DNA of 64,000 nt from an uncultured Ulvibacter sp. (lineage in GTDB: Bacteria; Bacteroidota; Bacteroidia; Flavobacteriales; Flavobacteriaceae): NCBI GenBank assembly GCA_938041335.1, contig CALIAF010000020.1:35859-99858 (forward strand), in the 5' to 3' direction. Below the pieces are notes generated by a model. The model saw nothing but the letters and a program-made list of their open reading frames with translations, did no database searches and was not told the DNA's origin. Below, one piece after another: positions 1-64,000 of the stretch. Position 1 is the first letter of the stretch. The number at the start of each line of letters is the position of its first letter. Position numbers and translations under genes: made by a program.

Positions 1-1289
1 TAAGAATAAGACAAGATTTTATGATTGCTCAAGCCATGTTGAATAAGCCTTTTGCTACCAACGATGAGAACTACCAACCCATGTTAGAGATGGCATTGGC
101 GCGCATTAGGCAACTATCTGCTCACGAGGTTGGCCATACCTTAGGTTTTGCTCACAACTTTGCCGCAAGTGCAAACAATAATGCGAGTGTTATGGATTAT
201 CCGCATCCGCAATTGTACGATGTAAATGGCGCTACAGATGTTTCTAGAGCATATGCGAAAGGGATTGGGACCTGGGATAAAGTAACAGTTGCATATTCCT
301 ACGGAAATGTGCCCGGGTTAACTACAGAGAAAGCATTTTTAAATAACATATTACTAGAAGCGCAGGCTAAAGGATTACGTTATATTTCTGATCCAGATGC
401 TAGACCAAAAGGAGGGGCGCACGCCACGGCACATTTATGGGATAATGGAGCGAATGCGGCAACACAATTAGAACAGGTTCTAAAAATAAGAAAACAAGCC
501 ATGGCTAATTTTTCAGCAGATAATATAAGAGAAGGAGAAGCCTATTCTACGCTAGAAGATGTATTTGTGCCATTGTATTTTTTTCATCGATTCCAGACGG
601 AGGCCGCAGTAAAAATGATAGGAGGGATGGATTATAATTATGCGGTAAAAGGGGATGGCCAAGTGATCACAAAAACATTAGATAAAAATGAACAGGAACA
701 AGCATTAGATGCTTTGTTACACACATTATTGCCAGAAAATCTTGCGATACCAGAAGATAAATTAGCATTGTTTCCACCTCGAGCTTATGGGTTTTATCGC
801 AGTCGAGAATCTTTTAAAAGTGATATGGGTGTTGCTTTTGATGCTTTAGGTGCTGCTGCAACGGCAAGTAAGATGACCCTGGAGTTATTGTTTAATGCGG
901 AGCGAGCTAATCGCTTAGTGCAACAAAAAGCAATGGATCAAAATGCTTTAAGTCTTGAAGAGGTAATGTTTAAAATGAAAGAAAAAAGCTTTGTTAAATT
1001 GAAAGGTTCATCCTATGAACAAGAAATTTTAAAATCAATACAGTTTTTATATCTGGAACAACTCATGCAGCTGTCAGTTAGTGATAGCAGTATCCCTCAA
1101 ACTAAGGCAGTTGCCTTAAATGGTATTAGAGCTATTTCAGAAGAAATAAGTAAAGGCAATTCTGCTTTCGATATGTTTTTACGGTCAGAAATAAAAAGAT
1201 TTAAAACGAATCCAGAAAAATTTAAGCAAGTAAAGATTCCGGCAATCCCGGATGGAAGCCCAATAGGATCTTATCAATGTGGTTTTTAA
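1..1289 (+). CDS. Zinc-dependent metalloprotease, 3' part (5' end outside window)
   Basis: The frame is open from the left edge of the window, so this is the C-terminal part of a longer gene; the ATG at 21 is probably internal. About 35 codons after that ATG there is HEVGHTLGFAHN, the extended zinc site HExxHxxGxxH of metzincins, with the glutamate as catalytic base. The roughly 375 residues after it lack recognisable low-complexity or membrane segments. This fits the large Bacteroidota proteases carrying DUF5117 and DUF4953 (Met-zincin) domains, which are usually exported and about 800 residues long. The family assignment rests on the motif, its position and the general sequence character. 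A secretion signal would lie upstream and is not visible. Substrate unknown. Confidence 0.8.
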   Translation, partial: RIRQDFMIAQAMLNKPFATNDENYQPMLEMALARIRQLSAHEVGHTLGFAHNFAASANNNASVMDYPHPQLYDVNGATDVSRAYAKGIGTWDKVTVAYSYGNVPGLTTEKAFLNNILLEAQAKGLRYISDPDARPKGGAHATAHLWDNGANAATQLEQVLKIRKQAMANFSADNIREGEAYSTLEDVFVPLYFFHRFQTEAAVKMIGGMDYNYAVKGDGQVITKTLDKNEQEQALDALLHTLLPENLAIPEDKLALFPPRAYGFYRSRESFKSDMGVAFDALGAAATASKMTLELLFNAERANRLVQQKAMDQNALSLEEVMFKMKEKSFVKLKGSSYEQEILKSIQFLYLEQLMQLSVSDSSIPQTKAVALNGIRAISEEISKGNSAFDMFLRSEIKRFKTNPEKFKQVKIPAIPDGSPIGSYQCGF

Positions 1290-1343
1290 AAGCTGTTATT
1301 AAATCTTTATAAGTACAGGAACAAAAAACTGATACACCCTTAA

Positions 1344-1662
1344 AGACGCTACTATTTCAGATTGTTATACCGCGAACGTCCTGGTTATTCAAACAAACCA
1401 ATAAAACCTGATTTAGAGGAATCTAATAATGATGCTCCCATAAGAAGGTCAGAACCTAAAAACAGTCACCGTCTATAATAGGTTTAAAAGTGCCGCAGGT
1501 GCATTTGAAAAAAAATATAACATGTTTGACTTGTCAAGTCATGCCAATAAAAAGAATATTAATACGATGCATAACAATAGTTTACCTCTTGTGAAGCTCG
1601 ATAAAATGTTAGATGCTGCTATTAAAAATAAGGAAACTAACAGCCCTTGGACTAGAATGTAG
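1344..1662 (+). pseudogene. Decayed gene remnant in two frames
   Basis: The 444 bases between the protease and the aldolase hold no intact gene. Two overlapping open stretches read like protein: 1344-1478 (contains RPGYSNKPIKPDLEE) and 1444-1662 in another frame (contains LKTVTVYNRFKSAAGAFEKK and ends NSPWTRM, stop at 1660). They meet at about 1444-1478, as expected if a frameshift separated two parts of one gene. Neither has a convincing start codon or promoter. I do not recognise the family. It could also be chance open frame in non-coding DNA. Confidence 0.35.
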
Positions 1663-1733
1663 TAGATTTCTACAATAATTATTTTAAATTGCCTTTGCTT
1701 TTTTAGTAGCGGCTTTTTTTAACACCTATTATT

Positions 1734-2762
1734 ATGAATAGTATCGATTTACGCAGTGACACTGTAACAAAACCAACCCCCGGAATGATGCAAGCTATTA
1801 TGAATGCAGAAGTGGGAGATGATGTGTATAAAGAAGATCCCGCAGTAAATGCATTAGAAGCATATATGAAAGACTTGTTTGGGATGGATGATGCTTTGTT
1901 TTTCCCTACAGGGAGTATGGCAAACCAAGCTGCCATAAAATTGCACACGCAACCGGGCGAGCAGTTAATTTGTGATAAATGGGCACACGTATATAATTAT
2001 GAGGGAGGAGGGGCTTCATTTAACAGTGGTGTTTCTTGCAAGCTAGTAGACGGCGATCGCGGTATGATTACTGCTGCTCAAGTAGAAGAGCATATTAATC
2101 CTCCAGATTTTTATCACAGTCCATTAACCTCTTTAGTGTGTTTAGAAAATACTACAAATAAAGGAGGAGGGGCTTGTTATAATTTTGCCGAAATATTAAA
2201 AATTAAAACCGTCTGCCAGTCACATCAATTAGGCTTGCATCTGGATGGAGCTCGATTAATGAACGCGATTGTTGCAAAAAATGAAGACCCAAAAGAATAC
2301 GGAAAAGTGTTTGATACCATCTCTGTTTGTCTCAGCAAGGGGCTAGGAGCACCTATGGGCACCGTATTATTAGGTAGACAAGATCTAATGAAAAACGCAA
2401 TTCGAGTTCGAAAAATTTTAGGAGGGGGTATGCGACAGGTAGGATTTATGGCGGCAGCTGGGTTGTATGGAATGAAGCATCAATTAACCCGATTGGCGGA
2501 TGACCATAGTAAAGCAAAAGAGTTAGCTAAAACATTGCAAAACCTTGATTATGTAAAACATGTTGAGCCTACAGAAACTAATATTGTCATTTTTTATTTA
2601 GTTGATGATGTTTCAGAAAAACTATTTATGCAAGATTTAGAGGGAAAAGGAGTGAGAATAAGTAATATGGGACAGGGGAAGCTTAGAATTGTAACCCATC
2701 ACGACTATACCGCAGATATGCACGAGGTGTTTATACATATTTTGGGTGCATTTATGGGATGA
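1734..2762 (+). CDS. ltaE: Low-specificity L-threonine aldolase
   Basis: A PLP enzyme of fold type I (beta-eliminating lyase family) that cleaves L-threonine or L-allo-threonine to glycine and acetaldehyde in the cytosol. The 342 residues match the usual family length. The N-terminus IDLRSDTVTKPT is typical of the family. The PLP-binding aspartate lies in HLDGARLMN (about residues 169-177) and the Schiff-base lysine in CLSKGLGAPMG (K202). The start ATG at 1734 leads directly into this conserved N-terminus. It appears to be transcribed alone: a gene remnant lies upstream and a gap of about 160 bases downstream. Confidence 0.93.
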   Translation: MNSIDLRSDTVTKPTPGMMQAIMNAEVGDDVYKEDPAVNALEAYMKDLFGMDDALFFPTGSMANQAAIKLHTQPGEQLICDKWAHVYNYEGGGASFNSGVSCKLVDGDRGMITAAQVEEHINPPDFYHSPLTSLVCLENTTNKGGGACYNFAEILKIKTVCQSHQLGLHLDGARLMNAIVAKNEDPKEYGKVFDTISVCLSKGLGAPMGTVLLGRQDLMKNAIRVRKILGGGMRQVGFMAAAGLYGMKHQLTRLADDHSKAKELAKTLQNLDYVKHVEPTETNIVIFYLVDDVSEKLFMQDLEGKGVRISNMGQGKLRIVTHHDYTADMHEVFIHILGAFMG

Positions 2763-2884
2763 TTGCTTCTCTTTTCGGATCTAATTAAATACCGTTGTCG
2801 GTAAAAACCAACTGCTCAACGATTTCCTTGCTTGTTTCGCATAATTTATGGGTTTAGAATAGATAACTGACATTGTAAATTACG

Positions 2885-2892
2885 TATCTTTG
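2885..2892 (+). promoter_or_regulatory. -7 promoter box (TATCTTTG) of the OmpA gene
   Basis: TATCTTTG matches the Bacteroidota -7 consensus TAnnTTTG and lies 33 bases before the ATG at 2926. No good TTTG -33 element is seen at the expected distance. Its position makes an upstream start at 2890 unlikely, since transcription would begin near 2899. Confidence 0.6.
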
Positions 2893-2925
2893 CTCCACTT
2901 ATTAACTCTATTAAATATATCTAAC

Positions 2926-4608
2926 ATGAAAAAAATTATTTTACTAGGTTTTGCATTAATGATCGCTTCTGTATCTTTTGCTCAAGATCTACCAACTAAC
3001 CCAGAACCAGGTAAATGTTACGTACGTTGTGTAACTCCAGATGTATGGGTAAACCAAGACGTTACAGTACAGGTTACGCCTGCATATAAAACGTTAAGAG
3101 TTGTACCTGCAACTTACACAACAGAAAACATTACAGTTGAGTCTAAGCAAGCTGCACAAACTTTAGAGGTTGTACCAGCATCTTTTACTACTGAAGATTT
3201 TTCTATTACAACTAAAGAAGCTTCTCGTCGTTTGATCTCAATACCATCTGAGAGCAACACGGAAACAGTAACTGTTACTGTTGAAGACGCTAGTTATTCT
3301 TTACGTGTAGTTCCTGCTGTTTATGACACGCAAGAATTTACAGTTGTAGTTCAACCAGCTTACCAGAGAGTAGAGGTTGTTCCTGCAACTTACGAAACTC
3401 GTGACGTTCAGATCGTAGTTAGTGAGCCATCGCAGCGTTTGGAAGTAAATCCAGCTGAATGGGGAACTGAGACGTTAACATACAAGAAAAGAGAATTTGG
3501 TAACTCTATAAGTGTAGTACCAGCTTCTTTTGGATCTGATTTCCAGACTATCGAAGTAAAGCCAGCTACTGCTCGTTGGGAAATGAGTGATACTCCTACT
3601 TTAGATTGTGAGTCTAGTGACCCTAACGATTGTCGTTACTGGTGTTACAAAGGTGTGCCAGCTGAGTTTACTACAGTTTCTGTACAGACTTTATCTAGCG
3701 ATGCTTCTTTTGTAAGAACTCCAGATTGTGATCCTAACAATAATGGTGGTCAAGATTGTGGTGTTGATACTTATACTAGAACAGTATTGTTGAAGCCAGC
3801 TACTACACGTACTATTGATATTCCTGGTGAAACTAGAATGGTTAAGACGACTGTAATGGCAACGCCTCCAACAACGCGTTCTATAGATATTCCAGCAGTA
3901 ACTAAGACAATGACTAAAAGAGTAATGGTAACTCCTCCAACAACAGAGAGAGTTGAAATTCCTTCTAGAACTGCAACAGTTAAGAAAACTACCTTTACTA
4001 ATGAAACGACTAGAATTGAAGAAATTCCTTCAATTACTAAAACTTTCTCTAAGAGAGTAATGTCTACACCTCCTACTACAAGAGCAATTGGTATTGACGG
4101 TCAAACAAAAACACTTAAAGTAACTAAACTTGCTAGTGATTCTAGAGTAGAAGAGAATACAGTTCCTGCTACTACTAGAACAGTATCTAAAGAAGTATTA
4201 CAATCTAAAGGTGGTCTTACTACTTGGAAAGAAGTTGATTGTGTTGCTTTAGAGTACCAAGCACTTCCTATCAACTGGAACTTAGGTTCTGCTACATTAA
4301 CTGGTGAAGCTAGAAGTCTTATCGATTCTAGATTAATGCCATTATTAGCTCAGAATCCAGGTGTGAAGTTAGAGATTGCTTCTCATACAGATGCTAGAGG
4401 ATCAAGTACTGCTAACCAAGATCTTTCTGAAAGAAGAGCTCAAGCAGTAGTAAGATACTTAGAGTCTAAAGGAATCAATAACAGCTTATTAGTTGCTAAT
4501 GGTTTTGGTGAAAACAGATTAACAAACAGATGTAGAGACGGTGTTTCTTGTACAGAAAGAGAGCACGCTGCAAACCGTAGAACTCAGTTTAGATTGATTA
4601 ACAACTAA
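2926..4608 (+). CDS. OmpA family protein with two sets of internal repeats
   Basis: This 560-residue envelope protein starts with a signal peptide (MKKIILLGFALMIASVSFAQ). Residues about 45-190 carry repeats of roughly 24 residues marked by RVVPA, EVVPA and VEVNPA. Residues about 285-410 carry a second set marked by TTRSIDIP, TTERVEIP and TTRAIGID. The last about 120 residues form an OmpA C-terminal peptidoglycan-binding domain (IASHTDARGSS, DLSERRAQAVVRYL, then NRRTQFRLIN). Several cysteines (CYVRC, DCESSDPNDCRYWC) suggest disulfides. Codon use is strongly biased to GTT, ACT, GCT and TCT, unlike its neighbours, suggesting high expression. The likely role is anchoring the outer membrane to peptidoglycan. 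The start at 2926 is chosen because the signal peptide begins there. It is monocistronic, with its own promoter and terminator. Confidence 0.9.
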   Translation: MKKIILLGFALMIASVSFAQDLPTNPEPGKCYVRCVTPDVWVNQDVTVQVTPAYKTLRVVPATYTTENITVESKQAAQTLEVVPASFTTEDFSITTKEASRRLISIPSESNTETVTVTVEDASYSLRVVPAVYDTQEFTVVVQPAYQRVEVVPATYETRDVQIVVSEPSQRLEVNPAEWGTETLTYKKREFGNSISVVPASFGSDFQTIEVKPATARWEMSDTPTLDCESSDPNDCRYWCYKGVPAEFTTVSVQTLSSDASFVRTPDCDPNNNGGQDCGVDTYTRTVLLKPATTRTIDIPGETRMVKTTVMATPPTTRSIDIPAVTKTMTKRVMVTPPTTERVEIPSRTATVKKTTFTNETTRIEEIPSITKTFSKRVMSTPPTTRAIGIDGQTKTLKVTKLASDSRVEENTVPATTRTVSKEVLQSKGGLTTWKEVDCVALEYQALPINWNLGSATLTGEARSLIDSRLMPLLAQNPGVKLEIASHTDARGSSTANQDLSERRAQAVVRYLESKGINNSLLVANGFGENRLTNRCRDGVSCTEREHAANRRTQFRLINN

Positions 4609-4632
4609 ACATTGTTTTACATATAGTATTAA

Positions 4633-4660
4633 AAAGACCTCATTAATGGGGTCTTTTTTT
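4633..4660 (+). terminator. Rho-independent terminator after OmpA gene
   Basis: The arms AAAGACC (4633-4639) and GGTCTTT (4650-4656) are extended by inner T-G, C-G and A-T pairs, followed by a T run. Confidence 0.9.
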
Positions 4661-4712
4661 ATGCGGTATTTATACTAAAAACAATCGTAAAAGAGTTATC
4701 GGTATAGTCAAA

Positions 4713-4744
4713 TTTGAATTTTTGAAAAAAAATCTGCATCTTTG
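4713..4744 (+). promoter_or_regulatory. Probable promoter of the thioredoxin gene
   Basis: TTTG at 4713-4716, 20 bases, then CATCTTTG at 4737-4744, one mismatch from TAnnTTTG. The ATG follows at 4783. Confidence 0.5.
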
Positions 4745-4782
4745 GCATAGATTATGCAACCCCCTCATAAACTAAACATACT

Positions 4783-5304
4783 ATGAAACCTACATTAGCA
4801 CTAGTATTTTTCTTTCTTACTTCTATTGGTATTGCCCAAAATTTTTCATTAGATGATGCATTTGATGAAGAAGTAGCAGAAGTAACAACACAAGCAGAAA
4901 AAATTGATCAAACAAATAATTGGATTACTAATCTAGACGATGCAAAACAAATTGCTAAGCGTGATGGAAAGCATATTTTGCTTTATTTTACAGGTAGCGA
5001 TTGGTGCACTCCTTGTGTGGCATTAAAGAAAGATTTTTTTGAGACGAATGAGTTTGCTCAATATGAAGATAAGTTTGTGATGGTATATATAGATCGCCCG
5101 AGACGGACTGATATTATCTCACCGGAACAAATGACTTACAATAAAGAGGTCATCGCAAAGTATAAAACGACATCCTTTCCTAGAGTGATGATACTTGATA
5201 GCTCTGGAAGAGAGAAAGAAGCGCTATCAGGCTATAGTTCCTTTAATACCTACCAAGACACAAGCTATCATTTTAATATGGTCAAAAAATATGCTTCCCT
5301 ATAG
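4783..5304 (+). CDS. Exported thioredoxin-like protein
   Basis: A 173-residue protein with a signal peptide (about residues 1-18, ending FFLTSIGIAQ) and a thioredoxin-fold domain. The active site is DWCTPC (C75 and C78), followed by a cis-proline region (KTTSFPRVMILD). The sequence W-x-x-x-L-D-D-A-K-Q-I-A ahead of the active site resembles the thioredoxin_7/DUF255-like exported disulfide reductases of Bacteroidota. It probably keeps periplasmic thiols reduced or isomerises disulfides. The neighbouring OmpA protein has several cysteines, but a link is only inference. It stands alone between two terminators. Confidence 0.85.
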   Translation: MKPTLALVFFFLTSIGIAQNFSLDDAFDEEVAEVTTQAEKIDQTNNWITNLDDAKQIAKRDGKHILLYFTGSDWCTPCVALKKDFFETNEFAQYEDKFVMVYIDRPRRTDIISPEQMTYNKEVIAKYKTTSFPRVMILDSSGREKEALSGYSSFNTYQDTSYHFNMVKKYASL

Positions 5305-5310
5305 AAACCT

Positions 5311-5342
5311 AAAAATCCCGATAGAAATATCGGGATTTTTTT
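5311..5342. terminator. Bidirectional terminator between thioredoxin and ybaB
   Basis: Perfect stem AAAAATCCCGATA / TATCGGGATTTTT with runs of A and T on both sides. It lies between the thioredoxin gene and the 3' end of convergent ybaB. Confidence 0.9.
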
Positions 5343-5391
5343 ATGCGAGTAAAATACAATTTCCTCACTATTCTATATTTTCAACTACCCA

Positions 5392-5715
5392 CTATTTAAA
5401 CATGTCCATGCCAGGAATATTTGGCATTCCGTCTTTAGCAACCGCAGCTATTTCCGCATCATTTACATCAGATGCTTTTTTTATCGCTTTGTTTAATGTT
5501 AAAATTAAATAGTCTTCTAACTGCTCTTTATCTTCTAGTAAGCTATCGTCTATCTTAATCTCTTTGAGCTCACGATTAGCGGTAAGTGTTACTTTTAAAA
5601 GCCCATCATTACTTTGTTCATCTATTAGCACTCCATTTAGGCGTTGCTTTGTAGCTTCTACTTTTGCTTGGGTTTCTTTAAGTTTTCCCATCATTCCCAT
5701 TAGGTCTCCTAACAT
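5392..5715 (-). CDS. YbaB/EbfC family nucleoid-associated protein
   Basis: A 107-residue DNA-binding protein of the YbaB/EbfC family, which forms small dimers that bind DNA and often sits near recombination genes in other bacteria. Family traits seen are the [20 protein letters not shown] helix, the central strand region [19 protein letters not shown], and a C-terminal helix followed by a flexible [12 protein letters not shown] tail. I choose the ATG at 5715 because the family begins there. A start 16 codons further up would precede the conserved helix by an unrelated segment. Divergent from the peptidase gene, 66 bases apart. Confidence 0.88.
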
Positions 5716-5739
5716 GTTGTTTTGCTTTATTGTTCCTTG

Positions 5740-5747
5740 CAAATTTA
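5740..5747 (-). promoter_or_regulatory. -7 box of ybaB (TAAATTTG on the minus strand)
   Basis: TAAATTTG reads on the minus strand 24 bases before the ATG at 5715. It agrees with that start and not with a start at 5763. The -33 element is unclear. Confidence 0.5.
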
Positions 5748-5781
5748 GTATTTTGCACAGCAAATCATAAACTTTTATTCA

Positions 5782-7914
5782 ATGAAAAATAGCATCATTT
5801 TAATAGTAGTATTGGCTAGTTTTCTTTCTTGCGATAAAAAGAAATCTTCAATTAAAAATATGGATATAAAAGCTCCTTTTGCAGATAAAATTGCAAAAAC
5901 AATGGAAATACACGGAGACGTGAGGGTTGATAATTATTTTTGGTTAAATGATAAGGAAAATCCTGAAGTCATAGATTATCTAGAGCGGGAGAACGATTAT
6001 TATAATAAAATGACCGTGCATACTGATGATCTTAAAGAAGATATTTTTCAAGAAATTAAGGGTAGGATTAAAGAAGATGATGCGTCTGTACCCTATAAAT
6101 ACAATGGGTACTATTACATTACTCGTTTTGAGAAAGGCAAAGATTATCCAATTCATACCCGAAGAAAAGGTGCTCTAGATGCTGAAGAAGAAATTTTATT
6201 TGATGTGAATCAAATGGCAAAAGATCACGCCTATTATGCCTTAAGCGGAATTAACGTGAGTCCTGATAATAAATTAGTTGCATTTGGTGTAGATACTGTA
6301 AGTCGTCGCAAGTATACCATTCACATAAAAGATCTTGAAACCGGAAAAATATTGGAGGAGCATATCCCTGTAACTACAGGAGGTTCTACCTGGGCTAATG
6401 ATAACAAAACCTTGTTCTACACAAAAAAAGATGAAAAAACACTTCGATCTAACCAGATTGTTAAACATGTGTTAGGGACATCGATAAATAAAGACAAGGT
6501 TGTTTTTACTGAAAAAGATGAGACGTTTAATACTTATGTATATAAAACAAAGTCTAGAAAGTACATTGTTATAGGTAGTAACAGCACGCTTACTTCAGAA
6601 TATCAATTACTGAATGCTGATACCCCAGAAAGTGAATTTAAAATGTTTCAACCGCGCACGCGAGGCTTGGAATATAGTTTTTTGCATTATGAAGATCAGT
6701 TTTATGTGGTTACCAATAAAGATAAGGCGACTAACTTTAAGTTAATGAAAACTGCCGAAAACCAGACTGGTAAGGAGAACTGGATTGAAGTGATCCCCCA
6801 TAGGGAAGATGTATTGATTGAAGATGTTGATATCTTTAAAGAATACTTGGTAATAAGTGAACGTAAAAATGGCCTCAATGAAGTTCGTATTATAAAATGG
6901 GAAGATGAAAGTGAGTACTTTTTACCTTTTAATAATGAGACTTATACAGCGTACACAACTACAAATCTAGATTTTGACACTACAACATTACGATACGGAT
7001 ACACGGCATTAAATACACCGGCCTCTATCATTGACTTTGATATGACGACTAAAGAAAAAACGGTTGTCAAAGAAACCGAAGTGTTAGGGGGAAAGTTTGA
7101 TAAAAACAACTATGAGTCAAAACGTATTTGGGCAACAGCAGAAGACGGAACAAAAATTCCCGTTTCAATTGTATATAGGAAAGGTATAAAACTAAACGGT
7201 AAAAACCCTTTTTTAATGTATGCTTACGGCTCATACGGTTCTACAGTAGATCCCTATTTTTCGTATTCGAGAATCTCGTTAATGGATAGAGGATTCATTT
7301 TTGGAATTGCACATGTTAGAGGTGGAGAATATTTGGGGCGGAAATGGTATGAAGATGGTAAATTATTAAAGAAAAAGAACACTTTTACAGACTTCATTGA
7401 TGCATCAAAGTATGTAATTGATCAAAAGTATACTTCCGAAGAACATTTATACGCATCTGGAGGTTCGGCCGGTGGTTTGTTAATGGGCGCAATTGTAAAT
7501 ATGTCTCCACAGACCTATAATGGTGTGATTGCTTCTGTGCCTTTTGTAGATGTAATGACTACGATGCTTGATGATACCATACCATTAACAACTGGAGAAT
7601 ATGATGAATGGGGTAACCCAAATGAGAAAGCATCTTATGACTATATGAGGTCATATTCGCCTTATGATAATGTAGCAAAAAAACACTTTCCTAACATGCT
7701 TGTGACAACGGGTCTCCATGATTCTCAAGTTCAGTACTTTGAGCCGGCAAAATGGGTGGCAAAAATACGGGAGTATAAAACAGACACTAATGTATTACTG
7801 TTTCATACAAATATGGATGCAGGACACGGAGGTGCTTCTGGTAGGTTTGAAGCATTAAGAGAGGTTGCGATGGATTATGCGTTCTTGCTTGACTTAGAGG
7901 GAATTACCAAATAG
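5782..7914 (+). CDS. Prolyl oligopeptidase family (S9A) lipoprotein, oligopeptidase B-like
   Basis: A 710-residue serine peptidase with an N-terminal lipoprotein signal (VLASFLSC, lipid cysteine at about residue 17), so probably anchored in the envelope. Residues about 30-420 form the beta-propeller (DNYFWLNDKENPEV near the start, as in oligopeptidase B). The C-terminal alpha/beta hydrolase domain carries the triad S562 (GGSAGG), D647 (GLHDSQV) and H682 (AGHGG). The oxyanion and propeller-closing region HVRGGEYLGRKWYEDGK is intact. The family cleaves short peptides after basic residues or proline; sequence alone does not fix which. Length is normal for the family plus lipoprotein signal. Confidence 0.92.
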   Translation: MKNSIILIVVLASFLSCDKKKSSIKNMDIKAPFADKIAKTMEIHGDVRVDNYFWLNDKENPEVIDYLERENDYYNKMTVHTDDLKEDIFQEIKGRIKEDDASVPYKYNGYYYITRFEKGKDYPIHTRRKGALDAEEEILFDVNQMAKDHAYYALSGINVSPDNKLVAFGVDTVSRRKYTIHIKDLETGKILEEHIPVTTGGSTWANDNKTLFYTKKDEKTLRSNQIVKHVLGTSINKDKVVFTEKDETFNTYVYKTKSRKYIVIGSNSTLTSEYQLLNADTPESEFKMFQPRTRGLEYSFLHYEDQFYVVTNKDKATNFKLMKTAENQTGKENWIEVIPHREDVLIEDVDIFKEYLVISERKNGLNEVRIIKWEDESEYFLPFNNETYTAYTTTNLDFDTTTLRYGYTALNTPASIIDFDMTTKEKTVVKETEVLGGKFDKNNYESKRIWATAEDGTKIPVSIVYRKGIKLNGKNPFLMYAYGSYGSTVDPYFSYSRISLMDRGFIFGIAHVRGGEYLGRKWYEDGKLLKKKNTFTDFIDASKYVIDQKYTSEEHLYASGGSAGGLLMGAIVNMSPQTYNGVIASVPFVDVMTTMLDDTIPLTTGEYDEWGNPNEKASYDYMRSYSPYDNVAKKHFPNMLVTTGLHDSQVQYFEPAKWVAKIREYKTDTNVLLFHTNMDAGHGGASGRFEALREVAMDYAFLLDLEGITK

Positions 7915-7928
7915 TCAATCTTTTTTCG

Positions 7929-7936
7929 TAAATTTG
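7929..7936 (+). promoter_or_regulatory. -7 box (TAAATTTG) before the cysteine synthase-like gene
   Basis: Exact TAnnTTTG match 52 bases before the ATG at 7989, implying a leader of about 45 bases and separate transcription from the peptidase gene. Confidence 0.55.
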
Positions 7937-7988
7937 CACCGTATTTCATCAACATAATATTTGTGAAGAGATATAGAAATCACCTTGA

Positions 7989-9026
7989 ATGAAAGAAACT
8001 AAAAAAGTGTATAAAAACGTTCTTGAACTAATTGGCAATACGCCATTGATAGAACTTAATAATAGTACTAAAGGGATGAAAGGTTCTTACTTTGCAAAAG
8101 TAGAAGCGTTTAATCCAGGTCACTCTGCTAAAGATAGAATTGCACTGCATATTCTTGAAAATGCAGAAGCAAAAGGAATCATCAAGCCAGGTGACACTAT
8201 TGTAGAGACTACTTCGGGTAACACAGGATTTAGTATTGCCATGGTGAGTGCGCTCAAAGGATATAAATGTATCCTTGCCGTGAGTTCAAAATCTTCTAAA
8301 GATAAAATAGACATGTTAAAGACAATGGGCGCAGAAGTGCACGTATGTCCGGCGCATGTTGCTGCAGATGATCCCCGTTCTTATTATGAAGTTGCAAAAC
8401 GTATTCATTTAGAAACACCAGGCTCCGTATATATTAATCAATATTTTAACACGCTAAATATTGAAGCGCATTATGCCTCTACCGGTCCAGAAATCTGGAA
8501 TCAGACTAATGGAGAGATTACACATCTTATCGCTTGTAGCGGTACAGGAGGGACTATTTCTGGTACGGCACGTTTCTTAAAAGAAAAAAACCCAAACATT
8601 CAAATATTGGGTATTGATGCGTATGGTTCTGTACTTCAGAAATTTCATGAAACTGGAGAACTGGACAAAAATGAGATTTATCCTTACCGTATAGAAGGCC
8701 TAGGAAAAAATTTGATACCCTCTGCGACAGATTTTAGTCAAATAGACTCTTTTACAAAAGTAACTGACAAAGACAGTGCATTAGCTGCAAGAGATATTGC
8801 AAAGAAAGAAGGATTATTTGTAGGCTATACCAGTGGTGCAGCGATGCAAGGAGCAAAACAATTAAATGAAGAGGGAGTGTTTGATGACAGCAGTAAAGTA
8901 GTTATTATCTTCCCAGATCACGGCTCGCGATACATGAGTAAGATCTATGATGATGAATGGATGAAGTTAAATGGCTTTCTTGACGAAGCAGTACAAGAAA
9001 CAAAAGCAGTCAACTATATCAAGTAA
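7989..9026 (+). CDS. PLP-dependent cysteine synthase family protein (cysteine, cystathionine or cysteate synthase)
   Basis: A 345-residue fold-type II PLP enzyme. The Schiff-base lysine is K48 in NPGHSAKDR. The phosphate and substrate loop is TTSGNTG (residues 74-80), and the PLP-phosphate loop [10 protein letters not shown] is intact. The sequence looks more like the CBS/CysM branch than Cys[10 protein letters not shown] and ILGIDAYGS resemble CBS core motifs, and there is no C-terminal CBS domain. Known family reactions are replacement of O-acetyl- or O-phosphoserine by sulfide, homocysteine or, in cysteate synthases, sulfite. The next gene is an alpha-oxoamine synthase. Together they could make cysteate and condense it with an acyl thioester for sulfonolipid (capnine) synthesis. 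This is inference from adjacency and the Flavobacteriia background. Confidence 0.82.
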
Positions 9027-9042
9027 TTACATATAAAATAGA

Positions 9043-9072
9043 AAAGCTCGATGTTAATATCGGGCTTTTTTT
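9043..9072 (+). terminator. Rho-independent terminator
   Basis: Stem AAGCTCGAT / ATCGGGCTT (one G-T pair) followed by a T run, 17 bases after the stop codon. Confidence 0.88.
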
Positions 9073-9209
9073 ATGCGATTTTTTTAGATAAGTACCATAA
9101 ACAGGTGATCGTAATTGCTTCGGAAATATCCCAGTTTTTGGTTTATATCTTCTTAATAATCTATTGCAATTGTCTACCTCTTTTATATGGTAATGAGGAT
9201 TAAATTAAT

Positions 9210-9217
9210 TAATTTTG
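9210..9217 (+). promoter_or_regulatory. -7 box (TAATTTTG) of the alpha-oxoamine synthase gene
   Basis: Exact TAnnTTTG match. A TTG codon at 9215 that could start the frame lies inside this box. Transcription would begin near 9224, so the ATG at 9242 is the better start. Confidence 0.6.
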
Positions 9218-9241
9218 TCCACTTATAGAAATATTATTTTG

Positions 9242-10501
9242 ATGAGAGATTTATTCGATAAGATATATAAAGATAAGGGGCCATTAGGGAAATGGGCAGC
9301 ACATGCAGAAGGATATTTTGTATTTCCGAAGTTAGAAGGACCCATAAGCAATAGAATGCGCTTTAAAGGGAAAGAAGTGATCACCTGGAGTGTCAATGAC
9401 TACCTCGGGCTTGCTAATCACCCAGAAGTGCGTAAAGTTGATGCTGAGGCTGGAGCAGAATACGGATCTGCCTACCCAATGGGAGCACGTATGATGAGCG
9501 GACATACAGATAAGCATGAGCAGTTGCAAAACGAACTTGCAGCATTTGTAAGCAAAGAATCTGCATATTTATTAAACTTTGGGTATCAAGGTATTGTTTC
9601 TTCTATTGATGCTTTAGTGTCAAAAGATGATGTGATCGTATACGATGTTGATGCACACGCTTGTATCATAGATGGGGTACGTTTGCACTTAGGACAGCGC
9701 TTTACGTATAAGCACAACGATATGGAGAGTATCGAGAAGAACTTAGTGCGTGCAACTAAAATGGCGGAGAAAACTGGCGGAGGAATTCTTCTAATTTCTG
9801 AAGGGGTTTTTGGAATGAGAGGGGAGCAAGGAAGATTAAAAGAAATTGTTGCCCTGAAGAAAAAGTTTAATTTTAGACTTTTTGTAGATGATGCACACGG
9901 TTTTGGTACACTGGGTAAAACAGGTGCTGGAGCAGGTGAAGAGCAAGGAGTGCAAGATGATATAGATGTTTATTTTGCAACGTTTGCAAAGTCAATGGCG
10001 TCAACTGGAGCATTTATTGCAGCAGATGATGAGATCATACAATACATGAAGTATAATATGCGATCTCAAATGTTTGCTAAGTCACTACAAATGCAATTGG
10101 TAGTTGGTGCATTAAAGCGTCTTGATATGTTACGTACTATGCCAGAGCTTAAAGAAAAACTATGGGAGAATGTAAACGCCTTACAAGGGGGTTTAAAAGA
10201 GCGTGGCTTTGATATTGGAACCACACAGAGTTGTGTAACGCCAGTATATCTTAAAGGAAGTATCCCAGAAGCCATGGCACTCGTAAAAGATCTTAGAGAA
10301 AATCACGGTGTGTTTTGTTCTATCGTAGTATATCCAGTGATCCCTAAGGGGTTAATATTATTGCGATTAATACCAACAACAACACATACTATGCAAGATA
10401 TTACTGAAACACTAGATGCTTTCTCTGCTATTAGAGAGCGTCTTGAAAACGGAACTTATAAAAGACTATCTGCCGCAATCTCTGCACAGATGGGTGAGTA
10501 A
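9242..10501 (+). CDS. Alpha-oxoamine synthase (serine palmitoyltransferase / cysteate acyltransferase-like)
   Basis: A 419-residue fold-type I PLP enzyme of the family of KBL, BioF, HemA and SPT, which condense an amino acid with an acyl thioester and release CO2. Visible motifs are WSVNDYLGLANHPEV near the N-terminus, DDAHGFG (D217, H219) and the PLP lysine K250 in FATFAKSMAS. The N-terminal extension and the variant GSAYPMGARMMSGHTDKHEQL resemble bacterial SPT-type enzymes more than BioF. In Bacteroidota such enzymes start sphingolipid synthesis from serine or sulfonolipid (capnine) synthesis from cysteate. The preceding cysteine/cysteate synthase-like gene favours the second, but substrate cannot be read from the sequence. 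Start chosen at 9242 because the promoter box overlaps the upstream alternative. Confidence 0.83.
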   Translation: MRDLFDKIYKDKGPLGKWAAHAEGYFVFPKLEGPISNRMRFKGKEVITWSVNDYLGLANHPEVRKVDAEAGAEYGSAYPMGARMMSGHTDKHEQLQNELAAFVSKESAYLLNFGYQGIVSSIDALVSKDDVIVYDVDAHACIIDGVRLHLGQRFTYKHNDMESIEKNLVRATKMAEKTGGGILLISEGVFGMRGEQGRLKEIVALKKKFNFRLFVDDAHGFGTLGKTGAGAGEEQGVQDDIDVYFATFAKSMASTGAFIAADDEIIQYMKYNMRSQMFAKSLQMQLVVGALKRLDMLRTMPELKEKLWENVNALQGGLKERGFDIGTTQSCVTPVYLKGSIPEAMALVKDLRENHGVFCSIVVYPVIPKGLILLRLIPTTTHTMQDITETLDAFSAIRERLENGTYKRLSAAISAQMGE

Positions 10502-10518
10502 TTCTGTTTGATATGTAT

Positions 10519-10550
10519 AAAAAAAGCCAGCATTATTGCTGGCTTTTTTT
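10519..10550. terminator. Bidirectional terminator shared by convergent genes
   Basis: Stem AAAAAGCCAGCA / TGCTGGCTTTTT. The right flank overlaps the stop codon of the convergent minus-strand gene at 10549. Confidence 0.9.
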
Positions 10551-11667
10551 ATAAGTATTTCTTAAAAGTACTCCGCTCTTTATGTTGCACAGGCTTATAG
10601 TCTTTCCAGAGTAATTGCACTGCGGTATTTTCAATTAATTCTGGGTTGGTCTCTACTTTATCAATGCCTTTTGAGTTAAATAAGTTTTGCATTTCTTCAA
10701 AGATGATTGCCGTTACACCTTTGCCTTGATATTCTGGGTCTATCCCTATGAGATAAAAAGCGGCTTTATCGTTCTTACGTTGTGCTTTCCATAAATGATA
10801 CCATCCAAATGGAAATAAGCTCCCGTTTGCCTTTTTTAATGCCTTACTAAAAGAGGGCATCACAATTGAGAATGCTACAAGTTCATCGTTTTTATCTTTA
10901 ATACAAGTAATATAATCTGGTTGAATAAAGCTAAAATACTTCTCTTTGTAATAATCTATTTGGTATTGTTGTATAGGTACAAAAGTCTGTAATGAGTTGT
11001 AGGTTTTGTTTAAGAGTTCAAACATCTTATCAACATATGGTAAAATCTCTTTTTTGCTATTAAATTCAATAACAGAAAGGTTATAGCGCTGTTTTACAAT
11101 GCCAGAAAACTTGGCAACCTTTTCTTTAATAGAAGGAGGAATGCTCAAGCTAAATTCTACCCAGGTTGCTTGTTTCTCAAAGCCTAATTTTTCAAAATGC
11201 TGTGCGTAATAAGGGTGATGATACCATGTGATCATCGTATTCATTTTATCAAAACCGTCCGTTAAAATACCGGCTTTTTCCATGTTTCCAAAACCTACTG
11301 GGCCTTCTATATACTCTAGACCAAGTTCTGCTCCTTTTTCAAATGCTTTAGCAACAAGTGCTTGTGTTACATCAACGTCGTCTATCATATCTAACCATCC
11401 AAAACGAACTTTCTTTTTACCTGTTTCTTGTATTTCTACGTGGTTAATAATAACAGCAATACGGCCTACAGTCTTCCCGTCGCGATAGGCAAGGTAATAT
11501 GCTGCATCTGCATTTTTAAAAACGGGATTCTTATCCTTGTCTAGGGTTTCCATCTCATCATTAATAAGCGGAGGTACCCAAAATGGAGAGTTCTTATAAA
11601 GTGTAAAAGGGAATTTTACAAACTTTTTAATATCCTGTTGGCTGGTAATTTGTTTAACTTCAATCAT
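10549..11667 (-). CDS. GNAT-fold protein of unknown substrate
   Basis: A 372-residue cytosolic protein, longer than a single GNAT domain. The C-terminal part contains YLIGIDPEYQGKGVTAIIFEEM, which fits the acetyl-CoA binding motif A (Q-x-x-G-x-G/A), and later NPELIENTAVQLLWKDYKP, typical of the last GNAT helix. The N-terminal part (KFPFTLYKNSPFWVPPLINDE, then AYYLAYRDGKTVGRIAVIIN) looks like a second, diverged GNAT half. Homologues are common in Bacteroidota, mostly without assigned function. It is convergent with the lipid-type alpha-oxoamine synthase and only 14 bases upstream of the next minus-strand gene's end. A role in N-acylation is possible but not shown. Confidence 0.7.
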   Translation of the reverse strand: MIEVKQITSQQDIKKFVKFPFTLYKNSPFWVPPLINDEMETLDKDKNPVFKNADAAYYLAYRDGKTVGRIAVIINHVEIQETGKKKVRFGWLDMIDDVDVTQALVAKAFEKGAELGLEYIEGPVGFGNMEKAGILTDGFDKMNTMITWYHHPYYAQHFEKLGFEKQATWVEFSLSIPPSIKEKVAKFSGIVKQRYNLSVIEFNSKKEILPYVDKMFELLNKTYNSLQTFVPIQQYQIDYYKEKYFSFIQPDYITCIKDKNDELVAFSIVMPSFSKALKKANGSLFPFGWYHLWKAQRKNDKAAFYLIGIDPEYQGKGVTAIIFEEMQNLFNSKGIDKVETNPELIENTAVQLLWKDYKPVQHKERSTFKKYL

Positions 11668-11681
11668 ACTAATTTAGAAAC

Positions 11682-12731
11682 TTATAGTTTTCTTCCGTCC
11701 TCTCCACCATCTTCTTCTTCGGTTGGATCTAGACCATCTTTACGTTTCTTTTTCTTTGCTTTTTTTGCGTCTTTATTTTTATTCTTCTTATCTCTTTTTG
11801 CCTTGCGGGCATCTGCACCTTTCTCTTCTATGTACTCGTCATCTTCGTGTCTGTCTATTCTATAACTCACACCTATTCTACCATAAGTACGGTTAGGGGT
11901 GTCTTTAAAGTTTAATATAACAGAAGCATCCACCTGAAAATTAGGCGTTACCAGTGCTGCGGCACCACCTCTAAAAAGTTGATCGGCATAGGTATCGCCT
12001 TTAAAGCCTTCATTTTCTACAAATATAGAAAACCAATTTGTTGGAGTATGGGTCAATGTCACTACATACCCAAATTGCTTAGCATCTTCTGTAACTCTAT
12101 TGGCATATAGATTTGTAACTAAAACAAAACCTCCTGCAAAGTTATTTTGTGTTGCCAATACTATTTTAGGGCTCAAGTCTATCTTGTTAATCCCTGGCCT
12201 GGTATTATTTACAAACTTTCCTTCTGGATCTTCAATAAAATCTACATTAAGACCAGCGTATAAAGAGACTGCTGGTATTAAATCTGCCCATTGTATTTTG
12301 TGATTTGCGTGATAACTATGGAGATTAGGTCCTTTTTTATCCATCTTGAGATAAGGGTCATACAATAAGTATTTTGCCCCTATGGTATTGCTTCGGAAAT
12401 TTGAAAAACTTGTTTCTTGGTCCGTCATACGTGTGTCAATCACCTTGTTGCGCTGAAAACTTCCCATTATACTCACCTCAAGAGCTTCTTTCCAAACACC
12501 GTAACGTACTGAATAATCTATATTAAATGCGTTTGTTTCTGTGAAAATTAGACGATGGTCTTCTTTACCCAAGTTTAGACCTCCTTCAAACTGGAGTACA
12601 TTGGTACCAACAGCAAATGCGCCCTGAGAGCTCCCTGGCCGGTTAGAATTTAGTTCATCTGTGTATTGTGCAAAAATAGAAACGGAGGTTCCTAAAATAA
12701 GAAATATGCTTAGCAGAAAACGTTGATACAT
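11682..12731 (-). CDS. Outer-membrane beta-barrel (transporter-like) protein with Lys/Asp tail
   Basis: Signal peptide (FLLSIFLILGTSVSIFAQ) followed by about 280 residues of alternating aromatic/glycine beta-strand sequence beginning LNSNRPGSSQGAFAVGTNVLQFEGG. This is the start seen in Bacteroidota 'transporter' outer-membrane proteins of the phenol-degradation (MetA-pathway) type. The last about 45 residues are highly charged (KAKRDKKNKNKDAKKAKKKK), so the barrel ends before the C-terminus. Three in-frame ATGs exist. A TATCTTTG box at 12750-12757 puts the transcript start near 12743, which supports the ATG at 12731 over those at 12740 and 12770. It is upstream of the GNAT-like gene on the same strand with 14 bases between, so probably an operon. 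Substrate unknown. Confidence 0.75.
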   Translation of the reverse strand: MYQRFLLSIFLILGTSVSIFAQYTDELNSNRPGSSQGAFAVGTNVLQFEGGLNLGKEDHRLIFTETNAFNIDYSVRYGVWKEALEVSIMGSFQRNKVIDTRMTDQETSFSNFRSNTIGAKYLLYDPYLKMDKKGPNLHSYHANHKIQWADLIPAVSLYAGLNVDFIEDPEGKFVNNTRPGINKIDLSPKIVLATQNNFAGGFVLVTNLYANRVTEDAKQFGYVVTLTHTPTNWFSIFVENEGFKGDTYADQLFRGGAAALVTPNFQVDASVILNFKDTPNRTYGRIGVSYRIDRHEDDEYIEEKGADARKAKRDKKNKNKDAKKAKKKKRKDGLDPTEEEDGGEDGRKL

Positions 12732-12749
12732 ACGATACATAGGTTTAGT

Positions 12750-12757
12750 CAAAGATA
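12750..12757 (-). promoter_or_regulatory. -7 box (TATCTTTG, minus strand) of the outer-membrane protein gene
   Basis: Exact TAnnTTTG match on the minus strand. It lies inside the longest open frame and therefore decides the start codon. Confidence 0.6.
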
Positions 12758-12786
12758 TAAGATTTATCATTTATTTAATAGTTTGA

Positions 12787-12820
12787 TTTGTTCTTTTTTA
12801 AACAGTTATCTGTAATTTTG
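12787..12820 (+). promoter_or_regulatory. Promoter of the DUF4834 gene
   Basis: TTTG at 12787-12790, 22 bases, then TAATTTTG at 12813-12820. Both elements match the Bacteroidota consensus, 19 bases before the ATG at 12840. Confidence 0.7.
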
Positions 12821-12839
12821 AGTTTCACAATAAAACAAT

Positions 12840-13106
12840 ATGGAGATCCTTAAAACGGTTTTAATTATACTCTTGGTATACTTTGCTTTAAAGTTTATCA
12901 TAAAGTTGACTTGGCCCTATTTAGTGAAGTATATGACCAAAAAGGCAGGTGAAAAGTTGGCAAAGTCTTTTGGGCAGAATCCTTTTGAAAATAATGCAAC
13001 CGAGAGAAAAGAAGGTGAAGTAATTATAGAACGTCCTGCTTCAAATACAAGAAAGACAAATGACAGCGTGGGCGAATATGTAGATTTTGAAGAGGTAAAA
13101 GAATAA
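12840..13106 (+). CDS. DUF4834 family small membrane protein
   Basis: An 88-residue protein with one N-terminal membrane helix (VLIILLVYFALKFIIKLTWP). A basic stretch follows and then a polar, probably cytosolic tail ending GEYVDFEEVKE. The conserved acidic ending G-E-Y-V-D-F-E-E is typical of DUF4834 proteins, which are found in Bacteroidota, often just before a YfhO gene as here. Function unknown. Divergent from the outer-membrane protein gene; the two promoters share the gap of about 110 bases. Confidence 0.8.
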   Translation: MEILKTVLIILLVYFALKFIIKLTWPYLVKYMTKKAGEKLAKSFGQNPFENNATERKEGEVIIERPASNTRKTNDSVGEYVDFEEVKE

Positions 13107-13157
13107 TTGCACCTTGTCAAGGTTATAAATCTCAGGTTTCACAACCATATCCTCAGC

Positions 13158-13165
13158 TATTTTTG
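13158..13165 (+). promoter_or_regulatory. -7 box (TATTTTTG) before yfhO
   Basis: Exact TAnnTTTG match 35 bases before the ATG at 13200. The -33 element is not clear. Confidence 0.5.
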
Positions 13166-13199
13166 TTATTTTTCGGCTTCTTAAAAACACTTCCTTTTT

Positions 13200-15641
13200 A
13201 TGTCTTTTCAACTAAAAAAGTTTCTTCCTCACGTAATAGTTCTCGTTCTTTTTGTAGTTGCCGCTTTGGCTTATTTTAGCCCGGTTTTACAAAATAAAGT
13301 GATTTTCCAAAGTGATATTGCTCAGTACCAAGGGATGGCAAAGCAGTTAAAGGATTATAGAGCGGCAGGGGACGAAATTTATTGGACAGACGCCGCCTTT
13401 GGAGGTATGCCTACCTACCAACTAGGGGCAAAGTATCCGCATAACTACATCAAAAAATTAGACCTCGCACTGCGTTTTTTACCAAGACCAGCAGATTATT
13501 TGTTTCTATATTTTATTGGGTTGTACATTTTATTACTCGTGCTAAAATTAGATTATAAGCTCGCCTTTGTTGGTGCACTTGCTTTCGGGTTTTCTACTTA
13601 TCTCATCATTATACTTGGCGTTGGGCACAACGCAAAAGCACATGCTATTGCATATATGCCGCTTGTTCTTAGTGGTGTCCTACTCACTTTTAGAGGTAAA
13701 TATGTCTGGGGCTTTTTACTTACTTGTGTCGCCATGGCCTTAGAGTTGGTTACAAATCACTTCCAGATGACCTATTATTTAGGCTTGTTAGTGCTTTGTA
13801 TTGGGATTGCCTATTTAATAGACGCTTTCAAGAAAGGCATGCTGCCGCACTTTGCTAAAGCCGTGGGCGTGATGCTGGTAGCTGTTATGCTGGCCCTAGG
13901 ATTAAATGCCACTAATATCTTGGCTACAAAAGAATATGCAGATACTTCTACACGTGGTAAAACCGAGCTTACTATTAATGCAGATGGTACGCAAAAAGAG
14001 ATTAGCGAAGGTTTAGACTATGATTATATTACAGAGTACAGTTATGGAAGATTAGAGAGTTTAAATTTATTTATCCCTCGTTTTATGGGTGGTGGTTCTG
14101 GAGATCCTTTACCCGAAGAGTCGGCAACGGTAGATGCATTGTTGCGTACCGGAAAATCACAAGAAGAATTGGTTTCTATTTTACAACAAGTGCCAGTGTA
14201 TTGGGGAGATCAGCGCATTGTTGCTGCTCCAGCTTACATAGGTGCGGTGGTTATATTTTTGGCGGTATTGGCGCTATTTTTAGTGCGCGGAAGACTTAAA
14301 TGGTGGGTAGTGTCGGCATTTTTCTTGACCTTATTTTTATCTTGGGGGCGTAACTTCTCTTTCTTGACAGAACTCTTTATTGAGTATGTCCCATATTACA
14401 ACAAGTTTAGAGCCGTGTCATCAATACAAGTCATTATTGAGCTCATTATGCCTATTCTTGCGGTAGTTGGATTGCATCAATTACTCAATGAATTTGTAAA
14501 GACAGAACAGAAAAAGAAGGCATTTTATTATACTTCTGGTATCGTTGGTGGGCTTACCATTATCTTCTTATTATTTAAAAACTCGTTGTTCAGTTTTGCA
14601 AGTCCTATAGATGCAGATCTAGCGTCATATTATAAATTGCCTTTTACTTTTGTAGACGCTATGCGAGAAGATAGAGCAGCAATCTTTACATCAGATGCTT
14701 TACGAACGCTGCTATTTGTGGTGTTAGCTGCTGCTGCATTATACTTATATCTTAAAAAGAAGATTAAAGAGGTGCCACTTATTGCTATTCTTGCCATTCT
14801 TATTGTGGTTGACCTTGTAGGTGTAGACAGGAGATATGTAAATAATGACGATTTTGTAAAGGCTCGTGTCATGGAAAAACCTTTCCCAGAAAACGGTGCT
14901 AATTTACAGATTGCAAAAGATGACGGTTATTATAGAGTGATTGATGCAACAACAGAACCGTTTAATAGCGGAGCAGCAAGTTACTATCATAATGCGCTAG
15001 GTGGCTATCATGCTGCTAAGCCAGGTAGAATGCAGGATCTAAATGAGTTTTATATTAGTCAAGGCGATATAGGGGTGCTTAATATGATGAATGTGAAATA
15101 CATTATCACCCAGAATGGTAACCAAGGTCCAATTGCTCAGCGCAATCCATATGCAAACGGCCCAGCTTGGTTTGTTGAAAATGTGATTTTTGCAGAAAGT
15201 GCGGATCAAGAAATTACATTTTTAGACAGTTTAGATACCAAACGAACGGCTATCATTCATAAAGATTTTAAAGCCCAGATTCCTACTGCGGCTATAGTAA
15301 GAGATTCTACTGCAACCATAGAAATGACAGGGCAAAAGCCAGAGCATATTGTGTATGAGACAAGTTCTACATCACCACAATTAGCGCTATTTTCTGAGGT
15401 GTATTACCCCGCAGGTTGGAATGCATATATAGATGGCGAAGCGATAGATCATTTTAGAGCAAATTATGTGTTGCGTGCTATGGCATTACCAGCAGGAAAT
15501 CATAAAGTAGAATTTAAATTTGAGCCTAAAGTGGTGCAAACTGGTAGTACAGTGAGTTTGATAAGTTCGATACTTGTTCTGCTATTGTTAGCCAGTGGTT
15601 TGTACTTTACTTTTAAGAAAGACAAGCACGTTTCAGAATGA
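13200..15641 (+). CDS. YfhO family polytopic membrane protein
   Basis: An 813-residue inner-membrane protein with about 12 hydrophobic helices between residues 10 and 550. A soluble, probably extracytoplasmic domain of about 230 residues follows, then a last helix (VSLISSILVLLLLASGLYFTF) before a short basic tail. The N-terminal layout, with FQSDIAQYQGM and DAAFGGMPTYQLGAKYPHN in the first external loop, is that of YfhO/GT-C-like proteins. In Bacillus, YfhO adds sugars to lipoteichoic acid using undecaprenyl-linked donors. The Bacteroidota branch is uncharacterised. The gene overlaps the next glycosyltransferase by 4 bases (ATGA), so they are translationally coupled and probably act in the same surface glycan pathway. 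Confidence 0.85.
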   Translation: MSFQLKKFLPHVIVLVLFVVAALAYFSPVLQNKVIFQSDIAQYQGMAKQLKDYRAAGDEIYWTDAAFGGMPTYQLGAKYPHNYIKKLDLALRFLPRPADYLFLYFIGLYILLLVLKLDYKLAFVGALAFGFSTYLIIILGVGHNAKAHAIAYMPLVLSGVLLTFRGKYVWGFLLTCVAMALELVTNHFQMTYYLGLLVLCIGIAYLIDAFKKGMLPHFAKAVGVMLVAVMLALGLNATNILATKEYADTSTRGKTELTINADGTQKEISEGLDYDYITEYSYGRLESLNLFIPRFMGGGSGDPLPEESATVDALLRTGKSQEELVSILQQVPVYWGDQRIVAAPAYIGAVVIFLAVLALFLVRGRLKWWVVSAFFLTLFLSWGRNFSFLTELFIEYVPYYNKFRAVSSIQVIIELIMPILAVVGLHQLLNEFVKTEQKKKAFYYTSGIVGGLTIIFLLFKNSLFSFASPIDADLASYYKLPFTFVDAMREDRAAIFTSDALRTLLFVVLAAAALYLYLKKKIKEVPLIAILAILIVVDLVGVDRRYVNNDDFVKARVMEKPFPENGANLQIAKDDGYYRVIDATTEPFNSGAASYYHNALGGYHAAKPGRMQDLNEFYISQGDIGVLNMMNVKYIITQNGNQGPIAQRNPYANGPAWFVENVIFAESADQEITFLDSLDTKRTAIIHKDFKAQIPTAAIVRDSTATIEMTGQKPEHIVYETSSTSPQLALFSEVYYPAGWNAYIDGEAIDHFRANYVLRAMALPAGNHKVEFKFEPKVVQTGSTVSLISSILVLLLLASGLYFTFKKDKHVSE

Positions 15642-16918
15642 AAAAAGTACTGGTCATAAGCTATTATTGGCCTCCAGCAGGTGGGCCAGGCGTACAACGC
15701 TGGCTTAAGTTTGTAAAATACTTTTCAGATAACGGTATTGAGCCATATGTTTATATTCCAGAAAACCCTCACTATCCTCTAGTGGATGCAAGTTTTACTT
15801 CGGAAATACCCAAGGAAGCTACCATCATTAAAAGACCTATTAAGGAGCCTTATGGCTTGGCAAAGCTATTTTCAAAAAGGAATACTCAAAATATGAGTAG
15901 TGGGATGCTCACACAAAAAAATCCTTCATTGCTTTCAAAAGTAATGCTCTTTGTTAGAGGAAACCTATTTATCCCAGATGCAAGAGTAGGGTGGGTAAAG
16001 CCTTCTGTTTCTTTTCTTTCAGAATATCTAGTGGCTAATCATATTGATACTATAGTGACCACAGGGCCGCCACATAGTTTACACCTCATAGGCTTGCAAC
16101 TAAAAGAAAAGCTTGCAGTGAAGTGGCTAGCAGACTTTAGAGACCCTTGGACCACAATACATTATCATAAATCATTGCGATTAACAAGAGCTTCGGAAAA
16201 AAAGCACAAAAATTTGGAGCGCGAGGTGTTAAATAATGCGGATTATATTACCGTTACCAGCCCTACCACAAAAAAAGAATTTGAAGTGATTACTTCCAGA
16301 CCTATTCAAGTGATCACAAATGGATATGAAGAACAATCTTATGAGCAAGTCACGTTAAGCACTTCTTTTTCTATTGCTCATATCGGATCTTTATTAACAG
16401 CGCGTAATCCAATTGTTTTATGGGAAGTACTCAAAGAGTTAAAAGAGGAGAATAGTGCCTTTGCAAATGATCTTTCTTTAGTGTTTGCTGGTGTAGTGAG
16501 TGAAGAAGTGTTTGCGAGTTTACATAGTTACGGACTTCAAGATCAACTAGATATTCATGGGTACCTTTCTCATGAAAAAGCATTACAATTACAGCGAAGT
16601 TCTCAATTATTATTATTGCTTGAGATGGATCAGCCAGAAACCAAGGCCATCATCCCAGGAAAATTATTTGAGTATCTACAGGCAAGACGTCCCATTGTTG
16701 CGATGGGTCCAGATGGTAGTGATATGGAAGGTGTTTTGACCAGTACAAACAGCGGTCAGTTTTTCAGTCCTCAAGGTAAAAAAGAATTAAAAGATCACAT
16801 TTTAGATTGCTATGCACTTTACCTTAATGATGAGCTTGGCACAAATGGATCATCAATAGCACATTTCAGTAGGAAAAATTTAACTACAAAAATGGCCGAT
16901 TTATTAAAGTCTTTATAA
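15638..16918 (+). CDS. Glycosyltransferase, GT4-type (GT-B fold)
   Basis: A 426-residue protein starting MKKVLVISYYWPPAGGPGVQ, the glycine-rich loop typical of N-terminal domains of GT4 enzymes. The sequence KWLADFRDPWT and the UDP-sugar region IPGKLFEYLQARRPIVAMGPDGSD, with the family's E-x-x-x-A/R-x-P-I pattern, are seen in the C-terminal Rossmann domain. No membrane segment. It is coupled to yfhO by a 4-base overlap. A cytosolic sugar transfer to a lipid-linked glycan is likely; donor and acceptor are unknown. Confidence 0.85.
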   Translation: MKKVLVISYYWPPAGGPGVQRWLKFVKYFSDNGIEPYVYIPENPHYPLVDASFTSEIPKEATIIKRPIKEPYGLAKLFSKRNTQNMSSGMLTQKNPSLLSKVMLFVRGNLFIPDARVGWVKPSVSFLSEYLVANHIDTIVTTGPPHSLHLIGLQLKEKLAVKWLADFRDPWTTIHYHKSLRLTRASEKKHKNLEREVLNNADYITVTSPTTKKEFEVITSRPIQVITNGYEEQSYEQVTLSTSFSIAHIGSLLTARNPIVLWEVLKELKEENSAFANDLSLVFAGVVSEEVFASLHSYGLQDQLDIHGYLSHEKALQLQRSSQLLLLLEMDQPETKAIIPGKLFEYLQARRPIVAMGPDGSDMEGVLTSTNSGQFFSPQGKKELKDHILDCYALYLNDELGTNGSSIAHFSRKNLTTKMADLLKSL

Positions 16919-16921
16919 ACG

Positions 16922-16959
16922 AGAAATCCCCGCTCGGCAGATGCCTTACGGGGATTTCT
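16922..16959. terminator. Terminator hairpin between convergent genes
   Basis: Stem AGAAATCCCCG / CGGGGATTTCT with a nested GGCA / TGCC hairpin. The T run is weak. On the minus strand it directly follows the shared motif AATTTTTGGTTGGTTAG (see 18544-18606 for the second copy). Confidence 0.7.
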
Positions 16960-16979
16960 AACTAACCAACCAAAAATTC

Positions 16980-18230
16980 TTATAGTCCTCTACCTCTTCT
17001 TGTTGAAGAAGACTTTGACTTTGTACTTCTACTAGGAGCACTACTTTTTGCGCGTGATCCAGAGTTTCTTGCTACTGTTTTTCTTGAACTAGAAGGCTTT
17101 GATACACTTCTACTACTTTTTCTACTTGGAGCATTTGCTACAGATCTAGTTGATCTAGTGCTTTGTGCTTTAGTATTGCGAGTTGCAGGTCTACTTTTTA
17201 CAGTTGAACGTCCTTTAGAGCTTGCAACGCTAGGTCTTCCTTGTGTAGATCTTTTACTTACAGCTGGACGACTTTTAGAGTTTGATACTGCAGGTCTACC
17301 TTGAGAAGGACTTGTGCCCATTGTACGTTTTGATCTATCACTTTTTGTTGCAATATCTCCACGATTAGTCATTGGTCTTCCTTTAGTTGCAGGACGTGTA
17401 CTTAAAGATGTTCCTCTTTTAGAATCACGTGCTATATTTCTATCACCTCTGTTAGCATTTGCTAAGTCTGTATTGTCTATTCGGTAATTGTTACCAATGG
17501 CCGTATTTGTTCTACGCGGGTTGTAATCGCTGTTTCTTGCTACACGACCATCTCTGTGGTGTGTGCGACTACCTGGTCTGTAAAAATCTCTTCTTGCATT
17601 ACGGTAAGCGCTTCTATGTCTATTGTTGTAATAGTTTCTATGGTGGTGGTAGCTATAACGAATAGGAGTATAAAATCTTCTATAAGGATAGTCGTACACT
17701 ACGCAGCTATTAAATAATGGGAACGAATAGTACGCGTGCCAAGGTCTGTATACGTAGTAAGGGTTATAAGTATTTATAAATCCTGTATAGTGCGAGTAAA
17801 CACCGTAGTTGTTATAGTGTACAAACAATCCACCTACATTTACAATACGTCTGTTATTGTATCTAATCTCTACGTTACCTGCTTGAGTAATTCTTCCAAA
17901 TTCATCATAATACACTCCTACATCTTCAATCTGTATAATCGCACCGTAATCATCATACTGTACATATGCTTCATAATCTTGTCCTCCATTATATGAAGCA
18001 GTAACACCGGGAGCATGTACAGTTACGTTTACATTAGAACCTTGATTGGCTCCTACATAAACAAAGTCAAACTGACCGTCCGTAAATATTGAAAATTCTA
18101 CACCACCTTCAGTAAAGATGAAGCTTTTTCCATATCCGCGTCTATTTGCATCGTCTTCTACGGTTGATGCTGCCGTTGCTGTTAGTCCTACTAGTAGGAA
18201 ACTAAATAAAAGTGCTGTTACTTTTTTCAT
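16980..18230 (-). CDS. Secreted protein with aromatic N-terminal part and Arg/Ser/Lys-rich tail
   Basis: A 416-residue protein of unrecognised family. It has a signal peptide (VTALLFSFLLVGLTATAAS), then about 135 residues of Tyr/Asn/Gly-rich strands with repeats of the form Y-D-x-x-G-x-I (YDDYGAIIQIEDVGVYYD, YDEFGRITQAGNVEIRY). A Tyr/His/Arg-rich stretch follows, and the last about 200 residues are nearly all Arg, Ser, Lys, Thr and Gly (SSTRRGRGL at the end). The start at 18230 gives the signal peptide. The N-terminal part is paralogous to the next gene (18606-19214): both share a TDG-F-FxF segment, the repeats and GFIN. The very basic tail may bind DNA, LPS or other anionic polymers; this is inference. 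Promoter appears sigma-54-like. Confidence 0.7.
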   Translation of the reverse strand: MKKVTALLFSFLLVGLTATAASTVEDDANRRGYGKSFIFTEGGVEFSIFTDGQFDFVYVGANQGSNVNVTVHAPGVTASYNGGQDYEAYVQYDDYGAIIQIEDVGVYYDEFGRITQAGNVEIRYNNRRIVNVGGLFVHYNNYGVYSHYTGFINTYNPYYVYRPWHAYYSFPLFNSCVVYDYPYRRFYTPIRYSYHHHRNYYNNRHRSAYRNARRDFYRPGSRTHHRDGRVARNSDYNPRRTNTAIGNNYRIDNTDLANANRGDRNIARDSKRGTSLSTRPATKGRPMTNRGDIATKSDRSKRTMGTSPSQGRPAVSNSKSRPAVSKRSTQGRPSVASSKGRSTVKSRPATRNTKAQSTRSTRSVANAPSRKSSRSVSKPSSSRKTVARNSGSRAKSSAPSRSTKSKSSSTRRGRGL

Positions 18231-18287
18231 AATCTTGTGTTTTAAATGGTACAAACTTTTTTGGAAAGCTAAATACGATTTACATAA

Positions 18288-18303
18288 TACAAGGAGCGTG
18301 CCA
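18288..18303 (-). promoter_or_regulatory. Sigma-54-like promoter of the 416-residue secreted protein gene
   Basis: On the minus strand TGGCACG, 4 bases, TTGTA, preceded by TTTT. The sigma-54 consensus is TGGCACG-N4-TTGCW, so there is one mismatch at the -12 GC. No TAnnTTTG box is found between it and the ATG at 18230. Predicted start near 18278. Confidence 0.6.
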
Positions 18304-18543
18304 AAAATGAAAGTTATAGTGTTTTCGGGGTGTTGCTGTGATTTGTTCTGAAATAGCTAACATGTTTTGATATATGTGCAAGTAAATTCTGTATTACTTA
18401 CGAATTTTTCAATGTGCTGTTTGAGGTTTGAATTATTCAGTGGCTATCTTGTTAAAATGTGATTAGAATAGAATTTCACTTGAAGCATATCGTCTTGAAT
18501 TTTTGATTGAAGCAGTTTTTTACAATTTATAATACAGCTAGTG
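18304..18543. other. Gene-free stretch upstream of the sigma-54-like promoter
   Basis: About 240 bases with no convincing ORF. It would be the place for activator binding sites if the promoter is sigma-54 dependent. I see AT-rich sequence but no clear long inverted repeat. Confidence 0.4.
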
Positions 18544-18588
18544 CCAAAACAAAAATCCGCCGTGCTCAAGATGAGCAACGGCGGATTT
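18544..18588 (-). terminator. Terminator of the 202-residue paralogue
   Basis: Stem AAATCCGCCG / CGGCGGATTT with inner pairs GCTCA / TGAGC. On the minus strand it ends in a T-rich run and is preceded by AATTTTTGGTTGGTTAG, the same motif as before the hairpin at 16922-16959. Confidence 0.85.
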
Positions 18589-18605
18589 ACTAACCAACCA
18601 AAAAT

Positions 18606-19214
18606 TTATTTACTTTTTCTATCATGTTGACGCTCTAAATCGCTCCAATCATTGTTATTGTCTCTACGACCATCATTATAGGTATATCTATCATCGTTCC
18701 AGCCATTCCTGTTTTCACGATTAATAAATCCGTGAGTGTCTCTTATGTTACCACGTCGATTATATGTGATTGCCATATTACCCGCTTGAACTAGTAATCC
18801 TCTGTGGTATTTTAATGGTACACATCCAATGGTTCTTACTTTACCATTACGCTGATACGTAATTTGAGTATGACCAATAGCGATAATATTACCATAATGA
18901 TCTCTAGCAATTCTAGCGCGACGACCTTGATTATAATTCACTCTGTTTTGTCGTCTTCCTTTGCTATAATGCACTTGTCTATCTCCACCGCGACGGTAGC
19001 TATTTTGAGCTGGTTGCAAAAACTCGAAACTAAAAGAGCCGTCGGTAGTCACCGCATATAGCACACCATTTTCAACAAATGTTATTTCTTGAGTATTGGT
19101 ATAGCGATGTTTTTTACCCGGAATACTAGTTACATTTTCTGCTTGGGTATTTGTTTCTGCCTGCGTAGTGATTCCAATTAGGAATACTGCTACTAGTAAA
19201 AATACTTTTTTCAT
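18606..19214 (-). CDS. Secreted protein, paralogue of the 416-residue protein
   Basis: A 202-residue protein with a signal peptide (KVFLLVAVFLIGITTQA). It contains segments matching its neighbour: FVENGVLYAVTTDGSFSFEF, then repeats HYGNIIAIGHTQITYQRNGK and RRGNIRDTHGFINRENRNG. It lacks the neighbour's long basic tail but ends in an Asp/Asn/Arg-rich stretch. Family unknown to me. The pair looks like a duplication in which one copy gained or lost the tail. Both have the same kind of promoter and the same 3' motif plus hairpin, so they are probably co-regulated although each seems to be its own transcription unit. Confidence 0.7.
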   Translation of the reverse strand: MKKVFLLVAVFLIGITTQAETNTQAENVTSIPGKKHRYTNTQEITFVENGVLYAVTTDGSFSFEFLQPAQNSYRRGGDRQVHYSKGRRQNRVNYNQGRRARIARDHYGNIIAIGHTQITYQRNGKVRTIGCVPLKYHRGLLVQAGNMAITYNRRGNIRDTHGFINRENRNGWNDDRYTYNDGRRDNNNDWSDLERQHDRKSK

Positions 19215-19279
19215 AATACATGTAATTTTGGGTTATATCTCATTAAAAGCGATGAGATGTACGCTATATGGTTTTATAA

Positions 19280-19295
19280 ACCAATGAGCGTGCCA
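19280..19295 (-). promoter_or_regulatory. Sigma-54-like promoter of the 202-residue paralogue
   Basis: On the minus strand TGGCACG, 4 bases (CTCA), TTGGT, preceded by TTTT. The paralogue's site is TGGCACG-CTCC-TTGTA. Predicted start near 19270, about 56 bases before the ATG at 19214. Confidence 0.58.
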
Positions 19296-19338
19296 AAAAT
19301 GTAATATGCTTATTATTAGTATTTTAAGATCGAATATT

Positions 19339-20244
19339 TTATAGAACTAATAATTTTCTAGTCAGTATTAATTCATTTTCAGAATAAATTTGATAGAAAT
19401 ACATACCCTCAGTGAAGGAAGAAAAATCTAAAGATGTGCTCTCTTCTGAAATATCTTGTTCCATTAATTTCTTGCCATTTACATCATAAACGATGAAGCT
19501 CAAAGAAGAGTTTTCTTGAGGGATTGTTAAAGTTGCTTTTTCAGAAACCGGGTTGGGAAATAAGTGAATGGAATTCTCATTAAGTGAGCTTATATTTAAA
19601 ACCGTCGTATTCTCACAAGAAGATGCACCATTAAAAAAATAACTTTCGCCATTAGTTGAGAAACAAGCCAGTGCAGAATGGCTCATAATATCTACAATGG
19701 GTTCCATAAGGTCAAAACCAGTAATATTCCCTATGCCTTCAATCCACGCTAAATCTGACAAATTATCTTCCTCAAAAAATATTACTTTTCTAACTGCTCC
19801 CGCAATCTCTATATATTCAACGTCAATAACATTTAATGAAACATAATCTGCATAAGAATGAAAATATGCGCAACCCGTACTATGATGATAGGCGGAAGTC
19901 GTCAAATTAAAAGAGTCACCGATTTCTAAACTGTAATCAAATAAAATTTTCTCTTCATTTTCATCTGGATCAAACCTGTATACGAGATAATTGTCCTCTC
20001 TTAATAAACACGTAGGTTCTTTATCGCTAATAATTCTAGTATAACTTAAGCTATTGTGAATTTCTGCAGCTCCCAAAGAAACTTGTTTAGTATCAGTAAA
20101 CTTACAAGAAACTTGATCACAACCAAATGGATCGAAATAAAGATCTACACTCCAAGTATTCCCTTCCTGCAACATTGGTATATAGTCTTGGGAGAATGAT
20201 TGAATAGATAGAAGTAAGGTGAATACAAGTAGTTGCTTATTCAT
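19339..20244 (-). CDS. T9SS type A sorting domain protein
   Basis: A 301-residue exported protein. It has a signal peptide (QLLVFTLLLSIQSFSQ), about 200 residues with several cysteines (FDPFGCDQVSCKF, PTCLLRED, TGCAYFH) and no recognised enzyme motif. The C-terminal sorting domain of about 80 residues contains SIHLFPNPVSEKATLTI, DVNGKKLMEQDI and GMYFYQIYSENELILTRKLLVL. Such domains direct proteins through the type IX secretion system and are usually removed when the cargo is attached to the surface or released. The start is supported by AGGAGG about 20 bases upstream, an unusual strong ribosome site for this genome, though rather far away. Function of the passenger unknown. Confidence 0.88.
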   Translation of the reverse strand: MNKQLLVFTLLLSIQSFSQDYIPMLQEGNTWSVDLYFDPFGCDQVSCKFTDTKQVSLGAAEIHNSLSYTRIISDKEPTCLLREDNYLVYRFDPDENEEKILFDYSLEIGDSFNLTTSAYHHSTGCAYFHSYADYVSLNVIDVEYIEIAGAVRKVIFFEEDNLSDLAWIEGIGNITGFDLMEPIVDIMSHSALACFSTNGESYFFNGASSCENTTVLNISSLNENSIHLFPNPVSEKATLTIPQENSSLSFIVYDVNGKKLMEQDISEESTSLDFSSFTEGMYFYQIYSENELILTRKLLVL

Positions 20245-20320
20245 AATGAGATTATTAATAACCTCCTAAATTTACGTAGAAAAACTGGAAAGAGTTGAAA
20301 AGTATAGTAGAATTAAATTC

Positions 20321-23098
20321 TTATAACTTCTCTCTTAGATACTCCGCTGTAAAAGATTTCTTGTTTTTAGCCACTTCTTCTGGTGTTCCCGACACTATTA
20401 ATTGACCGCCTCTAACACCACCTTCTAGTCCTAAATCTATAATGTGGTCCGCACACTTTATTAAATCAAGATTATGCTCCACTACAATTAGCGTATGTCC
20501 TTTTTCTAGCAAGGCATAAAAAGAAGCCAATAGTTTCTGGATATCGTGAAAGTGGAGCCCGGTAGTTGGCTCGTCAAAAATAAAGAGGGTTTTATCTGGT
20601 GAGTTTCCTTTTACTAAAAAACTAGCGAGTTTAATACGCTGCGCCTCACCACCAGATAGGGTAGAGGAGCTTTGTCCTAATTGTACATAACCTAAACCTA
20701 CATCTTTTAGCGGTTTAAGCTTCTTCATAATTTTCTGTATGTCGTGTTTCTCAAAAAAGGCAACAGCATCATCAACCGTCATCGTAAGAATGTCGTCAAT
20801 GTTCTTATCGTTGAAGGTAACTTCTAGTACTTCTTTCTTAAAACGTTTGCCATTACAAGTTTCACAGAGCAACTTGACATCTGCCATAAATTGCATCTCT
20901 ATAGTAACCTCTCCTTCACCTTTACAGGTTTCACAACGACCTCCATCTACATTAAACGAGAAATGCTTCGCCTTGTAGTTTCTTATGGTAGAAACTTTCT
21001 GCTTAGCAAACAAGTTTCTAATATCATCATAGGCTTTAATATAAGTCACCGGATTAGAACGGGATGATCTACCTATTGGGTTCTGGTCAATAAACTCAAC
21101 TGTTTTGATGGTTTTAAAATTTCCGTCGAGACTAGTAAACTGTCCTGGCTTCTCTCCATAGCCTGCTATCTCACGAAGTAGTGCAGGATATAAAATTTTA
21201 CGAACCAATGTGCTTTTTCCACTCCCTGAAACACCCGTCACGGCGGTAAACGAACCTACAGGAAATTGTACATCAATATTCTTAAGATTGTTCTGTCGCG
21301 CACCTTTAATCTCAATGAAACTCTTGGTACTTCTACGTTTTTTAGGCACTTCTATTTGTAGTGTGCCATTTAAATACTGAGCTGTAAGTGAATTGCTTTT
21401 TAATATTTCGGCAAAATTACCAGTGGCTACAACTTCGCCGCCATAGGTTCCTGCTTCTGGTCCAATGTCTATAATCTCATCTGCCGCCTTCATAATATCC
21501 TCATCATGCTCCACAACAATCACAGTATTTCCTAAATCACGTAAGGATTTAAGTACCTCGATTAAGCGTTCTGTGTCTTTAGGATGAAGCCCAATACTGG
21601 GCTCGTCAAGAATGTACATAGAGCCCACAAGGCTTGACCCTAAACTTGTAGCGAGATTGATACGTTGCGATTCTCCACCAGAAAGGGTATTTGATTTTCT
21701 GTTTAGGGTGAGATAACTTAGACCTACATCCATTAAAAAAGAAAGGCGATTATGTATCTCAAGTAACAATCTTTTAGCAATTTGCGTATCGTATTTGTCA
21801 AGCTTTAATGCAGTAAAGAATGCCGCCACTTCATCAATGGGTAGTTCCACTAAATCTTGTATGGCAACTCCGCCTACTTGTACAAATTCTGCTTCTGCTC
21901 TTAATCTTCTGCCATTACAGGTGTTACAGCGAGTCTTTCCACGATAGCGAGATAGCATCACTCGGTTCTGTATTTTATAGCTTTTAGATTCTAAAAAGCT
22001 AAAAAAGGTGTGTAGACCATCAAAATCTTTGTTTCCGTCCCAAACTAATTTTTGTTGCTTTGCGGTCAACTCAAACCAGGGTTTGTGGATAGGGAAATCT
22101 ACTTTGTACGCGTTATTTATCAATTGATCACGATACCATCCCATACTCTCGCCGCGCCATGGGAAAATAGCATTGTCATACACACTTAAAGCGGTGTTTG
22201 GAATGACTAATTCTTCATCAATCCCAATCACATCACCATAGCCTTCACAAGTAGGGCAAGCCCCAAATGGATTGTTAAAGCTAAAAAGGTGCACGTTGGG
22301 TTCCACAAAATTCAATCCATCCAGTTCAAAACGATTGTTGAATTCTCTGACTTTTCCGGAGTTGATATTTTCTAAAGACAATGCTCCTTTACCTTCATAA
22401 AAAGCAATCTGCGCGGCATCTGCTAAGCGATTATAAAAATCTTCGTCCCGTTTTATCACTACACGATCTACAACAAGATCGATCGCTTCGGAAATTTTCT
22501 TTCCTTTAATCTCGTCAATTCTCTTGACTTCACCATTTATCTTCACACGGGCATAACCCTGTTGCGCTAGTGCCTGTAGTTTGTTCTCTATTGTTCTTCC
22601 TTCTTCAAGATGAATAGGAGTGAGAAGAAGCAGCTTCTCTCCTTCTTTTAAGGTCTTCATATAATTAATGACATCAGAAACGGTGTCTTTTTTCACCTCG
22701 GTACCAGATACCGGTGATATTGTCTTACCGATACGCGTATAGAGTAACTTTAAGTAATCATAAATTTCTGTAGACGTTCCAACCGTAGATCGGGGGTTTG
22801 TAGCGTTCACCTTTTGCTCGATAGCTATGGCGGGTGCAATACCTTTTATGCTATCTACTTTTGGTTTGTTAAGACGGCCTAAAAATTGCCGAGCATAAGA
22901 GGACAGACTTTCTACATAGCGCCTTTGCCCTTCGGCATATAAAGTGTCAAAGGCAAGACTTGATTTCCCACTTCCAGATAGGCCAGTGATAACGACAAGT
23001 TTATTGCGGGGGATAGTGACATCAATATTTTTAAGGTTGTGCAGTTTTGCACCCTTAATTACTATGTTTTTTTTAGTGTCTGCTGTCTTAGTTGCCAA
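20321..23098 (-). CDS. uvrA: Excinuclease ABC subunit A
   Basis: Damage-recognition ATPase of nucleotide excision repair, acting as a dimer with UvrB on DNA. The 925 residues fit the family. Two ABC ATPase modules are visible: Walker [11 protein letters not shown] near residue 40 and [10 protein letters not shown] near residue 635. Signature motifs are LSGGESQR and LSGGEAQR, with Walker [12 protein letters not shown] and [11 protein letters not shown]. Zinc-binding cysteines occur as [16 protein letters not shown] and CETCKGEG...CETCNGKR. Monocistronic, with a TATCTTTG box upstream. Confidence 0.98.
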
Positions 23099-23129
23099 TA
23101 GATTTTGTGTGTTTTCTCTTGAAGATTTG

Positions 23130-23137
23130 CAAAGATA
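23130..23137 (-). promoter_or_regulatory. -7 box (TATCTTTG, minus strand) of uvrA
   Basis: Exact TAnnTTTG match 31 bases upstream of the ATG at 23098. No SOS-type operator could be identified by eye. Confidence 0.6.
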
Positions 23138-23358
23138 CTATATAGAAATGTAGGTCACACAGGAGTACTAATTATATTTTTTTTTGACGAAAATGCACTT
23201 TTTGTTTGTTCATGTCAGATTAAAGTGTTTATATTTACGACCAAGTAATCACATTCATAAAAAGAGAGCCTATAGCATAACAATACTTTAAAACATTTGA
23301 AAATGAATAGCTAAACAACCAAAATGCGAAGTTGTTTCATTTTTTAAAAAGTAAGGTT

Positions 23359-23943
23359 ATGAAAAAAAGCGTGAACTCTGACGCACTACTAGTGAGTGCA
23401 TATATGAAAGGTGATGAATCTGCACTAGGAGAACTAGTTACCCGTCACAAACAAAGAATCTACAGTTTTATATACTCTAAAGTATATAATCGAGATATCG
23501 CGGAAGATGTTTTCCAAGATACATTCATTAAGGTTATTAAAACTCTAAAACGAGGTAAGTATAACGAAGAGGGGAAATTTTTACCTTGGGTAATGCGAAT
23601 TGCGCATAATCTGGTTATTGATCATTTCAGAAAAAATAATCGTATGCCTAAGTTTGAAAACAAAGACGATTTTAATATCTTCTCTGTTTTGCACGATGGT
23701 TCACTCAATGTAGAGAACAGAATGATCAAATCTCAGGTAGAGAATGACGTAAAGAACTTGATTCATGAGTTGCCAGACGACCAGAAGGAAGTACTGATAA
23801 TGCGTATTTACAAGGATATGAGCTTTAAGGAGATTAGTGAGCAAACGGGAGTGAGTATCAATACAGCTCTTGGGCGAATGCGCTATGCACTTATTAATTT
23901 ACGTAAAGTGATTGATAAGCATAATATAGTTTTAACAAACTAA
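23359..23943 (+). CDS. Sigma-70 family RNA polymerase sigma factor (ECF-like)
   Basis: A 194-residue sigma factor with only regions 2 and 4. Region 2 shows IAEDVFQDTFIKVIK and FLPWVMRIAHNLVIDHFRK. Region 4 shows LPDDQKEVLIMRIYKDMSFK followed by EISEQTGVSINTALGRMRYA, a helix-turn-helix. The start at 23359 begins MKKSVNSDALLVSAYMKGDE, as in similar Flavobacteriia proteins. Unlike the other two sigma factors in this window it has no putative anti-sigma gene beside it. A small conserved-looking ORF follows 59 bases downstream. Its regulon is unknown. Confidence 0.88.
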   Translation: MKKSVNSDALLVSAYMKGDESALGELVTRHKQRIYSFIYSKVYNRDIAEDVFQDTFIKVIKTLKRGKYNEEGKFLPWVMRIAHNLVIDHFRKNNRMPKFENKDDFNIFSVLHDGSLNVENRMIKSQVENDVKNLIHELPDDQKEVLIMRIYKDMSFKEISEQTGVSINTALGRMRYALINLRKVIDKHNIVLTN

Positions 23944-24002
23944 TACAATATTCCATTTTAAGTTGCGTTATTTTTAGGTATTAACCTCTTAATAAATGCA
24001 GT

Positions 24003-24128
24003 ATGCCGAAAATGTACTCTCAATCACGACCGAACCGCGTGAGTAAAAATTTGGTTCCAACAGAAGAGACAATTAGATTTCTCCTAGATTATAGTAAAGC
24101 TTTAAGTGTTATTAGTTATAAAAATGTG
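24003..24128 (+). CDS. Small protein downstream of the sigma factor (41 residues, possibly shortened)
   Basis: Begins MPKMYSQSRPNRVSKNLVPT and continues ETIRFLLDYSKALSVISYKM, then stops at 24126. The codon pattern and the amphipathic middle look real. If the A run at 24120-24123 had one more base, the frame would run on through NVKFEALLN to a stop at 24149, just before the terminator. The gene may thus be shortened by a one-base deletion, or the sequence may have an indel error there. It probably shares the sigma factor's transcript. Function unknown. Confidence 0.6.
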
Positions 24129-24157
24129 AAGTTTGAAGCGCTTCTCAACTAAATTTG

Positions 24158-24191
24158 TGAAAAACCCGAAACCATAGTTTCGGGTTTTTTT
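24158..24191. terminator. Terminator between the sigma operon and convergent nth
   Basis: Stem AAAACCCGAAAC / GTTTCGGGTTTT with a short loop and a long T run. The A-rich left arm allows it to serve nth as well. Confidence 0.92.
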
Positions 24192-24193
24192 TG

Positions 24194-24859
24194 TTACTTA
24201 GTCTTCAATTTCTTTTTGTAGTACTCATCAATTACCGTTTTCCTCCCGATAGTCTTTGTTATAATATCTTTTTCTAGGTCCCAACCTCTTGCCGGAGAAT
24301 ACTGGCGCCCATACCAAATAATTTGTAGATGAAGATCATTCCAGATGTGTTCTGGGAATAGTCTTTTTGCATCTTTTTCTGTTTGAACGACATTTTTTCC
24401 ATTGGTAAACCCCCAGCGATACAGTAAGCGATGTATGTGCGTGTCTACTGGAAAGGCAGGAATGCCAAAAGCCTGAGAGATTACGACACTGGCTGTTTTG
24501 TGTCCAACGGCAGGAAATTTCTCTAATTCTTCTAAACTTTCAGGTACCTTTCCATTATGATTATCTATTATCATATGGGAAAGCCCATGAATGCCTTTAG
24601 CCTTCATGGGAGAAAGCCCCACCGGTTTTATGATTTCTCGTATTTCCTCGACAGTGAGTTTAATCATGTCATAAGGATTATCTGCAATTTCAAACAATAA
24701 GGGTGTGATTTTGTTGACACGAACATCCGTACTTTGAGCAGACATTAATACAGCAATGAGCAAAGTATAAGGGTCTTTGTGATCTAATGGAATAGGAATC
24801 TGCGGATATAATTCTTTTAACGTAGTAATAACAAAATCTACCTTCTCTTGTTTGGTCAT
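24194..24859 (-). CDS. nth: Endonuclease III, without iron-sulfur cluster ligands
   Basis: Base-excision repair DNA glycosylase and AP lyase. The 221 residues contain the helix-hairpin-helix FPAVGHKTASVV with catalytic K121 and the catalytic D139 in FPVDTHIHRLLYR, positions almost identical to K120 and D138 of the E. coli enzyme. The C-terminal C-x6-C-x2-C-x5-C cluster motif is absent: the corresponding region reads YGRQYSPARGWDLEKDI with no cysteine. Cluster-less Nth proteins are known among Bacteroidota. Divergent from bcp, 87 bases apart. Confidence 0.95.
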   Translation of the reverse strand: MTKQEKVDFVITTLKELYPQIPIPLDHKDPYTLLIAVLMSAQSTDVRVNKITPLLFEIADNPYDMIKLTVEEIREIIKPVGLSPMKAKGIHGLSHMIIDNHNGKVPESLEELEKFPAVGHKTASVVISQAFGIPAFPVDTHIHRLLYRWGFTNGKNVVQTEKDAKRLFPEHIWNDLHLQIIWYGRQYSPARGWDLEKDIITKTIGRKTVIDEYYKKKLKTK

Positions 24860-24897
24860 TATGCTTATTTTTGATTTCTAAATTTAAGTTACAGGAG

Positions 24898-24905
24898 CAA
24901 AAATA
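24898..24905 (-). promoter_or_regulatory. -7 box (TATTTTTG, minus strand) of nth
   Basis: Exact TAnnTTTG match on the minus strand 38 bases before the nth ATG. Confidence 0.55.
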
Positions 24906-24946
24906 CAGATTTTCGCCTTCGCGGAAATGTACAATAATTATAAAGC

Positions 24947-25399
24947 ATGAATACATTAAAAGTAGGAGACAAAGTACCAAGTTTTACAGTAAACGACCAA
25001 GATGGTAATGCTATTTCGTTAAGTGATTTTACAGGTAAAAAACTAGTAGTATTTTTTTACCCAAAAGCAAGTACACCGGGATGTACAGCAGAAGCTTGTG
25101 ATTTAAGAGATCATTATGCAGAGCTACAAGAAGCGGGGTACTTCTTATTAGGAGTTAGTGCCGATAGTGAAAAACGTCAGAAAAATTTTAAAGAGAAATA
25201 CGAATTTCCTTTTCCATTATTAGCAGACGAAGCGAAAGAAGTAATTAACGCTTTTGGCGTTTGGGGAGAGAAGAAGTTTATGGGTAAAATTTATGATGGT
25301 ATTCATCGTAAGACTTTTATTGTAGATGAAAATGGGATTGTGGAGCGCGTTATTGATAAGGTGAAGACTAAGGTCCACGCTAGTCAGATATTAGAGTAG
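24947..25399 (+). CDS. bcp: Thioredoxin-dependent thiol peroxidase (Bcp/PrxQ)
   Basis: Cytosolic peroxiredoxin that reduces hydrogen peroxide and organic hydroperoxides with thioredoxin. The 150 residues match the family. Active site STPGCTAEACDLRD has the peroxidatic C46 and resolving C51 five residues apart, the mark of the atypical 2-Cys PrxQ type. The N-terminal KVGDKVPSFTVNDQDG and FYPKASTPGC context is canonical. No clear promoter box was found in the 87-base gap to nth. Confidence 0.95.
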   Translation: MNTLKVGDKVPSFTVNDQDGNAISLSDFTGKKLVVFFYPKASTPGCTAEACDLRDHYAELQEAGYFLLGVSADSEKRQKNFKEKYEFPFPLLADEAKEVINAFGVWGEKKFMGKIYDGIHRKTFIVDENGIVERVIDKVKTKVHASQILE

Positions 25400-25510
25400 T
25401 TTTACTTTCTATTGTTAATGGAGGCAACAAGGCATCTATCTATATTTTTCTTTAAATTTATTTGTGGTTAAACCATAAATTTGAGGGTGTGTTTTTATCT
25501 GTCTAAGGGT

Positions 25511-25518
25511 TAAATTTG
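25511..25518 (+). promoter_or_regulatory. -7 box (TAAATTTG) before the first of two tandem secreted proteins
   Basis: Exact TAnnTTTG match 31 bases before the ATG at 25550. A second identical TAAATTTG lies at 25476-25483. Confidence 0.55.
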
Positions 25519-25549
25519 TTACTTGTAATAATATTGATATCTTATCCAA

Positions 25550-26320
25550 ATGAAAAAGAGTTATTTAATAGCATCGGTTTGTGTTTTAGTTATTCTTTCT
25601 TTTAATATTTCAGCGCAATCAATAGCACTTCCCGCTGCAAACTTGTCTCAAGCTCCATTGGGTACAGTTGAAAATAATGGTGCTGGAATTGCATCGTTTA
25701 CTTTTTCTGAATCTTCTGGATTAGAGGTGCCTAGTGAAGCTTTTGGTCTACCCAATATAAGTATTAGTGTTGACTTAAATTATGTTGAATTACAGGATAA
25801 AAATGTAAACACAATCACGGGAAGCCTCTTGGATTATTTTACGGTATCCTACGATGATCTAACAAGCATCCTTTTATTTAAACAAACTATTGCGATTCCA
25901 GGTGATTGGATTGGTACTGTTCATTTTCCTATTTATGTTATTCAAAATTCTACGGAGTTAGAATCGTATAACGGTTTTAATGCTAATATTTCTGCAATTG
26001 ATGGCAAAACAGATGCCGTTGGGCATGCCGCAATATACACCTATACAGATCCCTCGATTTTTAGTGAGAAAACCTTAGATGCTCTATTGTTTGAGATTCT
26101 ACCAGATACTACGAATGAGGTGTTAATTATATTGTTATTAGAAAAGAAAAATGAAATAAAAATGGAGCTTATTAATCATTTAGGAGAAGTTGTGTTAGTG
26201 GAAAGCTATAGTGATCTTGATACGATTTCCTTACATATTGATAGTTTGCCAGCGGCTACTTATGCGCTTAAAATTATAGCAGATGGAGCTTCGCAAAGTA
26301 CTCCATTCGTAAAAGATTAA
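25550..26320 (+). CDS. Secreted protein with degenerate T9SS sorting domain
   Basis: A 256-residue protein with a signal peptide (ending LSFNISAQS) and an about 150-residue beta-rich domain with the segments PLGTVENNGAGIASFTFSES and IPGDWIGTVHFPIYVIQNST. It is a clear paralogue of the gene at 26719. The last 75 residues align with that protein's sorting domain. However, the conserved PNPT turn is replaced by PDTT, and the ending is SQSTPFVKD instead of the usual basic QIIRK. The sorting signal may therefore be weakened or lost. Passenger function unknown; no enzyme motif seen. Confidence 0.75.
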   Translation: MKKSYLIASVCVLVILSFNISAQSIALPAANLSQAPLGTVENNGAGIASFTFSESSGLEVPSEAFGLPNISISVDLNYVELQDKNVNTITGSLLDYFTVSYDDLTSILLFKQTIAIPGDWIGTVHFPIYVIQNSTELESYNGFNANISAIDGKTDAVGHAAIYTYTDPSIFSEKTLDALLFEILPDTTNEVLIILLLEKKNEIKMELINHLGEVVLVESYSDLDTISLHIDSLPAATYALKIIADGASQSTPFVKD

Positions 26321-26718
26321 ATAAGTACTTCACTATAAATATTAAATTGTTTTGCATAGCTAGCCTATTCGGTTTTATTATAATTACTATGTTTTTTTTT
26401 GAGATTTACCTTTAAAAGCTCAAGTAACAACGACTTAAATCGAGTTGTTTCTTGAGCTATATTTAATGGTCTTAGAAGAAGAATAAGTGTATTTTTTCCT
26501 ACATTTTTTTTTAGCTCCTGTCCTTTTACCCTTGTATGTAAACATGTCGTCGAATAATCATTAGGCTTTTTGAGTATTAGATTATCTGGCATGGTTTTTT
26601 ATATACCTTTAAATAATCTTACTAGTTAATGTTTGTTTTTTGTTCAAATATTTTAAACTGAAAAGCCGTTAAAAATAGGTAAGATTTTAAATAAAATATA
26701 CAATAAAATTAAGTAACA
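26321..26718. other. Gene-free stretch with a strong hairpin
   Basis: About 400 bases between the tandem secreted genes. The only sizeable ORF (26365-26592, minus) overlaps a 42-base inverted repeat and shows no family signal. I regard the stretch as non-coding. No TAnnTTTG box was found just before the ATG at 26719. Confidence 0.4.
26417..26458. repeat. Imperfect inverted repeat, 15-base arms
   Basis: AGCTCAAG then AACAAC pairs with GTTGTT then CTTGAGCT, with one T-T mismatch and a 12-base loop. It is not followed by a T run on either strand, so it is not a normal terminator. Confidence 0.7.
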
Positions 26719-27492
26719 ATGAAAAAGAATTACGCATTTGTGATAGCAGCAATTATGAGTTTTGTATCGTTTAGTGGTAACGCACAATCTGTATCACTTC
26801 CTGAAGCACAACTATCTGTAGCCCCAATGGGCAGTTTAGAAAATAATGGTTCTGCCATGGCTAGTTTTAGCTTTTCCGAATCATCTGGGGTAGATGTACC
26901 TAGTTCAATAAATAATGGAGTCAATGTAAAAATTGCAGTAAGCTTGAAATATCTTGAATTAACTAATGCTGATGTATCTCAAGTGACGGGTAATTTATTA
27001 GATTACTTTGAAGTATCTTATAATGAAGTCAATGATGTTTTAAGATTTGTTCAAACGAATGATATTCCTGGAGACTGGTATGGAAAAGTTACCTTTCCAG
27101 TAAGTGTAACTCAAAACTCTACGAGAGAAGAATCGTACAATGGTTTTTATGCAAATATTCTTGCCTTAGATAGTAAGACCAATGGGCAAGGAAATACATC
27201 TATCTTTACTAGCACTGATGCATCTGTATTAGAGGTGGTTGATATAGAGGCGCTTACTTTACCGTTTGAAGTTATACCAAACCCAACAGATGGTGAGTTT
27301 ACTATTTTCTTACAGAATACAAATGATACCAAAGTTGCTCTTTTCGATTTACTAGGGAAAGAGATTTTTACTAAGGAGTATACAGCTTTAGATAGAATAT
27401 CTTTAAATATTGATCATTTAGCCTCTGCGGTTTATGTTTTAAAAGTAACTTCTGGTGGAGTAACAAATAATGTTCAAATTATCAGAAAATAA
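26719..27492 (+). CDS. T9SS type A sorting domain protein, tandem paralogue
   Basis: A 257-residue protein with a signal peptide (ending VSFSGNAQS). The passenger domain is about 40-50% identical by eye to the preceding gene's, with matching blocks PMGSLENNGSAMASFSFSES and IPGDWYGKVTFPVSVTQNST. The C-terminal sorting domain is canonical: FEVIPNPTDGEFTIFL, ALFDLLGKEIF, ASAVYVLKVTSGG and a final QIIRK. It should be exported by the type IX system. Passenger function is unknown. Own terminator downstream. Confidence 0.85.
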   Translation: MKKNYAFVIAAIMSFVSFSGNAQSVSLPEAQLSVAPMGSLENNGSAMASFSFSESSGVDVPSSINNGVNVKIAVSLKYLELTNADVSQVTGNLLDYFEVSYNEVNDVLRFVQTNDIPGDWYGKVTFPVSVTQNSTREESYNGFYANILALDSKTNGQGNTSIFTSTDASVLEVVDIEALTLPFEVIPNPTDGEFTIFLQNTNDTKVALFDLLGKEIFTKEYTALDRISLNIDHLASAVYVLKVTSGGVTNNVQIIRK

Positions 27493-27524
27493 ATCTGTTT
27501 AAATAGATAAAACATTTTGAGTAC

Positions 27525-27558
27525 AAAAAAACCTCTAAATTTTATTTAGAGGTTTTTT
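27525..27558. terminator. Bidirectional terminator
   Basis: Stem AAAAACCTCTAAAT / ATTTAGAGGTTTTT with A and T runs, between the secreted protein gene and the convergent S41 peptidase gene. Confidence 0.92.
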
Positions 27559-27582
27559 ATGCGTTTTTTTTAATGGATACTG

Positions 27583-28965
27583 TCAGTCTATAATCATTAT
27601 CTCCAAGCCATCTTTTACATCCAGCTCTTTTGCTATAGAAGTTGTTGGTCTAGGCATAACCGGAGGCGGGAATATATTATTAAGTGCAGCAGCAAGCAGT
27701 GGTTCGTTAATATTACCTAGCTCCCCCAGGTTTTCATAAGCTTCTTCAATTGTGATATCTGGGAACAATCCATCTACATAATCTGTGTTTCCAACCGCAT
27801 TGGCAGTTTTAAATATTAGAGGTAACATCGCGTAGGTATGTGCGGGATTTGCTTCACTACGACTAAAATTAGGGGATGGAGCGTCATACAATATAGTAGA
27901 AGCTTGAAACTTACCAGTCGTATTTGTTCCTACTTGCACAACGTCTATATAAGGGGCAAGACCATTTATTACAAGCTCACTAGCTGAGGCCGTTCGCCCA
28001 GTAGTTAGCACGTGTAATCTGGATAGGTTTAGGCTATTTAGTGTGTTTCCGTTTCTGGTCTCGTTAGTAAATAACCCGTTGCTAGCATAGGCTGCTTGTC
28101 TATCTGTATTCCATTGTTCTGTGTAGAAAACTTGACCAGTAAATTGTCCCGTGATCATTCCAGATAAATCTGTAGCAGTTCGTACTGAGCCACCTCCATT
28201 ATACCGAAGATCTAAAACTAGCTCTGTGGCACCTTCTGCCTGTAATTGCCCAAAAGCTCCATTAAGAGTTTCATCAAAACTAGAGGTAAAGCCATTATAC
28301 ATGATATAGCCTACTTTAATGCCATTAACATCTAAAGTTTTTGTCATATAAACTGGATCTTCTGTGTACTCTTCTTTTGTTAAGGTAGCAGTATCTGTAG
28401 TAGGTGTAATTGTTATGCCATCAAAAGTGGCCAAACCTATAGTGTATGTATCTGGCGCTAATAAGTCATTAAAATTGTTTTCTGTTATTTGGGTACCATC
28501 TATGGTGTTAAATATGATACCACGCTCTAATCCGGCAGCTTCTGCACTGGTATTAGGCAATACTAATCGAACATATCCAAAAACATTGCCACTATCATCT
28601 GGGTAGAAGACGAGGCCAAAATCCATTCCATTATTAAGTGAAATGCCACCTAAAGCATTTTCGAGGGTGATATAATCATCAAAAAGCAAACTGAAACGAT
28701 CTTGGTCAGATTTTAAAAAAGAGAAGAAACTCTCGGGACTATCAAAACTTGCAATAAATTGGTTTTTAGCTGTTTCTGACGTAAAGGCGTCATTAGCGAG
28801 TTCTGGTGTATCTGCTTTATAGAGATAGAAAAAATTAAGACCTCTGTAGATAAAGTCATTGATTTCTGAAGCAGAAGCAACTTGCTCCGTGTCATCCATA
28901 TCTTCAAAACACGAGGTGAACGTGAGCGAAAGAAGTAAAGCGGGGATTAGAATATATTTTTTCAT
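27583..28965 (-). CDS. S41 family (C-terminal processing-type) peptidase lipoprotein
   Basis: A 460-residue protein starting with a lipoprotein signal (LLLSLTFTSC). A PDZ-like region (residues about 120-200) contains VRLVLPNTSAEAAGLERGII. The S41 core contains LVLDLRYNGGGSVRTA and the nucleophile region TGRTASASELVINGL, with a lysine in NTTGKFQAST in place of the usual G-K-G. It should act in the periplasm or at the outer membrane on protein C-termini; the natural target is unknown. Monocistronic, convergent with the T9SS gene. Confidence 0.9.
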   Translation of the reverse strand: MKKYILIPALLLSLTFTSCFEDMDDTEQVASASEINDFIYRGLNFFYLYKADTPELANDAFTSETAKNQFIASFDSPESFFSFLKSDQDRFSLLFDDYITLENALGGISLNNGMDFGLVFYPDDSGNVFGYVRLVLPNTSAEAAGLERGIIFNTIDGTQITENNFNDLLAPDTYTIGLATFDGITITPTTDTATLTKEEYTEDPVYMTKTLDVNGIKVGYIMYNGFTSSFDETLNGAFGQLQAEGATELVLDLRYNGGGSVRTATDLSGMITGQFTGQVFYTEQWNTDRQAAYASNGLFTNETRNGNTLNSLNLSRLHVLTTGRTASASELVINGLAPYIDVVQVGTNTTGKFQASTILYDAPSPNFSRSEANPAHTYAMLPLIFKTANAVGNTDYVDGLFPDITIEEAYENLGELGNINEPLLAAALNNIFPPPVMPRPTTSIAKELDVKDGLEIMIID

Positions 28966-29097
28966 GCAATGTGTATCTTTATATTATAATGCTTTTAACG
29001 TAGCATTATTGTGCGAATTAAAGATAAGAATTGCACTGAGACTATCTTATAAAAAAGTAATAAAATGGTTTATTTTAATTATTTCTGAAATGTTAGA

Positions 29098-29122
29098 GTA
29101 ACAAAATATATAGTCACTCGTC
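29098..29122 (+). promoter_or_regulatory. ECF-type promoter (GTAAC-N16-CGTC) of the sigma operon
   Basis: GTAAC at 29098-29102, 16 bases, CGTC at 29119-29122. This is the layout of autoregulated ECF promoters, placed 69 bases before the sigma gene. Similar sites precede the sigma gene at 35031 and the micro-ORF array at 35359. Confidence 0.5.
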
Positions 29123-29190
29123 ATCTTTATAACACAGCCAATTATACCGTTTTGTATTTGAGGTTGAGACACTAACCAAAACCCACTGCA

Positions 29191-29712
29191 ATGGCAGAAT
29201 TAGTAATGGACCAAAAAGAGTTTTTACATACGGTGCTTCCCTTCAAGGATAGATTGTACCGCATTGCAAAGCGCCTTTTAGTCTCTAAAGATGAAGCCGA
29301 AGACGCAGTACAAGAAGTTTTTTTAAAGCTTTGGCGAGGCAAACAGAATATTAAAAAGTATAGAAGTCCCGAGGCATTTGCAATTACAATGACAAAAAAC
29401 TATTGCCTAGACAGATTAAAATCTAAGCAGGCAGGGAATATGAAAATTGTACATACCAATTATCAAACTTCAGAAAATCTGGAGAAAAAAATTGAAGCAA
29501 ATGATGGGGTGGCATTAGTTTTTAAAATAATGGAAAATTTGCCAGAACAACAAAGAATGATTCTTCAACTAAGGGACGTAGAAGAATTTGAGTTTACAGA
29601 AATAGCAAAAATGCTCGATAGCAGCGAGACCGCCATAAGAGTGGGATTGTCTAGAGCTAGAAAAACAGTAAGAGAACAATTAATTAAAAAACATAACTAT
29701 GGAATCTGCTAA
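29191..29712 (+). CDS. ECF RNA polymerase sigma factor
   Basis: A 173-residue sigma factor with region 2 (KDEAEDAVQEVFLKLWRGK, then FAITMTKNYCLDRLK) and region 4 (LPEQQRMILQLRDVEEFEFT followed by EIAKMLDSSETAIRVGLSRA). It is the first gene of a four-gene operon; its end overlaps the next gene by 14 bases. The arrangement sigma / membrane protein / DUF4252 / DUF4252 is a recurring one in Bacteroidota. The upstream GTAAC-N16-CGTC site suggests autoregulation. Confidence 0.92.
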   Translation: MAELVMDQKEFLHTVLPFKDRLYRIAKRLLVSKDEAEDAVQEVFLKLWRGKQNIKKYRSPEAFAITMTKNYCLDRLKSKQAGNMKIVHTNYQTSENLEKKIEANDGVALVFKIMENLPEQQRMILQLRDVEEFEFTEIAKMLDSSETAIRVGLSRARKTVREQLIKKHNYGIC

Positions 29713-30130
29713 TATTACTCCATTGCTTGAGGCATATTTTGAAGGCGAAACTACACTAGCGCAGGAGAAAATCTTGCGAGCGTACTTTGCCAGCGATCAA
29801 GTCGCTTCAGAACACGCAGCTTATAGCCCTTTATTTATAGGGTTGCAAGTAGCAAAAGAAGAAACGATGGTTCAAACTATCACGTTTCCGAAGCAAGTAA
29901 AAAGTCGCTGGTGGATGGGTATTGCAGCCTCTGCAGTTATTGTACTGTCTGTTTCTGCTTATGTGTACAATGATTCAAATAAATTAACAGTAGAAGAGCA
30001 GGAAGCCTTGCTAGCGTTCAATCAAAGCAAAGAGGCATTGTTCTTGTTATCTAAGAATTTAAACAAAGGTTCGTCAGCGTTGGGCAACCTCAATGAGTTT
30101 ACAAACACAACGAATAAATATTTTAAATAA
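29699..30130 (+). CDS. Putative anti-sigma factor, single membrane helix
   Basis: A 143-residue protein with a soluble N-terminal part of about 65 residues (TPLLEAYFEGETTLAQEKIL, a pattern common at the start of Bacteroidota anti-sigma proteins). One membrane helix follows (WWMGIAASAVIVLSVSAYVY), then about 50 residues that would lie in the periplasm. It overlaps the sigma gene by 14 bases, so the two are made together. It lacks the zinc motif of ZAS anti-sigma factors. It probably holds the sigma factor at the membrane. Confidence 0.75.
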   Translation: MESANITPLLEAYFEGETTLAQEKILRAYFASDQVASEHAAYSPLFIGLQVAKEETMVQTITFPKQVKSRWWMGIAASAVIVLSVSAYVYNDSNKLTVEEQEALLAFNQSKEALFLLSKNLNKGSSALGNLNEFTNTTNKYFK

Positions 30131-30153
30131 ACATAACTACTAAAACTATAACA

Positions 30154-30687
30154 ATGAAAAAGATAGCAATTTTAATCGCACTATTTATCGCTCCTTTAGC
30201 GATCAACGCACAGAACTTTTGGTCATCATTTGAGAATGACGACGATGTAACCTCTGTGGTTATTACAAAAAAAATGTTCAAGTTACTCTCTAAGATAGAC
30301 CTTGATACAGATGACCAAGAAGTAAATGAATTTATGAATCTTGTAGAGAATCTAGAGAATATTAAGATTTTTACTACGGATAAATCTGATATAGTAACAA
30401 AAATGAGTAGCTCAGTAACCAGCTATATAGGCGGTAACAAAGGCTTATCTGAGCTAATGCGTGTAAAGGATGACGGAAACAACATTAAATTTTATTCTCG
30501 TGAAGGCAAGAATGAAAACTATGTAAGCGAACTTTTAATGTTTTTAGAAGGTACAGAGAATGGTAAAAACCAAACGGTTGTAATGAGTATTACAGGAAAT
30601 ATAGATTTGAAACAAATTTCAAAATTGACGAAGAGTCTTGATATTCCAGGTAGTGATGCTATTAAGCAACTAGAAAAAAAGAATTAA
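30154..30687 (+). CDS. DUF4252 domain protein (exported)
   Basis: A 177-residue protein with a signal peptide (ending IAPLAINAQ) and a DUF4252 domain: VTSVVITKKMFKLLSKID, then ENLENIKIFTTDKSD, then VSELLMFLEGTENGK. Proteins with this domain accompany ECF sigma factors in Bacteroidota; their molecular role is unknown, perhaps signal sensing at the envelope. Third gene of the operon, 23 bases after the anti-sigma gene and 2 bases before its paralogue. Confidence 0.88.
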   Translation: MKKIAILIALFIAPLAINAQNFWSSFENDDDVTSVVITKKMFKLLSKIDLDTDDQEVNEFMNLVENLENIKIFTTDKSDIVTKMSSSVTSYIGGNKGLSELMRVKDDGNNIKFYSREGKNENYVSELLMFLEGTENGKNQTVVMSITGNIDLKQISKLTKSLDIPGSDAIKQLEKKN

Positions 30688-30689
30688 TA

Positions 30690-31226
30690 ATGGTAACAAT
30701 CGTAAAATTTATTACAGCACTACTTCTAGGAGGTTTGCTGCTCACAAGTTGCAACAGCAAGCCATCTTTGCAGGAGTATCTTGTTGATAAGCAAGAGGAT
30801 GGTAACTTTGTAAAAGTAGATCTAGCAACCAGCCTTTTATATGCTGAGGAAGACAAACTTACTTTAGAACAAAAAGAAGTCTTAAAAACGGTAAAGAAAA
30901 TCAATGTGGTTGCATACCCTATTAAAGGTAACGCAGCAGAATATACCGCAGAGCGTAAGAAGTTGCAAGACATCTTAAGTCAAGAGAAGTATCAAACTTT
31001 AATGACTATGGGTAGCAATAAGCAAGGTATGAGCCTAAAGTATGTAGGTGAAGAAGAGGCTATTGATGAAATGATCGTTTTTGGTAATGATAGCGAAAGA
31101 GGGTTTATTGTCTTTAGATTAATAGGTAATGACATGAAGCCAGAAGATATGATACGCATGTTAGAGACTATGGATAAAGACAATGTAAATCTTTCTGCTC
31201 TAGAAAGTATAGAGGCTTTGTTTTAA
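30690..31226 (+). CDS. DUF4252 domain lipoprotein
   Basis: A 178-residue protein with a lipoprotein signal (LLLGGLLLTSCNS, lipid cysteine near residue 17), giving it an envelope anchor that its soluble paralogue lacks. The domain retains the same order of segments (LATSLLYAEEDKLTLEQKEV, then INVVAYPIKGNAAEYT). Last gene of the operon and followed by a strong palindromic terminator-like hairpin. Confidence 0.85.
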   Translation: MVTIVKFITALLLGGLLLTSCNSKPSLQEYLVDKQEDGNFVKVDLATSLLYAEEDKLTLEQKEVLKTVKKINVVAYPIKGNAAEYTAERKKLQDILSQEKYQTLMTMGSNKQGMSLKYVGEEEAIDEMIVFGNDSERGFIVFRLIGNDMKPEDMIRMLETMDKDNVNLSALESIEALF

Positions 31227-31247
31227 GACCTAAAAACTAGTTCCGAT

Positions 31248-31285
31248 AATGAGCCCCATTTTCTAATTAGAAAATGGGGCTCATT
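31248..31285 (+). terminator. 38-base perfect palindrome, probable terminator
   Basis: AATGAGCCCCATTTTCTAA is followed immediately by its exact reverse complement (19 + 19 bases). The T tract after it is short, but its place 21 bases after the operon fits termination. Confidence 0.75.
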
Positions 31286-31460
31286 TCTGTAATTAAAATA
31301 AGAATTTTGGTTTAATATATTTATTGGATGTTAATCTTTATAATGTATTCGTTAATCGAAAACTTATTAATTAAACAAATTATTCCCTAAAAAATGATAA
31401 TTATGTTGAATGATTTCCTATATTCGTTAAACAAAATGACTTAGATATAGTTAATTTGTA

Positions 31461-31546
31461 GGTCTAACCAGAGACCCCTAATAATTTTAAAGGGATAGGG
31501 AATAGGCACAGAAACGGGCTAGTCAGTTTTACTGATTAGCCTTTTT
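31461..31546 (+). ncRNA. Candidate small structured RNA
   Basis: In a 290-base gene-free stretch three stems follow each other: GGTCT / AGACC, CCCT / AGGG, and GGCTAGTCAG / CTGATTAGCC with T5 behind it, a good Rho-independent terminator on the plus strand. No ORF lies on this strand before it, and the operon's own terminator is 200 bases upstream. TTAATTTG just upstream resembles a -7 box one base short. TATTCGTTAA occurs twice upstream (31346 and 31431). Family not recognised. Confidence 0.35.
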
Positions 31547-31578
31547 CTATTAACCTGATTGTTAGTAAAATAATAGTT

Positions 31579-32277
31579 TTAATGCATAACTTCTGCAGTA
31601 ATATACACATTCTGCAAAGGCCATTCTCCAGTATCTGCTTCTAGGTTGGCTATTTTTTCTACAACATCCATTCCGCTAGATACTTTGCCAAACACGGTAT
31701 AGCTGCCGTCTAAATGTCTTTTAGATACAGGTTTACCTAGAAAGATAAAGAACTCATACGGGTGTGTTTTTTTATCTGGATTCTCTCGGTATTCTTTTGC
31801 TCCTGTAATAGAACCATACACATGCTTGTGTTTTATTTCTGCAGGTAATAGGTAGTCGTCTCCAAGTTCATATCGTTTTTTATTGGTAGCTGGTAGATCA
31901 CTATTTCCTCCTTGTATAATAAATTTAGGGACCACACGATGAAAGAATGTTTTGTCAAAGTAGCCTTGTTTTATGAGATAGATAAAGTTTGAGCGATGTA
32001 AGGGTGTGTCATTAAAAAGTACAATATTAATCTCACCTATACGAGTGGTAATTTTAACTTTAGTTTCGGTGTTTGCTTGGCCGTATGCTGTTAAAAATGA
32101 AACTACATTTTCATTGGTTATTTTTGTAATGGGTGGAGTAGAATCCTTTGCTAACTTAGGAGTATCAGGTACTATGTCTTTAGTTGGTTTTTCTGTAGAA
32201 ACTTGCTCCCTCTTTTTAGTATCTTCACAAGACGAAAGAGTAGAAAGGCAGAGTATCAAGATTAAGCAATAACGCAT
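31579..32277 (-). CDS. Cyclophilin-type peptidylprolyl isomerase, lipoprotein
   Basis: A 232-residue protein with a lipoprotein signal (LILCLSTLSSC, lipid cysteine near residue 17) and a linker rich in Lys, Thr and Pro to about residue 70. A cyclophilin domain follows, containing TRIGEINIVLFNDTPLHRSN, FFHRVVPKFIIQGGNSD and YTVFGKVSSGMDVVEKIANL. It should speed proline cis-trans isomerisation in the periplasm. Its ATG is only 2 bases from the ATG of the divergent Nudix gene, so each promoter must lie in the other gene's coding region. Confidence 0.92.
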   Translation of the reverse strand: MRYCLILILCLSTLSSCEDTKKREQVSTEKPTKDIVPDTPKLAKDSTPPITKITNENVVSFLTAYGQANTETKVKITTRIGEINIVLFNDTPLHRSNFIYLIKQGYFDKTFFHRVVPKFIIQGGNSDLPATNKKRYELGDDYLLPAEIKHKHVYGSITGAKEYRENPDKKTHPYEFFIFLGKPVSKRHLDGSYTVFGKVSSGMDVVEKIANLEADTGEWPLQNVYITAEVMH

Positions 32278-32279
32278 AA

Positions 32280-32921
32280 ATGGAGTTTACAGAATTTTTA
32301 AACAAAGCACTAAAAGTAACAAAAATGGAGCTTCCTGGAGAAGACTTCCATTTAAAAATGGCACCTATACAGCGATTGCTTGAATTAAAAAAGCTAGCCA
32401 AAGATAAGAACACTGCTAAAAAGGCGGCGGTGCTAGTGCTTTTTTATCCTTCGGAAATAGGTAAAACCAATCTTATATTAATTTTGCGTAAAACCTACAA
32501 AGGGGTGCATTCTAATCAAGTAGGATTTCCTGGAGGGAAGTATGAAGAGGGAGATAATAACTATCAAAACACCGCTTTACGTGAGACAGAAGAGGAGGTG
32601 GGCGTGCCAAGAGAATCTGTATCTGTTTTAAAAGAGCTTACTGAAATATATATACCTCCCAGTAACTTTTTTGTCCAACCTTATTTTGCCGTTACAAAGT
32701 CAACGCCACAATTTATTGCACAAGAAGAAGAGGTAGAAGCATTAATAGAAGTGGATCTTGACCATTTTATGGATGACGCCATTATTATTTCGAAAACACT
32801 CACAACATCTTACGCTATTGATATTGAAGTCCCGGCATATTTAATTAATGATCATGTGGTTTGGGGAGCTACAGCTATGATGCTGAGTGAAGTACGAGAA
32901 ATCTTAAGCAAACTACTCTAG
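32280..32921 (+). CDS. Nudix hydrolase, CoA pyrophosphatase-like
   Basis: A 213-residue cytosolic hydrolase. Nudix box at residues 85-109: GGKYEEGDNNYQ...ALRETEEEVGV, with the metal-binding REtEEE core complete. Upstream SNQVGFPGG is the pattern of the CoA-pyrophosphatase subgroup (UPF0035), which splits CoA or acyl-CoA to phosphopantetheine and 3',5'-ADP. The N-terminus (MEFTEFLNKALK, then KMAPIQRLLELKK) is also typical, so the start at 32280 is probably right despite abutting the divergent gene. Confidence 0.88.
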   Translation: MEFTEFLNKALKVTKMELPGEDFHLKMAPIQRLLELKKLAKDKNTAKKAAVLVLFYPSEIGKTNLILILRKTYKGVHSNQVGFPGGKYEEGDNNYQNTALRETEEEVGVPRESVSVLKELTEIYIPPSNFFVQPYFAVTKSTPQFIAQEEEVEALIEVDLDHFMDDAIIISKTLTTSYAIDIEVPAYLINDHVVWGATAMMLSEVREILSKLL

Positions 32922-32935
32922 AGGGGCATTTTTTG

Positions 32936-32943
32936 TATATTTG
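32936..32943 (+). promoter_or_regulatory. -7 box (TATATTTG) of the acyltransferase gene
   Basis: Exact TAnnTTTG match 43 bases before the ATG at 32987. Confidence 0.55.
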
Positions 32944-32986
32944 TTCAAGCGCTTTTATTACCTAGAGCAATCAATAAAAACAATAT

Positions 32987-33790
32987 ATGGGGCTTTTTAA
33001 GAGAAATCCATTTGGTCATATTCTATTTTTAAAACTGTGGTTAATCCGTATTCTTGGGGCATTAACCCATAGGCGTTTTAAGGGTTTTAATACGCTGGAG
33101 ATTGAGGGTAGCCAAATTTTGAGAGACCTGCCAGAAACGAACGTACTTTTTGTTTCAAACCACCAAACCTATTTTGCAGATGTAGTAGCTATGTTTCATG
33201 TTTTTAATGCAAGTTTAAGTGGCAGAGACGACAGTATTAAAAACATTGGGTATCTCTGGAGACCAAAATTAAATTTTTATTTTGTCGCTGCAAAAGAAAC
33301 CATGCAGTCTGGATTATTGCCTAAAATATTAGCCTATACTGGTTCTGTAAGTATAGAGCGCACTTGGAGAGCAAAAGGAGAAGATGTAAACAGACAAGTG
33401 AAAATGAGTGACATTAGCAGTATTACCACGGCGCTTAACGATGGTTGGGTAATCACATTTCCGCAGGGAACTACGCGCCCTTGGAAGCCTATTAGAAAAG
33501 GGACAGCTCATATTATTAAAAAGAATAAGCCAATTGTAGTGCCAATAGTTATTGACGGTTTTAGACGCTCTTTTGACCGTAAAGGCTTACGGATTAAAAA
33601 ACGAGGTATCTTACAATCTTTTGAGATCAAACAACCCCTTGAAATAGATTATGAAAATGAATCTGTAGAGAGTATTGTAGAAAAGATCGAGTATGCCATT
33701 GAGCAACATCCATCTTTTTTAAAGGTAATCCCCGAAAAAGAAATATTGAGTGAAGAGGAATTACATAAAGAACGACAGTGGAGGTATTAA
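32987..33790 (+). CDS. PlsC-like lysophospholipid acyltransferase, variant motifs
   Basis: A 267-residue membrane-associated acyltransferase that probably transfers an acyl chain to lysophosphatidic acid or a related lipid. Motif I reads VSNHQTYFADV: five residues lie between H59 and D65, whereas the classic motif is HX4D. Motif III reads FPQGTTRPWKP in place of FPEGTRS. Both suggest a divergent branch whose substrate may differ. The rest (GSVSIERTW, PIVVPIVIDGFRRSF) fits the PlsC fold. Own promoter. Confidence 0.8.
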   Translation: MGLFKRNPFGHILFLKLWLIRILGALTHRRFKGFNTLEIEGSQILRDLPETNVLFVSNHQTYFADVVAMFHVFNASLSGRDDSIKNIGYLWRPKLNFYFVAAKETMQSGLLPKILAYTGSVSIERTWRAKGEDVNRQVKMSDISSITTALNDGWVITFPQGTTRPWKPIRKGTAHIIKKNKPIVVPIVIDGFRRSFDRKGLRIKKRGILQSFEIKQPLEIDYENESVESIVEKIEYAIEQHPSFLKVIPEKEILSEEELHKERQWRY

Positions 33791-33884
33791 ATAGCGTTAA
33801 GCAATAGGCAAAGCGCTTATATTATTTAATTTGTTTTGGGGTTTAACCTTATTTTTTTTCACTACTCACTACTCACCGCGATAG

Positions 33885-34532
33885 CTACATTTCCATTTTC
33901 TCAAGTTCGTCATAATTACCCTTAAGTCGTTTAAGAAGAATACCATAAATAATTCGGTAAAAAAGAAGGACGAGTCCTATCATAATTATACCACCAATTA
34001 TCTGACCCATAAAAAACACTTTTGTGAAAACTTCTGGTGGTACCGCATCATACTGCGTTGTAGATTTTTGAACGGCAGCTGCTAGCTCGTCACGGTGTAG
34101 ATAATAAAAAATATTTACTCCAATCATTAACAAGATGGTAGTACCCACATTATAAATTACAAAGTACTTTACGGTTTGTCTAGTTTTAAGAATATTCTTC
34201 ATTAACGTTTTGACAGAATCTGTTACTTGTATTTTCTTGTGATTTGTCCAGAACAGATATATAAAGAACGCAAAAACGCAATAATTAAAAATATTTATAA
34301 TTAGAAATACGGTGTCCATACCCATCTCTTCAATAAATTTCTGGGTAGATTCTGGAACTAGAAGCGCTAGAGTTAACCAAAAAAGGAGCTCTGCGATGCT
34401 AATAATAAAGATCCATTTTACAATAGAGCTTGATTTTTTTAATAACATTTTATAGATGTCATTAAAAGACAATACAGGGAACTCTTGCTCCGTTGTTTGC
34501 CATTTTGATTTTAATAATTCTAACTCATCCAT
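33885..34532 (-). CDS. Four-helix membrane protein paired with a sigma factor
   Basis: A 215-residue protein with an N-terminal soluble part of about 40 residues (MDELELLKSKWQTTEQEFP) and four hydrophobic segments near residues 40-60, 75-95, 120-145 and 170-195. It follows the sigma gene at a 4-base distance. Such a small membrane protein directly after an ECF sigma gene is likely to be its regulator (anti-sigma function), although it shows none of the known anti-sigma motifs. Family not named by me. Confidence 0.65.
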   Translation of the reverse strand: MDELELLKSKWQTTEQEFPVLSFNDIYKMLLKKSSSIVKWIFIISIAELLFWLTLALLVPESTQKFIEEMGMDTVFLIINIFNYCVFAFFIYLFWTNHKKIQVTDSVKTLMKNILKTRQTVKYFVIYNVGTTILLMIGVNIFYYLHRDELAAAVQKSTTQYDAVPPEVFTKVFFMGQIIGGIIMIGLVLLFYRIIYGILLKRLKGNYDELEKMEM

Positions 34533-34536
34533 ATAG

Positions 34537-35031
34537 TTACGGATTTAATACATTACGTAATTTTACTTTGATTCGATTCATCTTTACTCTTGAGTTTACC
34601 TCACTAATACCTAAAGTTGCCGAAATTTCTTTATAATTCTTATCCTCTAAATAGAGGAATACAAGCGCCTTCTCAATATCATTTAAATCCTTCACTGCGG
34701 CGTACATTAGCTTTAATTGCTCTTCTACTGTATCGTCATAATCTTCTGAAGATATCTTAAAACTAACTCCTTCAAAATCCTGCGTCTTTATACGTCTCTT
34801 AGATTTTCTATAGAGCGTAATGGCTGTGTTTAAAGCCACTCGATACATCCAAGTACTAAACTTGCTATCTCCTCTAAATTTAGGATAAGCGCGCCATAGT
34901 TGTATGGTTATTTCTTGAAACAGATCATTATGAGCATCCCTATTATTTGTATATAGCCTACATATTTTATGTACTATATTTTGGTTTGCTTCAAGCTCCG
35001 TCACAAATTTATGTTCGAGTTCTTTTTCCAA
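34537..35031 (-). CDS. ECF-like RNA polymerase sigma factor
   Basis: A 164-residue sigma factor. Region 2: AHNDLFQEITIQLWRAYPKF, then KFSTWMYRVALNTAITLYRK. Region 4: EKALVFLYLEDKNYKEISAT followed by LGISEVNSRVKMNRIKVKLR. First gene of a two-gene operon with the membrane protein after it. Upstream, GTAAC-N16-CTAC could be its own promoter, and the divergently transcribed micro-ORF array starts about 330 bases away behind a similar site. Confidence 0.9.
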   Translation of the reverse strand: MEKELEHKFVTELEANQNIVHKICRLYTNNRDAHNDLFQEITIQLWRAYPKFRGDSKFSTWMYRVALNTAITLYRKSKRRIKTQDFEGVSFKISSEDYDDTVEEQLKLMYAAVKDLNDIEKALVFLYLEDKNYKEISATLGISEVNSRVKMNRIKVKLRNVLNP

Positions 35032-35057
35032 TGGTTTTTTTGCTGGTTATGGTATAA

Positions 35058-35082
35058 GTAGTTTAATGCTTGATAAAGTTAC
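35058..35082 (-). promoter_or_regulatory. ECF-type promoter candidate of the sigma gene
   Basis: On the minus strand GTAAC (35082-35078), 16 bases, CTAC (35061-35058), 27 bases before the ATG at 35031. The spacing equals that of the site at 29098-29122. Confidence 0.4.
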
Positions 35083-35303
35083 AAGGGTTTAGTTATTATT
35101 TAATTAATTATAAAAGTTTGTTAGTCATTTTATCAAGTTTAGAATAAATGAGACTTTTTTTTCTTAAAATTGAGAGGTCAATATTAATTCCATAAAATTT
35201 CAGAAATAAAATAAAACTAAGGTTTATAGGGAGTAGGGCGCTTCTATTTTACCGTAAACATGTTAAATTTATGTTAAATAACTACTTTGTAATGCATAGT
35301 ACT

Positions 35304-35328
35304 GTAACAAAATGCGTGTTTATTCTTC
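35304..35328 (+). promoter_or_regulatory. ECF-type promoter candidate of the micro-ORF array
   Basis: GTAAC (35304-35308), 16 bases beginning AAAAT, then CTTC (35325-35328), 30 bases before the first micro-ORF. No TAnnTTTG box is present nearby. The rest of the stretch from 35083 to 35303 is AT-rich and holds no gene that I can see. Confidence 0.42.
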
Positions 35329-35358
35329 TTTTATATAGAGACCACAAAAACATACATT

Positions 35359-35445
35359 ATGAGAACATTAGACAGCAATCAATTAACAGAAAGAATATCA
35401 ACTTCAATAGGCTTCACTTGGAACTCCAAAAGAAGATTTAGATAA
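35359..35445 (+). CDS. Tandem micro-ORF 1 (28 residues)
   Basis: Begins MRTLDSNQLTERIS, has the variable centre TSIGFT and ends WNSKRRFR. It is the first of three tandem paralogues. Conserved ends, variable middle and many synonymous differences between copies (AGC/AGT, AAT/AAC, AGA/CGA, TCC/TCA) argue that it is translated. Net charge is strongly positive at the C-terminus. No signal peptide, no membrane segment. Function unknown; a peptide precursor, an antimicrobial or toxin peptide, or a regulatory leader are all possible. Confidence 0.68.
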   Translation: MRTLDSNQLTERISTSIGFTWNSKRRFR

Positions 35446-35513
35446 ACATTTAAAAAACCGACAATTTTGTTATCCTTTACTTCAATCAGCATCCACCCAT
35501 AAAGACATATATC

Positions 35514-35600
35514 ATGAGAACATTAGACAGTAACCAATTAACAGAACGAGTTTCAACTTCAAAGTCATATACTTGGAATTCAAAAAGAAGATTTAGATAA
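35514..35600 (+). CDS. Tandem micro-ORF 2 (28 residues)
   Basis: MRTLDSNQLTERVS, centre TSKSYT, end WNSKRRFR. It has the same length as copy 1. Compared with copy 1 nine codons differ, five of them silently, and the replacements lie in residues 13 and 17-19. A 68-base spacer separates it from copy 1. No Shine-Dalgarno sequence, as is normal in this phylum. Confidence 0.68.
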   Translation: MRTLDSNQLTERVSTSKSYTWNSKRRFR

Positions 35601-35643
35601 TCTTTAAAGCAGTGCACCATTTATCAGTCAAAAAACAATCATT

Positions 35644-35733
35644 ATGAGAACATTAGACAGCAATCAATTATCAGGAAGAGTAGTAACTACATTAGCATAC
35701 GTTTGGAACTCAAAAAGGCGCCACAGATCCTAA
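35644..35733 (+). CDS. Tandem micro-ORF 3 (29 residues)
   Basis: MRTLDSNQLSGRVV, centre TTLAYV, end WNSKRRHRS. It is the most diverged copy, yet Trp is again at residue 21 and WNSKRR is intact although encoded by partly different codons (AAA AGG CGC against AAA AGA AGA). A 43-base spacer follows copy 2. Confidence 0.66.
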   Translation: MRTLDSNQLSGRVVTTLAYVWNSKRRHRS

Positions 35734-35760
35734 ATAGGAGTTAATTTTAAATCAATTACC

Positions 35761-35892
35761 ATGAAAAAGAACATGAATATTAGAATAAGAAAATGGACAG
35801 GAGCAAGAGCATCACAAGTAATAATTTGCTCATTAGAACACAAGCGAAAAAAGTTACACCCGGCGTGCACCGTTTCTAAATACGCTTTTTAA
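35761..35892 (+). CDS. Basic small ORF closing the array (43 residues)
   Basis: Begins MKKNMNIRIRKWTGARASQV and continues IICSLEHKRKKLHP to the end ACTVSKYAF. Not clearly homologous to the three copies before it, but similarly basic, 27 bases behind copy 3, and before the shared terminator at 35911. Two cysteines. GGAG is seen about 25 bases upstream. Function unknown. It may be an accessory peptide or a chance frame in the same transcript. Confidence 0.5.
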   Translation: MKKNMNIRIRKWTGARASQVIICSLEHKRKKLHPACTVSKYAF

Positions 35893-35910
35893 GATGTACC
35901 AACCAATTTT

Positions 35911-35952
35911 AAAGCCGAATTTTGTTTATACAGAATTCGGCTTTTGTTTTTT
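35911..35952 (+). terminator. Terminator of the micro-ORF array
   Basis: Stem AAAGCCGAATT / AATTCGGCTTT followed by a T-rich tail, 18 bases after the last small ORF. Confidence 0.9.
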
Positions 35953-35954
35953 AG

Positions 35955-35962
35955 TATCTTTG
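35955..35962 (+). promoter_or_regulatory. -7 box (TATCTTTG) of the following lipoprotein gene
   Basis: Exact TAnnTTTG match directly behind the terminator and 18 bases before the ATG at 35980, so the lipoprotein gene is transcribed separately from the array. Confidence 0.6.
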
Positions 35963-35979
35963 ATGCTTAAACCAAATTC

Positions 35980-36477
35980 ATGAAAAATCTTGTGTTACTA
36001 TTCGTACTTGCTGTTTCTATTTCTGCTTGTAAAAACGATACTAATAAACTAGAAGTAGCCCCAGCGCCAACGCAGGTTACCATGCAAGATTTATCTTGGG
36101 TTCTAGGTGATTGGATGAATATTAATACCGAGACAGAATCATATGAGCACTGGGAAAAAGCGGAAGATGGTAGTTTTGTGGGAGAGAGTATGACATTAAG
36201 ACAAACAGATACTGTATTTGCAGAGCGTATGAAAATGTATGTCGAGAATGATAAAATCCAATTATATATTGAAACTATAGGAAATGCACCTAATCCCGTG
36301 GTGTTTACGCTCAAGCAGGAAGCAGAACATCCGTTTACTTTTGAGAATCCGCGTAATGAATTTCCTTCACAGATTGTCTACACAAATCCAGAGCCTAATA
36401 CCATTCACGCCTGGGTAGCAGGTTTTGTAAACCAAGTACCTCAAAAGCAAGATTTCTACTTTAAGCGTGCAGAATAA
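35980..36477 (+). CDS. DUF6265-type lipoprotein
   Basis: A 165-residue protein with a lipoprotein signal (LFVLAVSISAC) and one small domain: MQDLSWVLGDWMNINTETES, YEHWEKAEDGSFVGESMTL, then NEFPSQIVYTNPEPN. The pattern L-S-W-x-x-G-x-W and the FENPRNEFPSQIVY block are those of DUF6265, a lipocalin-like beta-barrel family of unknown function. It ends where the convergent DUF1272 gene ends, with no gap. Confidence 0.8.
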   Translation: MKNLVLLFVLAVSISACKNDTNKLEVAPAPTQVTMQDLSWVLGDWMNINTETESYEHWEKAEDGSFVGESMTLRQTDTVFAERMKMYVENDKIQLYIETIGNAPNPVVFTLKQEAEHPFTFENPRNEFPSQIVYTNPEPNTIHAWVAGFVNQVPQKQDFYFKRAE

Positions 36478-36768
36478 CTATCGCTTTTCTGGCGGGACAT
36501 CTTTATTTTTTTCTAACCTTTTCTGAAATACCAGGGCATCAATTGGCTTATAAACAATAGCAATTGAGGCGGGGTTTTGTTGTAGTTCTTCTTTGAGTCT
36601 AATGGGTCTTGGCACGAAATTGCCTCCGCAATTAGGGCAAACATTATACAAAACATTTGAAACACAATCACAACAAAAAGTACACTCATAAGTACAGATC
36701 ATCGCGGCTGTAGATTGAGGAGGGAGTGCTTTATTACAGTTTTCGCAGGTAGGCCTAAGTGCTAGCAT
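36478..36768 (-). CDS. DUF1272 zinc-ribbon-like protein
   Basis: A 96-residue protein, start at 36768 because the family begins M-L-x-x-R-P-x-C. Cysteine pairs CENC, CTYECTFCCDC and CPNCGGNFVPRPIR form a small zinc-binding unit typical of DUF1272. About 35 variable residues follow. Open frame continues upstream of this start but is unlike the family. Function unknown. Confidence 0.85.
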   Translation of the reverse strand: MLALRPTCENCNKALPPQSTAAMICTYECTFCCDCVSNVLYNVCPNCGGNFVPRPIRLKEELQQNPASIAIVYKPIDALVFQKRLEKNKDVPPEKR

Positions 36769-36901
36769 TTTATTCTTTTTTAATACAACTAAGGTATTGT
36801 TTTTAACGGAATTATAAAAAAGTAATAATAGGGTGTAACAAATTTTAATGTGCTTGGTCTCTATAGTATCAATCATTATTAACCAATCTATATACCTAAC
36901 C

Positions 36902-39361
36902 ATGAAATTAATCACTTCACTTTTCCTTTTAGGAGCTTTTATCTATCAGCTTGATGTTTCGGCACAAGAAAAGAAAACACTAAATATAACCCGTACAGAA
37001 AATGCGCCTAAAATAGATGGTGTGCTAGATGATCTTGTTTGGCAAGATGCAGAAGAAGCGGTTACTTTCACACAATTTAGACCTAAGATAGGTGTCTTGG
37101 ATACAGAAGAAAATAAGACCGTCGTGAAGATGACTTATGATGACACAGCGATTTACGTCTCAGCATTTTTAAAAGATGATCCAAGTTTAATTGCAAAGCA
37201 ATTAGCATCTCGAGATAATTTTGGGAATGCAGATTTTTTCGGTTTTGTAATCAACCCTAATAACGATGGACAAAACGATACAGAGTTTTTCGTTTTTGCA
37301 TCTGGTACACAAGCAGATGCCATTGCAAATTTAAGCGTTGGTGAAGATTTTAGTTGGAATGCCGTATGGGATAGTGCCGTAAAAATTAATGATGATGGTT
37401 GGAGTCTTGAAATGAAAATACCGTATCGTTGTTTGCGTTTTGATAACAAGAATGTTGAAGATTGGGGAGTCCAGTTTCATAGAAGGTTTAGACGGGATGA
37501 ATCTCAATTTACTTGGAATCCTATAGATCCCAATCAAGGTAATATAGGGCAATACCACGGAAATTTAAAAGGTTTGACAAATCTTGAGCCACCCGCTCGC
37601 TTATTATTTTATCCTTTTGTTTCTGGTGTAAGCAATAGTTTTGATGGTAATAGCACGACTAGCTTTAATGCCGGTTTGGATGTTAAATACGGGATTACAG
37701 AAAACTTCACATTAGATGCTACCTTAATACCAGATTTTAGTCAAGCTGGTTTTGATGACGTCTCTATAAATTTAGGTCCTTTTGAGCAAACTTTTTCTGA
37801 ACAACGACAGTTTTTTACTGAAGGGTTAGATCTATTTAGTAAAGGAAATCTGTTTTTCTCTCGTAGAATAGGTAGTCCGCCAAGAGCCCAACCGGAGCTG
37901 TCTGATAACGAAGAAATAACAGATTATCCAGAAACGGCAAAGGTGTTGAATGCCATTAAAGTTTCGGGAAGAACAAAAAAAGGCCTCGGTCTCGGTGTTT
38001 TTAACTCGTTTACAGAACGTGCAGAAGCGACTATTCAAAATGTGATTTCTGGAGATTTTAGAGAAGCCGTTGTCGCTCCATTTACTAATTATAATATTCT
38101 TGTAGCAGACCAGCAATTTAACGGCAACTCATCAGTCGGAATTATAAATACAAATACCTTACGAGAAGGTAGTTTTAGAGATGCAAACGTTACGGCATTA
38201 ACGGCTAACATTAATAATAAACGCAATACTTACAATATACGAGGTGAAATAAAGTCGAGCACATTGTTTGAACAAGACGGGAACACAACAGGGTATAGTT
38301 CATTTTTCTTTGTTCGGAAAACACACGGAAAAGTAAGGTACAGTTTTGACCATAGCTATGCAGATACTAAGTATGATATCAATGATCTCGGGTTGATGTT
38401 TAGAAATAACTATAATAATTTTGGTGTTGATGCCGGCTATCGCATTTTAGAACCTACAGAAAAGTGGAATAATTATTACATAAATAGTTATGTAAACTAT
38501 ACACGATTAGCAAACCCAAGTACTTTTACCGGTTTTGGATTTGGCGGAAATTTTAATGGAACAACTAAAAAGCTAAACAATATGGGTTTCAATCTTAACT
38601 TGCAGCCCGGCGAGCAGTACGATTATTTTGAACCAAGACGGGCGGGTAGTTTTTTTACAACTAAGAATGGTGTGAATTCAAATGCTTGGTATAACACAAA
38701 TGATAATAAAATGATTGCGCTCAGCGCAAACGTAGGGGCAGAGACTTTTCTTGATGAAAGCAGAGATTATGCTAATTATTGGTTTGGTTTTGGACCGAGA
38801 GTGCGGGTGTCAGATAAGTTTGTACTATCTTATTTCTTTGATAGAGAGTATTATACTGGAGATAGAGGCTATGTAAGCCAGACTGATACTGCTGTTATTT
38901 TTGGTGATAGACAGCGTATTGAAAACGAGCATTCATTTAACGCTAATTATAATTTTAACCCAAATAACACACTGTCTTTAACGGTTCGTAATTACTGGGC
39001 TTCTGTAGATTATGATCGTGAATTTTTCATACTTCAACAAGATGGGAGTACGGTAAATACAGGTTTTAACACTGAAGATTTAGGATATAACCCTGACATT
39101 AATTTCACCACGTGGAATTTAGATTTAAGTTATTCTTGGCAGTTTGCGCCCGGAAGTTTCTTGACTGCACTTTACCGCAATGGCTTGTTTAATCAAGATG
39201 AGCAAGCTCAAGACTCGTACTTTGATAGTGTTGGGACGTTATTTGACCAGCCTATTAATCATGTGCTTTCTGTGAAGTTGCAATATTTCTTAGACTATAA
39301 TCAAATACCAGCACTATTAAGAGGTAAGAAGGTAAAGAATAAGAAATTAGGTGCTATTTAA
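36902..39361 (+). CDS. DUF5916 domain protein with CBM9-like N-terminal domain
   Basis: An 819-residue exported protein with a signal peptide (ITSLFLLGAFIYQLDVSAQ). A CBM9-like domain occupies residues about 25-210 (APKIDGVLDDLVWQDAEEAV, LKDDPSLIAKQLASRDNFGN, WSLEMKIPYRCLRFD). A long beta-strand region then looks like an outer-membrane barrel, with many aromatic-ended strands (FRNNYNNFGVDAGYRILEP). FSEQRQFFTEGLDLFS is a typical DUF5916 block. The ATG at 36902 gives the signal peptide. Likely in the outer membrane; substrate unknown. Confidence 0.88.
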   Translation: MKLITSLFLLGAFIYQLDVSAQEKKTLNITRTENAPKIDGVLDDLVWQDAEEAVTFTQFRPKIGVLDTEENKTVVKMTYDDTAIYVSAFLKDDPSLIAKQLASRDNFGNADFFGFVINPNNDGQNDTEFFVFASGTQADAIANLSVGEDFSWNAVWDSAVKINDDGWSLEMKIPYRCLRFDNKNVEDWGVQFHRRFRRDESQFTWNPIDPNQGNIGQYHGNLKGLTNLEPPARLLFYPFVSGVSNSFDGNSTTSFNAGLDVKYGITENFTLDATLIPDFSQAGFDDVSINLGPFEQTFSEQRQFFTEGLDLFSKGNLFFSRRIGSPPRAQPELSDNEEITDYPETAKVLNAIKVSGRTKKGLGLGVFNSFTERAEATIQNVISGDFREAVVAPFTNYNILVADQQFNGNSSVGIINTNTLREGSFRDANVTALTANINNKRNTYNIRGEIKSSTLFEQDGNTTGYSSFFFVRKTHGKVRYSFDHSYADTKYDINDLGLMFRNNYNNFGVDAGYRILEPTEKWNNYYINSYVNYTRLANPSTFTGFGFGGNFNGTTKKLNNMGFNLNLQPGEQYDYFEPRRAGSFFTTKNGVNSNAWYNTNDNKMIALSANVGAETFLDESRDYANYWFGFGPRVRVSDKFVLSYFFDREYYTGDRGYVSQTDTAVIFGDRQRIENEHSFNANYNFNPNNTLSLTVRNYWASVDYDREFFILQQDGSTVNTGFNTEDLGYNPDINFTTWNLDLSYSWQFAPGSFLTALYRNGLFNQDEQAQDSYFDSVGTLFDQPINHVLSVKLQYFLDYNQIPALLRGKKVKNKKLGAI

Positions 39362-39496
39362 TGTAAGTGATTTGAAAGATTTATGGTCCTCTGAAATGAT
39401 CTTAAATCTTTCAACTATTTTCATCAATCATTAATAATCGTAGAGATTCAAAATAATCTGTTTCTACTTTGAATTCCATTTTATTTTTTCACCAAC

Positions 39497-41149
39497 TTAA
39501 ACCTCACTATCTAGCATACTTGTTACCACGTGATATCTTGGGTCATCAATGGCTTCTTTAATAATGTCATTAAACTCTGGGTTCCACTTTATGAGTATTT
39601 CTTTACAATCTGGGCTTAAGTGGGTCAGGCTTATTTGCTTGCCTTGGTCCATATATTTGTTAGCGATATTTCGTAGTGCTTCTACACCAGAGTGATCACT
39701 CACTTTAGACTCGATAAAATCAATTTCTATTTTTTCTGGATCATTAGCAATGTCAAATTTACTATTGAAGGCGGTAGTAGACCCAAAAAACAGAGGTCCC
39801 CATATTGCATATACCTTCGTCCCATCTTCTTTTATGCTTTTACGAGCTCTAATACGTGTGGCGCTTTTCCAGGCAAATACTAATGCACTAATAATTACAC
39901 CTGCAATTACAGCAACGGCAAGATCTTTCCATACCGTAATAAATGATACTGCAATTAATACAATAGCATCACTCAGCGGTATTTTACGTAAAATTCTAAA
40001 ACTAGACCAAGCGAAGGTTCCAATAACTACCATAAACATTACTCCCACAAGCGCTGCAATAGGAATCTGTTCAATTAATGGTGCAGCAAAGAGTATAAAA
40101 CACAATAAAGCAATAGCCGCTGTTGCACCAGATAATCTACCACGACCACCTGAGTTAATGTTGATTATAGATTGACCAATCATTGCGCAACCTCCCATTC
40201 CACCAAAAAGGCCGTTCAACATATTGGCCCCTCCTTGAGCAATACACTCCCGGTTACCGCTACCACGAGTCTCTGTCATCTCATCTATGAGATTTAAGGT
40301 CATTAAGCTTTCTATAAGTCCTATGGCTGCAAGTATACCTGCATAAGAAAGTATGGTCCATAAATGATCTTTTATAGTATACAATAATGAGAATATTTGA
40401 TCCTGAAAAGTAGGAAGTCCACCTTTTAATCCAGAACCACCTCCATCTTGAATGAAAGATCCAACGGTAGATACATCTACCTTTCCAAAAATAACAATAG
40501 CTGCAACTACTACAATCGCGGCAAGAGCGGCAGGTATCTTTTTAGTAAGTTTGGGAAGTCCATACATAATTCCCATAGTAAGACCAACAAGTCCCATCAT
40601 TTTCCAAAAATCTACACTACTAAAAAAAGCAGCAAACCAGTCTCCTGTATTATCAATAAAAGAAATACCTTCTGTTGCGAGTTCTGGAAATAATCCCAAT
40701 TGAGATCTAAAAATAACAATGGCGAGACCATTTACAAATCCCATCATCACGGGATGCGGTATTAAACGAACAAATTTTCCGAGCCGCAATACTCCGGCCA
40801 GTATTTGTATCACACCTACTACAAGTAGGGTAATAAAGAGCCATTGCAAGCCTAAATTTTCTACAGGGGCTGCAAGTGCAAGCCCTACTTCATTTCCTTT
40901 TGCAACTAAGGATACCATTACTACCGCCATCGCGCCAGTGGCGCCACTAATCATACCTGGACGCCCTCCAAAAAGAGAGGTGATGATTCCCATCATAAAA
41001 GCACCATACAGTCCTACTAGGGGATCAATACCTGCAACAAATGCAAAGGCAACTGCTTCTGGCACCAATGCTAATGCAACGGTTATTCCAGAAAGGATAT
41101 CATTTTTAGGGTTCTGTGTAAAATTCTTAATGGTCTTTTGTAATAACAT
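39497..41149 (-). CDS. SulP family inorganic anion transporter with STAS domain
   Basis: A 550-residue inner-membrane transporter. N-terminal part: LSGITVALALVPEAVAFAFV, the SulP signature helix. About ten further hydrophobic segments follow, with GLIESLMTLNLIDEMTETRG and GMGGCAMIGQSIININSGGR between them. C-terminal STAS domain (FESKVSDHSG-like region near residue 470-540). The closest functional guesses are bicarbonate or sulfate uptake with sodium. The ATG at 41149 is chosen because the -7 box at 41171-41178 lies downstream of an alternative start at 41209. Confidence 0.92.
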   Translation of the reverse strand: MLLQKTIKNFTQNPKNDILSGITVALALVPEAVAFAFVAGIDPLVGLYGAFMMGIITSLFGGRPGMISGATGAMAVVMVSLVAKGNEVGLALAAPVENLGLQWLFITLLVVGVIQILAGVLRLGKFVRLIPHPVMMGFVNGLAIVIFRSQLGLFPELATEGISFIDNTGDWFAAFFSSVDFWKMMGLVGLTMGIMYGLPKLTKKIPAALAAIVVVAAIVIFGKVDVSTVGSFIQDGGGSGLKGGLPTFQDQIFSLLYTIKDHLWTILSYAGILAAIGLIESLMTLNLIDEMTETRGSGNRECIAQGGANMLNGLFGGMGGCAMIGQSIININSGGRGRLSGATAAIALLCFILFAAPLIEQIPIAALVGVMFMVVIGTFAWSSFRILRKIPLSDAIVLIAVSFITVWKDLAVAVIAGVIISALVFAWKSATRIRARKSIKEDGTKVYAIWGPLFFGSTTAFNSKFDIANDPEKIEIDFIESKVSDHSGVEALRNIANKYMDQGKQISLTHLSPDCKEILIKWNPEFNDIIKEAIDDPRYHVVTSMLDSEV

Positions 41150-41170
41150 CTTACTTGTTTTAAGAAGGCG

Positions 41171-41178
41171 CAAAGATA
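41171..41178 (-). promoter_or_regulatory. -7 box (TATCTTTG, minus strand) of the SulP gene
   Basis: Exact TAnnTTTG match; start of transcription near 41164, 15 bases before the ATG. Confidence 0.62.
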
Positions 41179-41350
41179 CTGTATTACATGAGGTTAAATA
41201 AAGCCACAAAGGATATTTTTATGAGATTGCAATTCAGGGATTGTGTGAGATATCCTTTATTTTTGAAGTAGTTATTTAAAGTTGCGTGAAAAATGAAACA
41301 TAAAGTAAATTCTTAATTAGTAAGAATCCCTAAAAAGAAACATTTTATAC

Positions 41351-41384
41351 AAAAAAGGTCACCCAAAGCGGGCGGCCTTTTTTT
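41351..41384 (-). terminator. Terminator of the GT2/GT39 operon
   Basis: AAAAAGGTCACCC pairs with GGGCGGCCTTTTT, with one G-T pair and one mismatch. Runs of A and T on both sides allow use in either direction. Confidence 0.8.
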
Positions 41385-41443
41385 CTATTGGGTTTTTTAT
41401 GAAATACTATCTCGAAAATAAATCGATAGCTTTTTAGTATCAC

Positions 41444-42859
41444 TTATTTAGGGACACCGTAGAAATATTTCTTTTCATTCTCATCTAGTAGTATGAAATT
41501 AGAGAAGTCGATATGCTCTAATTTTTTCATATCCTTTTTCTTTACAATGAAGCTAAAAGGCCAGAATGCGTCTTCTTTCTTTTTTAATTCTACTAGAGAT
41601 ATAGATTGCACCACACCTTTTGAGTAAAACTGGCTTGAATAACTCTTTTTTCCGAAGTGATACAACTCATCAAACTTGATACGTTCTTGATTTTTTGAAA
41701 TAAAATATTTATCAGAATTTGCATATTTTTCTATGGTATTTGTTCCTGTCGCTCCCATGAGGAATACAACACAAATTCCTACTATTACCAGATTTGCTAT
41801 TACTAAAGGCTTCTTAATTTTTATACTAGGCCACCAATGAACGATTAATAGCGCCACAGGTACCATTACTGGCATAATGTAGGTGTGTATCAAGCTTGAT
41901 GACACGGTAAAAAATAGAGGCGTCCATAAGAGCCAAAGCAATAAAAAGAGCACCCAGTCCTCTTTAAAAAGTGTTTTTCTTGTTTTAAATACTTTATAAA
42001 ATACTACCTGAATCCAGGGTAAAGCAAACAGCAGCAAAAATACCCAAACGATACCTAGTGGTTGGGTTTTAGGAAAACCATATTTATCACCTTTCCAGCT
42101 CGAATCTGTAAAACGCAACCAGTGTTCGCCTACTAAAAAGTAATCAATGAACCCTGGGGTGGTTTGCTCGGCAAAATAATACCACGGTACTGCGACTATC
42201 GCGGTCACTAAAAGTCCTAATATCCAAGGGATTTTTGTAAAAACTGTTTTGTATTTTTTCTGAAATACCATCCATAAGAATAATGGAGGGCCGCATAGAA
42301 TAATAATGATTGGACCTTTTGCTAAAAGCCCCAAACCTATCCCAACAAAAAACAAGTAACCCCATATTTTTTTTCCATTATGAGTAGCTTCCCAAAAGGA
42401 AAGGAAGGTTAATGTGACCGCAAAAGTGAGTGCGGTATCTGTAGATACTACGCCCGCATGTAAAAATAATTCTGGGATTAATAACAAAATAAACCCAGGC
42501 AGATAGAAGGGCAGATGTGCTCTTTTTGCGTATTTACCTATTAATAGTACCATCCCTGCCACGAGTACTAAATAGGGGAGACGAACGGCAAATTCGTTAA
42601 CGCCAAAAATGTTCATACTTGCAGCAGAGAGCCACGTAGATAGTGGGGGTTTTGCCCAGAAGGGAACACCATAATCTATTTGGGGGGTGATCCAGTTACC
42701 GGTTTCTGCCATAAGCCGCGCAATCTCTGAATACCTCGCTTCTGTTTTATCCATTAATGGCACTAATGCATTACAAATCCCTCTAATTATAAGTAGTATG
42801 ACCACAGAAATTTTAAAGAATCGAGGATTGCTTAAGAAATTAGATTTTGGTTGATCCAT
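41444..42859 (-). CDS. GT39-type membrane glycosyltransferase (ArnT/PMT-like)
   Basis: A 471-residue protein with about ten membrane helices. The first outer loop reads PLMDKTEARYSEIARLMAET and then YGVPFWAKPPLSTWLSAASM, the acidic and K-P-P pattern of GT-C enzymes using polyprenyl-phosphate sugars (ArnT/PMT). After the last helix, about 85 soluble residues. It starts directly after the stop of the GT2 gene (TAA followed by ATG), so the pair is coupled. The GT2 enzyme would make the polyprenyl-phosphate sugar and this one would transfer it to a protein or lipid outside the cytosol. Confidence 0.87.
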   Translation of the reverse strand: MDQPKSNFLSNPRFFKISVVILLIIRGICNALVPLMDKTEARYSEIARLMAETGNWITPQIDYGVPFWAKPPLSTWLSAASMNIFGVNEFAVRLPYLVLVAGMVLLIGKYAKRAHLPFYLPGFILLLIPELFLHAGVVSTDTALTFAVTLTFLSFWEATHNGKKIWGYLFFVGIGLGLLAKGPIIIILCGPPLFLWMVFQKKYKTVFTKIPWILGLLVTAIVAVPWYYFAEQTTPGFIDYFLVGEHWLRFTDSSWKGDKYGFPKTQPLGIVWVFLLLFALPWIQVVFYKVFKTRKTLFKEDWVLFLLLWLLWTPLFFTVSSSLIHTYIMPVMVPVALLIVHWWPSIKIKKPLVIANLVIVGICVVFLMGATGTNTIEKYANSDKYFISKNQERIKFDELYHFGKKSYSSQFYSKGVVQSISLVELKKKEDAFWPFSFIVKKKDMKKLEHIDFSNFILLDENEKKYFYGVPK

Positions 42860-43594
42860 TTATTGATAACGTTTTCTTATGGTGTATAAATCCTGCCACA
42901 TTTTAAAGAAATATAGCATACTCACGCGAGATTCATCTACATCTATCCAAGATTTAAGTGGAATTTCTCGACATACATTTTTCATTGCTTTATGCGAATA
43001 CATTTTGATTAAACGATGGAAAAGCTCCACATCAAAAAGCCATTTTGAGATAAATTTTTCTTTAAATAGCTCTTGCGCAATTGATGAAGAAAAAACTTTA
43101 CAACCGCATTGACTGTCGTAAATACTTATGTTTAGCTGCTTAGAAATCATAGTAGCGACTACTCGTCCAATAAGAAAACGATATTTTTTTCTATCTATAT
43201 GGTTATCTATTTTTAATATTCTAGAGCCAAAGGCGCAAACTATATCTTCTTTAATGTTTTTAGAGATACTTACATACTCTTCTAGACTAGTGGATAGGTC
43301 TGCATCAAGATATCCTATGGTTTCAAAGCCTGTAAAATTTCCGAAGCAAAAAAGAGCGGCTTCTCTTACCGCTTGGGCTTTACCGCTGTTTTTTTCTAGG
43401 TTGTATATAGAAACTTGACTAGGGAATACTCGTTTGATATTTTCTAATACTGATACCGTTTTATCATTAGAACCATCATTAGAAAACAAAATATGTGTGT
43501 CCGTATCCTGTTTTAAAAACAAGCGATAGGAAGCCAATGGAAGCCGTGAAGCTTCGTTATAACAAGGTATGACTATGATGTTTTTTTGTGTCAC
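42860..43594 (-). CDS. GT2 glycosyltransferase, polyprenyl-phosphate sugar synthase-like (ALG5-type)
   Basis: A 244-residue GT-A enzyme. N-terminus VIPCYNEASRLPLASYRLFL, then ILFSNDGSNDKTVSVLENIK (nucleotide-binding D), GYLDADLSTSLEEY (the metal-binding DxD-like DAD), and SQCGCKVFSSSIAQELF, which corresponds to the D-x-x-C/T-G-x-K acceptor region of ALG5/DPM1. No C-terminal membrane helices. Likely makes polyprenyl-phosphate-hexose for the neighbouring GT39 enzyme. Confidence 0.87.
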   Translation of the reverse strand: MTQKNIIVIPCYNEASRLPLASYRLFLKQDTDTHILFSNDGSNDKTVSVLENIKRVFPSQVSIYNLEKNSGKAQAVREAALFCFGNFTGFETIGYLDADLSTSLEEYVSISKNIKEDIVCAFGSRILKIDNHIDRKKYRFLIGRVVATMISKQLNISIYDSQCGCKVFSSSIAQELFKEKFISKWLFDVELFHRLIKMYSHKAMKNVCREIPLKSWIDVDESRVSMLYFFKMWQDLYTIRKRYQ

Positions 43595-43756
43595 TAAAAG
43601 TTGTGATTAAAAATCTATATTTTTTTGATGTAGATACAAAGTACTTAAATTTATTTTTGACAAGAGAAGAATATGACTGTATTTTCTTTATAATAAATTC
43701 AAATTGTGGTTTCTAGTATTTGATGACTATCTTTATTTTAAATATTAGCTCTTTAT

Positions 43757-44614
43757 ATGGATTCAATAACAACGGCAATTTTAGGTGGTGCATTACTTAT
43801 AGTAATGCTAGGGATGGGGCTAACCCTTCAGTTTTCAGACTTTAAACGAGTACTGTTGTATCCCAAAGCTATTTTTATTGGTCTTACTAATCAATTAATT
43901 ATTCTTCCATTAGTTGGGCTAGGGATCACAATGCTCTTTTCGCTACCGGCAGAAGTTGCAGTAGGGATAATGATTTTATCGGCTTGCCCTGGCGGGCCTA
44001 CATCTAATCTTATCTCACACCTTGCTAAGGGTGATTTAGCGCTTTCTGTGACACTCACAGCTTTAAGTAGCTTGATCACGATACTCACCATACCATTCAT
44101 TATAAACTTTGCTTTAATACGATTTATGGGTGAAGGCCAGGTGGTAGCACTCGGGATACTTGAAACGATACTGCAGGTTTTTGTTATTGTAGTGATTCCT
44201 ATTGTAATAGGAATGTCAATACGGAAATATCGCCCAACGTTTGCACTTAAAATGGCAAAGCCAGTTAGAATTATCTCTGCTGTTGTACTTGCCGTTATTA
44301 TTATAGGGTTGGTGGTAAAAGAACGCGAAAATTTTATAAGCTATTTTGAACAAGCTGGACTCGCAACATTACTTCTTAATATTTTAACTATGGGTATAGG
44401 TTTTGTTGCTGCAAAGCTATTTGCTATCGATAAAGCGGGATCTATAGCAATCGCAATAGAATCTGGTATACAGAATGGAACCCTTGCGATAACAATAGCG
44501 GTGGTTCTATTAAATAATACCGAATTTGCCATTGCCCCAGCAGTGTATAGCCTATTAATGTTTATGACCGGAGGTGTGATTATTTATTTTGGTTCTAGAT
44601 CCAAATTGGCCTAA
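43757..44614 (+). CDS. Bile acid:sodium symporter family transporter
   Basis: A 285-residue inner-membrane protein with nine to ten hydrophobic segments. The conserved core LSACPGGPTSNLISHLAKGD and the later IESGIQNGTLAITIAV (E-S/T-G-x-Q-N) are the two crossover motifs that bind sodium and substrate in the SBF/BASS family. Bacterial members carry organic anions such as pantoate, bile acids or keto acids; the substrate here is unknown. No exact -7 box; TATCTTTA lies upstream. Confidence 0.9.
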   Translation: MDSITTAILGGALLIVMLGMGLTLQFSDFKRVLLYPKAIFIGLTNQLIILPLVGLGITMLFSLPAEVAVGIMILSACPGGPTSNLISHLAKGDLALSVTLTALSSLITILTIPFIINFALIRFMGEGQVVALGILETILQVFVIVVIPIVIGMSIRKYRPTFALKMAKPVRIISAVVLAVIIIGLVVKERENFISYFEQAGLATLLLNILTMGIGFVAAKLFAIDKAGSIAIAIESGIQNGTLAITIAVVLLNNTEFAIAPAVYSLLMFMTGGVIIYFGSRSKLA

Positions 44615-44617
44615 ATA

Positions 44618-44733
44618 ACAAGCGACTCCCTATGAAAGGAGCCGCTCTAACCAAATAAATTAATCATTATAAATAACAACTAATTGCTGTAAATGCTTCA
44701 CTATGAAAGCATAATGTCTTTTGTAGTATAACT
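44618..44733 (-). ncRNA. Candidate small RNA with two hairpins sharing the loop TTTCATAG
   Basis: Behind a TATATTTG box (minus strand) a gene-free transcript of about 115 bases would contain hairpin 1, ATGCTT / AAGCAT around 44693-44712, and hairpin 2, GCGGCTCC / GGAGTCGC (44645-44638 and 44629-44622). Both include the sequence TTTCATAG. Before hairpin 2 stands AATTTATTTGGTTAG, similar to the motif before the terminators at 16922 and 18544. No ORF longer than a few codons. Family not identified. Confidence 0.4.
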
Positions 44734-44739
44734 ACGATG

Positions 44740-44747
44740 CAAATATA
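44740..44747 (-). promoter_or_regulatory. -7 box (TATATTTG, minus strand) of the candidate small RNA
   Basis: Exact TAnnTTTG match on the minus strand about 90 bases below the LRR gene's terminator, with no protein gene behind it. Confidence 0.4.
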
Positions 44748-44834
44748 CTAACATATTTTAATGCTAAAGTAATAATAAAACGTTAATACGCGTCACTTAT
44801 CGAAAACAATAGTTTAAATAATTATGTCTTCATA

Positions 44835-44869
44835 AAAAAAGAGCGATGTTCCATACAGCGCTCTTTTTT
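44835..44869 (-). terminator. Terminator of the LRR protein gene
   Basis: Stem AAAAAAGAGCG / CGCTCTTTTTT with a 13-base loop, 18 bases after the LRR gene's stop. Confidence 0.9.
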
Positions 44870-44886
44870 AATTCGTTTATTTAATA

Positions 44887-45597
44887 TTAATTTTCATCAT
44901 CACTAGTTTCAATTGCTAGTACCGTTTTATTAGTAAAAGTGGATGGAGTGATAAAACGAGTATTCTCATTATCAACCTCAAATAAAAGGACATCAGAAAG
45001 TGCGTCTGATAATATGATTTCATTTTCAGCTATAATTAATTTAGTAAGAGTTTTAGATTCTGAAAGCCCAAAAGGAATTGTACCAGATAAGTTATTATCA
45101 AAAACATTAAGAACTTCTAAGTTTTCTAAATTTCCTAAAGCAGTTGGTAATGCTCCTAATAAATGGTTGCTACTTAGGTGTAATTGTTCAAGATGGATAA
45201 GCTTTCCAAAACTAGCCGGTATTGTTCCTTTAACAAGATTACTGTTAATTGCAAAGCTTTTTAAACTTTCAATTTCGCCAATTGTGGTTGGTAGTGTACC
45301 TTCTATTTGGTTAAAGGATAATTCTAAGGTTTCTAAGCTTGTTAAGCTACCTATAGAGTTAGGTAATTGGCCTTTAAGATTATTAAACATAAGATTTAAA
45401 GCAGTTACATGACTGTCTTCTACAGTGACACCGTGCCATTCTTTAACTGGCGTATTTACATCCCAAGTAGTATTCCAGTTGTTTCCATCTGTTGTAACAT
45501 AAAGATCAAGTAATGCTTGCTTTTCTTTTTCATTTACTTGAGCGACTGTTGCTGCTGAAATAAGAACCAAGGCACATAATGTAGTAAATATCCTCAT
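44887..45597 (-). CDS. Exported leucine-rich repeat protein
   Basis: A 236-residue protein with a signal peptide (LCALVLISAATVAQ). A cap follows: EKQALLDLYVTTDGNNWNTT and VNTPVKEWHGV, the typical LRR N-cap of plant-type repeats. About five 24-residue repeats of the form L-x-x-L-x-L-x-x-N-x-L-x-G-x-I/L-P come next (LNLMFNNLKGQLPNSIGSL, LELSFNQIEGTLPTTIGEI). A short C-terminal part lacks a T9SS sorting signal. Probably a binding protein in the periplasm or on the surface. Confidence 0.9.
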   Translation of the reverse strand: MRIFTTLCALVLISAATVAQVNEKEKQALLDLYVTTDGNNWNTTWDVNTPVKEWHGVTVEDSHVTALNLMFNNLKGQLPNSIGSLTSLETLELSFNQIEGTLPTTIGEIESLKSFAINSNLVKGTIPASFGKLIHLEQLHLSSNHLLGALPTALGNLENLEVLNVFDNNLSGTIPFGLSESKTLTKLIIAENEIILSDALSDVLLFEVDNENTRFITPSTFTNKTVLAIETSDDEN

Positions 45598-45656
45598 AAT
45601 TATATCTGTTTTTTCTTACATTTAAGTGTAAATTAAAACCAATTTAAGACATTATG

Positions 45657-45664
45657 CAAATATA
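45657..45664 (-). promoter_or_regulatory. -7 box (TATATTTG, minus strand) of the LRR gene
   Basis: Exact TAnnTTTG match 60 bases before the ATG at 45597. Confidence 0.55.
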
Positions 45665-45697
45665 TTCGACGAAATACACTGTTAAAGTGTATAAATT

Positions 45698-46333
45698 TTA
45701 GGACAAGCTGTTAATGTAGGTTCTGTTTACTTCGTGAACCCCTTTAAAAACTAATGTTTCTAGCTTTTCGCTAAACAAACGTGTTCCTTTGAGCTGTTCT
45801 TCGGTTTTTTTGGCTTCTGTAATATATGGGTCATTATCTCCATATAGATAGGTCACTTTTGTTTCTTTACTTAAATGCGCGAAATGCTCTTGTTTAAGTT
45901 CTGCAGGAATCCCGCCGCTATGTAAAATGAGATGATTACACTTTATTTTGCGGGTGGCGAGCCATCTCGTAGCAATTGAAACTCCTTGCGAGTAGCCTAG
46001 CAGTATAAGTTTTTTAGGAGTTTTGTTAATTTCCTCATTAAAAACTGCATCTACATAATTTAAAACATTTACAGTTTCTGCAACGGTATCTTCTTTAGTG
46101 AGCCAAGAAGCACCTACATGCTTAAATTTTGTTCCTTGGTAATATTTAGAGGGTGCTTGCGGGCACAGTATAAAGTGAGTTTTTGGCAATTGGTCGAAAT
46201 ACTTAATAAAATACTTGCTCAAGTATCCCATTCCATGAAAAACAACCCAAACAACCTCTGTAAATTCATTATATTTACCCTGTATATGGTAGCTGTTTGT
46301 AGTTGTATAACTAGTTGATTTTTTTAAAGTCAT
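45698..46333 (-). CDS. Alpha/beta hydrolase, phospholipase/carboxylesterase type
   Basis: A 211-residue cytosolic serine hydrolase. Oxyanion loop region VWVVFHGMGYLSKYF, nucleophile motif LLGYSQGVSIATRW (GxSxG), acid TYLYGDNDPYIT and histidine FKGVHEVNRTYI. The size and order fit the carboxylesterase/thioesterase group (Abhydrolase_2). Divergent from the menaquinone genes; a metabolic link is not evident. Confidence 0.88.
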   Translation of the reverse strand: MTLKKSTSYTTTNSYHIQGKYNEFTEVVWVVFHGMGYLSKYFIKYFDQLPKTHFILCPQAPSKYYQGTKFKHVGASWLTKEDTVAETVNVLNYVDAVFNEEINKTPKKLILLGYSQGVSIATRWLATRKIKCNHLILHSGGIPAELKQEHFAHLSKETKVTYLYGDNDPYITEAKKTEEQLKGTRLFSEKLETLVFKGVHEVNRTYINSLS

Positions 46334-46348
46334 CTTGAAGCTTCATTG

Positions 46349-46356
46349 TATTTTTG
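46349..46356 (+). promoter_or_regulatory. -7 box (TATTTTTG) of the thioesterase / menaquinone operon
   Basis: Exact TAnnTTTG match 28 bases before the ATG at 46384. Confidence 0.55.
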
Positions 46357-46383
46357 TAAAGGTATAAATTTCAAATCCAAAGA

Positions 46384-46803
46384 ATGGAACAATCAAAAGA
46401 AGCAATGTTAAAGGCATGTAATGCAATGTGTAAAGACACACTAATGGAAACGCTTGCGATTGAGTTTGTTGATATTTCAGAAAATACAGTTACAGCAAGG
46501 ATGCCTGTTACACCGAGGGTACATCAACCAGATGGGGTATTACATGGTGGAGCTTCGGTTGCATTAGCAGAAAGTGTGGGCAGCGCTGCGTCAGTACTTT
46601 TTTTAAAGGATGAAAATGTTCAGATAAGAGGGATTGAGATTGCTGCTAACCACGTAAAAAGTGTAAAAGAGGGCTATGTATATGCAACCGCCACAATACT
46701 GCACAAAGGCAGAACGACGCAGCTATGGCATATACCAATAACCAATATTAACAAAGAATTAGTATCTTTAGTAAAACTGACTACCATTTGCTTACGTAAA
46801 TAA
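46384..46803 (+). CDS. Hotdog-fold thioesterase, probable DHNA-CoA hydrolase (MenI-like)
   Basis: A 139-residue PaaI-type hotdog protein. Core: RMPVTPRVHQPDGVLHGGAS with the substrate-binding HGG, then VALAESVGSAASVLFL, with the usual catalytic acid in ALAES. The two following genes are menF and menD, 21 and 31 bases apart in sequence. This strongly suggests that it removes CoA from 1,4-dihydroxy-2-naphthoyl-CoA in menaquinone synthesis. That role is inferred from context; PaaI-type proteins also have other substrates. Confidence 0.85.
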   Translation: MEQSKEAMLKACNAMCKDTLMETLAIEFVDISENTVTARMPVTPRVHQPDGVLHGGASVALAESVGSAASVLFLKDENVQIRGIEIAANHVKSVKEGYVYATATILHKGRTTQLWHIPITNINKELVSLVKLTTICLRK

Positions 46804-46824
46804 AGAAAAGTATCAACACTATTT

Positions 46825-47895
46825 ATGACGTATCATCAATTAATTGAAAAAGCGGAAGACTGGTATTCTAAAAAAATGCCATTTGTATTGTTTTCTTTTC
46901 CGGAAGGCACAAAAGTTTACGCTTATTTCCAGAACAGTTCAAAAAAACATACCACATCTTCTTTTGAAGAATACGGTTTTGTGATGGCCCCATTTGATTT
47001 TGATAAAACGGCACTCTTATTACCTGCAGCAGATTGTGTGTTTGAATTTGCTTCTATGCCAGAATTATCAAGTCACCCAGAAGAAGACGTTAATATTCCT
47101 AATTCAAATAGAGGAAAACAACTTCATTTAGATCTTGTGGATAGTGCCATTAAAAAAATTGGATCCAGTGAAACAAAAAAAATTGTAGTATCAAGAAAGA
47201 AAGATATTAAACTTTCTAACTTTAAGATTAACATTTTAACAGATCAAATATTTACTAAAAATTATAATGGTTTTAAATATGTTTGGTACCATCCAGAGAC
47301 GGCTTTATGGTGCGGTACTACTCCAGAGATATTATTGAAATTAAAAGACTCTAGTTTTTCTACAATCTCGCTTGCGGGTACAAAAAAGATACAAGGGGAT
47401 CAATATCTAAAGTGGACCAGTAAAGAAATTAAAGAACAAGCGATTGTTACAGATGCAATTTTTGAATCATTACAAAACATCACTCCGGTTTTAAAAATAT
47501 CTAAGCCATACACTCACAGAGCAGGAAATTTAGCACATTTAAGAACAGACGTCACTGGTGTTATTAGGGCAAAGAATGCGCGAGTAGATAAAATAGTTGA
47601 CGCATTACATCCTACTCCAGCAGTTTGTGGTGCCCCTTTTGCTGATGCTAAAGATTTTATTTTAAAAAATGAGACTTACAATCGCGAGTTTTATACTGGT
47701 TTTTTAGGAAACGTGCAGTGTGACTTATTGGGATCAAACCTTTATGTAAATCTACGTTCTATGAAGATAAAAGATAATACAGCTTCCATTTTTGTAGGCG
47801 GAGGTATTATTGGGCAATCTGACCCAGAACAAGAATGGCAAGAAACTCAGAATAAATTGCAAACCATGCTCAAGGTAGTTGCACCTATGCTTTAA
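46825..47895 (+). CDS. menF: Isochorismate synthase
   Basis: A 356-residue chorismate-binding enzyme that turns chorismate into isochorismate, the first step of menaquinone synthesis. Motifs: TPEILLKLKDSSFSTISLAG, KEIKEQAIVTDAI, HLRTDVTGVI, HPTPAVCGAP and the Mg-binding ending SIFVGGGIIGQSDPEQEWQE. The N-terminal domain is short, usual for Bacteroidota. Second gene of the men operon. Confidence 0.93.
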   Translation: MTYHQLIEKAEDWYSKKMPFVLFSFPEGTKVYAYFQNSSKKHTTSSFEEYGFVMAPFDFDKTALLLPAADCVFEFASMPELSSHPEEDVNIPNSNRGKQLHLDLVDSAIKKIGSSETKKIVVSRKKDIKLSNFKINILTDQIFTKNYNGFKYVWYHPETALWCGTTPEILLKLKDSSFSTISLAGTKKIQGDQYLKWTSKEIKEQAIVTDAIFESLQNITPVLKISKPYTHRAGNLAHLRTDVTGVIRAKNARVDKIVDALHPTPAVCGAPFADAKDFILKNETYNREFYTGFLGNVQCDLLGSNLYVNLRSMKIKDNTASIFVGGGIIGQSDPEQEWQETQNKLQTMLKVVAPML

Positions 47896-47913
47896 CATGT
47901 GATCGCTTAGGCG

Positions 47914-47921
47914 TATTTTTG
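47914..47921 (+). promoter_or_regulatory. -7 box (TATTTTTG) directly before menD
   Basis: Exact TAnnTTTG match with only five bases between its last G and the ATG at 47927. It would give an internal, leaderless or nearly leaderless transcript. Confidence 0.5.
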
Positions 47922-47926
47922 CACTT

Positions 47927-49606
47927 ATGCAATTTTCGTCAAAGATACTTTCTCAGACCATCACGCAATTATGTCTTGCAAAAGAAATTACGCATATTGT
48001 AATTTCGCCAGGATCGCGTAATGCGCCTTTAACCATAGGCTTTACTGAGGATAAAAATTTCAAAAATTTTAGTGTAGTAGACGAGCGTTGTGCAGCCTTT
48101 TTTGCATTAGGTATGGCACAACAAACAGGTAATCCTGTGGCACTTGTATGTACTTCTGGCTCTGCTTTATTAAATTATTACCCTGCCATTGCCGAAGCTT
48201 TTTACAGTGACATTCCATTAATAGTATTGAGTGCAGATAGGCCACAACGGCTATTAGAAATAGGAGATGGGCAGACTATTCTTCAAGAAAACGTTTACGC
48301 AAACCATATTCTGTACAGTGCAAATTGCATAGAAGGAGAGGAGCACCAGCAATACAACGAAACAGAAATAAATATTGCCCTCAATACCGCCATTGAGTTA
48401 TCTGGCCCCGTGCACATTAACCTCCCTTTTTCTGAACCTTTATATAATCGTGTAGCCGATTTACAAGTAAGACCACAGCACGTGCCAGTAAGAAAGGTAA
48501 GCGCAATTAGTGATGCTATTACTTCAGAAATAACTGATCTGCAAGCGCATTGGGCTGCTTCAAAAAAGGTGCTTATTTTAATTGGTGTTCAAAAACCAAA
48601 TGTGATCTCTTCGGAAATATTAAATAAAATAGCACAGCACAAAAATGTGGTCCTTATGACCGAGACAACATCAAATCTGCACCATCCAGATCTTATATAT
48701 GCTATTGACCAACTTATTGCACCTTTTTCTGAAGCCGAATTTAAGTCTTTACAACCCGACTTACTTGTTACGCTTGGCGGAATGATTGTGAGTAAAAAAA
48801 TAAAAGCGCTATTACGTAGCTATAAACCAAAGCACCATTATCACATTGACACTAAGAAGGCCTACGATACTTATTTTTCTTTAACGAGTCACATAAAGGC
48901 AAGTCCGGATTATGTACTTAACAAATTAATAGCAATAGATTCAGTATATAGTTCCTCTTATAAGGAAACAATTTTAGCAATAAAACATAAAAGAGAAGAA
49001 CAACACGCTCCTTATTTAGCAGAGATTGCTTTTTCTGACTTTAAAGTGTTTGAGCAGATTTTCAAGTATCTACCTAAGCATTATCAATTGCAATTGAGTA
49101 ACAGTACGGCAATTAGATATTCGCAATTATTTAAACTAGATCCTAGTATTGATGTTTTTTGTAATCGGGGTACAAGTGGGATTGATGGAAGTATGAGTAC
49201 GGCAATAGGTGCGGCAACGCAAACAGATAGACCTGTTTTGTTTGTCACGGGCGATCTTAGCTTTCTTTATGATAGCAATGCCTTGTGGAATAACTATATA
49301 CCACATAACTTTAAAATTATTATTGTAAACAATAGCGGTGGTGGTATTTTTAGGATCTTACCTAAGGCAAAAACGATGACTCATTTTAATTCCTTTTTTG
49401 AAACAAGACATGATTTAACGGCCAAGCATCTTGCTAAGCAATATAGTTGTCATTACACTAAGGCAACTGACCTAGTTAGTCTGCAGCAGGAATTAGATAA
49501 ATTTTTTAATATTTCTGAAGCCACACAACCGCGTATTCTTGAAATTTTTACACCGCCAGAAGTAAATGACCAAGTACTGCTTGATTATTTTAAATACATA
49601 CGCTAG
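47927..49606 (+). CDS. menD: SEPHCHC synthase (menaquinone synthesis)
   Basis: A 559-residue thiamine-diphosphate enzyme that joins 2-oxoglutarate-derived succinyl semialdehyde to isochorismate. N-terminal THIVISPGSRNAPLTIGF is the MenD signature. VDERCAAFFALGMAQQTGNP, GPVHINLPFSEPL, FCNRGTSGIDGSMSTAIGAA and the ThDP motif GDLSFLYDSNALWN...VNNSGGGIF are all present. Normal length. Follows menF, though its own promoter box lies in the 31-base gap. Confidence 0.97.
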   Translation: MQFSSKILSQTITQLCLAKEITHIVISPGSRNAPLTIGFTEDKNFKNFSVVDERCAAFFALGMAQQTGNPVALVCTSGSALLNYYPAIAEAFYSDIPLIVLSADRPQRLLEIGDGQTILQENVYANHILYSANCIEGEEHQQYNETEINIALNTAIELSGPVHINLPFSEPLYNRVADLQVRPQHVPVRKVSAISDAITSEITDLQAHWAASKKVLILIGVQKPNVISSEILNKIAQHKNVVLMTETTSNLHHPDLIYAIDQLIAPFSEAEFKSLQPDLLVTLGGMIVSKKIKALLRSYKPKHHYHIDTKKAYDTYFSLTSHIKASPDYVLNKLIAIDSVYSSSYKETILAIKHKREEQHAPYLAEIAFSDFKVFEQIFKYLPKHYQLQLSNSTAIRYSQLFKLDPSIDVFCNRGTSGIDGSMSTAIGAATQTDRPVLFVTGDLSFLYDSNALWNNYIPHNFKIIIVNNSGGGIFRILPKAKTMTHFNSFFETRHDLTAKHLAKQYSCHYTKATDLVSLQQELDKFFNISEATQPRILEIFTPPEVNDQVLLDYFKYIR

Positions 49607-49621
49607 ACGTTCATTAAATTG

Positions 49622-49629
49622 TACCTTTG
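49622..49629 (+). promoter_or_regulatory. -7 box (TACCTTTG) of the S1-domain protein gene
   Basis: Exact TAnnTTTG match; the frame's alternative TTG start at 49627 lies within it, so the ATG at 49648 is preferred. Confidence 0.58.
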
Positions 49630-49647
49630 CGCCATATTTATGAAGCT

Positions 49648-50487
49648 ATGATTAAAATAGGAGAATACAATACACTCACCATTTTGCGAGAGACGGATCC
49701 AGGTTTGTTTTTGGGTGATGATGAAGAAAATGTCGTGTTGTTACCGCATCGCTACAAGCCAGCAAGTTTTAAGATAGGGGATGAACTTAAGGTGTTTGTA
49801 TATCTGGATTATGAGGAACGTCCTGTTGCGACAAATTTGACGCCATATGTGCATTTAGATGATTTTGGTTATTTGCATTGTAGTGATGTAAATCAGTTTG
49901 GTGCCTTTATGGATTGGGGGCTACAAAAACAGTTATTTGTGCCTTTTAAAGAGCAAGCTCGCCCTATGAAGGTGGGTAACTGGTATATCGTGTATTTATA
50001 CATGGATGAGCAAACAGAGCGTCTAGTGGGTTCTAGTAAGACCAATAAGTATGTGGATAATGAGCATATTGCATTAGAAAAATACCAAGAGGTTAACTTA
50101 CTGGTCACGCACATTACAGAGCTCGGTGCGAATGTAATTATAGAAGGGAAGCATAGCGGGCTAATCCATAATGACGATATTTTTGAAGACATCCGTACAG
50201 GAGATCGTATTAAAGGGTATGTTAAAAAAGTACGTGAGGATAAAAAAGTTGACGTGGTGTTGCAAGCGCCAGGTTATAGGAGTATAGAGCCTAACGCCAA
50301 CTTTATTCTAGACGAGCTAAAAGCTGCAGGTGGTTTCTTGCCTTTGCATGACAAAAGTGACCCAGATACGATTAAAAGCGAGATGGGTATGAGTAAGAAG
50401 AGCTTTAAAAGAGCAATAGGAACTTTATATCGTGAAAAGCAGATAGTTATTAATGAGGATGGAATTTCAATTATTACTACAAATTGA
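49648..50487 (+). CDS. CvfB-like S1 RNA-binding protein
   Basis: A 279-residue cytosolic protein with an N-terminal S1-like OB fold (IGEYNTLTILRETDPGLFLG then EENVVLLPHRYK). A second S1 domain reads FGYLHCSDVNQFGAFMDWGL then KQLFVPFKEQ. A third (LGANVIIEGKHSGLIHNDDI) follows, and a C-terminal winged-helix of about 60 residues contains SEMGMSKKSFKRAIGTLYRE. This order matches CvfB/YitL proteins, which bind RNA and affect virulence gene expression in Staphylococcus. Role here unknown. It follows menD on the same strand but has its own promoter box. Confidence 0.9.
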   Translation: MIKIGEYNTLTILRETDPGLFLGDDEENVVLLPHRYKPASFKIGDELKVFVYLDYEERPVATNLTPYVHLDDFGYLHCSDVNQFGAFMDWGLQKQLFVPFKEQARPMKVGNWYIVYLYMDEQTERLVGSSKTNKYVDNEHIALEKYQEVNLLVTHITELGANVIIEGKHSGLIHNDDIFEDIRTGDRIKGYVKKVREDKKVDVVLQAPGYRSIEPNANFILDELKAAGGFLPLHDKSDPDTIKSEMGMSKKSFKRAIGTLYREKQIVINEDGISIITTN

Positions 50488-50622
50488 TACTGCTTTTTTG
50501 TTTTTTTTATAATTTTATTGCATTTAAACGTTTTTTATGCTACGTTTGTCGAAATACAAACATACAATAGTAGGAATTTACTTGTTAATAAGTAGTTTTG
50601 CTGAGCATTTAAAACCCAACAA

Positions 50623-51216
50623 ATGAAAAATTTTATTTTCGCATTGCTTTTACTTCCTTATACTTTACTGTCTCAGGTTGGAATTGGAACCACAGACCCC
50701 AAAGAGACATTGCATATTAATGGTACGTTGAGAATTCAAGCCATAGAAACAACTGCCTCAGAAAAAATTATTGGATTAGATACTAATGGTACAGTTGCCG
50801 AAGTAAAAGTCGGGGATAATTTATTATTAGAGGAAGGTACTTTACATTCTACTGGATCTTCAAAATATTTTGTGAGAACAATTCCTATTGTAACTCTTGC
50901 TTCTGGTCACCAGTTTCATAATCTAGAGTTAGATTTGGGAGGTTTAAATAAAGATATTGTTGTTTTTAGATTGTCTGGGGCAACAAATAGTTTTGAAGTT
51001 ACTGGGATTAAAGGCGGAACAGATGGTAAGCATATATTATTGATGAATGTTAGTACAAAGAATTTTAAAGTAACTAACGAAAGTACGGGCTCTATCGCTG
51101 CAAATAGAATTTCTACCCTTGGTACTGTATTTGAACAAACTTCTGGTGAAGGGATAGTAGAACTTGTTTATGATGGTGTTTTCGGTAGATGGATTATCAT
51201 TAATTTTAGAAACTAG
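50623..51216 (+). CDS. Exported flavobacterial 'VGIGTTDP' protein
   Basis: A 197-residue protein with a short signal peptide (FALLLLPYTLLSQ). Directly behind it stands VGIGTTDPKETLHINGTLRI, the start found in many Flavobacteriia surface proteins that resemble tail-fibre beta-helices. The remainder is beta-strand-rich (LELDLGGLNKDIVVFRLSGA), with no catalytic motif. No T9SS sorting domain. Function unknown. Confidence 0.78.
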   Translation: MKNFIFALLLLPYTLLSQVGIGTTDPKETLHINGTLRIQAIETTASEKIIGLDTNGTVAEVKVGDNLLLEEGTLHSTGSSKYFVRTIPIVTLASGHQFHNLELDLGGLNKDIVVFRLSGATNSFEVTGIKGGTDGKHILLMNVSTKNFKVTNESTGSIAANRISTLGTVFEQTSGEGIVELVYDGVFGRWIIINFRN

Positions 51217-51416
51217 TCAGATCTTATTTCTTGCGTGTTTTGTTCAAAACAAAATCCGTTGTGCCTTTAAAGTGTAACGTAGCTCCATAAAATATTTTCA
51301 TATGTAGTGCGCTAACAATAATGGCTTCAAAGAACAAATAGGCATTGAACTCTTTACTATATCAAATAAAATACCCCAGGTCTGAAGACGCCAGTTTACT
51401 TGGTTAAAGCGGATTT
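51217..51416. other. Gene-free stretch after the VGIGTTDP gene
   Basis: About 200 bases; together with the terminator and its flanks the gene-free region runs to 51548. A small palindrome TTTTGTT / AACAAAA lies near 51240. No ORF or promoter worth reporting was seen. Confidence 0.4.
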
Positions 51417-51467
51417 AAAAATTGTTCTGCACATCGCTAGTACCTAGCACTGTGCAGAACAATTTTT
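51417..51467. terminator. Long bipartite terminator hairpin
   Basis: Outer stem AAAAATTGTTCTGCAC / GTGCAGAACAATTTTT (16 pairs) with an inner stem GCTAG / CTAGC. A and T runs on both sides make it usable in both directions between convergent genes. Confidence 0.92.
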
Positions 51468-51548
51468 TATTAGACCGTATTCATTACCGATAAAATTTCT
51501 TAGTTGAATTTGTTCCAAATCAAATTATTTTTTCGAATGTACTCACGA

Positions 51549-52061
51549 TTATATGTGAGCACGACTTAATCTATGTTTGGATAGTTCAGAAAGTAAGACG
51601 TTAAGAAGCAATAAGAGCGTCCCCACCACAACAGATACATCTGCCATATTAAAAATGCCAGTATGTAAACTTCCGTATTCCAAATACATAAAATCTGTAA
51701 CAGAGTTGTATAAAATACGATCGTAAATATTGCCAATACCTCCTCCAATTATACTTGAAAAAGCAATAACATTTAGTTTAGAAACCTTTTGTTCTTTAAT
51801 GATATAGATAAACATAAAAAGCAATACTAAAAGGGGAATGCCTTGCAGAAAAATAATTTTTAAATGAGGGCTTAAATTTTCACCCAAACTTAGTGCAGCG
51901 CCTTTGTTCTCAACTTTAGTGAGTATAAAATGATCATCTATAACTGGAATGATTTCATTAGTCTCGATTTCATTTCTCACTTTGTTTTTTGTGATCTGGT
52001 CACAACTAATGTTGCTGCAAATTATGAGTAAGGAGAATAGTATTTTAAATAATCTTTTCAT
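51549..52061 (-). CDS. lspA: Lipoprotein signal peptidase (signal peptidase II)
   Basis: A 170-residue inner-membrane aspartic protease that cleaves prolipoproteins ahead of the lipidated cysteine. Four hydrophobic helices. Motifs: SCDQITKNKV in the first helix, FILTKVENKGAALSL, GGGIGNIYDRILYNSVTDFM (first catalytic Asp near D124), and TGIFNMADVSVVVGTLLL (second catalytic Asp). Somewhat diverged but complete. Many lipoprotein genes in this window would depend on an enzyme of this type. Third gene after the TPR and DinB genes on the same strand. Confidence 0.9.
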   Translation of the reverse strand: MKRLFKILFSLLIICSNISCDQITKNKVRNEIETNEIIPVIDDHFILTKVENKGAALSLGENLSPHLKIIFLQGIPLLVLLFMFIYIIKEQKVSKLNVIAFSSIIGGGIGNIYDRILYNSVTDFMYLEYGSLHTGIFNMADVSVVVGTLLLLLNVLLSELSKHRLSRAHI

Positions 52062-52095
52062 AGCGATTAGTTTTATCTAGCGTCATATTATTGCA

Positions 52096-52638
52096 TTATT
52101 GAAATAGCACATATCTAGGCGGTACAAGTCCGTTAAGTCTCATATAGACGACCATTTGAGCTCTGTGGTGTGTAATATGATCTGATAGTAATAAGAAAAT
52201 TTGCCGCTTTGATCTATTCAATCCAAAGTAATCCAGCTCGTCATCAAACTGAGCAGCATCAAATGCTTGGAGTACTGTAATTGTTTCATTAAATGTTTTA
52301 TTGATTAACATTATCATCTCTTCTTTAGATTTGTCTGCTACCTTAAACATCGTGTCTGTATTCCAGTCTCTTGCCTCTCGAGCTCCTAACAAGGATTGAC
52401 TGTGCCAATCCATGGCATAACCTATGTGTAATAAGTTTTCTGCAAAAGTCATGGCATCTGGTGATGATTTAAAATGATAGTTCTCCTCGGGCATATCTTC
52501 TGCCACAACGACCACATATTTTTTGGCATTTTCTAATCGTTCCAGAAAGTCTTCAATAAAAGGATCTTGTTGTGCAGATACTTGTGATGCAACTGAACTT
52601 AAAATCGCGACGGTGATAAGGATTAGTTTATGTTTCAT
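52096..52638 (-). CDS. Exported DinB-like protein
   Basis: A 180-residue protein with a signal peptide (ILSSVASQVSAQQ) and a DinB/YfiT four-helix fold. The metal ligands appear as H in FAENLLHIGYAMDWH (with MDWH instead of the common W-H) and as HITHHRAQMVVYMRLNGLVP near the C-terminus, followed by PPRY, the typical family ending. Some DinB-fold enzymes are thiol-dependent transferases. An exported one is less usual and its substrate is unknown. It lies 15 bases after the TPR gene. Confidence 0.85.
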   Translation of the reverse strand: MKHKLILITVAILSSVASQVSAQQDPFIEDFLERLENAKKYVVVVAEDMPEENYHFKSSPDAMTFAENLLHIGYAMDWHSQSLLGAREARDWNTDTMFKVADKSKEEMIMLINKTFNETITVLQAFDAAQFDDELDYFGLNRSKRQIFLLLSDHITHHRAQMVVYMRLNGLVPPRYVLFQ

Positions 52639-52653
52639 TTTAGTAGTCTTTAT

Positions 52654-53664
52654 TTACTCTTTTAACCAAGTCTCAAATGCGTCTAACTTAGTCTCGTTTT
52701 CTGACAACCAGTTTAGAGCGTTTTCATTAGAAACTTGGCTTATGTATTTACAATAGGTGGCTATATGGTCACTTTTTGCTAAATCGTAAAAAAATGTGGT
52801 GTAAAAGGTCCACCAAATTTCTTTGTTTTTGTTCTTTTTTAATTCTCCCAATACCTTAAAGAATGATTCTGTATTTTCAATAAACATTTCATCATCTGTT
52901 TTCTCTTCGTTTTCTTCTAAAGATTTAGATGCTTCTAGCATAGAGATCATTAATTCTACTGCTCCAAATTGACTATCATTATTAGGGGATAGCATGATGT
53001 TTATAGTGTTTGGTTTAGTTTCATCTTTTGAAACATTTCCGCCGAAATTATTTTGTAACATTTGATAGGCTACTTTAGACCTTGCGCTATTGGGTTCTAA
53101 AAACAGAAAATAATGAGTAGCTAATAAAGTTTGAACAGCATTGCCCTTTTGATTATGAATATTTGCCAATATCAAATGACTACTTGGGTGATTTGAATTT
53201 AGTGCAATTGCATTAATAACATGCTCTTCCGCTTCTTCTAAATTATTTATTTTATAATAGTTTAGTCCTAGATTATAATATAATAAGTAGTGTTCTTCTT
53301 CTTTTTTTAAGGCTTTTTTAAAGAGCTTTATTGATTCTTTTGTTTTTCCCAACATGTCTAGAGCAGATCCTTTTGCTAGATATGTCTGTAGCATATAGGC
53401 TTCATCCTGCTTTAAAACAATATCTGAATATTTGACCGTTTGTTCATAATCTCCCTTTGAAAAGTAACTTAATGCGATTTCATAATTTGCTAGTGCCGAT
53501 TCTGGATCCAACTCAAGCGCTTTCTCATAAGATTGGATTGCTTTGTCATACTCAGCGTTATCGTGATATTGAACTCCTTCACTTAAGTAGTCATCAAAAC
53601 TATTTTGTGAAAAGGTAAATGCGGTTGTACACAGAAATGCGAAGATTAAAAGTTGTTGTTTCAT
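52654..53664 (-). CDS. Exported tetratricopeptide repeat protein
   Basis: A 336-residue protein with a signal peptide (LLIFAFLCTTAFTFSQ) and about five TPR units between residues 30 and 200 (EYDKAIQSYEKALELDPESA, KTKESIKLFKKALKKEEEHY, NLEEAEEHVINAIALNSNHP). The C-terminal part, about 130 residues, is helical and without known domain. Likely a scaffold protein in the periplasm. First gene of a three-gene minus-strand run with the DinB protein and lspA. Confidence 0.88.
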   Translation of the reverse strand: MKQQLLIFAFLCTTAFTFSQNSFDDYLSEGVQYHDNAEYDKAIQSYEKALELDPESALANYEIALSYFSKGDYEQTVKYSDIVLKQDEAYMLQTYLAKGSALDMLGKTKESIKLFKKALKKEEEHYLLYYNLGLNYYKINNLEEAEEHVINAIALNSNHPSSHLILANIHNQKGNAVQTLLATHYFLFLEPNSARSKVAYQMLQNNFGGNVSKDETKPNTINIMLSPNNDSQFGAVELMISMLEASKSLEENEEKTDDEMFIENTESFFKVLGELKKNKNKEIWWTFYTTFFYDLAKSDHIATYCKYISQVSNENALNWLSENETKLDAFETWLKE

Positions 53665-53750
53665 ATTTATGCTATGTATGGTATAGATTATGGGTTTATG
53701 TTTACACTTTGTCGCGTAATCTCTCTAAGCCACTCAAACACTAATTTAGT

Positions 53751-53781
53751 CAAAAAACCCCGACCAAAATGGTCAGGGTTC
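53751..53781 (-). terminator. Terminator of the 483-residue protein gene
   Basis: On the minus strand AACCCTGACCA / TGGTCGGGGTT (one mismatch), then a T run, 27 bases after the stop codon. Confidence 0.87.
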
Positions 53782-53806
53782 AAATATTTAATATTTCGGC
53801 ATAAAC

Positions 53807-55258
53807 CTAGGCCTTACTTGTGGTTTTAGTTTCACAACTAAAAAGCTTCTTGTCTTTAATAATTTCTGCGACACCTTCTGGAAGCATTTTTTCCCAATCA
53901 GTATCACCATCTTCTATTTTCTGTAGTACTTCTCTAGAGAAGATATTCATGATATCCGGGTTATAATTTTCTATATCGATCACCTTACCGTTGTATTTAA
54001 AGAACTTGTACAGCTCTTTCATACGCGGGTGTACTTTTAGGTTTTCGCTGGTTGTATATTCGCCAGTTTCTGGATCACGCATAGGGTATAAGTATACTTT
54101 TAGGTCTTTAAAGAATAGCTTACCAAAAGCTTCTAGAATTCCACCACTTAAATGACGGTAGTATTTTTCGTCAAAAATATCTACAAGGTTGTTTACGCCC
54201 ATCGCAAGACCAAGACGCATCTTCGTATAGCGCGAGAAGTATTCTACCAGTTTATAATATTCCTGGAAATTTGAGATCATTACCGTATGCCCTAAAGAAC
54301 ATAGTAATTTTGCTCTATCCATAAAGTCTTCTTCATCAATCTCACCTTCTGCTCTTAGGTTAGATAGTGTAATTTCAAAAATGGTTTCTGTACGATCTTC
54401 TTCTACTTTGCTCTGTTTTAAAAACATAGCCATAGATTTTTCATACATATCTATATTTACTTTAGTCACTGGACGGAAACTACCACGTAGTGCTAAAATA
54501 TTTTTCTTATACAAAATACGTGCAGGCAAGATGTTATTACCATCAGGGCCAAACATCACGGCATCTGTCATTCCGTTTTTAATAAGCTGTAAACTCATTA
54601 ATCGGTTATCGACATCTTCGAATTTAGGACCAGAAAAGTTGATCGTATCTATCTCTATTTTATCCTTATCTATGTGATCGTATAGGTATCGAAGCAATTT
54701 TTTAGGCGTATCATATTTATAGTATGCACCATAAATTAAGTTAACTCCTAAGGCTCCTAAGGTATGTTGTTGCAATAGGGCTTCAGTCTCATGAAAACGT
54801 AAATGAAGAATGATCTCGCTATACTCTTCATCTGCATCTGTCTGGTAGCGAATACCCACCCAACCGTGTCCTTTATATTTTTTTGCAAAATCTATTGTCG
54901 CCACTGTATTTGCATACGCAAAATACATTTTATTAGGATGCTTCTCCCGTAAAATACGCTCTTCAAGAAGTTCCATCTCGTGGTTGAGCATCTTTTTAAG
55001 ACGCGCTTCAGTTACATAACGGCCGTCTTTTTCAACTCCATAAATGGCGTCACTAAAGTCTTTATCGTAAGCAGAAATTGTCTTTGCAATGGTCCCAGAA
55101 GCCCCACCAGCTCTAAAAAAATTACGTACAGTTTCTTGTCCAGCGCCTATTTCGGCAAAAGTACCGTAAATGTTTTGGTTGAGATTGATACGTAAAGCCT
55201 TGTCCTTTATGGATGGGATGCTCTCAAACTCTTTATCTCCTTTTATAAAATCTGGCAT
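53807..55258 (-). CDS. Conserved cytosolic protein of unknown function (483 residues)
   Basis: I do not recognise a characterised family. There is no signal peptide or membrane helix. Notable blocks are NQNIYGTFAEIGAGQETVRN FF near the N-terminus, LGALGVNLIYGAYYKYDTPK, TINFSGPKFEDVDNRLMSLQ, DAVMFGPDGNNILPARILYK and RLGLAMGVNNLVDIFDEKYY. The density of conserved-looking glycine and aspartate motifs suggests an enzyme. The residue mix does not show a Rossmann Walker or other simple signature. Monocistronic, own TACCTTTG promoter, own terminator. Confidence 0.8.
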   Translation of the reverse strand: MPDFIKGDKEFESIPSIKDKALRINLNQNIYGTFAEIGAGQETVRNFFRAGGASGTIAKTISAYDKDFSDAIYGVEKDGRYVTEARLKKMLNHEMELLEERILREKHPNKMYFAYANTVATIDFAKKYKGHGWVGIRYQTDADEEYSEIILHLRFHETEALLQQHTLGALGVNLIYGAYYKYDTPKKLLRYLYDHIDKDKIEIDTINFSGPKFEDVDNRLMSLQLIKNGMTDAVMFGPDGNNILPARILYKKNILALRGSFRPVTKVNIDMYEKSMAMFLKQSKVEEDRTETIFEITLSNLRAEGEIDEEDFMDRAKLLCSLGHTVMISNFQEYYKLVEYFSRYTKMRLGLAMGVNNLVDIFDEKYYRHLSGGILEAFGKLFFKDLKVYLYPMRDPETGEYTTSENLKVHPRMKELYKFFKYNGKVIDIENYNPDIMNIFSREVLQKIEDGDTDWEKMLPEGVAEIIKDKKLFSCETKTTSKA

Positions 55259-55284
55259 ATACTGATGTTAAATTCTGTGTCTAA

Positions 55285-55292
55285 CAAAGGTA
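55285..55292 (-). promoter_or_regulatory. -7 box (TACCTTTG, minus strand) of the 483-residue protein gene
   Basis: Exact TAnnTTTG match 26 bases upstream of the ATG at 55258. Confidence 0.6.
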
Positions 55293-55325
55293 CTAAATAC
55301 CATATCTAATCAAAAAAAATACTGT

Positions 55326-55333
55326 TATTTTTG
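55326..55333 (+). promoter_or_regulatory. -7 box (TATTTTTG) directly before the MBL hydrolase gene
   Basis: Exact TAnnTTTG match with five bases between its last G and the ATG at 55339. This is the same geometry as at menD and fits a leaderless or nearly leaderless mRNA. Confidence 0.52.
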
Positions 55334-55338
55334 TGCGA

Positions 55339-56118
55339 ATGAATTCACCTATTGTTGTCACCTTTTTAGGCACCGGAACATCACAAGGCATTCCCGTAAT
55401 TGGGAGCAAGCATCCTGTGTGTTTAAGCGATAATCCTAAAGATAAGCGACTACGGGTCTCGGCCTTGCTGCAATGGGATGACTATAATTATGTAATAGAT
55501 TGTGGACCAGATTTTAGAATGCAAATGTTGCGTAATAATATTGCACATTTAAATGCAGTATTGCTTACACATGACCACAGCGATCATACTGCAGGTTTAG
55601 ATGATATACGACCATTCTGTTTTAAACAAGGCGGCGAAGTCACATTTTACGCAGAACCAAATGTGTATGATGCCCTGTATAAACGTTTTGAATACATCTT
55701 TACCACAGAAAATAAATATCCTGGGGCGCCCACGATAAAAGAAGAACAGATACATGATCTTACTCCGTTTGAGATAGGAGGGAAGACGGTTATTCCTATA
55801 CGAGCGTTGCACAATACATTACCTATTCTGGGGTTTAGAATAGGTGGCTTTACCTATTTAACAGATGTAAAAACGATAGCTGTTTCAGAAATTGAAAAGA
55901 TTAAAGGTAGTGATGTTCTTGTGTTAAATGCGCTACGTGGAGAACCACACCTATCACATTTAACCCTGGCGGAAGCGCTAGAACTCATTGAAAAAATAAA
56001 GCCTAAAACCGCTTATTTAACGCACATAAGTCACCTATTAGGATTTCACGATGAGGTAGAAGCGCGTTTGCCAGAAGGGGTACATCTTGCCTATGATGGA
56101 TTAAAAATAAAAGTATAA
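55339..56118 (+). CDS. MBL-fold metallo-hydrolase (PhnP-like)
   Basis: A 259-residue cytosolic hydrolase with the two-metal site THDHSDHTAGLDDIR (H-x-H-x-D-H) and a later histidine in RALHNTLPILGFRI and LTHISHLLGF. N-terminal FLGTGTSQGIPVIGSKHPVC is that of the PhnP group, which hydrolyses cyclic phosphodiesters such as phosphoribosyl 1,2-cyclic phosphate. No other phosphonate genes are nearby, so the natural substrate may differ. Start at 55339 rather than the GTG at 55333, which lies in the promoter box. Confidence 0.88.
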   Translation: MNSPIVVTFLGTGTSQGIPVIGSKHPVCLSDNPKDKRLRVSALLQWDDYNYVIDCGPDFRMQMLRNNIAHLNAVLLTHDHSDHTAGLDDIRPFCFKQGGEVTFYAEPNVYDALYKRFEYIFTTENKYPGAPTIKEEQIHDLTPFEIGGKTVIPIRALHNTLPILGFRIGGFTYLTDVKTIAVSEIEKIKGSDVLVLNALRGEPHLSHLTLAEALELIEKIKPKTAYLTHISHLLGFHDEVEARLPEGVHLAYDGLKIKV

Positions 56119-56215
56119 ACTAAAAATAATTATTTCTTCGGAAATATGAATAATTAACCTAATGTTCTTGATTTAGCGCATTGTAAAAAACCACCCGCCT
56201 TCGCGGGCACTAAAG

Positions 56216-56710
56216 ATGAAAAAGAGCTTATTTATGTACTTGTTTTTCTTTGCATTGCTGTTCGTTTTGTTTCAGTATATGAATCAGAAAACCATTTTTG
56301 AATCTCAAGAAAAAACAATCAATACCTTGACTCAAAAAATGCAGAAAGCAAGAGATTCTGTAGATATTCTAAATAATGAACTTGCAGACAGTAATTACTT
56401 CTCTTTGCTCAAAAATGATAATGCAATGAGTTATCTAGAGCAATATAATCTAGATCCAGAAAAAGTAAAGCAACTCATTACAAATAAAATCTATGATCAA
56501 AACGGTCAAGAAGGTGGTAATCCTCTCATTGAGTTTAAAGGAGATAGAGGTCCTATGCGTATTAATAAAATAAAATTTTTAAATCACAGATGGATTCAAG
56601 CAGATTTCTCTGACGGGCAGCGCTGGGGCGAAGTAATTATCGAGTATTTTTTTGATGAAAACAACGAGTTGGATATTTATCCTATAAAGACGGTGTTGTA
56701 TCCGCTTTAG
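56216..56710 (+). CDS. Membrane-anchored coiled-coil protein of unknown function
   Basis: A 164-residue protein with an N-terminal membrane helix (LFMYLFFFALLFVLFQYM) and a coiled coil (residues about 28-60, EKTINTLTQKMQKARDSVDI). A C-terminal domain contains RINKIKFLNHRWIQADFSDG and ends YPIKTVLYPL. Similar small proteins are frequent in Flavobacteriia without a known function. Between it and the MBL gene lies a small GC-rich hairpin (CCCGC / GCGGG near 56196). Confidence 0.7.
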   Translation: MKKSLFMYLFFFALLFVLFQYMNQKTIFESQEKTINTLTQKMQKARDSVDILNNELADSNYFSLLKNDNAMSYLEQYNLDPEKVKQLITNKIYDQNGQEGGNPLIEFKGDRGPMRINKIKFLNHRWIQADFSDGQRWGEVIIEYFFDENNELDIYPIKTVLYPL

Positions 56711-56722
56711 ATTTTAGTAGTG

Positions 56723-56780
56723 AGTATTGAGTTTTTAGTATGAAGTAGTTCAATTTTCTCAATACTAAAAACTCAATACT
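56723..56780. repeat. Inverted repeat with 19-base perfect arms
   Basis: AGTATTGAGTTTTTAGTAT (56723-56741) and its exact complement at 56762-56780, 20 bases apart, between convergent genes. It could terminate transcription, but has no T run. It resembles simple intergenic repeats; AGTAGTGAGTA-like sequence also occurs near 33865. Confidence 0.75.
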
Positions 56781-56782
56781 AA

Positions 56783-57436
56783 TTACATCTTAAGAAGCCA
56801 TTCCTTCATGTCATAAAAATTTTGCGGTGCCACACCGTGACCTATAGGAAATTCAGAATAGGCACAATCAATACCAAGCTCGGCTAAAAACGGTTTTGTT
56901 CTGCGTGCTAGGTCTACAGGTAGTACTTGGTCTACAGTACCGTGAGAAGAATATACGTTTAGATTAGAAAAATCATTTTTCTCGTAGCCTTCTTTGAGTA
57001 ATTCTGTGTTTATATAACCACTAAGACCTACAATATTTTTTACTTTTTCTGGATAACTTAAACCCACAGAAAAGCTTAAAATAGTGCCTTGGCTAAAACC
57101 TATTAAGGTAATGTTGTTTGCATCTGCTTTGTAATTTTCTACCACTTCATCAATACAAGTTGTAATTAAATCCCTAGCAGAAATTGCTTGCGGGATATCA
57201 CTCATCTTCCCATCTGTATTGTCCCAGTAAATATTGTACCACGCATTACCAGAGGGTTGCATTGGGATTGGCGCTTTTAATGATATAATGTGATAATGAT
57301 CTGGCAGCTCTGCCGCAAAAGAAAAGAGATCATCTTCATTACTACCGTAGCCGTGTATTAATATAATAGCAGGATTACAACCCACATCTTGAGTGGGTGC
57401 TTTATAGTTGTGTTCTAGCGAAAGTGGTTGTTTCAT
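56783..57436 (-). CDS. Phospholipase/carboxylesterase family hydrolase
   Basis: A 217-residue serine hydrolase of the alpha/beta fold. N-terminal AIILIHGYGSNEDDLFSFAA, nucleophile motif ITLIGFSQGTILSFSVGLSY, acid YSSHGTVDQVLPVDLA and histidine FPIGHGVAPQNFYDMKEWLL. It fits the carboxylesterase/acyl-protein-thioesterase type. I prefer the ATG at 57436 (MKQPLSLEH) over that at 57466, since homologues begin about 20 residues before the first strand. Last gene of the run starting with the BatA-like gene. Confidence 0.9.
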   Translation of the reverse strand: MKQPLSLEHNYKAPTQDVGCNPAIILIHGYGSNEDDLFSFAAELPDHYHIISLKAPIPMQPSGNAWYNIYWDNTDGKMSDIPQAISARDLITTCIDEVVENYKADANNITLIGFSQGTILSFSVGLSYPEKVKNIVGLSGYINTELLKEGYEKNDFSNLNVYSSHGTVDQVLPVDLARRTKPFLAELGIDCAYSEFPIGHGVAPQNFYDMKEWLLKM

Positions 57437-57460
57437 CAGTGAAATGTTTCGGGTTTCTGA

Positions 57461-57512
57461 TTCCAAGTTTCATATTTCAAACTTTGGAATTTGGTCCCGA
57501 TAACTATCGGGA
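57461..57512. repeat. Two intergenic inverted repeats
   Basis: TTCCAAGTTT / AAACTTTGGAA (one extra base) is followed by TCCCGATA / TATCGGGA. The second has the same arms as the terminator at 5311-5342 but lacks a T run. TTTGGAATTTG-type sequence surrounds it. Confidence 0.55.
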
Positions 57513-57539
57513 TTAACTTTTTTGGAATTTGTTTTTTCT

Positions 57540-57863
57540 TTAATCTAAAAACGTAAACCATTTTTCAAACCATTCTGTAAGATATGGCAGATTAGGTTTT
57601 TCGTTTTTGATTGCTCTGTAAAGAGAATAAATAAGTAGTACGATTGCTGTCCAGAAAAAGAGTTCGCCTAGAATTAAGTTGATGTATGCAATAAATACTT
57701 TTGCAGAAATCCACAGCAAGGTAATCCCAAACATATTTTTTATATGTGCTGTAGCAAAAGGATGTTTCTCGTTGCTATTCATAGACATTGCAATGAGCAA
57801 TCCCACAAATGTGATATAACAGATAATGGCTTTGTTTCTTCCAGGCAGTGGTGTTTGAGACAT
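57540..57863 (-). CDS. Small membrane protein, DUF4870/Tic20-like
   Basis: A 107-residue protein with three hydrophobic segments (AIICYITFVGLLIAMSM, MFGITLLWISAKVFIAYI, LFFWTAIVLLIYSLYRAI). The histidine-containing loop KHPFATAHIKNMFGI fits the f-x-x-x-H-x-x-Q/N pattern of DUF4870/Tic20-like proteins. It lies 1 base after the dihydroorotase-like gene's stop, so the two are co-transcribed. Function unknown. Confidence 0.72.
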   Translation of the reverse strand: MSQTPLPGRNKAIICYITFVGLLIAMSMNSNEKHPFATAHIKNMFGITLLWISAKVFIAYINLILGELFFWTAIVLLIYSLYRAIKNEKPNLPYLTEWFEKWFTFLD

Positions 57864-57864
57864 G

Positions 57865-59118
57865 CTAATTCAGTTTCAGTTTGTTTTTACTAATAATCCC
57901 ATAAACCTTCCCTTTCATTTGCTGGCAAACTAAGGCAGAAGTTTTAGAAGTCGATCGTATATGCTCGCTTTCAAAAAGCCATTCTGGACTAGGATTAAAA
58001 AGCGTTAGTGGTAGTTTTGCCCCTTCTTTAATAGTGTCAGCTTCAAGACCAAATCGCCCTCTTAATCCAGTTAGTGCTCTAATTACTTCAGAAACATCCA
58101 GGACATTTCCCAGTGCGCCAAAACAGCTTTCTAGCCCTATCGAGCCATACTGTGCGTGATCAAATTCTATTTTTTTATATTCAATATCAATGGGTGAGTG
58201 GTCGCTGGTTACTCCATCTATGGTGCCGTCTTTTAAACCTTTTAATAAGGCCTTTATGTCTTCTTGCTCTCTTAAAGGAGGCATGACTTTATAGCGGGTG
58301 TCAAAGCTGGATAGCGCATCATCTGTAAGTATCAAATTATGAGCAGCGACACTGCAGGTTATATCTAGGCCTTTTTTCTTAGCGGCTGCAATAAGTAGCA
58401 CAGATTTCTTGGTCGAAATTGTCGGTATATGTAATTTTCCTCCTGCATATTCTAAGAGGTATAGATCTCTTGCAATTTGTAATTCTTCGGCCAAGGTTGG
58501 GATTCCTTTTAACCCTAATTGGGTGCTATTTATACCTTCATTGACCATCCCTTTGTGGGCGATTGCCGTATCCATTGGGAAAGATTGAACGAGTCCGTCA
58601 AAATTCTGGCAGTATTGTAAAGCTATTTTTAAAAGGTTTGCATTTTTAACAGGGCTTTTGTAGTCGTAAAAACTAACAGCTCCTTCTTGTTGCATATCAA
58701 ATAACTCTGCAAGATCTTCTCCATCAGCGCCCTTAGTCATTGCTCCTACAGGCAATACATTTACCGCGTGATTTGTTGCTTTGCTTTTCAAAAACTGTAC
58801 AGCGCCTTTAGTATCTGTAACAGGGTTTGTGTTTGGGTTCACACAGATATCTGTAAAACCAGAAGCGGCCGCAACGTGGAGGCCATTTTCTAGGGTTTCT
58901 CTTTCTTCATAACCAGGTTCACCAAAACTCACACTGCTATCCATCCATCCAAGAGATACGTGCAGATTGTCTTTTTCTACCAATCGCATTTTATCTGTTG
59001 CTTCTATTTTTGAAGCGATCTTAACAATCGTCCCATTCTCAATAAGAAGATCTCGTTTCTTTAAATGCAGTGCGCCTTGTGGGTCAACGATGGTAGCGGC
59101 TTTTAGAAGAATTTTCAT
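57865..59118 (-). CDS. Dihydroorotase homologue lacking the first metal-binding histidines
   Basis: A 417-residue amidohydrolase-family protein. The family HxH motif that begins the barrel (normally D-x-H-V-H-F-R-E-P-G) reads MDSSVSFGEPG: both histidines are serines (S62 and S64), and the substrate-binding arginine is glycine. The later aspartate (TSDHSPI) is kept. Known catalytic dihydroorotases need the histidines for zinc. Similar 'pseudo-dihydroorotases' (PyrX/PyrC') act as non-catalytic partners of aspartate carbamoyltransferase in some bacteria. No other pyrimidine gene is in the window. The gene sits between the BatA-like gene and a small membrane protein gene. Confidence 0.88.
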   Translation of the reverse strand: MKILLKAATIVDPQGALHLKKRDLLIENGTIVKIASKIEATDKMRLVEKDNLHVSLGWMDSSVSFGEPGYEERETLENGLHVAAASGFTDICVNPNTNPVTDTKGAVQFLKSKATNHAVNVLPVGAMTKGADGEDLAELFDMQQEGAVSFYDYKSPVKNANLLKIALQYCQNFDGLVQSFPMDTAIAHKGMVNEGINSTQLGLKGIPTLAEELQIARDLYLLEYAGGKLHIPTISTKKSVLLIAAAKKKGLDITCSVAAHNLILTDDALSSFDTRYKVMPPLREQEDIKALLKGLKDGTIDGVTSDHSPIDIEYKKIEFDHAQYGSIGLESCFGALGNVLDVSEVIRALTGLRGRFGLEADTIKEGAKLPLTLFNPSPEWLFESEHIRSTSKTSALVCQQMKGKVYGIISKNKLKLN

Positions 59119-59145
59119 AGCTGTGTCGTTTATTGTGGTTCGTAT

Positions 59146-61065
59146 CTATTTTTTATAAAATCGCAACACCAGCATTTCTGCTAACAGAAACAAGAATGCC
59201 CCAATGGCAAACCATTTCCAGAATTCATTAATCGTGTTGTCTTTAACTATATTTTCAAAAAGGGCGGCAATACTCTCGTGAGCATCCACTCCTTCCCAAT
59301 CTTCTAGCGCTGCATATTGCAAAATGCTCTCGTCTCTTGTATAATTAAAACTAACGTTCTCAATAAAATCTGCGTCTTTCATCACTGCATATGTACTGGC
59401 TAGATCTGGTGTTTCTTCTGTAGAGATCGTCACTTTATTTGCGCCTGCCACTTGCAAGGGGATAAAACTAGATACACTGTCTTTTAGTGTGATAATCTGG
59501 TCTTGTTGTAATTTTATTGGGATGGCAAAAGTGTTGGGCTTGTTTATGGAGTAATACAACTTTGGCAAAGGCAAACTTTGCAAAGACATATTATATAAGG
59601 TAGGGACAATTAACGGCGAACTCTTAAAGTTTGTTATTTCTGAAGCAAAAGAAGCGGTGCTTAAAAAGTGATTTCCTTTTTGTACAATAAATGGTTTGCC
59701 ATCTTCAAAAGATAAGGCAGCAGCATTTGAACCCGCGAGGGCATAAAACGAATTCACTTTTGGGTATTGAAAGTTAACAACTCTTTTCTCAAATACATCA
59801 CTATACAAAGGATGATCAAAAGCTATATTAGTAATCTGTTTTTCTGCGGAAATTTTCTCTCCAAAAGCACCTAGCTCTAAACTATTGAGTAAGCTATTGT
59901 ATTCTGAAACCACTGCATTTTCCGAAGGGATAACAAATATACTTCCACCATTTTCTGAAAACGAACGCAAGGCTGCAGCGAGTGGTGCAGAGATATTGTC
60001 AAGTTCATTAAGGATAATAAAATTCTGACTCGGGATTGCGTTGTAGTCTAGGTTTCTATGCGATTGGGGGGTAAAGTTAAATTGGTCACTATTAAATAGT
60101 TTTGCTATAAAGGCACCATCGCCTTGATTTATAGCAAGTACTTGTACCTTATTTGATTGATTAATGCTTAGGTATAAGGTGTTGTCGTAGCTTACATTGG
60201 GGTCATTGATAATAATACGACCATCAAGTGGGGCATCTTTGTCAATCTGAAAAGTTGTGGTGACACTGGCGCTTTCAGAAAAATCTGCAGTCGTTTTTGC
60301 AATAAGTGTTTCTTTGTTAAACAAAGAGACAGGAATAGCTTCTAAGGTGCCTTGTGAGGTAAGTTTTGCTTCTAAGGTAATTTTTGAAGCATCCTTACTT
60401 TTAATAAAGACGGTGTCTATTGAGATATTTTGTTTTCGCTCTGGTGATAAGGAGACCGCACTTACTTTAATGTCTTCGGGAATAGGCGGGAAGCCCTCTT
60501 TTAACTGAAAATCTGAGACATAGATGAGTCGTTTTTCTGCACTTGTTTTTTTAGAGAAGAGCTGCGCTGCTTTTAGTAATACCTGTGTGGGTGCTAATTG
60601 GTTAGGGCTGTAATTGGTTTGGAGCATTTCGGCCTTAAACGTTTTTTGAGTCACGTCTCTGTGCACTTTATCATTAGTAAACCAAGTCACTTTTTCTGTC
60701 CCCGGAATATTGTATAAACCCTGCATTGCCCTCTGCAGCAATGGGCCGTCTGGACCTTTGGCTTCCATACTAAAAGAATTGTCAAGGTAGATGACGGTTT
60801 CTTTTTCTGTGTTAAGTGCGGTTTTAGAGGCAGAGAAAGGTTGCGCAAAAGCGATCACAAGACAGGCAATGGTTGCCATTCTTAATAATAAGGTCAGCCA
60901 TTTTTTAAGCTGCGAGCTTTTACGGGTCTGTATATTTACTTTTTTAAGGAACTCAACATTTGTAAATGCTGTTTTCTGAAATTTTCTTAATTGAAATAAG
61001 TGAATAAATATAGGAATGAGCAGAAGGAGAAGTGCGTAAAGTAATTCTGGGTGTTTAAACTGCAT
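59146..61065 (-). CDS. BatA-domain membrane protein
   Basis: A 639-residue protein beginning MQFKHPELLYALLLLLIPIF, the double-anchored BatA N-terminal domain (TIGR02226 type), with a second helix near residue 60 (LLLRMATIACLVIAFAQPF). A VWA-like or similar region follows (VIYLDNSFSMEAKGPDG, reminiscent of the D-x-S-x-S metal site), then a long periplasmic beta-rich part. A last helix stands at the C-terminus (FAIGAFLFLLAEMLVLRFYK). First gene of a minus-strand run with the pseudo-dihydroorotase, the small membrane protein and the esterase. Likely envelope function; not further known. Confidence 0.85.
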   Translation of the reverse strand: MQFKHPELLYALLLLLIPIFIHLFQLRKFQKTAFTNVEFLKKVNIQTRKSSQLKKWLTLLLRMATIACLVIAFAQPFSASKTALNTEKETVIYLDNSFSMEAKGPDGPLLQRAMQGLYNIPGTEKVTWFTNDKVHRDVTQKTFKAEMLQTNYSPNQLAPTQVLLKAAQLFSKKTSAEKRLIYVSDFQLKEGFPPIPEDIKVSAVSLSPERKQNISIDTVFIKSKDASKITLEAKLTSQGTLEAIPVSLFNKETLIAKTTADFSESASVTTTFQIDKDAPLDGRIIINDPNVSYDNTLYLSINQSNKVQVLAINQGDGAFIAKLFNSDQFNFTPQSHRNLDYNAIPSQNFIILNELDNISAPLAAALRSFSENGGSIFVIPSENAVVSEYNSLLNSLELGAFGEKISAEKQITNIAFDHPLYSDVFEKRVVNFQYPKVNSFYALAGSNAAALSFEDGKPFIVQKGNHFLSTASFASEITNFKSSPLIVPTLYNMSLQSLPLPKLYYSINKPNTFAIPIKLQQDQIITLKDSVSSFIPLQVAGANKVTISTEETPDLASTYAVMKDADFIENVSFNYTRDESILQYAALEDWEGVDAHESIAALFENIVKDNTINEFWKWFAIGAFLFLLAEMLVLRFYKK

Positions 61066-61086
61066 GCTCGTTTTTCAAATATCTTG

Positions 61087-61094
61087 CAAAGATA
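61087..61094 (-). promoter_or_regulatory. -7 box (TATCTTTG, minus strand) of the BatA-like gene
   Basis: Exact TAnnTTTG match; transcription start near 61080, 15 bases before the ATG at 61065. Confidence 0.62.
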
Positions 61095-61301
61095 GAAAAA
61101 TGGCGGTAATGTTTTTTGTTTTTTAAGGGCTACTTTTTTAAGGGACGGTTTGAGCCAAGACCGCAACTTCGTTGCTAGAAGAAACACGACTATAATTTTC
61201 TTTGTGTTTACCCAGTTTCTTGCAGAGCGCCTAGCGAAATGTCTTGTTTTAAACCGTTTCTTTTTTCACCTAGAAAATGTGCTAAATTGTCCATACAACC
61301 C

Positions 61302-61332
61302 TTTGTAAATCAAAAGAAAAGAATTATTTTTG
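61302..61332 (+). promoter_or_regulatory. rpsA promoter
   Basis: TTTG at 61302-61305, 19 bases, TATTTTTG at 61325-61332. Both elements and the spacing match the Bacteroidota housekeeping consensus exactly. The stretch 61095-61301 before it holds no gene that I can support. Confidence 0.78.
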
Positions 61333-61338
61333 CAATCC

Positions 61339-61483
61339 TTTTGCGGCAAATCAAGAAAAAAAGGAGTTAAAACAATCAAAATCAAACCCTTCTGTGGGAT
61401 CGTCGCGTAATTTCTTGTAAAAGCACAGAATACAAATCTGGCACATTTTGGCGAAAGCCAAATCAAACCAGAAGAACAAAATA
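61339..61483 (+). promoter_or_regulatory. Long structured 5' leader of rpsA
   Basis: About 145 bases between the predicted start of transcription and the ATG. It contains TTCTGTG / CACAGAA (61390-61396 with 61434-61440). Just before the gene, TTTGGC-GAAA-GCCAAA (61447-61462) is a six-pair stem closed by a GNRA tetraloop, 21 bases from the ATG. By analogy with other S1 leaders this may be a site for feedback control by S1; that is inference. Confidence 0.45.
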
Positions 61484-63433
61484 ATGGCTGATAAAGCAAA
61501 AAAAGAGGTAGCAGAAAAAGCTACAGAAGCAAAAGCAAAAGTGGAAGCAGTAACTGAAGAGGTTGCTACAGAAACAAAAGAAGTAGTAGCAGAAGTTACT
61601 GCAGAAGCAGTAGAAGCTGCCGCTGTGGTTGAAGAAGCTGCGGCTCCAGCAAAACCAGAAAGAGAACTTTCTTTGAAAGAAAGCGATCCAGACAAGTTTT
61701 TAGCAGACTTTAACTGGCACAACTACGAGGAAGGTATTGACCCAATCGATGATGGTAAGCTAGATGAGTTTGAGAAGTTGGTAAAAGACAATTTTGTAGA
61801 TACTATTGATAACGAAGTAGTAGAAGGTGAAGTAGTATTCTTATCTGATCGTGATGCAATTATTGACATCAACGCGAAGAGTGAAGGTGTTATTTCTCTT
61901 AACGAATTTCGTTACAACCCAGACCTTAAGGTTGGGGATAAAGTAGAAGTTTTAATTGATGTACGTGAAGACGCAACAGGACAATTAATCTTATCTCACC
62001 GAAAGGCGAGAACGATTATGGCTTGGGATCGTGTAAATAAAGCACACGATGAAGCAACTATCGTTAACGGTTTTGTAAAATGCAGAACTAAAGGTGGTAT
62101 GATTGTAGACGTTTTTGGTATCGAAGCATTCTTACCAGGTTCGCAGATAGATGTGAAGCCTATTAGAGACTACGATGTATATGTAGGAAAAACAATGGAA
62201 TTCAAGGTGGTGAAAATCAACCACGAATTTAAAAACGTTGTAGTATCTCACAAAGCACTTATCGAAGCAGATATCGAAGAGCAGAAGAAGGAGATCATCG
62301 GGCAGCTTGAAAAAGGACAGGTACTTGAAGGTGTTGTTAAAAACATCACTTCATACGGAGTATTTGTGGATCTTGGAGGTGTTGATGGATTGGTACACAT
62401 TACTGACCTTTCTTGGTCACGTATCAACCACCCGAATGAAATCGTTGAGCTTGATCAGAAACTGAATGTGGTAATCCTTGATTTTGATGAGGATAAAACA
62501 CGTATCCAGTTAGGTCTTAAGCAACTTTCTAAGCATCCTTGGGAGGCTTTAGGAGAAGAGCTTAAAGTAGGTGATAACGTAAAAGGTAAAGTAGTTGTAA
62601 TCGCAGATTACGGTGCATTTATCGAAGTAGAAGAAGGAGTAGAAGGTCTTATACACGTTTCTGAAATGTCTTGGTCTACGCACTTACGTAGCGCACAAGA
62701 TTTTGTAAAAGTAGGAGATGTAGTAGATGCTCAAATTCTTACACTAGATCGTGAAGATCGTAAGATGAGCCTTGGTATCAAGCAATTAACGCAAGATCCA
62801 TGGACAGATATTACTTCTAAATATCCTGTAGGGTCACGTCACGAAGGTATCGTACGTAACTTTACAAACTTTGGTGTGTTCTTAGAACTTGAAGAAGGTA
62901 TCGACGGGCTTATCTATATTTCTGATCTTTCTTGGACTAAGAAGGTGAAGCATCCATCAGAATTCTGTGAGGTAGGAGATAAACTAGAAGTAGTGGTTCT
63001 TGAGCTTGACGTAGATGGACGTAAACTTTCATTAGGTCACAAGCAGATCGAAGCAAATCCTTGGGATAAATACGAAGGAGAATTTAAGGTAGGTACTACT
63101 CACAAAGCTGCAATCACTGAGATCGTAGATAAAGGAGCAACGATCGACTTTAATGAGGATATTACTGCATTTGTTCCTACACGTCACCTTGAAAAAGAAG
63201 ACGGTACTAAACTAGGAAAAGGAGAAGAGGCAGAATTCCAAATTATTGAATTCAACAAAGACTTCAAGCGTGTAGTTGCTTCACATATGGTAATCCATAA
63301 AGAAGAAGAAGCTAAAATCGTTAAGCAACAAGCTAAGAAAGCTAAAACTCAATCTGATGAGTCTAAGCCTACATTAGGTGATGCAAACGATGCGCTAGCA
63401 GCTCTTAAAGCAAAAATGGAAGGAAAGGAGTAA
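61484..63433 (+). CDS. rpsA: 30S ribosomal protein S1
   Basis: A 649-residue RNA-binding protein of the small ribosomal subunit, needed to bring many mRNAs to the ribosome. After an Ala/Glu/Lys-rich N-terminal extension of about 70 residues there are six S1 domains. The central ones are clear: VLEGVVKNITSYGVFVDLGG, VKGKVVVIADYGAFIEVEEG, RHEGIVRNFTNFGVFLELEE. Domain 1 and the last one are diverged. The C-terminus is Lys/Ala-rich. ATG at 61484 (MADKAKKEVAEK) is preferred over one at 61448, since the earlier one lies in the leader hairpin. The acidic-alanine N-terminal extension is seen in Bacteroidota S1. Confidence 0.96.
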   Translation: MADKAKKEVAEKATEAKAKVEAVTEEVATETKEVVAEVTAEAVEAAAVVEEAAAPAKPERELSLKESDPDKFLADFNWHNYEEGIDPIDDGKLDEFEKLVKDNFVDTIDNEVVEGEVVFLSDRDAIIDINAKSEGVISLNEFRYNPDLKVGDKVEVLIDVREDATGQLILSHRKARTIMAWDRVNKAHDEATIVNGFVKCRTKGGMIVDVFGIEAFLPGSQIDVKPIRDYDVYVGKTMEFKVVKINHEFKNVVVSHKALIEADIEEQKKEIIGQLEKGQVLEGVVKNITSYGVFVDLGGVDGLVHITDLSWSRINHPNEIVELDQKLNVVILDFDEDKTRIQLGLKQLSKHPWEALGEELKVGDNVKGKVVVIADYGAFIEVEEGVEGLIHVSEMSWSTHLRSAQDFVKVGDVVDAQILTLDREDRKMSLGIKQLTQDPWTDITSKYPVGSRHEGIVRNFTNFGVFLELEEGIDGLIYISDLSWTKKVKHPSEFCEVGDKLEVVVLELDVDGRKLSLGHKQIEANPWDKYEGEFKVGTTHKAAITEIVDKGATIDFNEDITAFVPTRHLEKEDGTKLGKGEEAEFQIIEFNKDFKRVVASHMVIHKEEEAKIVKQQAKKAKTQSDESKPTLGDANDALAALKAKMEGKE

Positions 63434-63457
63434 TTCTTTAATTCAATTTTTTATAAC

Positions 63458-63490
63458 AAAAGCCTCTCAGGAAACTGAGAGGCTTTTTTG
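63458..63490 (+). terminator. rpsA terminator
   Basis: Stem AAAAGCCTCTCAG / CTGAGAGGCTTTT with a GAAA tetraloop and T run. Confidence 0.93.
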
Positions 63491-63553
63491 TTGGTGTTAA
63501 AATAAATCTAAATTCATGATAAAAGGTTTTATTAGATCTTTTGTGTGCTTAAT

Positions 63554-63588
63554 TTTGCCAAAGTCTTACAAGTAAAAAAATAAATTTG
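63554..63588 (+). promoter_or_regulatory. Promoter of the last gene
   Basis: TTTG (63554-63557), 23 bases, TAAATTTG (63581-63588). An inverted repeat CTTACAA / TTGTAAG (63565-63571 and 63586-63592) overlaps the -7 box and could be an operator. Confidence 0.6.
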
Positions 63589-63625
63589 TAAGAATTAACT
63601 AATCATCTAATCAATTTTTAAAAAA

Positions 63626-64000
63626 ATGAAAAAAATTATTTTAACAGCAGCATTTGCAGTAATCGGAATGACAGCATTAACGGCACAAGAATTTGGTGTG
63701 AAAGCGGGTTACACAGCTGGAACAATTAAAGCATCTGGTAACGATTCAGATGTGTCTAATACTGAAAGTGGTTTTAGCATAGGTGTTTTTGGGCTATTTG
63801 AAGCAACAGAGACTATTGATATTAAACCAGAAGTTATCTATACAAACATTGAGGATTCTAGCTTTCTTCAAGTTCCTGTTCTAGGTAAATTTGCAATAGG
63901 TGACGGTGGCTTTAATCTTCAAGCTGGTCCACAATTTAATTTTGTACTTGAAGACACTGGAGAAAATGTAAGTGCTCTCTCTGTTGGTCTTACTGGAGGA
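63626..64000 (+). CDS. Outer-membrane beta-barrel protein, 3' end outside window
   Basis: Open from the ATG to the right edge (125 codons). Signal peptide ILTAAFAVIGMTALTAQ, then EFGVKAGYTAGTIKASG and SGFSIGVFGLFEATETIDIK with PEVIYTNIEDSSFLQVPVL. This is the pattern of PorT-like/OMP_b-brl small barrels of Bacteroidota (F-G-V-K-A-G at the start, later Q-V-P-V-L). Function unknown, outer membrane. Confidence 0.85.
   Translation, partial: MKKIILTAAFAVIGMTALTAQEFGVKAGYTAGTIKASGNDSDVSNTESGFSIGVFGLFEATETIDIKPEVIYTNIEDSSFLQVPVLGKFAIGDGGFNLQAGPQFNFVLEDTGENVSALSVGLTGG

What the first reader, a model, noticed from the sequence alone, without database searches (positions are those of the whole stretch)
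35359..35892. Array of three tandem basic micro-ORFs with constant ends and a variable centre
Seen: three ORFs of 28, 28 and 29 codons in a row (35359, 35514, 35644), all starting MRTLDSNQL and all with WNSKRR from residue 21. Residues 13-20 vary. Between copies 1 and 2 nine codons differ and five of the changes are silent, so the conserved ends look protected at the protein level. A fourth, unrelated basic ORF (43 codons) follows, and one terminator ends the unit. It lies divergent from an ECF sigma factor with a membrane partner. Known: tandem near-identical short ORFs are a sign of peptide precursors, peptide toxins or signalling peptides. Inference: a family of peptides, possibly with a leader (MRTLDSNQL) and a WNSKRR core, under control of that sigma factor. 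No maturation enzyme, protease or exporter stands next to it, so a RiPP is only one option.
Basis: partly seen in the sequence, partly recalled or inferred. Interest (0 to 1): 0.88.

Follow-up and report, generated by a model that had tools for sequence, protein, structure and literature searches.

The report
Envelope-stress micropeptide arrays of flavobacteria
Many flavobacteria carry tandem genes for a family of 28-residue basic peptides that matches no family in the libraries searched, under a shared promoter predicted to be switched on by cell-envelope stress, and the peptides would likely act as membrane-protecting effectors.

Summary
The three micro-ORFs are protein-coding: within arrays pN/pS is 0.27 (0.14 for the last eight residues), against 1.83 and 0.85 in the shifted frames. 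The same genome has a second three-copy array. A profile matches 108 of 299 sampled family genomes; none was confirmed outside the family. Copies are 28-29 residues long; with no filter on the C-terminus, 76 of 78 first ORFs contain WNxKRR. A second, faster-evolving ORF usually follows and is also under coding selection.

The promoter is the best clue. Of 43 array loci fetched by peptide alone, 40 have AGTACTGTAAC and 38 an ECF-type TGTAAC-N16-CGTCT promoter. It abuts a palindrome and direct repeats that also stand before the PadR operon in 9 of 9 genomes read, a PspC-type gene following in 7. The divergent sigma factor is a local neighbour: it was seen at the array in 1 of 80 named loci and its own -10 box differs.

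Best reading: stress-gated micropeptide effectors of the PadR/PspC and ECF envelope response. Coding and promoter sharing are shown; regulation and peptide function are inferred.

The parts
35261..35278 (+). two direct repeats TGTTAAA, 11 bp apart, upstream of the first promoter element
   Evidence: in the 80 named loci GTTA stands at -35 in 60, at -25 in 73, at both in 59 (the window's 11-bp spacing is the minor form, -36 in 11); the same kind of repeats precedes the PadR operon in the nine loci read
35283..35290 (+). TACTTTGT, a likely -7 element (TAnnTTGY type) of promoter P1
   Evidence: TAnnTTGY in 46 of 80 named loci, TAnn[AT]TGY in 68 of 80; TAnnTTGY is motif SM5 of F. psychrophilum (PMC9723704)
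35282..35302 (.). palindrome CTACTTTGTAATGCATAGTAC, predicted PadR-type operator overlapping the P1 -7 box and abutting the P2 -35 box
   Evidence: 29 palindromic sites in 10 genomes against 1 in the reversed-pattern control, forward counts; PadR operon promoter at 9 of 9 class sites read
35303..35329 (+). ECF-type promoter P2: TGTAAC (35303-35308), N16, CTTCT (35325-35329; CGTCT in most relatives)
   Evidence: exact TGTAAC-N16-CGTCT in 77 of 80 named loci and 38 of 43 loci fetched by peptide alone
35359..35445 (+). peptide A copy 1, 28 aa, MRTLDSNQLTERISTSIGFTWNSKRRFR
   Evidence: family statistics
35514..35600 (+). peptide A copy 2, 28 aa, MRTLDSNQLTERVSTSKSYTWNSKRRFR
   Evidence: family statistics
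35644..35733 (+). peptide A copy 3, 29 aa, MRTLDSNQLSGRVVTTLAYVWNSKRRHRS
   Evidence: family statistics
35761..35892 (+). peptide B, 43 aa, MKKNMNIRIRKWTGARASQVIICSLEHKRKKLHPACTVSKYAF
   Evidence: counterparts; coding selection in five groups of other arrays; 38 profile relatives, hypothetical or uncharacterised where a name is given
35911..35953 (+). terminator-like hairpin AAAGCCGAATT/AATTCGGCTTT followed by T run
   Evidence: direct reading
34537..35031 (-). neighbour, not a constant part: conserved ECF sigma factor

Best explanation
The array is a run of protein-coding micropeptide genes, predicted to be switched on by envelope stress when a PadR-type repressor would leave a shared operator and an ECF sigma factor would fire the promoter, and the basic 28-residue peptides likely act as effectors at the inner face of the stressed membrane. 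Shown by the calls: the ORFs are under protein-level selection; copies come 1-5 in tandem with a length of 28-29 residues and a C-terminus that is mostly WNxKRR[YF][RK]; the promoter couples a TAnn(A/T)TGY box, a palindrome and TGTTAA direct repeats, of kinds also found before the PadR operon, to an ECF-type TGTAAC-N16-CGTCT promoter whose other sites often precede membrane and envelope genes. Inferred: PadR binds the palindrome (overlapping the P1 -7 box and abutting the P2 -35 box, so it could gate both promoters); tandem copies raise the dose; the net charge of +5 to +9 and the aromatic-basic tail bind acidic phospholipid headgroups or the cytosolic side of the PspC/Toastrack complex.
For: Coding: with copies chosen on the N-terminus only, pN/pS within loci is 0.27 (85 pairs; 0.14 for residues 21-28) against 1.83 and 0.85 in shifted frames; across first copies 0.45 for residues 5-28 (2850 pairs; 0.20 for residues 21-28) against 1.46 and 0.81 (one search gives nearly the same values, but its copies were picked by a WNx[KR][KR]R filter). 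Without that filter 76 of 78 complete first ORFs contain WNxKRR, 70 of 78 WNxKRR[YF][RK] at 21-28, and 61 of 62 later ORFs contain WNxKRR. ORF B is also coding, pN/pS 0.11-0.32 in five groups (23 loci). Spread: 108 of 299 family genomes. Promoter: 40 of 43 and 38 of 43 loci fetched by peptide alone carry AGTACTGTAAC and TGTAAC-N16-CGTCT. PadR link: the palindrome gives 29 sites in 10 genomes against 1 in the reversed control; nine sites outside arrays of the class nearest to the array sites were read and nine of nine stand before a PadR gene, with the same kind of direct repeats; the PspC-type gene follows in 7 and lies beyond the locus end in 2. [quoted passage not shown] ECF regulon: 45 sites in 8 genomes against 3 in the control, before genes that look like DUF456, ABC transporter, rhodanese, DUF4870 and M61 genes, named by eye, and before arrays. 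PMC9723704 (passages and section 15 part 1) reports a CGT-box ECF motif SM6 in F. psychrophilum before rhodanese, ABC and T9SS genes. Charge: mean +6.0, range +5 to +9 in 138 copies.
Against: No expression, binding or phenotype data. No ORF of at least 100 aa similar to PadR, PspC or DUF4870 was found in the 80 array loci (41 have at least 1.5 kb up and 2 kb down), so the link rests on shared DNA sites alone. The array palindrome is imperfect in most loci (0 mismatches in 7 of 80, 1 in 48, 2 in 25), and its right half was fixed by the scan pattern. A TTACTTTG-N5-CAAAGTAC class stands before other kinds of genes, so resemblance alone does not prove PadR; two further sites (G087:2078637, G042:1798579) were not read. 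3 of 43 array loci lack AGTACTGTAAC (L048, L055, L260), and L030 has another promoter too, so PadR control is not universal. Some ECF sites lie inside genes and are probably chance. The membrane target is a guess from charge and regulon; no hydrophobic segment is seen. PadR operons with the site also occur in two genomes without a detected array (G042, G229).
Confidence: 0.5

Rival explanations
1. Same regulation, but the peptides act on a cytosolic nucleic-acid machine (ribosome, RNA polymerase or an mRNA) through the aromatic-basic tail, tuning translation or transcription during stress.
For: WNxKRR[YF][RK] is an arginine-rich aromatic tail without hydrophobic stretch; net charge +5 to +9. 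The weak best PDB sequence match is the N-terminus of a ribosomal protein, but at E 0.071 it is no evidence of kinship.
Against: No significant relative in Pfam, NCBIfam, PHROGs or PDB sequences; nothing ties it to RNA apart from composition.
Confidence: 0.2
2. Nascent-chain sensor: each 28-codon ORF stalls its own ribosome at the stop codon through the conserved C-terminus, so the array acts by being translated.
For: The strongest selection is on the last eight residues next to the stop (pN/pS 0.14 within loci) and length is nearly constant: 76 of 78 complete first ORFs and 62 of 62 later ORFs are 28-29 aa.
Against: No regulated gene follows; the window unit ends after ORF B, and in most other arrays a short ORF and a hairpin follow. 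MRTL at the N-terminus is conserved too, also in later copies that the scan pattern did not select.
Confidence: 0.12
3. Exported or matured peptides: RiPP precursors or signalling peptides.
For: Tandem near-identical short ORFs with conserved ends.
Against: No signal peptide by eye; 4 of 138 copies contain Cys; no maturation enzyme or exporter recurs beside arrays (20 most recurrent clusters printed, read by eye); the centre, not an end, varies.
Confidence: 0.08
4. Type I toxin-like peptides controlled by an antisense RNA.
For: Tandem small ORFs in multiple copies per genome.
Against: Peptides are strongly hydrophilic, not membrane-spanning; no antisense RNA was looked for beyond Rfam, which gave no match.
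Confidence: 0.05
5. A structured non-coding RNA in which the ORFs are incidental.
For: None found.
Against: Codon-level selection in one frame only; no excess of RNA structure: mean z of 39 first-copy ORFs is +0.42 (range -2.66 to +2.12), window pieces -0.73 to +1.82; Rfam empty for 34500-36500.
Confidence: 0.02

Closest known systems
HAAS-PadR-PspC-Toastrack envelope-stress (PSP-type) systems, PMC11237479 (passages read)
   Same: The arrays share a palindrome of the same kind, direct repeats and the -7 region with the operon encoding PadR and, where the locus reaches far enough, a PspC-type protein.
   Different: 'Small peptide' does not occur in that paper's main text; arrays are unlinked to the operon in the loci seen and add an ECF promoter. 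PadR binding untested.
SM6 ECF regulon of Flavobacterium psychrophilum, PMC9723704 (passages and section 15 part 1 read)
   Same: [quoted passage not shown] rhodanese and ABC-type genes downstream.
   Different: No micropeptide array is in the table read there. Rows printed for genus g127, a large genus that I take to be Flavobacterium but that no call names, show no match, though two named loci are titled Flavobacterium sp. (MAG Ww433: L087, L139). The SM6 -35 box was not seen.
Tandem small-peptide operons such as staphylococcal PSM-alpha (recalled, from no call)
   Same: Several near-identical short peptides from one operon without leader.
   Different: A peptides lack a hydrophobic face rich in aliphatic residues (by eye) and no exporter recurs beside them.
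Type I toxin peptides Ldr/Ibs (recalled, from no call)
   Same: Tandem micro-ORFs, variable copy number.
   Different: Those are hydrophobic membrane-spanning peptides with antisense RNAs.
Arrest peptides such as TnaC (recalled, from no call)
   Same: About 25-30 residues with the conserved part next to the stop codon.
   Different: No downstream regulated gene.

Membership tests
Protein-coding gene family | purifying selection in one reading frame | tested here: met
   0.27 against 1.83 and 0.85 (0.27 against 1.87 and 0.87); for ORF B
PadR/PspC regulon | shares the operator and promoter elements of the PadR operon | tested here: met
   imperfect palindromes noted
PadR/PspC regulon | PadR binds and represses | not testable with these tools
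   needs EMSA or a padR deletion
ECF (SM6-like) regulon | -35/-10 boxes TGTAAC-N16-CGTCT | tested here: met
   38 of 43 loci fetched by peptide alone; the window array itself has CTTCT
Regulon of the adjacent sigma factor | array and sigma gene share a -10 box and stay together | tested here: not met
   sigma's own -10 is (A/C/T)TAC.(A/T)A in 14 of 14 readable loci; found together in 1 of 80 loci. Binding itself untested
RiPP precursor | adjacent maturation enzyme or protease-exporter | tested here: not met
   neighbours judged by eye and by recurrent clusters
RiPP precursor | conserved leader and hypervariable C-terminal core | tested here: not met
   C-terminus is the most conserved part
Type I toxin | hydrophobic membrane-spanning peptide | tested here: not met
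   sequences, charge
Type I toxin | antisense RNA | not tested
   only Rfam was searched
Arrest or attenuation leader peptide | regulated gene downstream in the operon | tested here: not met
   only ORF B then a terminator-like hairpin in the window; short ORF in most other loci
Arrest or attenuation leader peptide | ribosome stalling | not testable with these tools
   needs ribosome profiling or toeprinting
Known protein family | match in Pfam, NCBIfam, PHROGs, PADLOC or PDB sequences | tested here: not met
   peptides A and B: (limits 1, 1, 1, 0.01), A alone in PDB; best are E 0.071 (PDB) and 0.19 (PHROGs)
Phage or plasmid gene | occurs in phage or plasmid records | tested here: not met
   tblastn of one consensus-like peptide, no match up to E 10 in 50,697 phage and 72,556 plasmid records

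The most novel reading that the evidence does not exclude
A new effector layer of the bacterial phage-shock type response: tandemly amplified, dose-tuned 28-residue peptides that dock through a WNxKRRYR tail on the PspC/Toastrack membrane complex, both shielding the membrane and feeding back on the PadR switch that releases them.
Probability: 0.18. Interest if true: 0.87.

Novelty: new variant of a known kind. Interest (0 to 1): 0.72.

Why it matters
A widespread micropeptide family sits below the length limit of the protein search used here (it refuses anything under 40 residues) yet is under strong selection and carries a compound promoter in 38-40 of 43 loci. If the shared operator is bound by PadR, it ties the HAAS-PadR-PspC system, which PMC11237479 proposes from gene neighbourhoods (passages), to an unlinked target operon and so makes its regulon testable. 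It also offers a natural case of tandem gene dosage for a 28-residue product, for example 1 to 5 copies among Aquimarina loci.

Tried and rejected
Control by the adjacent sigma factor: tested by promoter comparison and adjacency, not supported. Structured RNA: rejected. RiPP: rejected on neighbours and on the pattern of conservation. Mobile element or phage origin: no support. Neighbour genes as a clue to function: no universal neighbour in 80 loci (largest cluster in 42), and the clusters look like a few ancestral sites. Two marginal hits outside the family (G362, G643) hold no peptide ORF (L257, L258) and were dropped. Searches scored at most 21 candidates per genome, so absence there is weaker than the counts suggest. 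Genus hits with E from 0.04 to 0.54 in the small genomes (G005, G006, G008, G010) were not counted as members; L031, L032, L011, L312 and L313 were fetched and not analysed. Papers: searches for PadR with PspC in flavobacteria, TGTAAC with ECF in flavobacteria, WNSKRR, ECF promoter words in Bacteroidetes, tandem small proteins in Flavobacteriaceae and arrest peptides gave nothing relevant in the listings shown; only found PMC11237479 again, which one search had listed. One search listed PMC6847099 (F. johnsoniae ribosome profiling); a term search of its text showed only a reference-list passage. These are statements about this library only.

Copies were picked by a WNx[KR][KR]R filter, so invariance of W21, N22 and R26 in them is partly built in; one search repeats the analysis without that filter. 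In one search, 3 of 80 loci gave no copy: L081 and L139 are cut by the locus end; L137 has a pattern match but an unrelated 39-residue ORF. One of 139 copies (19 residues, L141) was left out of the 138 used for pN/pS and charge. Of 45 ECF sites, 30 were read and 11; the remaining 4 are arrays by position. Of the 30 sigma loci, 16 were printed in the wrong orientation and not re-read. One search scanned one strand only and read 12 of 27 loci; one search replaces it. Pairs in the pN/pS counts share ancestry, so the ratios are descriptive.

Full report
What is there. The window holds three ORFs of 28, 28 and 29 codons that share MRTLDSNQL and WNSKRR and vary between, then a 43-codon ORF and a terminator-like hairpin. 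A DNA search of the same genome found a second array on another contig, with three more diverged copies, an ORF 33% identical to the fourth one, and no sigma factor in the 3.1 kb read. Relatives in the genus carry arrays with one to three copies, two of them orthologous in place to the window's two arrays (L027 and L029).

How widespread. A wider profile at E <= 0.001 matched 17 of 393 genomes drawn from the order, all in the window's family, and 5 of 396 drawn from the class, of which three are in the family and two are marginal and hold no peptide ORF. Those two searches scored at most 21 candidates per genome. A pattern scan of named genomes gave 80 loci, titled for example Winogradskyella, Aquimarina, Aequorivita, Algibacter, Psychroserpens and, in two MAG contigs, Flavobacterium; that these genera belong to Flavobacteriaceae is recalled.

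What the peptide looks like. In these loci 139 copies were read with a filter on WNx[KR][KR]R, 138 of them 28-29 residues. Without a filter on the C-terminus, 78 complete first ORFs give 68 of 28 and 8 of 29 residues; 76 contain WNxKRR, one reads WNLRRR (L111) and one is an unrelated ORF (L137). Of 62 later ORFs picked by their N-terminus all are 28-29 residues and 61 contain WNxKRR. Among 68 loci with at least 700 bases available, 26 have one copy, 30 two, 7 three, 4 four and 1 five. Residue 23 is free, and residues 11-15 and 18-20 vary widely. Net charge is +5 to +9. Copies in one array are 81% identical on average, copies of different loci 60%.

It is coding. With copies chosen by N-terminus only, pN/pS within arrays is 0.27 over 85 pairs, 0.14 for residues 21-28 and 0.49 for residues 13-20; shifted frames give 1.83 and 0.85. 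Across first copies, residues 5-28, it is 0.45 over 2850 pairs and 1.46 and 0.81 in shifted frames. RNA folding shows no excess of structure and Rfam has no match here.

The second ORF. Of 68 loci examined, 64 have an ATG ORF starting within 170 bases after the last copy; 39 of these are 43-45 residues, 16 are 22-26 residues and 2 are 48. The 43-45 residue ones have net charge +2 to +9, and 32 of 39 end in a short basic-aromatic stretch such as WKGxKRYAH. Fifteen of the 16 short ones share M(K/R)xL(S/T)(K/R)I(I/V)..(S/D/T) and an acidic DDLxT-like patch, net charge -2 to +1; they are mainly from Winogradskyella and Psychroserpens; the sixteenth (L105) looks like a chance ORF. Five groups of relatives show pN/pS of 0.11 to 0.32, with shifted frames at 0.77 or above where defined. 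The window's own ORF had no candidate in the protein collection; a profile found 38 proteins, hypothetical or uncharacterised where named.

The promoter. In loci fetched by peptide profile (55 loci, 43 after removing 10 duplicates and 2 without the ORF) AGTACTGTAAC occurs upstream in 40 and exact TGTAAC-N16-CGTCT in 38. In the 80 pattern-chosen loci CGTCT at that spacing, which was not part of the pattern, occurs in 77. Upstream lie GTTA direct repeats (both in 59 of 80) and a TAnn(A/T)TGY box (68 of 80). In the window the ECF -10 box reads CTTCT instead of CGTCT, so the window copy is a slightly deviating example.

Link to PadR and PspC. The window's genome has one PadR gene by Pfam search; the operon DUF4870-small ORF-PadR-PspC has at its promoter the same kind of direct repeats and a related palindrome. 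Over ten genomes the palindrome pattern with up to one mismatch gives 29 sites against 1 in the reversed control, counting one strand. Nine sites of the class GTACT(A/T)TG...CA(A/T)A(A/G)TAC outside arrays were read; nine of nine lie before a PadR gene, in genomes with and without detected arrays, and a PspC-type ORF follows in seven, the locus ending too soon in two. A tenth site of this class (G087:2078637) and an odd one (G042:1798579) were not read. A further class, TTACTTTG-N5-CAAAGTAC, lies before other genes and warns that related regulators may have related sites. PMC11237479 (passages) describes HAAS-PadR pairs with PspC and Toastrack and proposes that they replace two-component systems in membrane-stress sensing; [quoted passage not shown]

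Link to an ECF sigma factor. TGTAAC-N16-CGTCTW gives 45 sites in eight array-bearing genomes against 3 in the reversed control. The genes downstream, read at 41 of the 45 sites, include what look like DUF456-type membrane proteins, ABC transporter parts, rhodaneses, DUF4870-type proteins, M61-like peptidases, ankyrin-type secreted proteins and arrays; these names are by eye and recall, not by profile search. A few sites lie inside genes and are probably chance. PMC9723704 (passages and section 15 part 1) reports in F. psychrophilum a CGT-box motif SM6 attributed to an ECF factor, induced in low nutrients, before rhodanese, ABC and T9SS genes, and a motif SM5, TAnnTTGY. Which sigma factor reads the array promoter is open. 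The divergent one is well conserved (49 of 60 genomes at E <= 1e-20, 42 of 60 with a match of at least 75% identity) but its own promoter carries a (A/C/T)TAC.(A/T)A box (14 of 14 readable), and it was found at the array in 1 of 80 loci.

Mechanism proposed. Under rest PadR would sit on 35282-35302, covering the P1 -7 box and abutting the P2 -35 box. Envelope stress sensed by the PspC protein would free PadR, and the ECF factor would fire P2. The peptides, dosed by copy number, would bind the inner membrane face or the stress complex. The first step rests on shared sites; the last rests on charge and on the company the arrays keep, and is the weakest. The chief rival keeps the regulation and places the target in the cytosol.

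Exceptions that may teach. L030 and L048 have GTTAA-type repeats instead of the palindrome, and in L030 the peptide lies between a DUF5916-like gene and a two-component pair (named by eye). L055 and L260 have neither element. These copies may answer to other signals.

Noticed in passing
L030 2000-3700 (relative G003) and L048: Diverged single copy (MRTRKNTLLTQANPNTNKFVWNSKRRFR) plus a second short ORF between a DUF5916-like gene and a histidine kinase/response regulator pair (named by eye), with GTTAACG direct repeats in the flanking promoters; L048 has similar GTTAA repeats. Possibly a response-regulator-controlled branch of the family.
   Followed up: partly
L075 2250-5222 (window genome, contig 4) and L283-L300: Promoter of the DUF4870-small ORF-PadR-PspC operon, closely similar in the nine genomes read; a starting point for an operator logo of this PadR group.
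   Followed up: yes
L076, L288, L295, L296: Second palindrome class TTACTTTG-N5-CAAAGTAC before a membrane protein with a small winged-helix-like regulator nearby and before a CreD-like gene (named by eye).
   Followed up: no
L233, L235, L246: An ORF of about 85 residues (LNSNYQ...IKQRLKSRQ, hydrophobic C-terminus) directly behind the same ECF promoter in three genomes.
   Followed up: no
window 34537-35031 and homologues L196-L220: A well conserved ECF sigma factor, at least 75% identical in 42 of 60 sampled family genomes, with its own promoter TGTAAC-N15/16-(A/C/T)TAC.(A/T)A in 14 of 14 readable loci.
   Followed up: partly
L077, L080, L108, L121, L124, L147, L153, L156: Winogradskyella and Psychroserpens arrays end in a 22-24 residue, near-neutral peptide with an acidic patch (like MRALSKIVNTSNSLDDDLETIKL) instead of the 43-45 residue basic one.
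   Followed up: partly
L149 at +1017 and L142: An extra identical copy about 0.8 kb downstream of the array (L149), and a deviating copy with WNSNRR in place of WNxKRR (L142): possible signs of recent duplication and loss.
   Followed up: no
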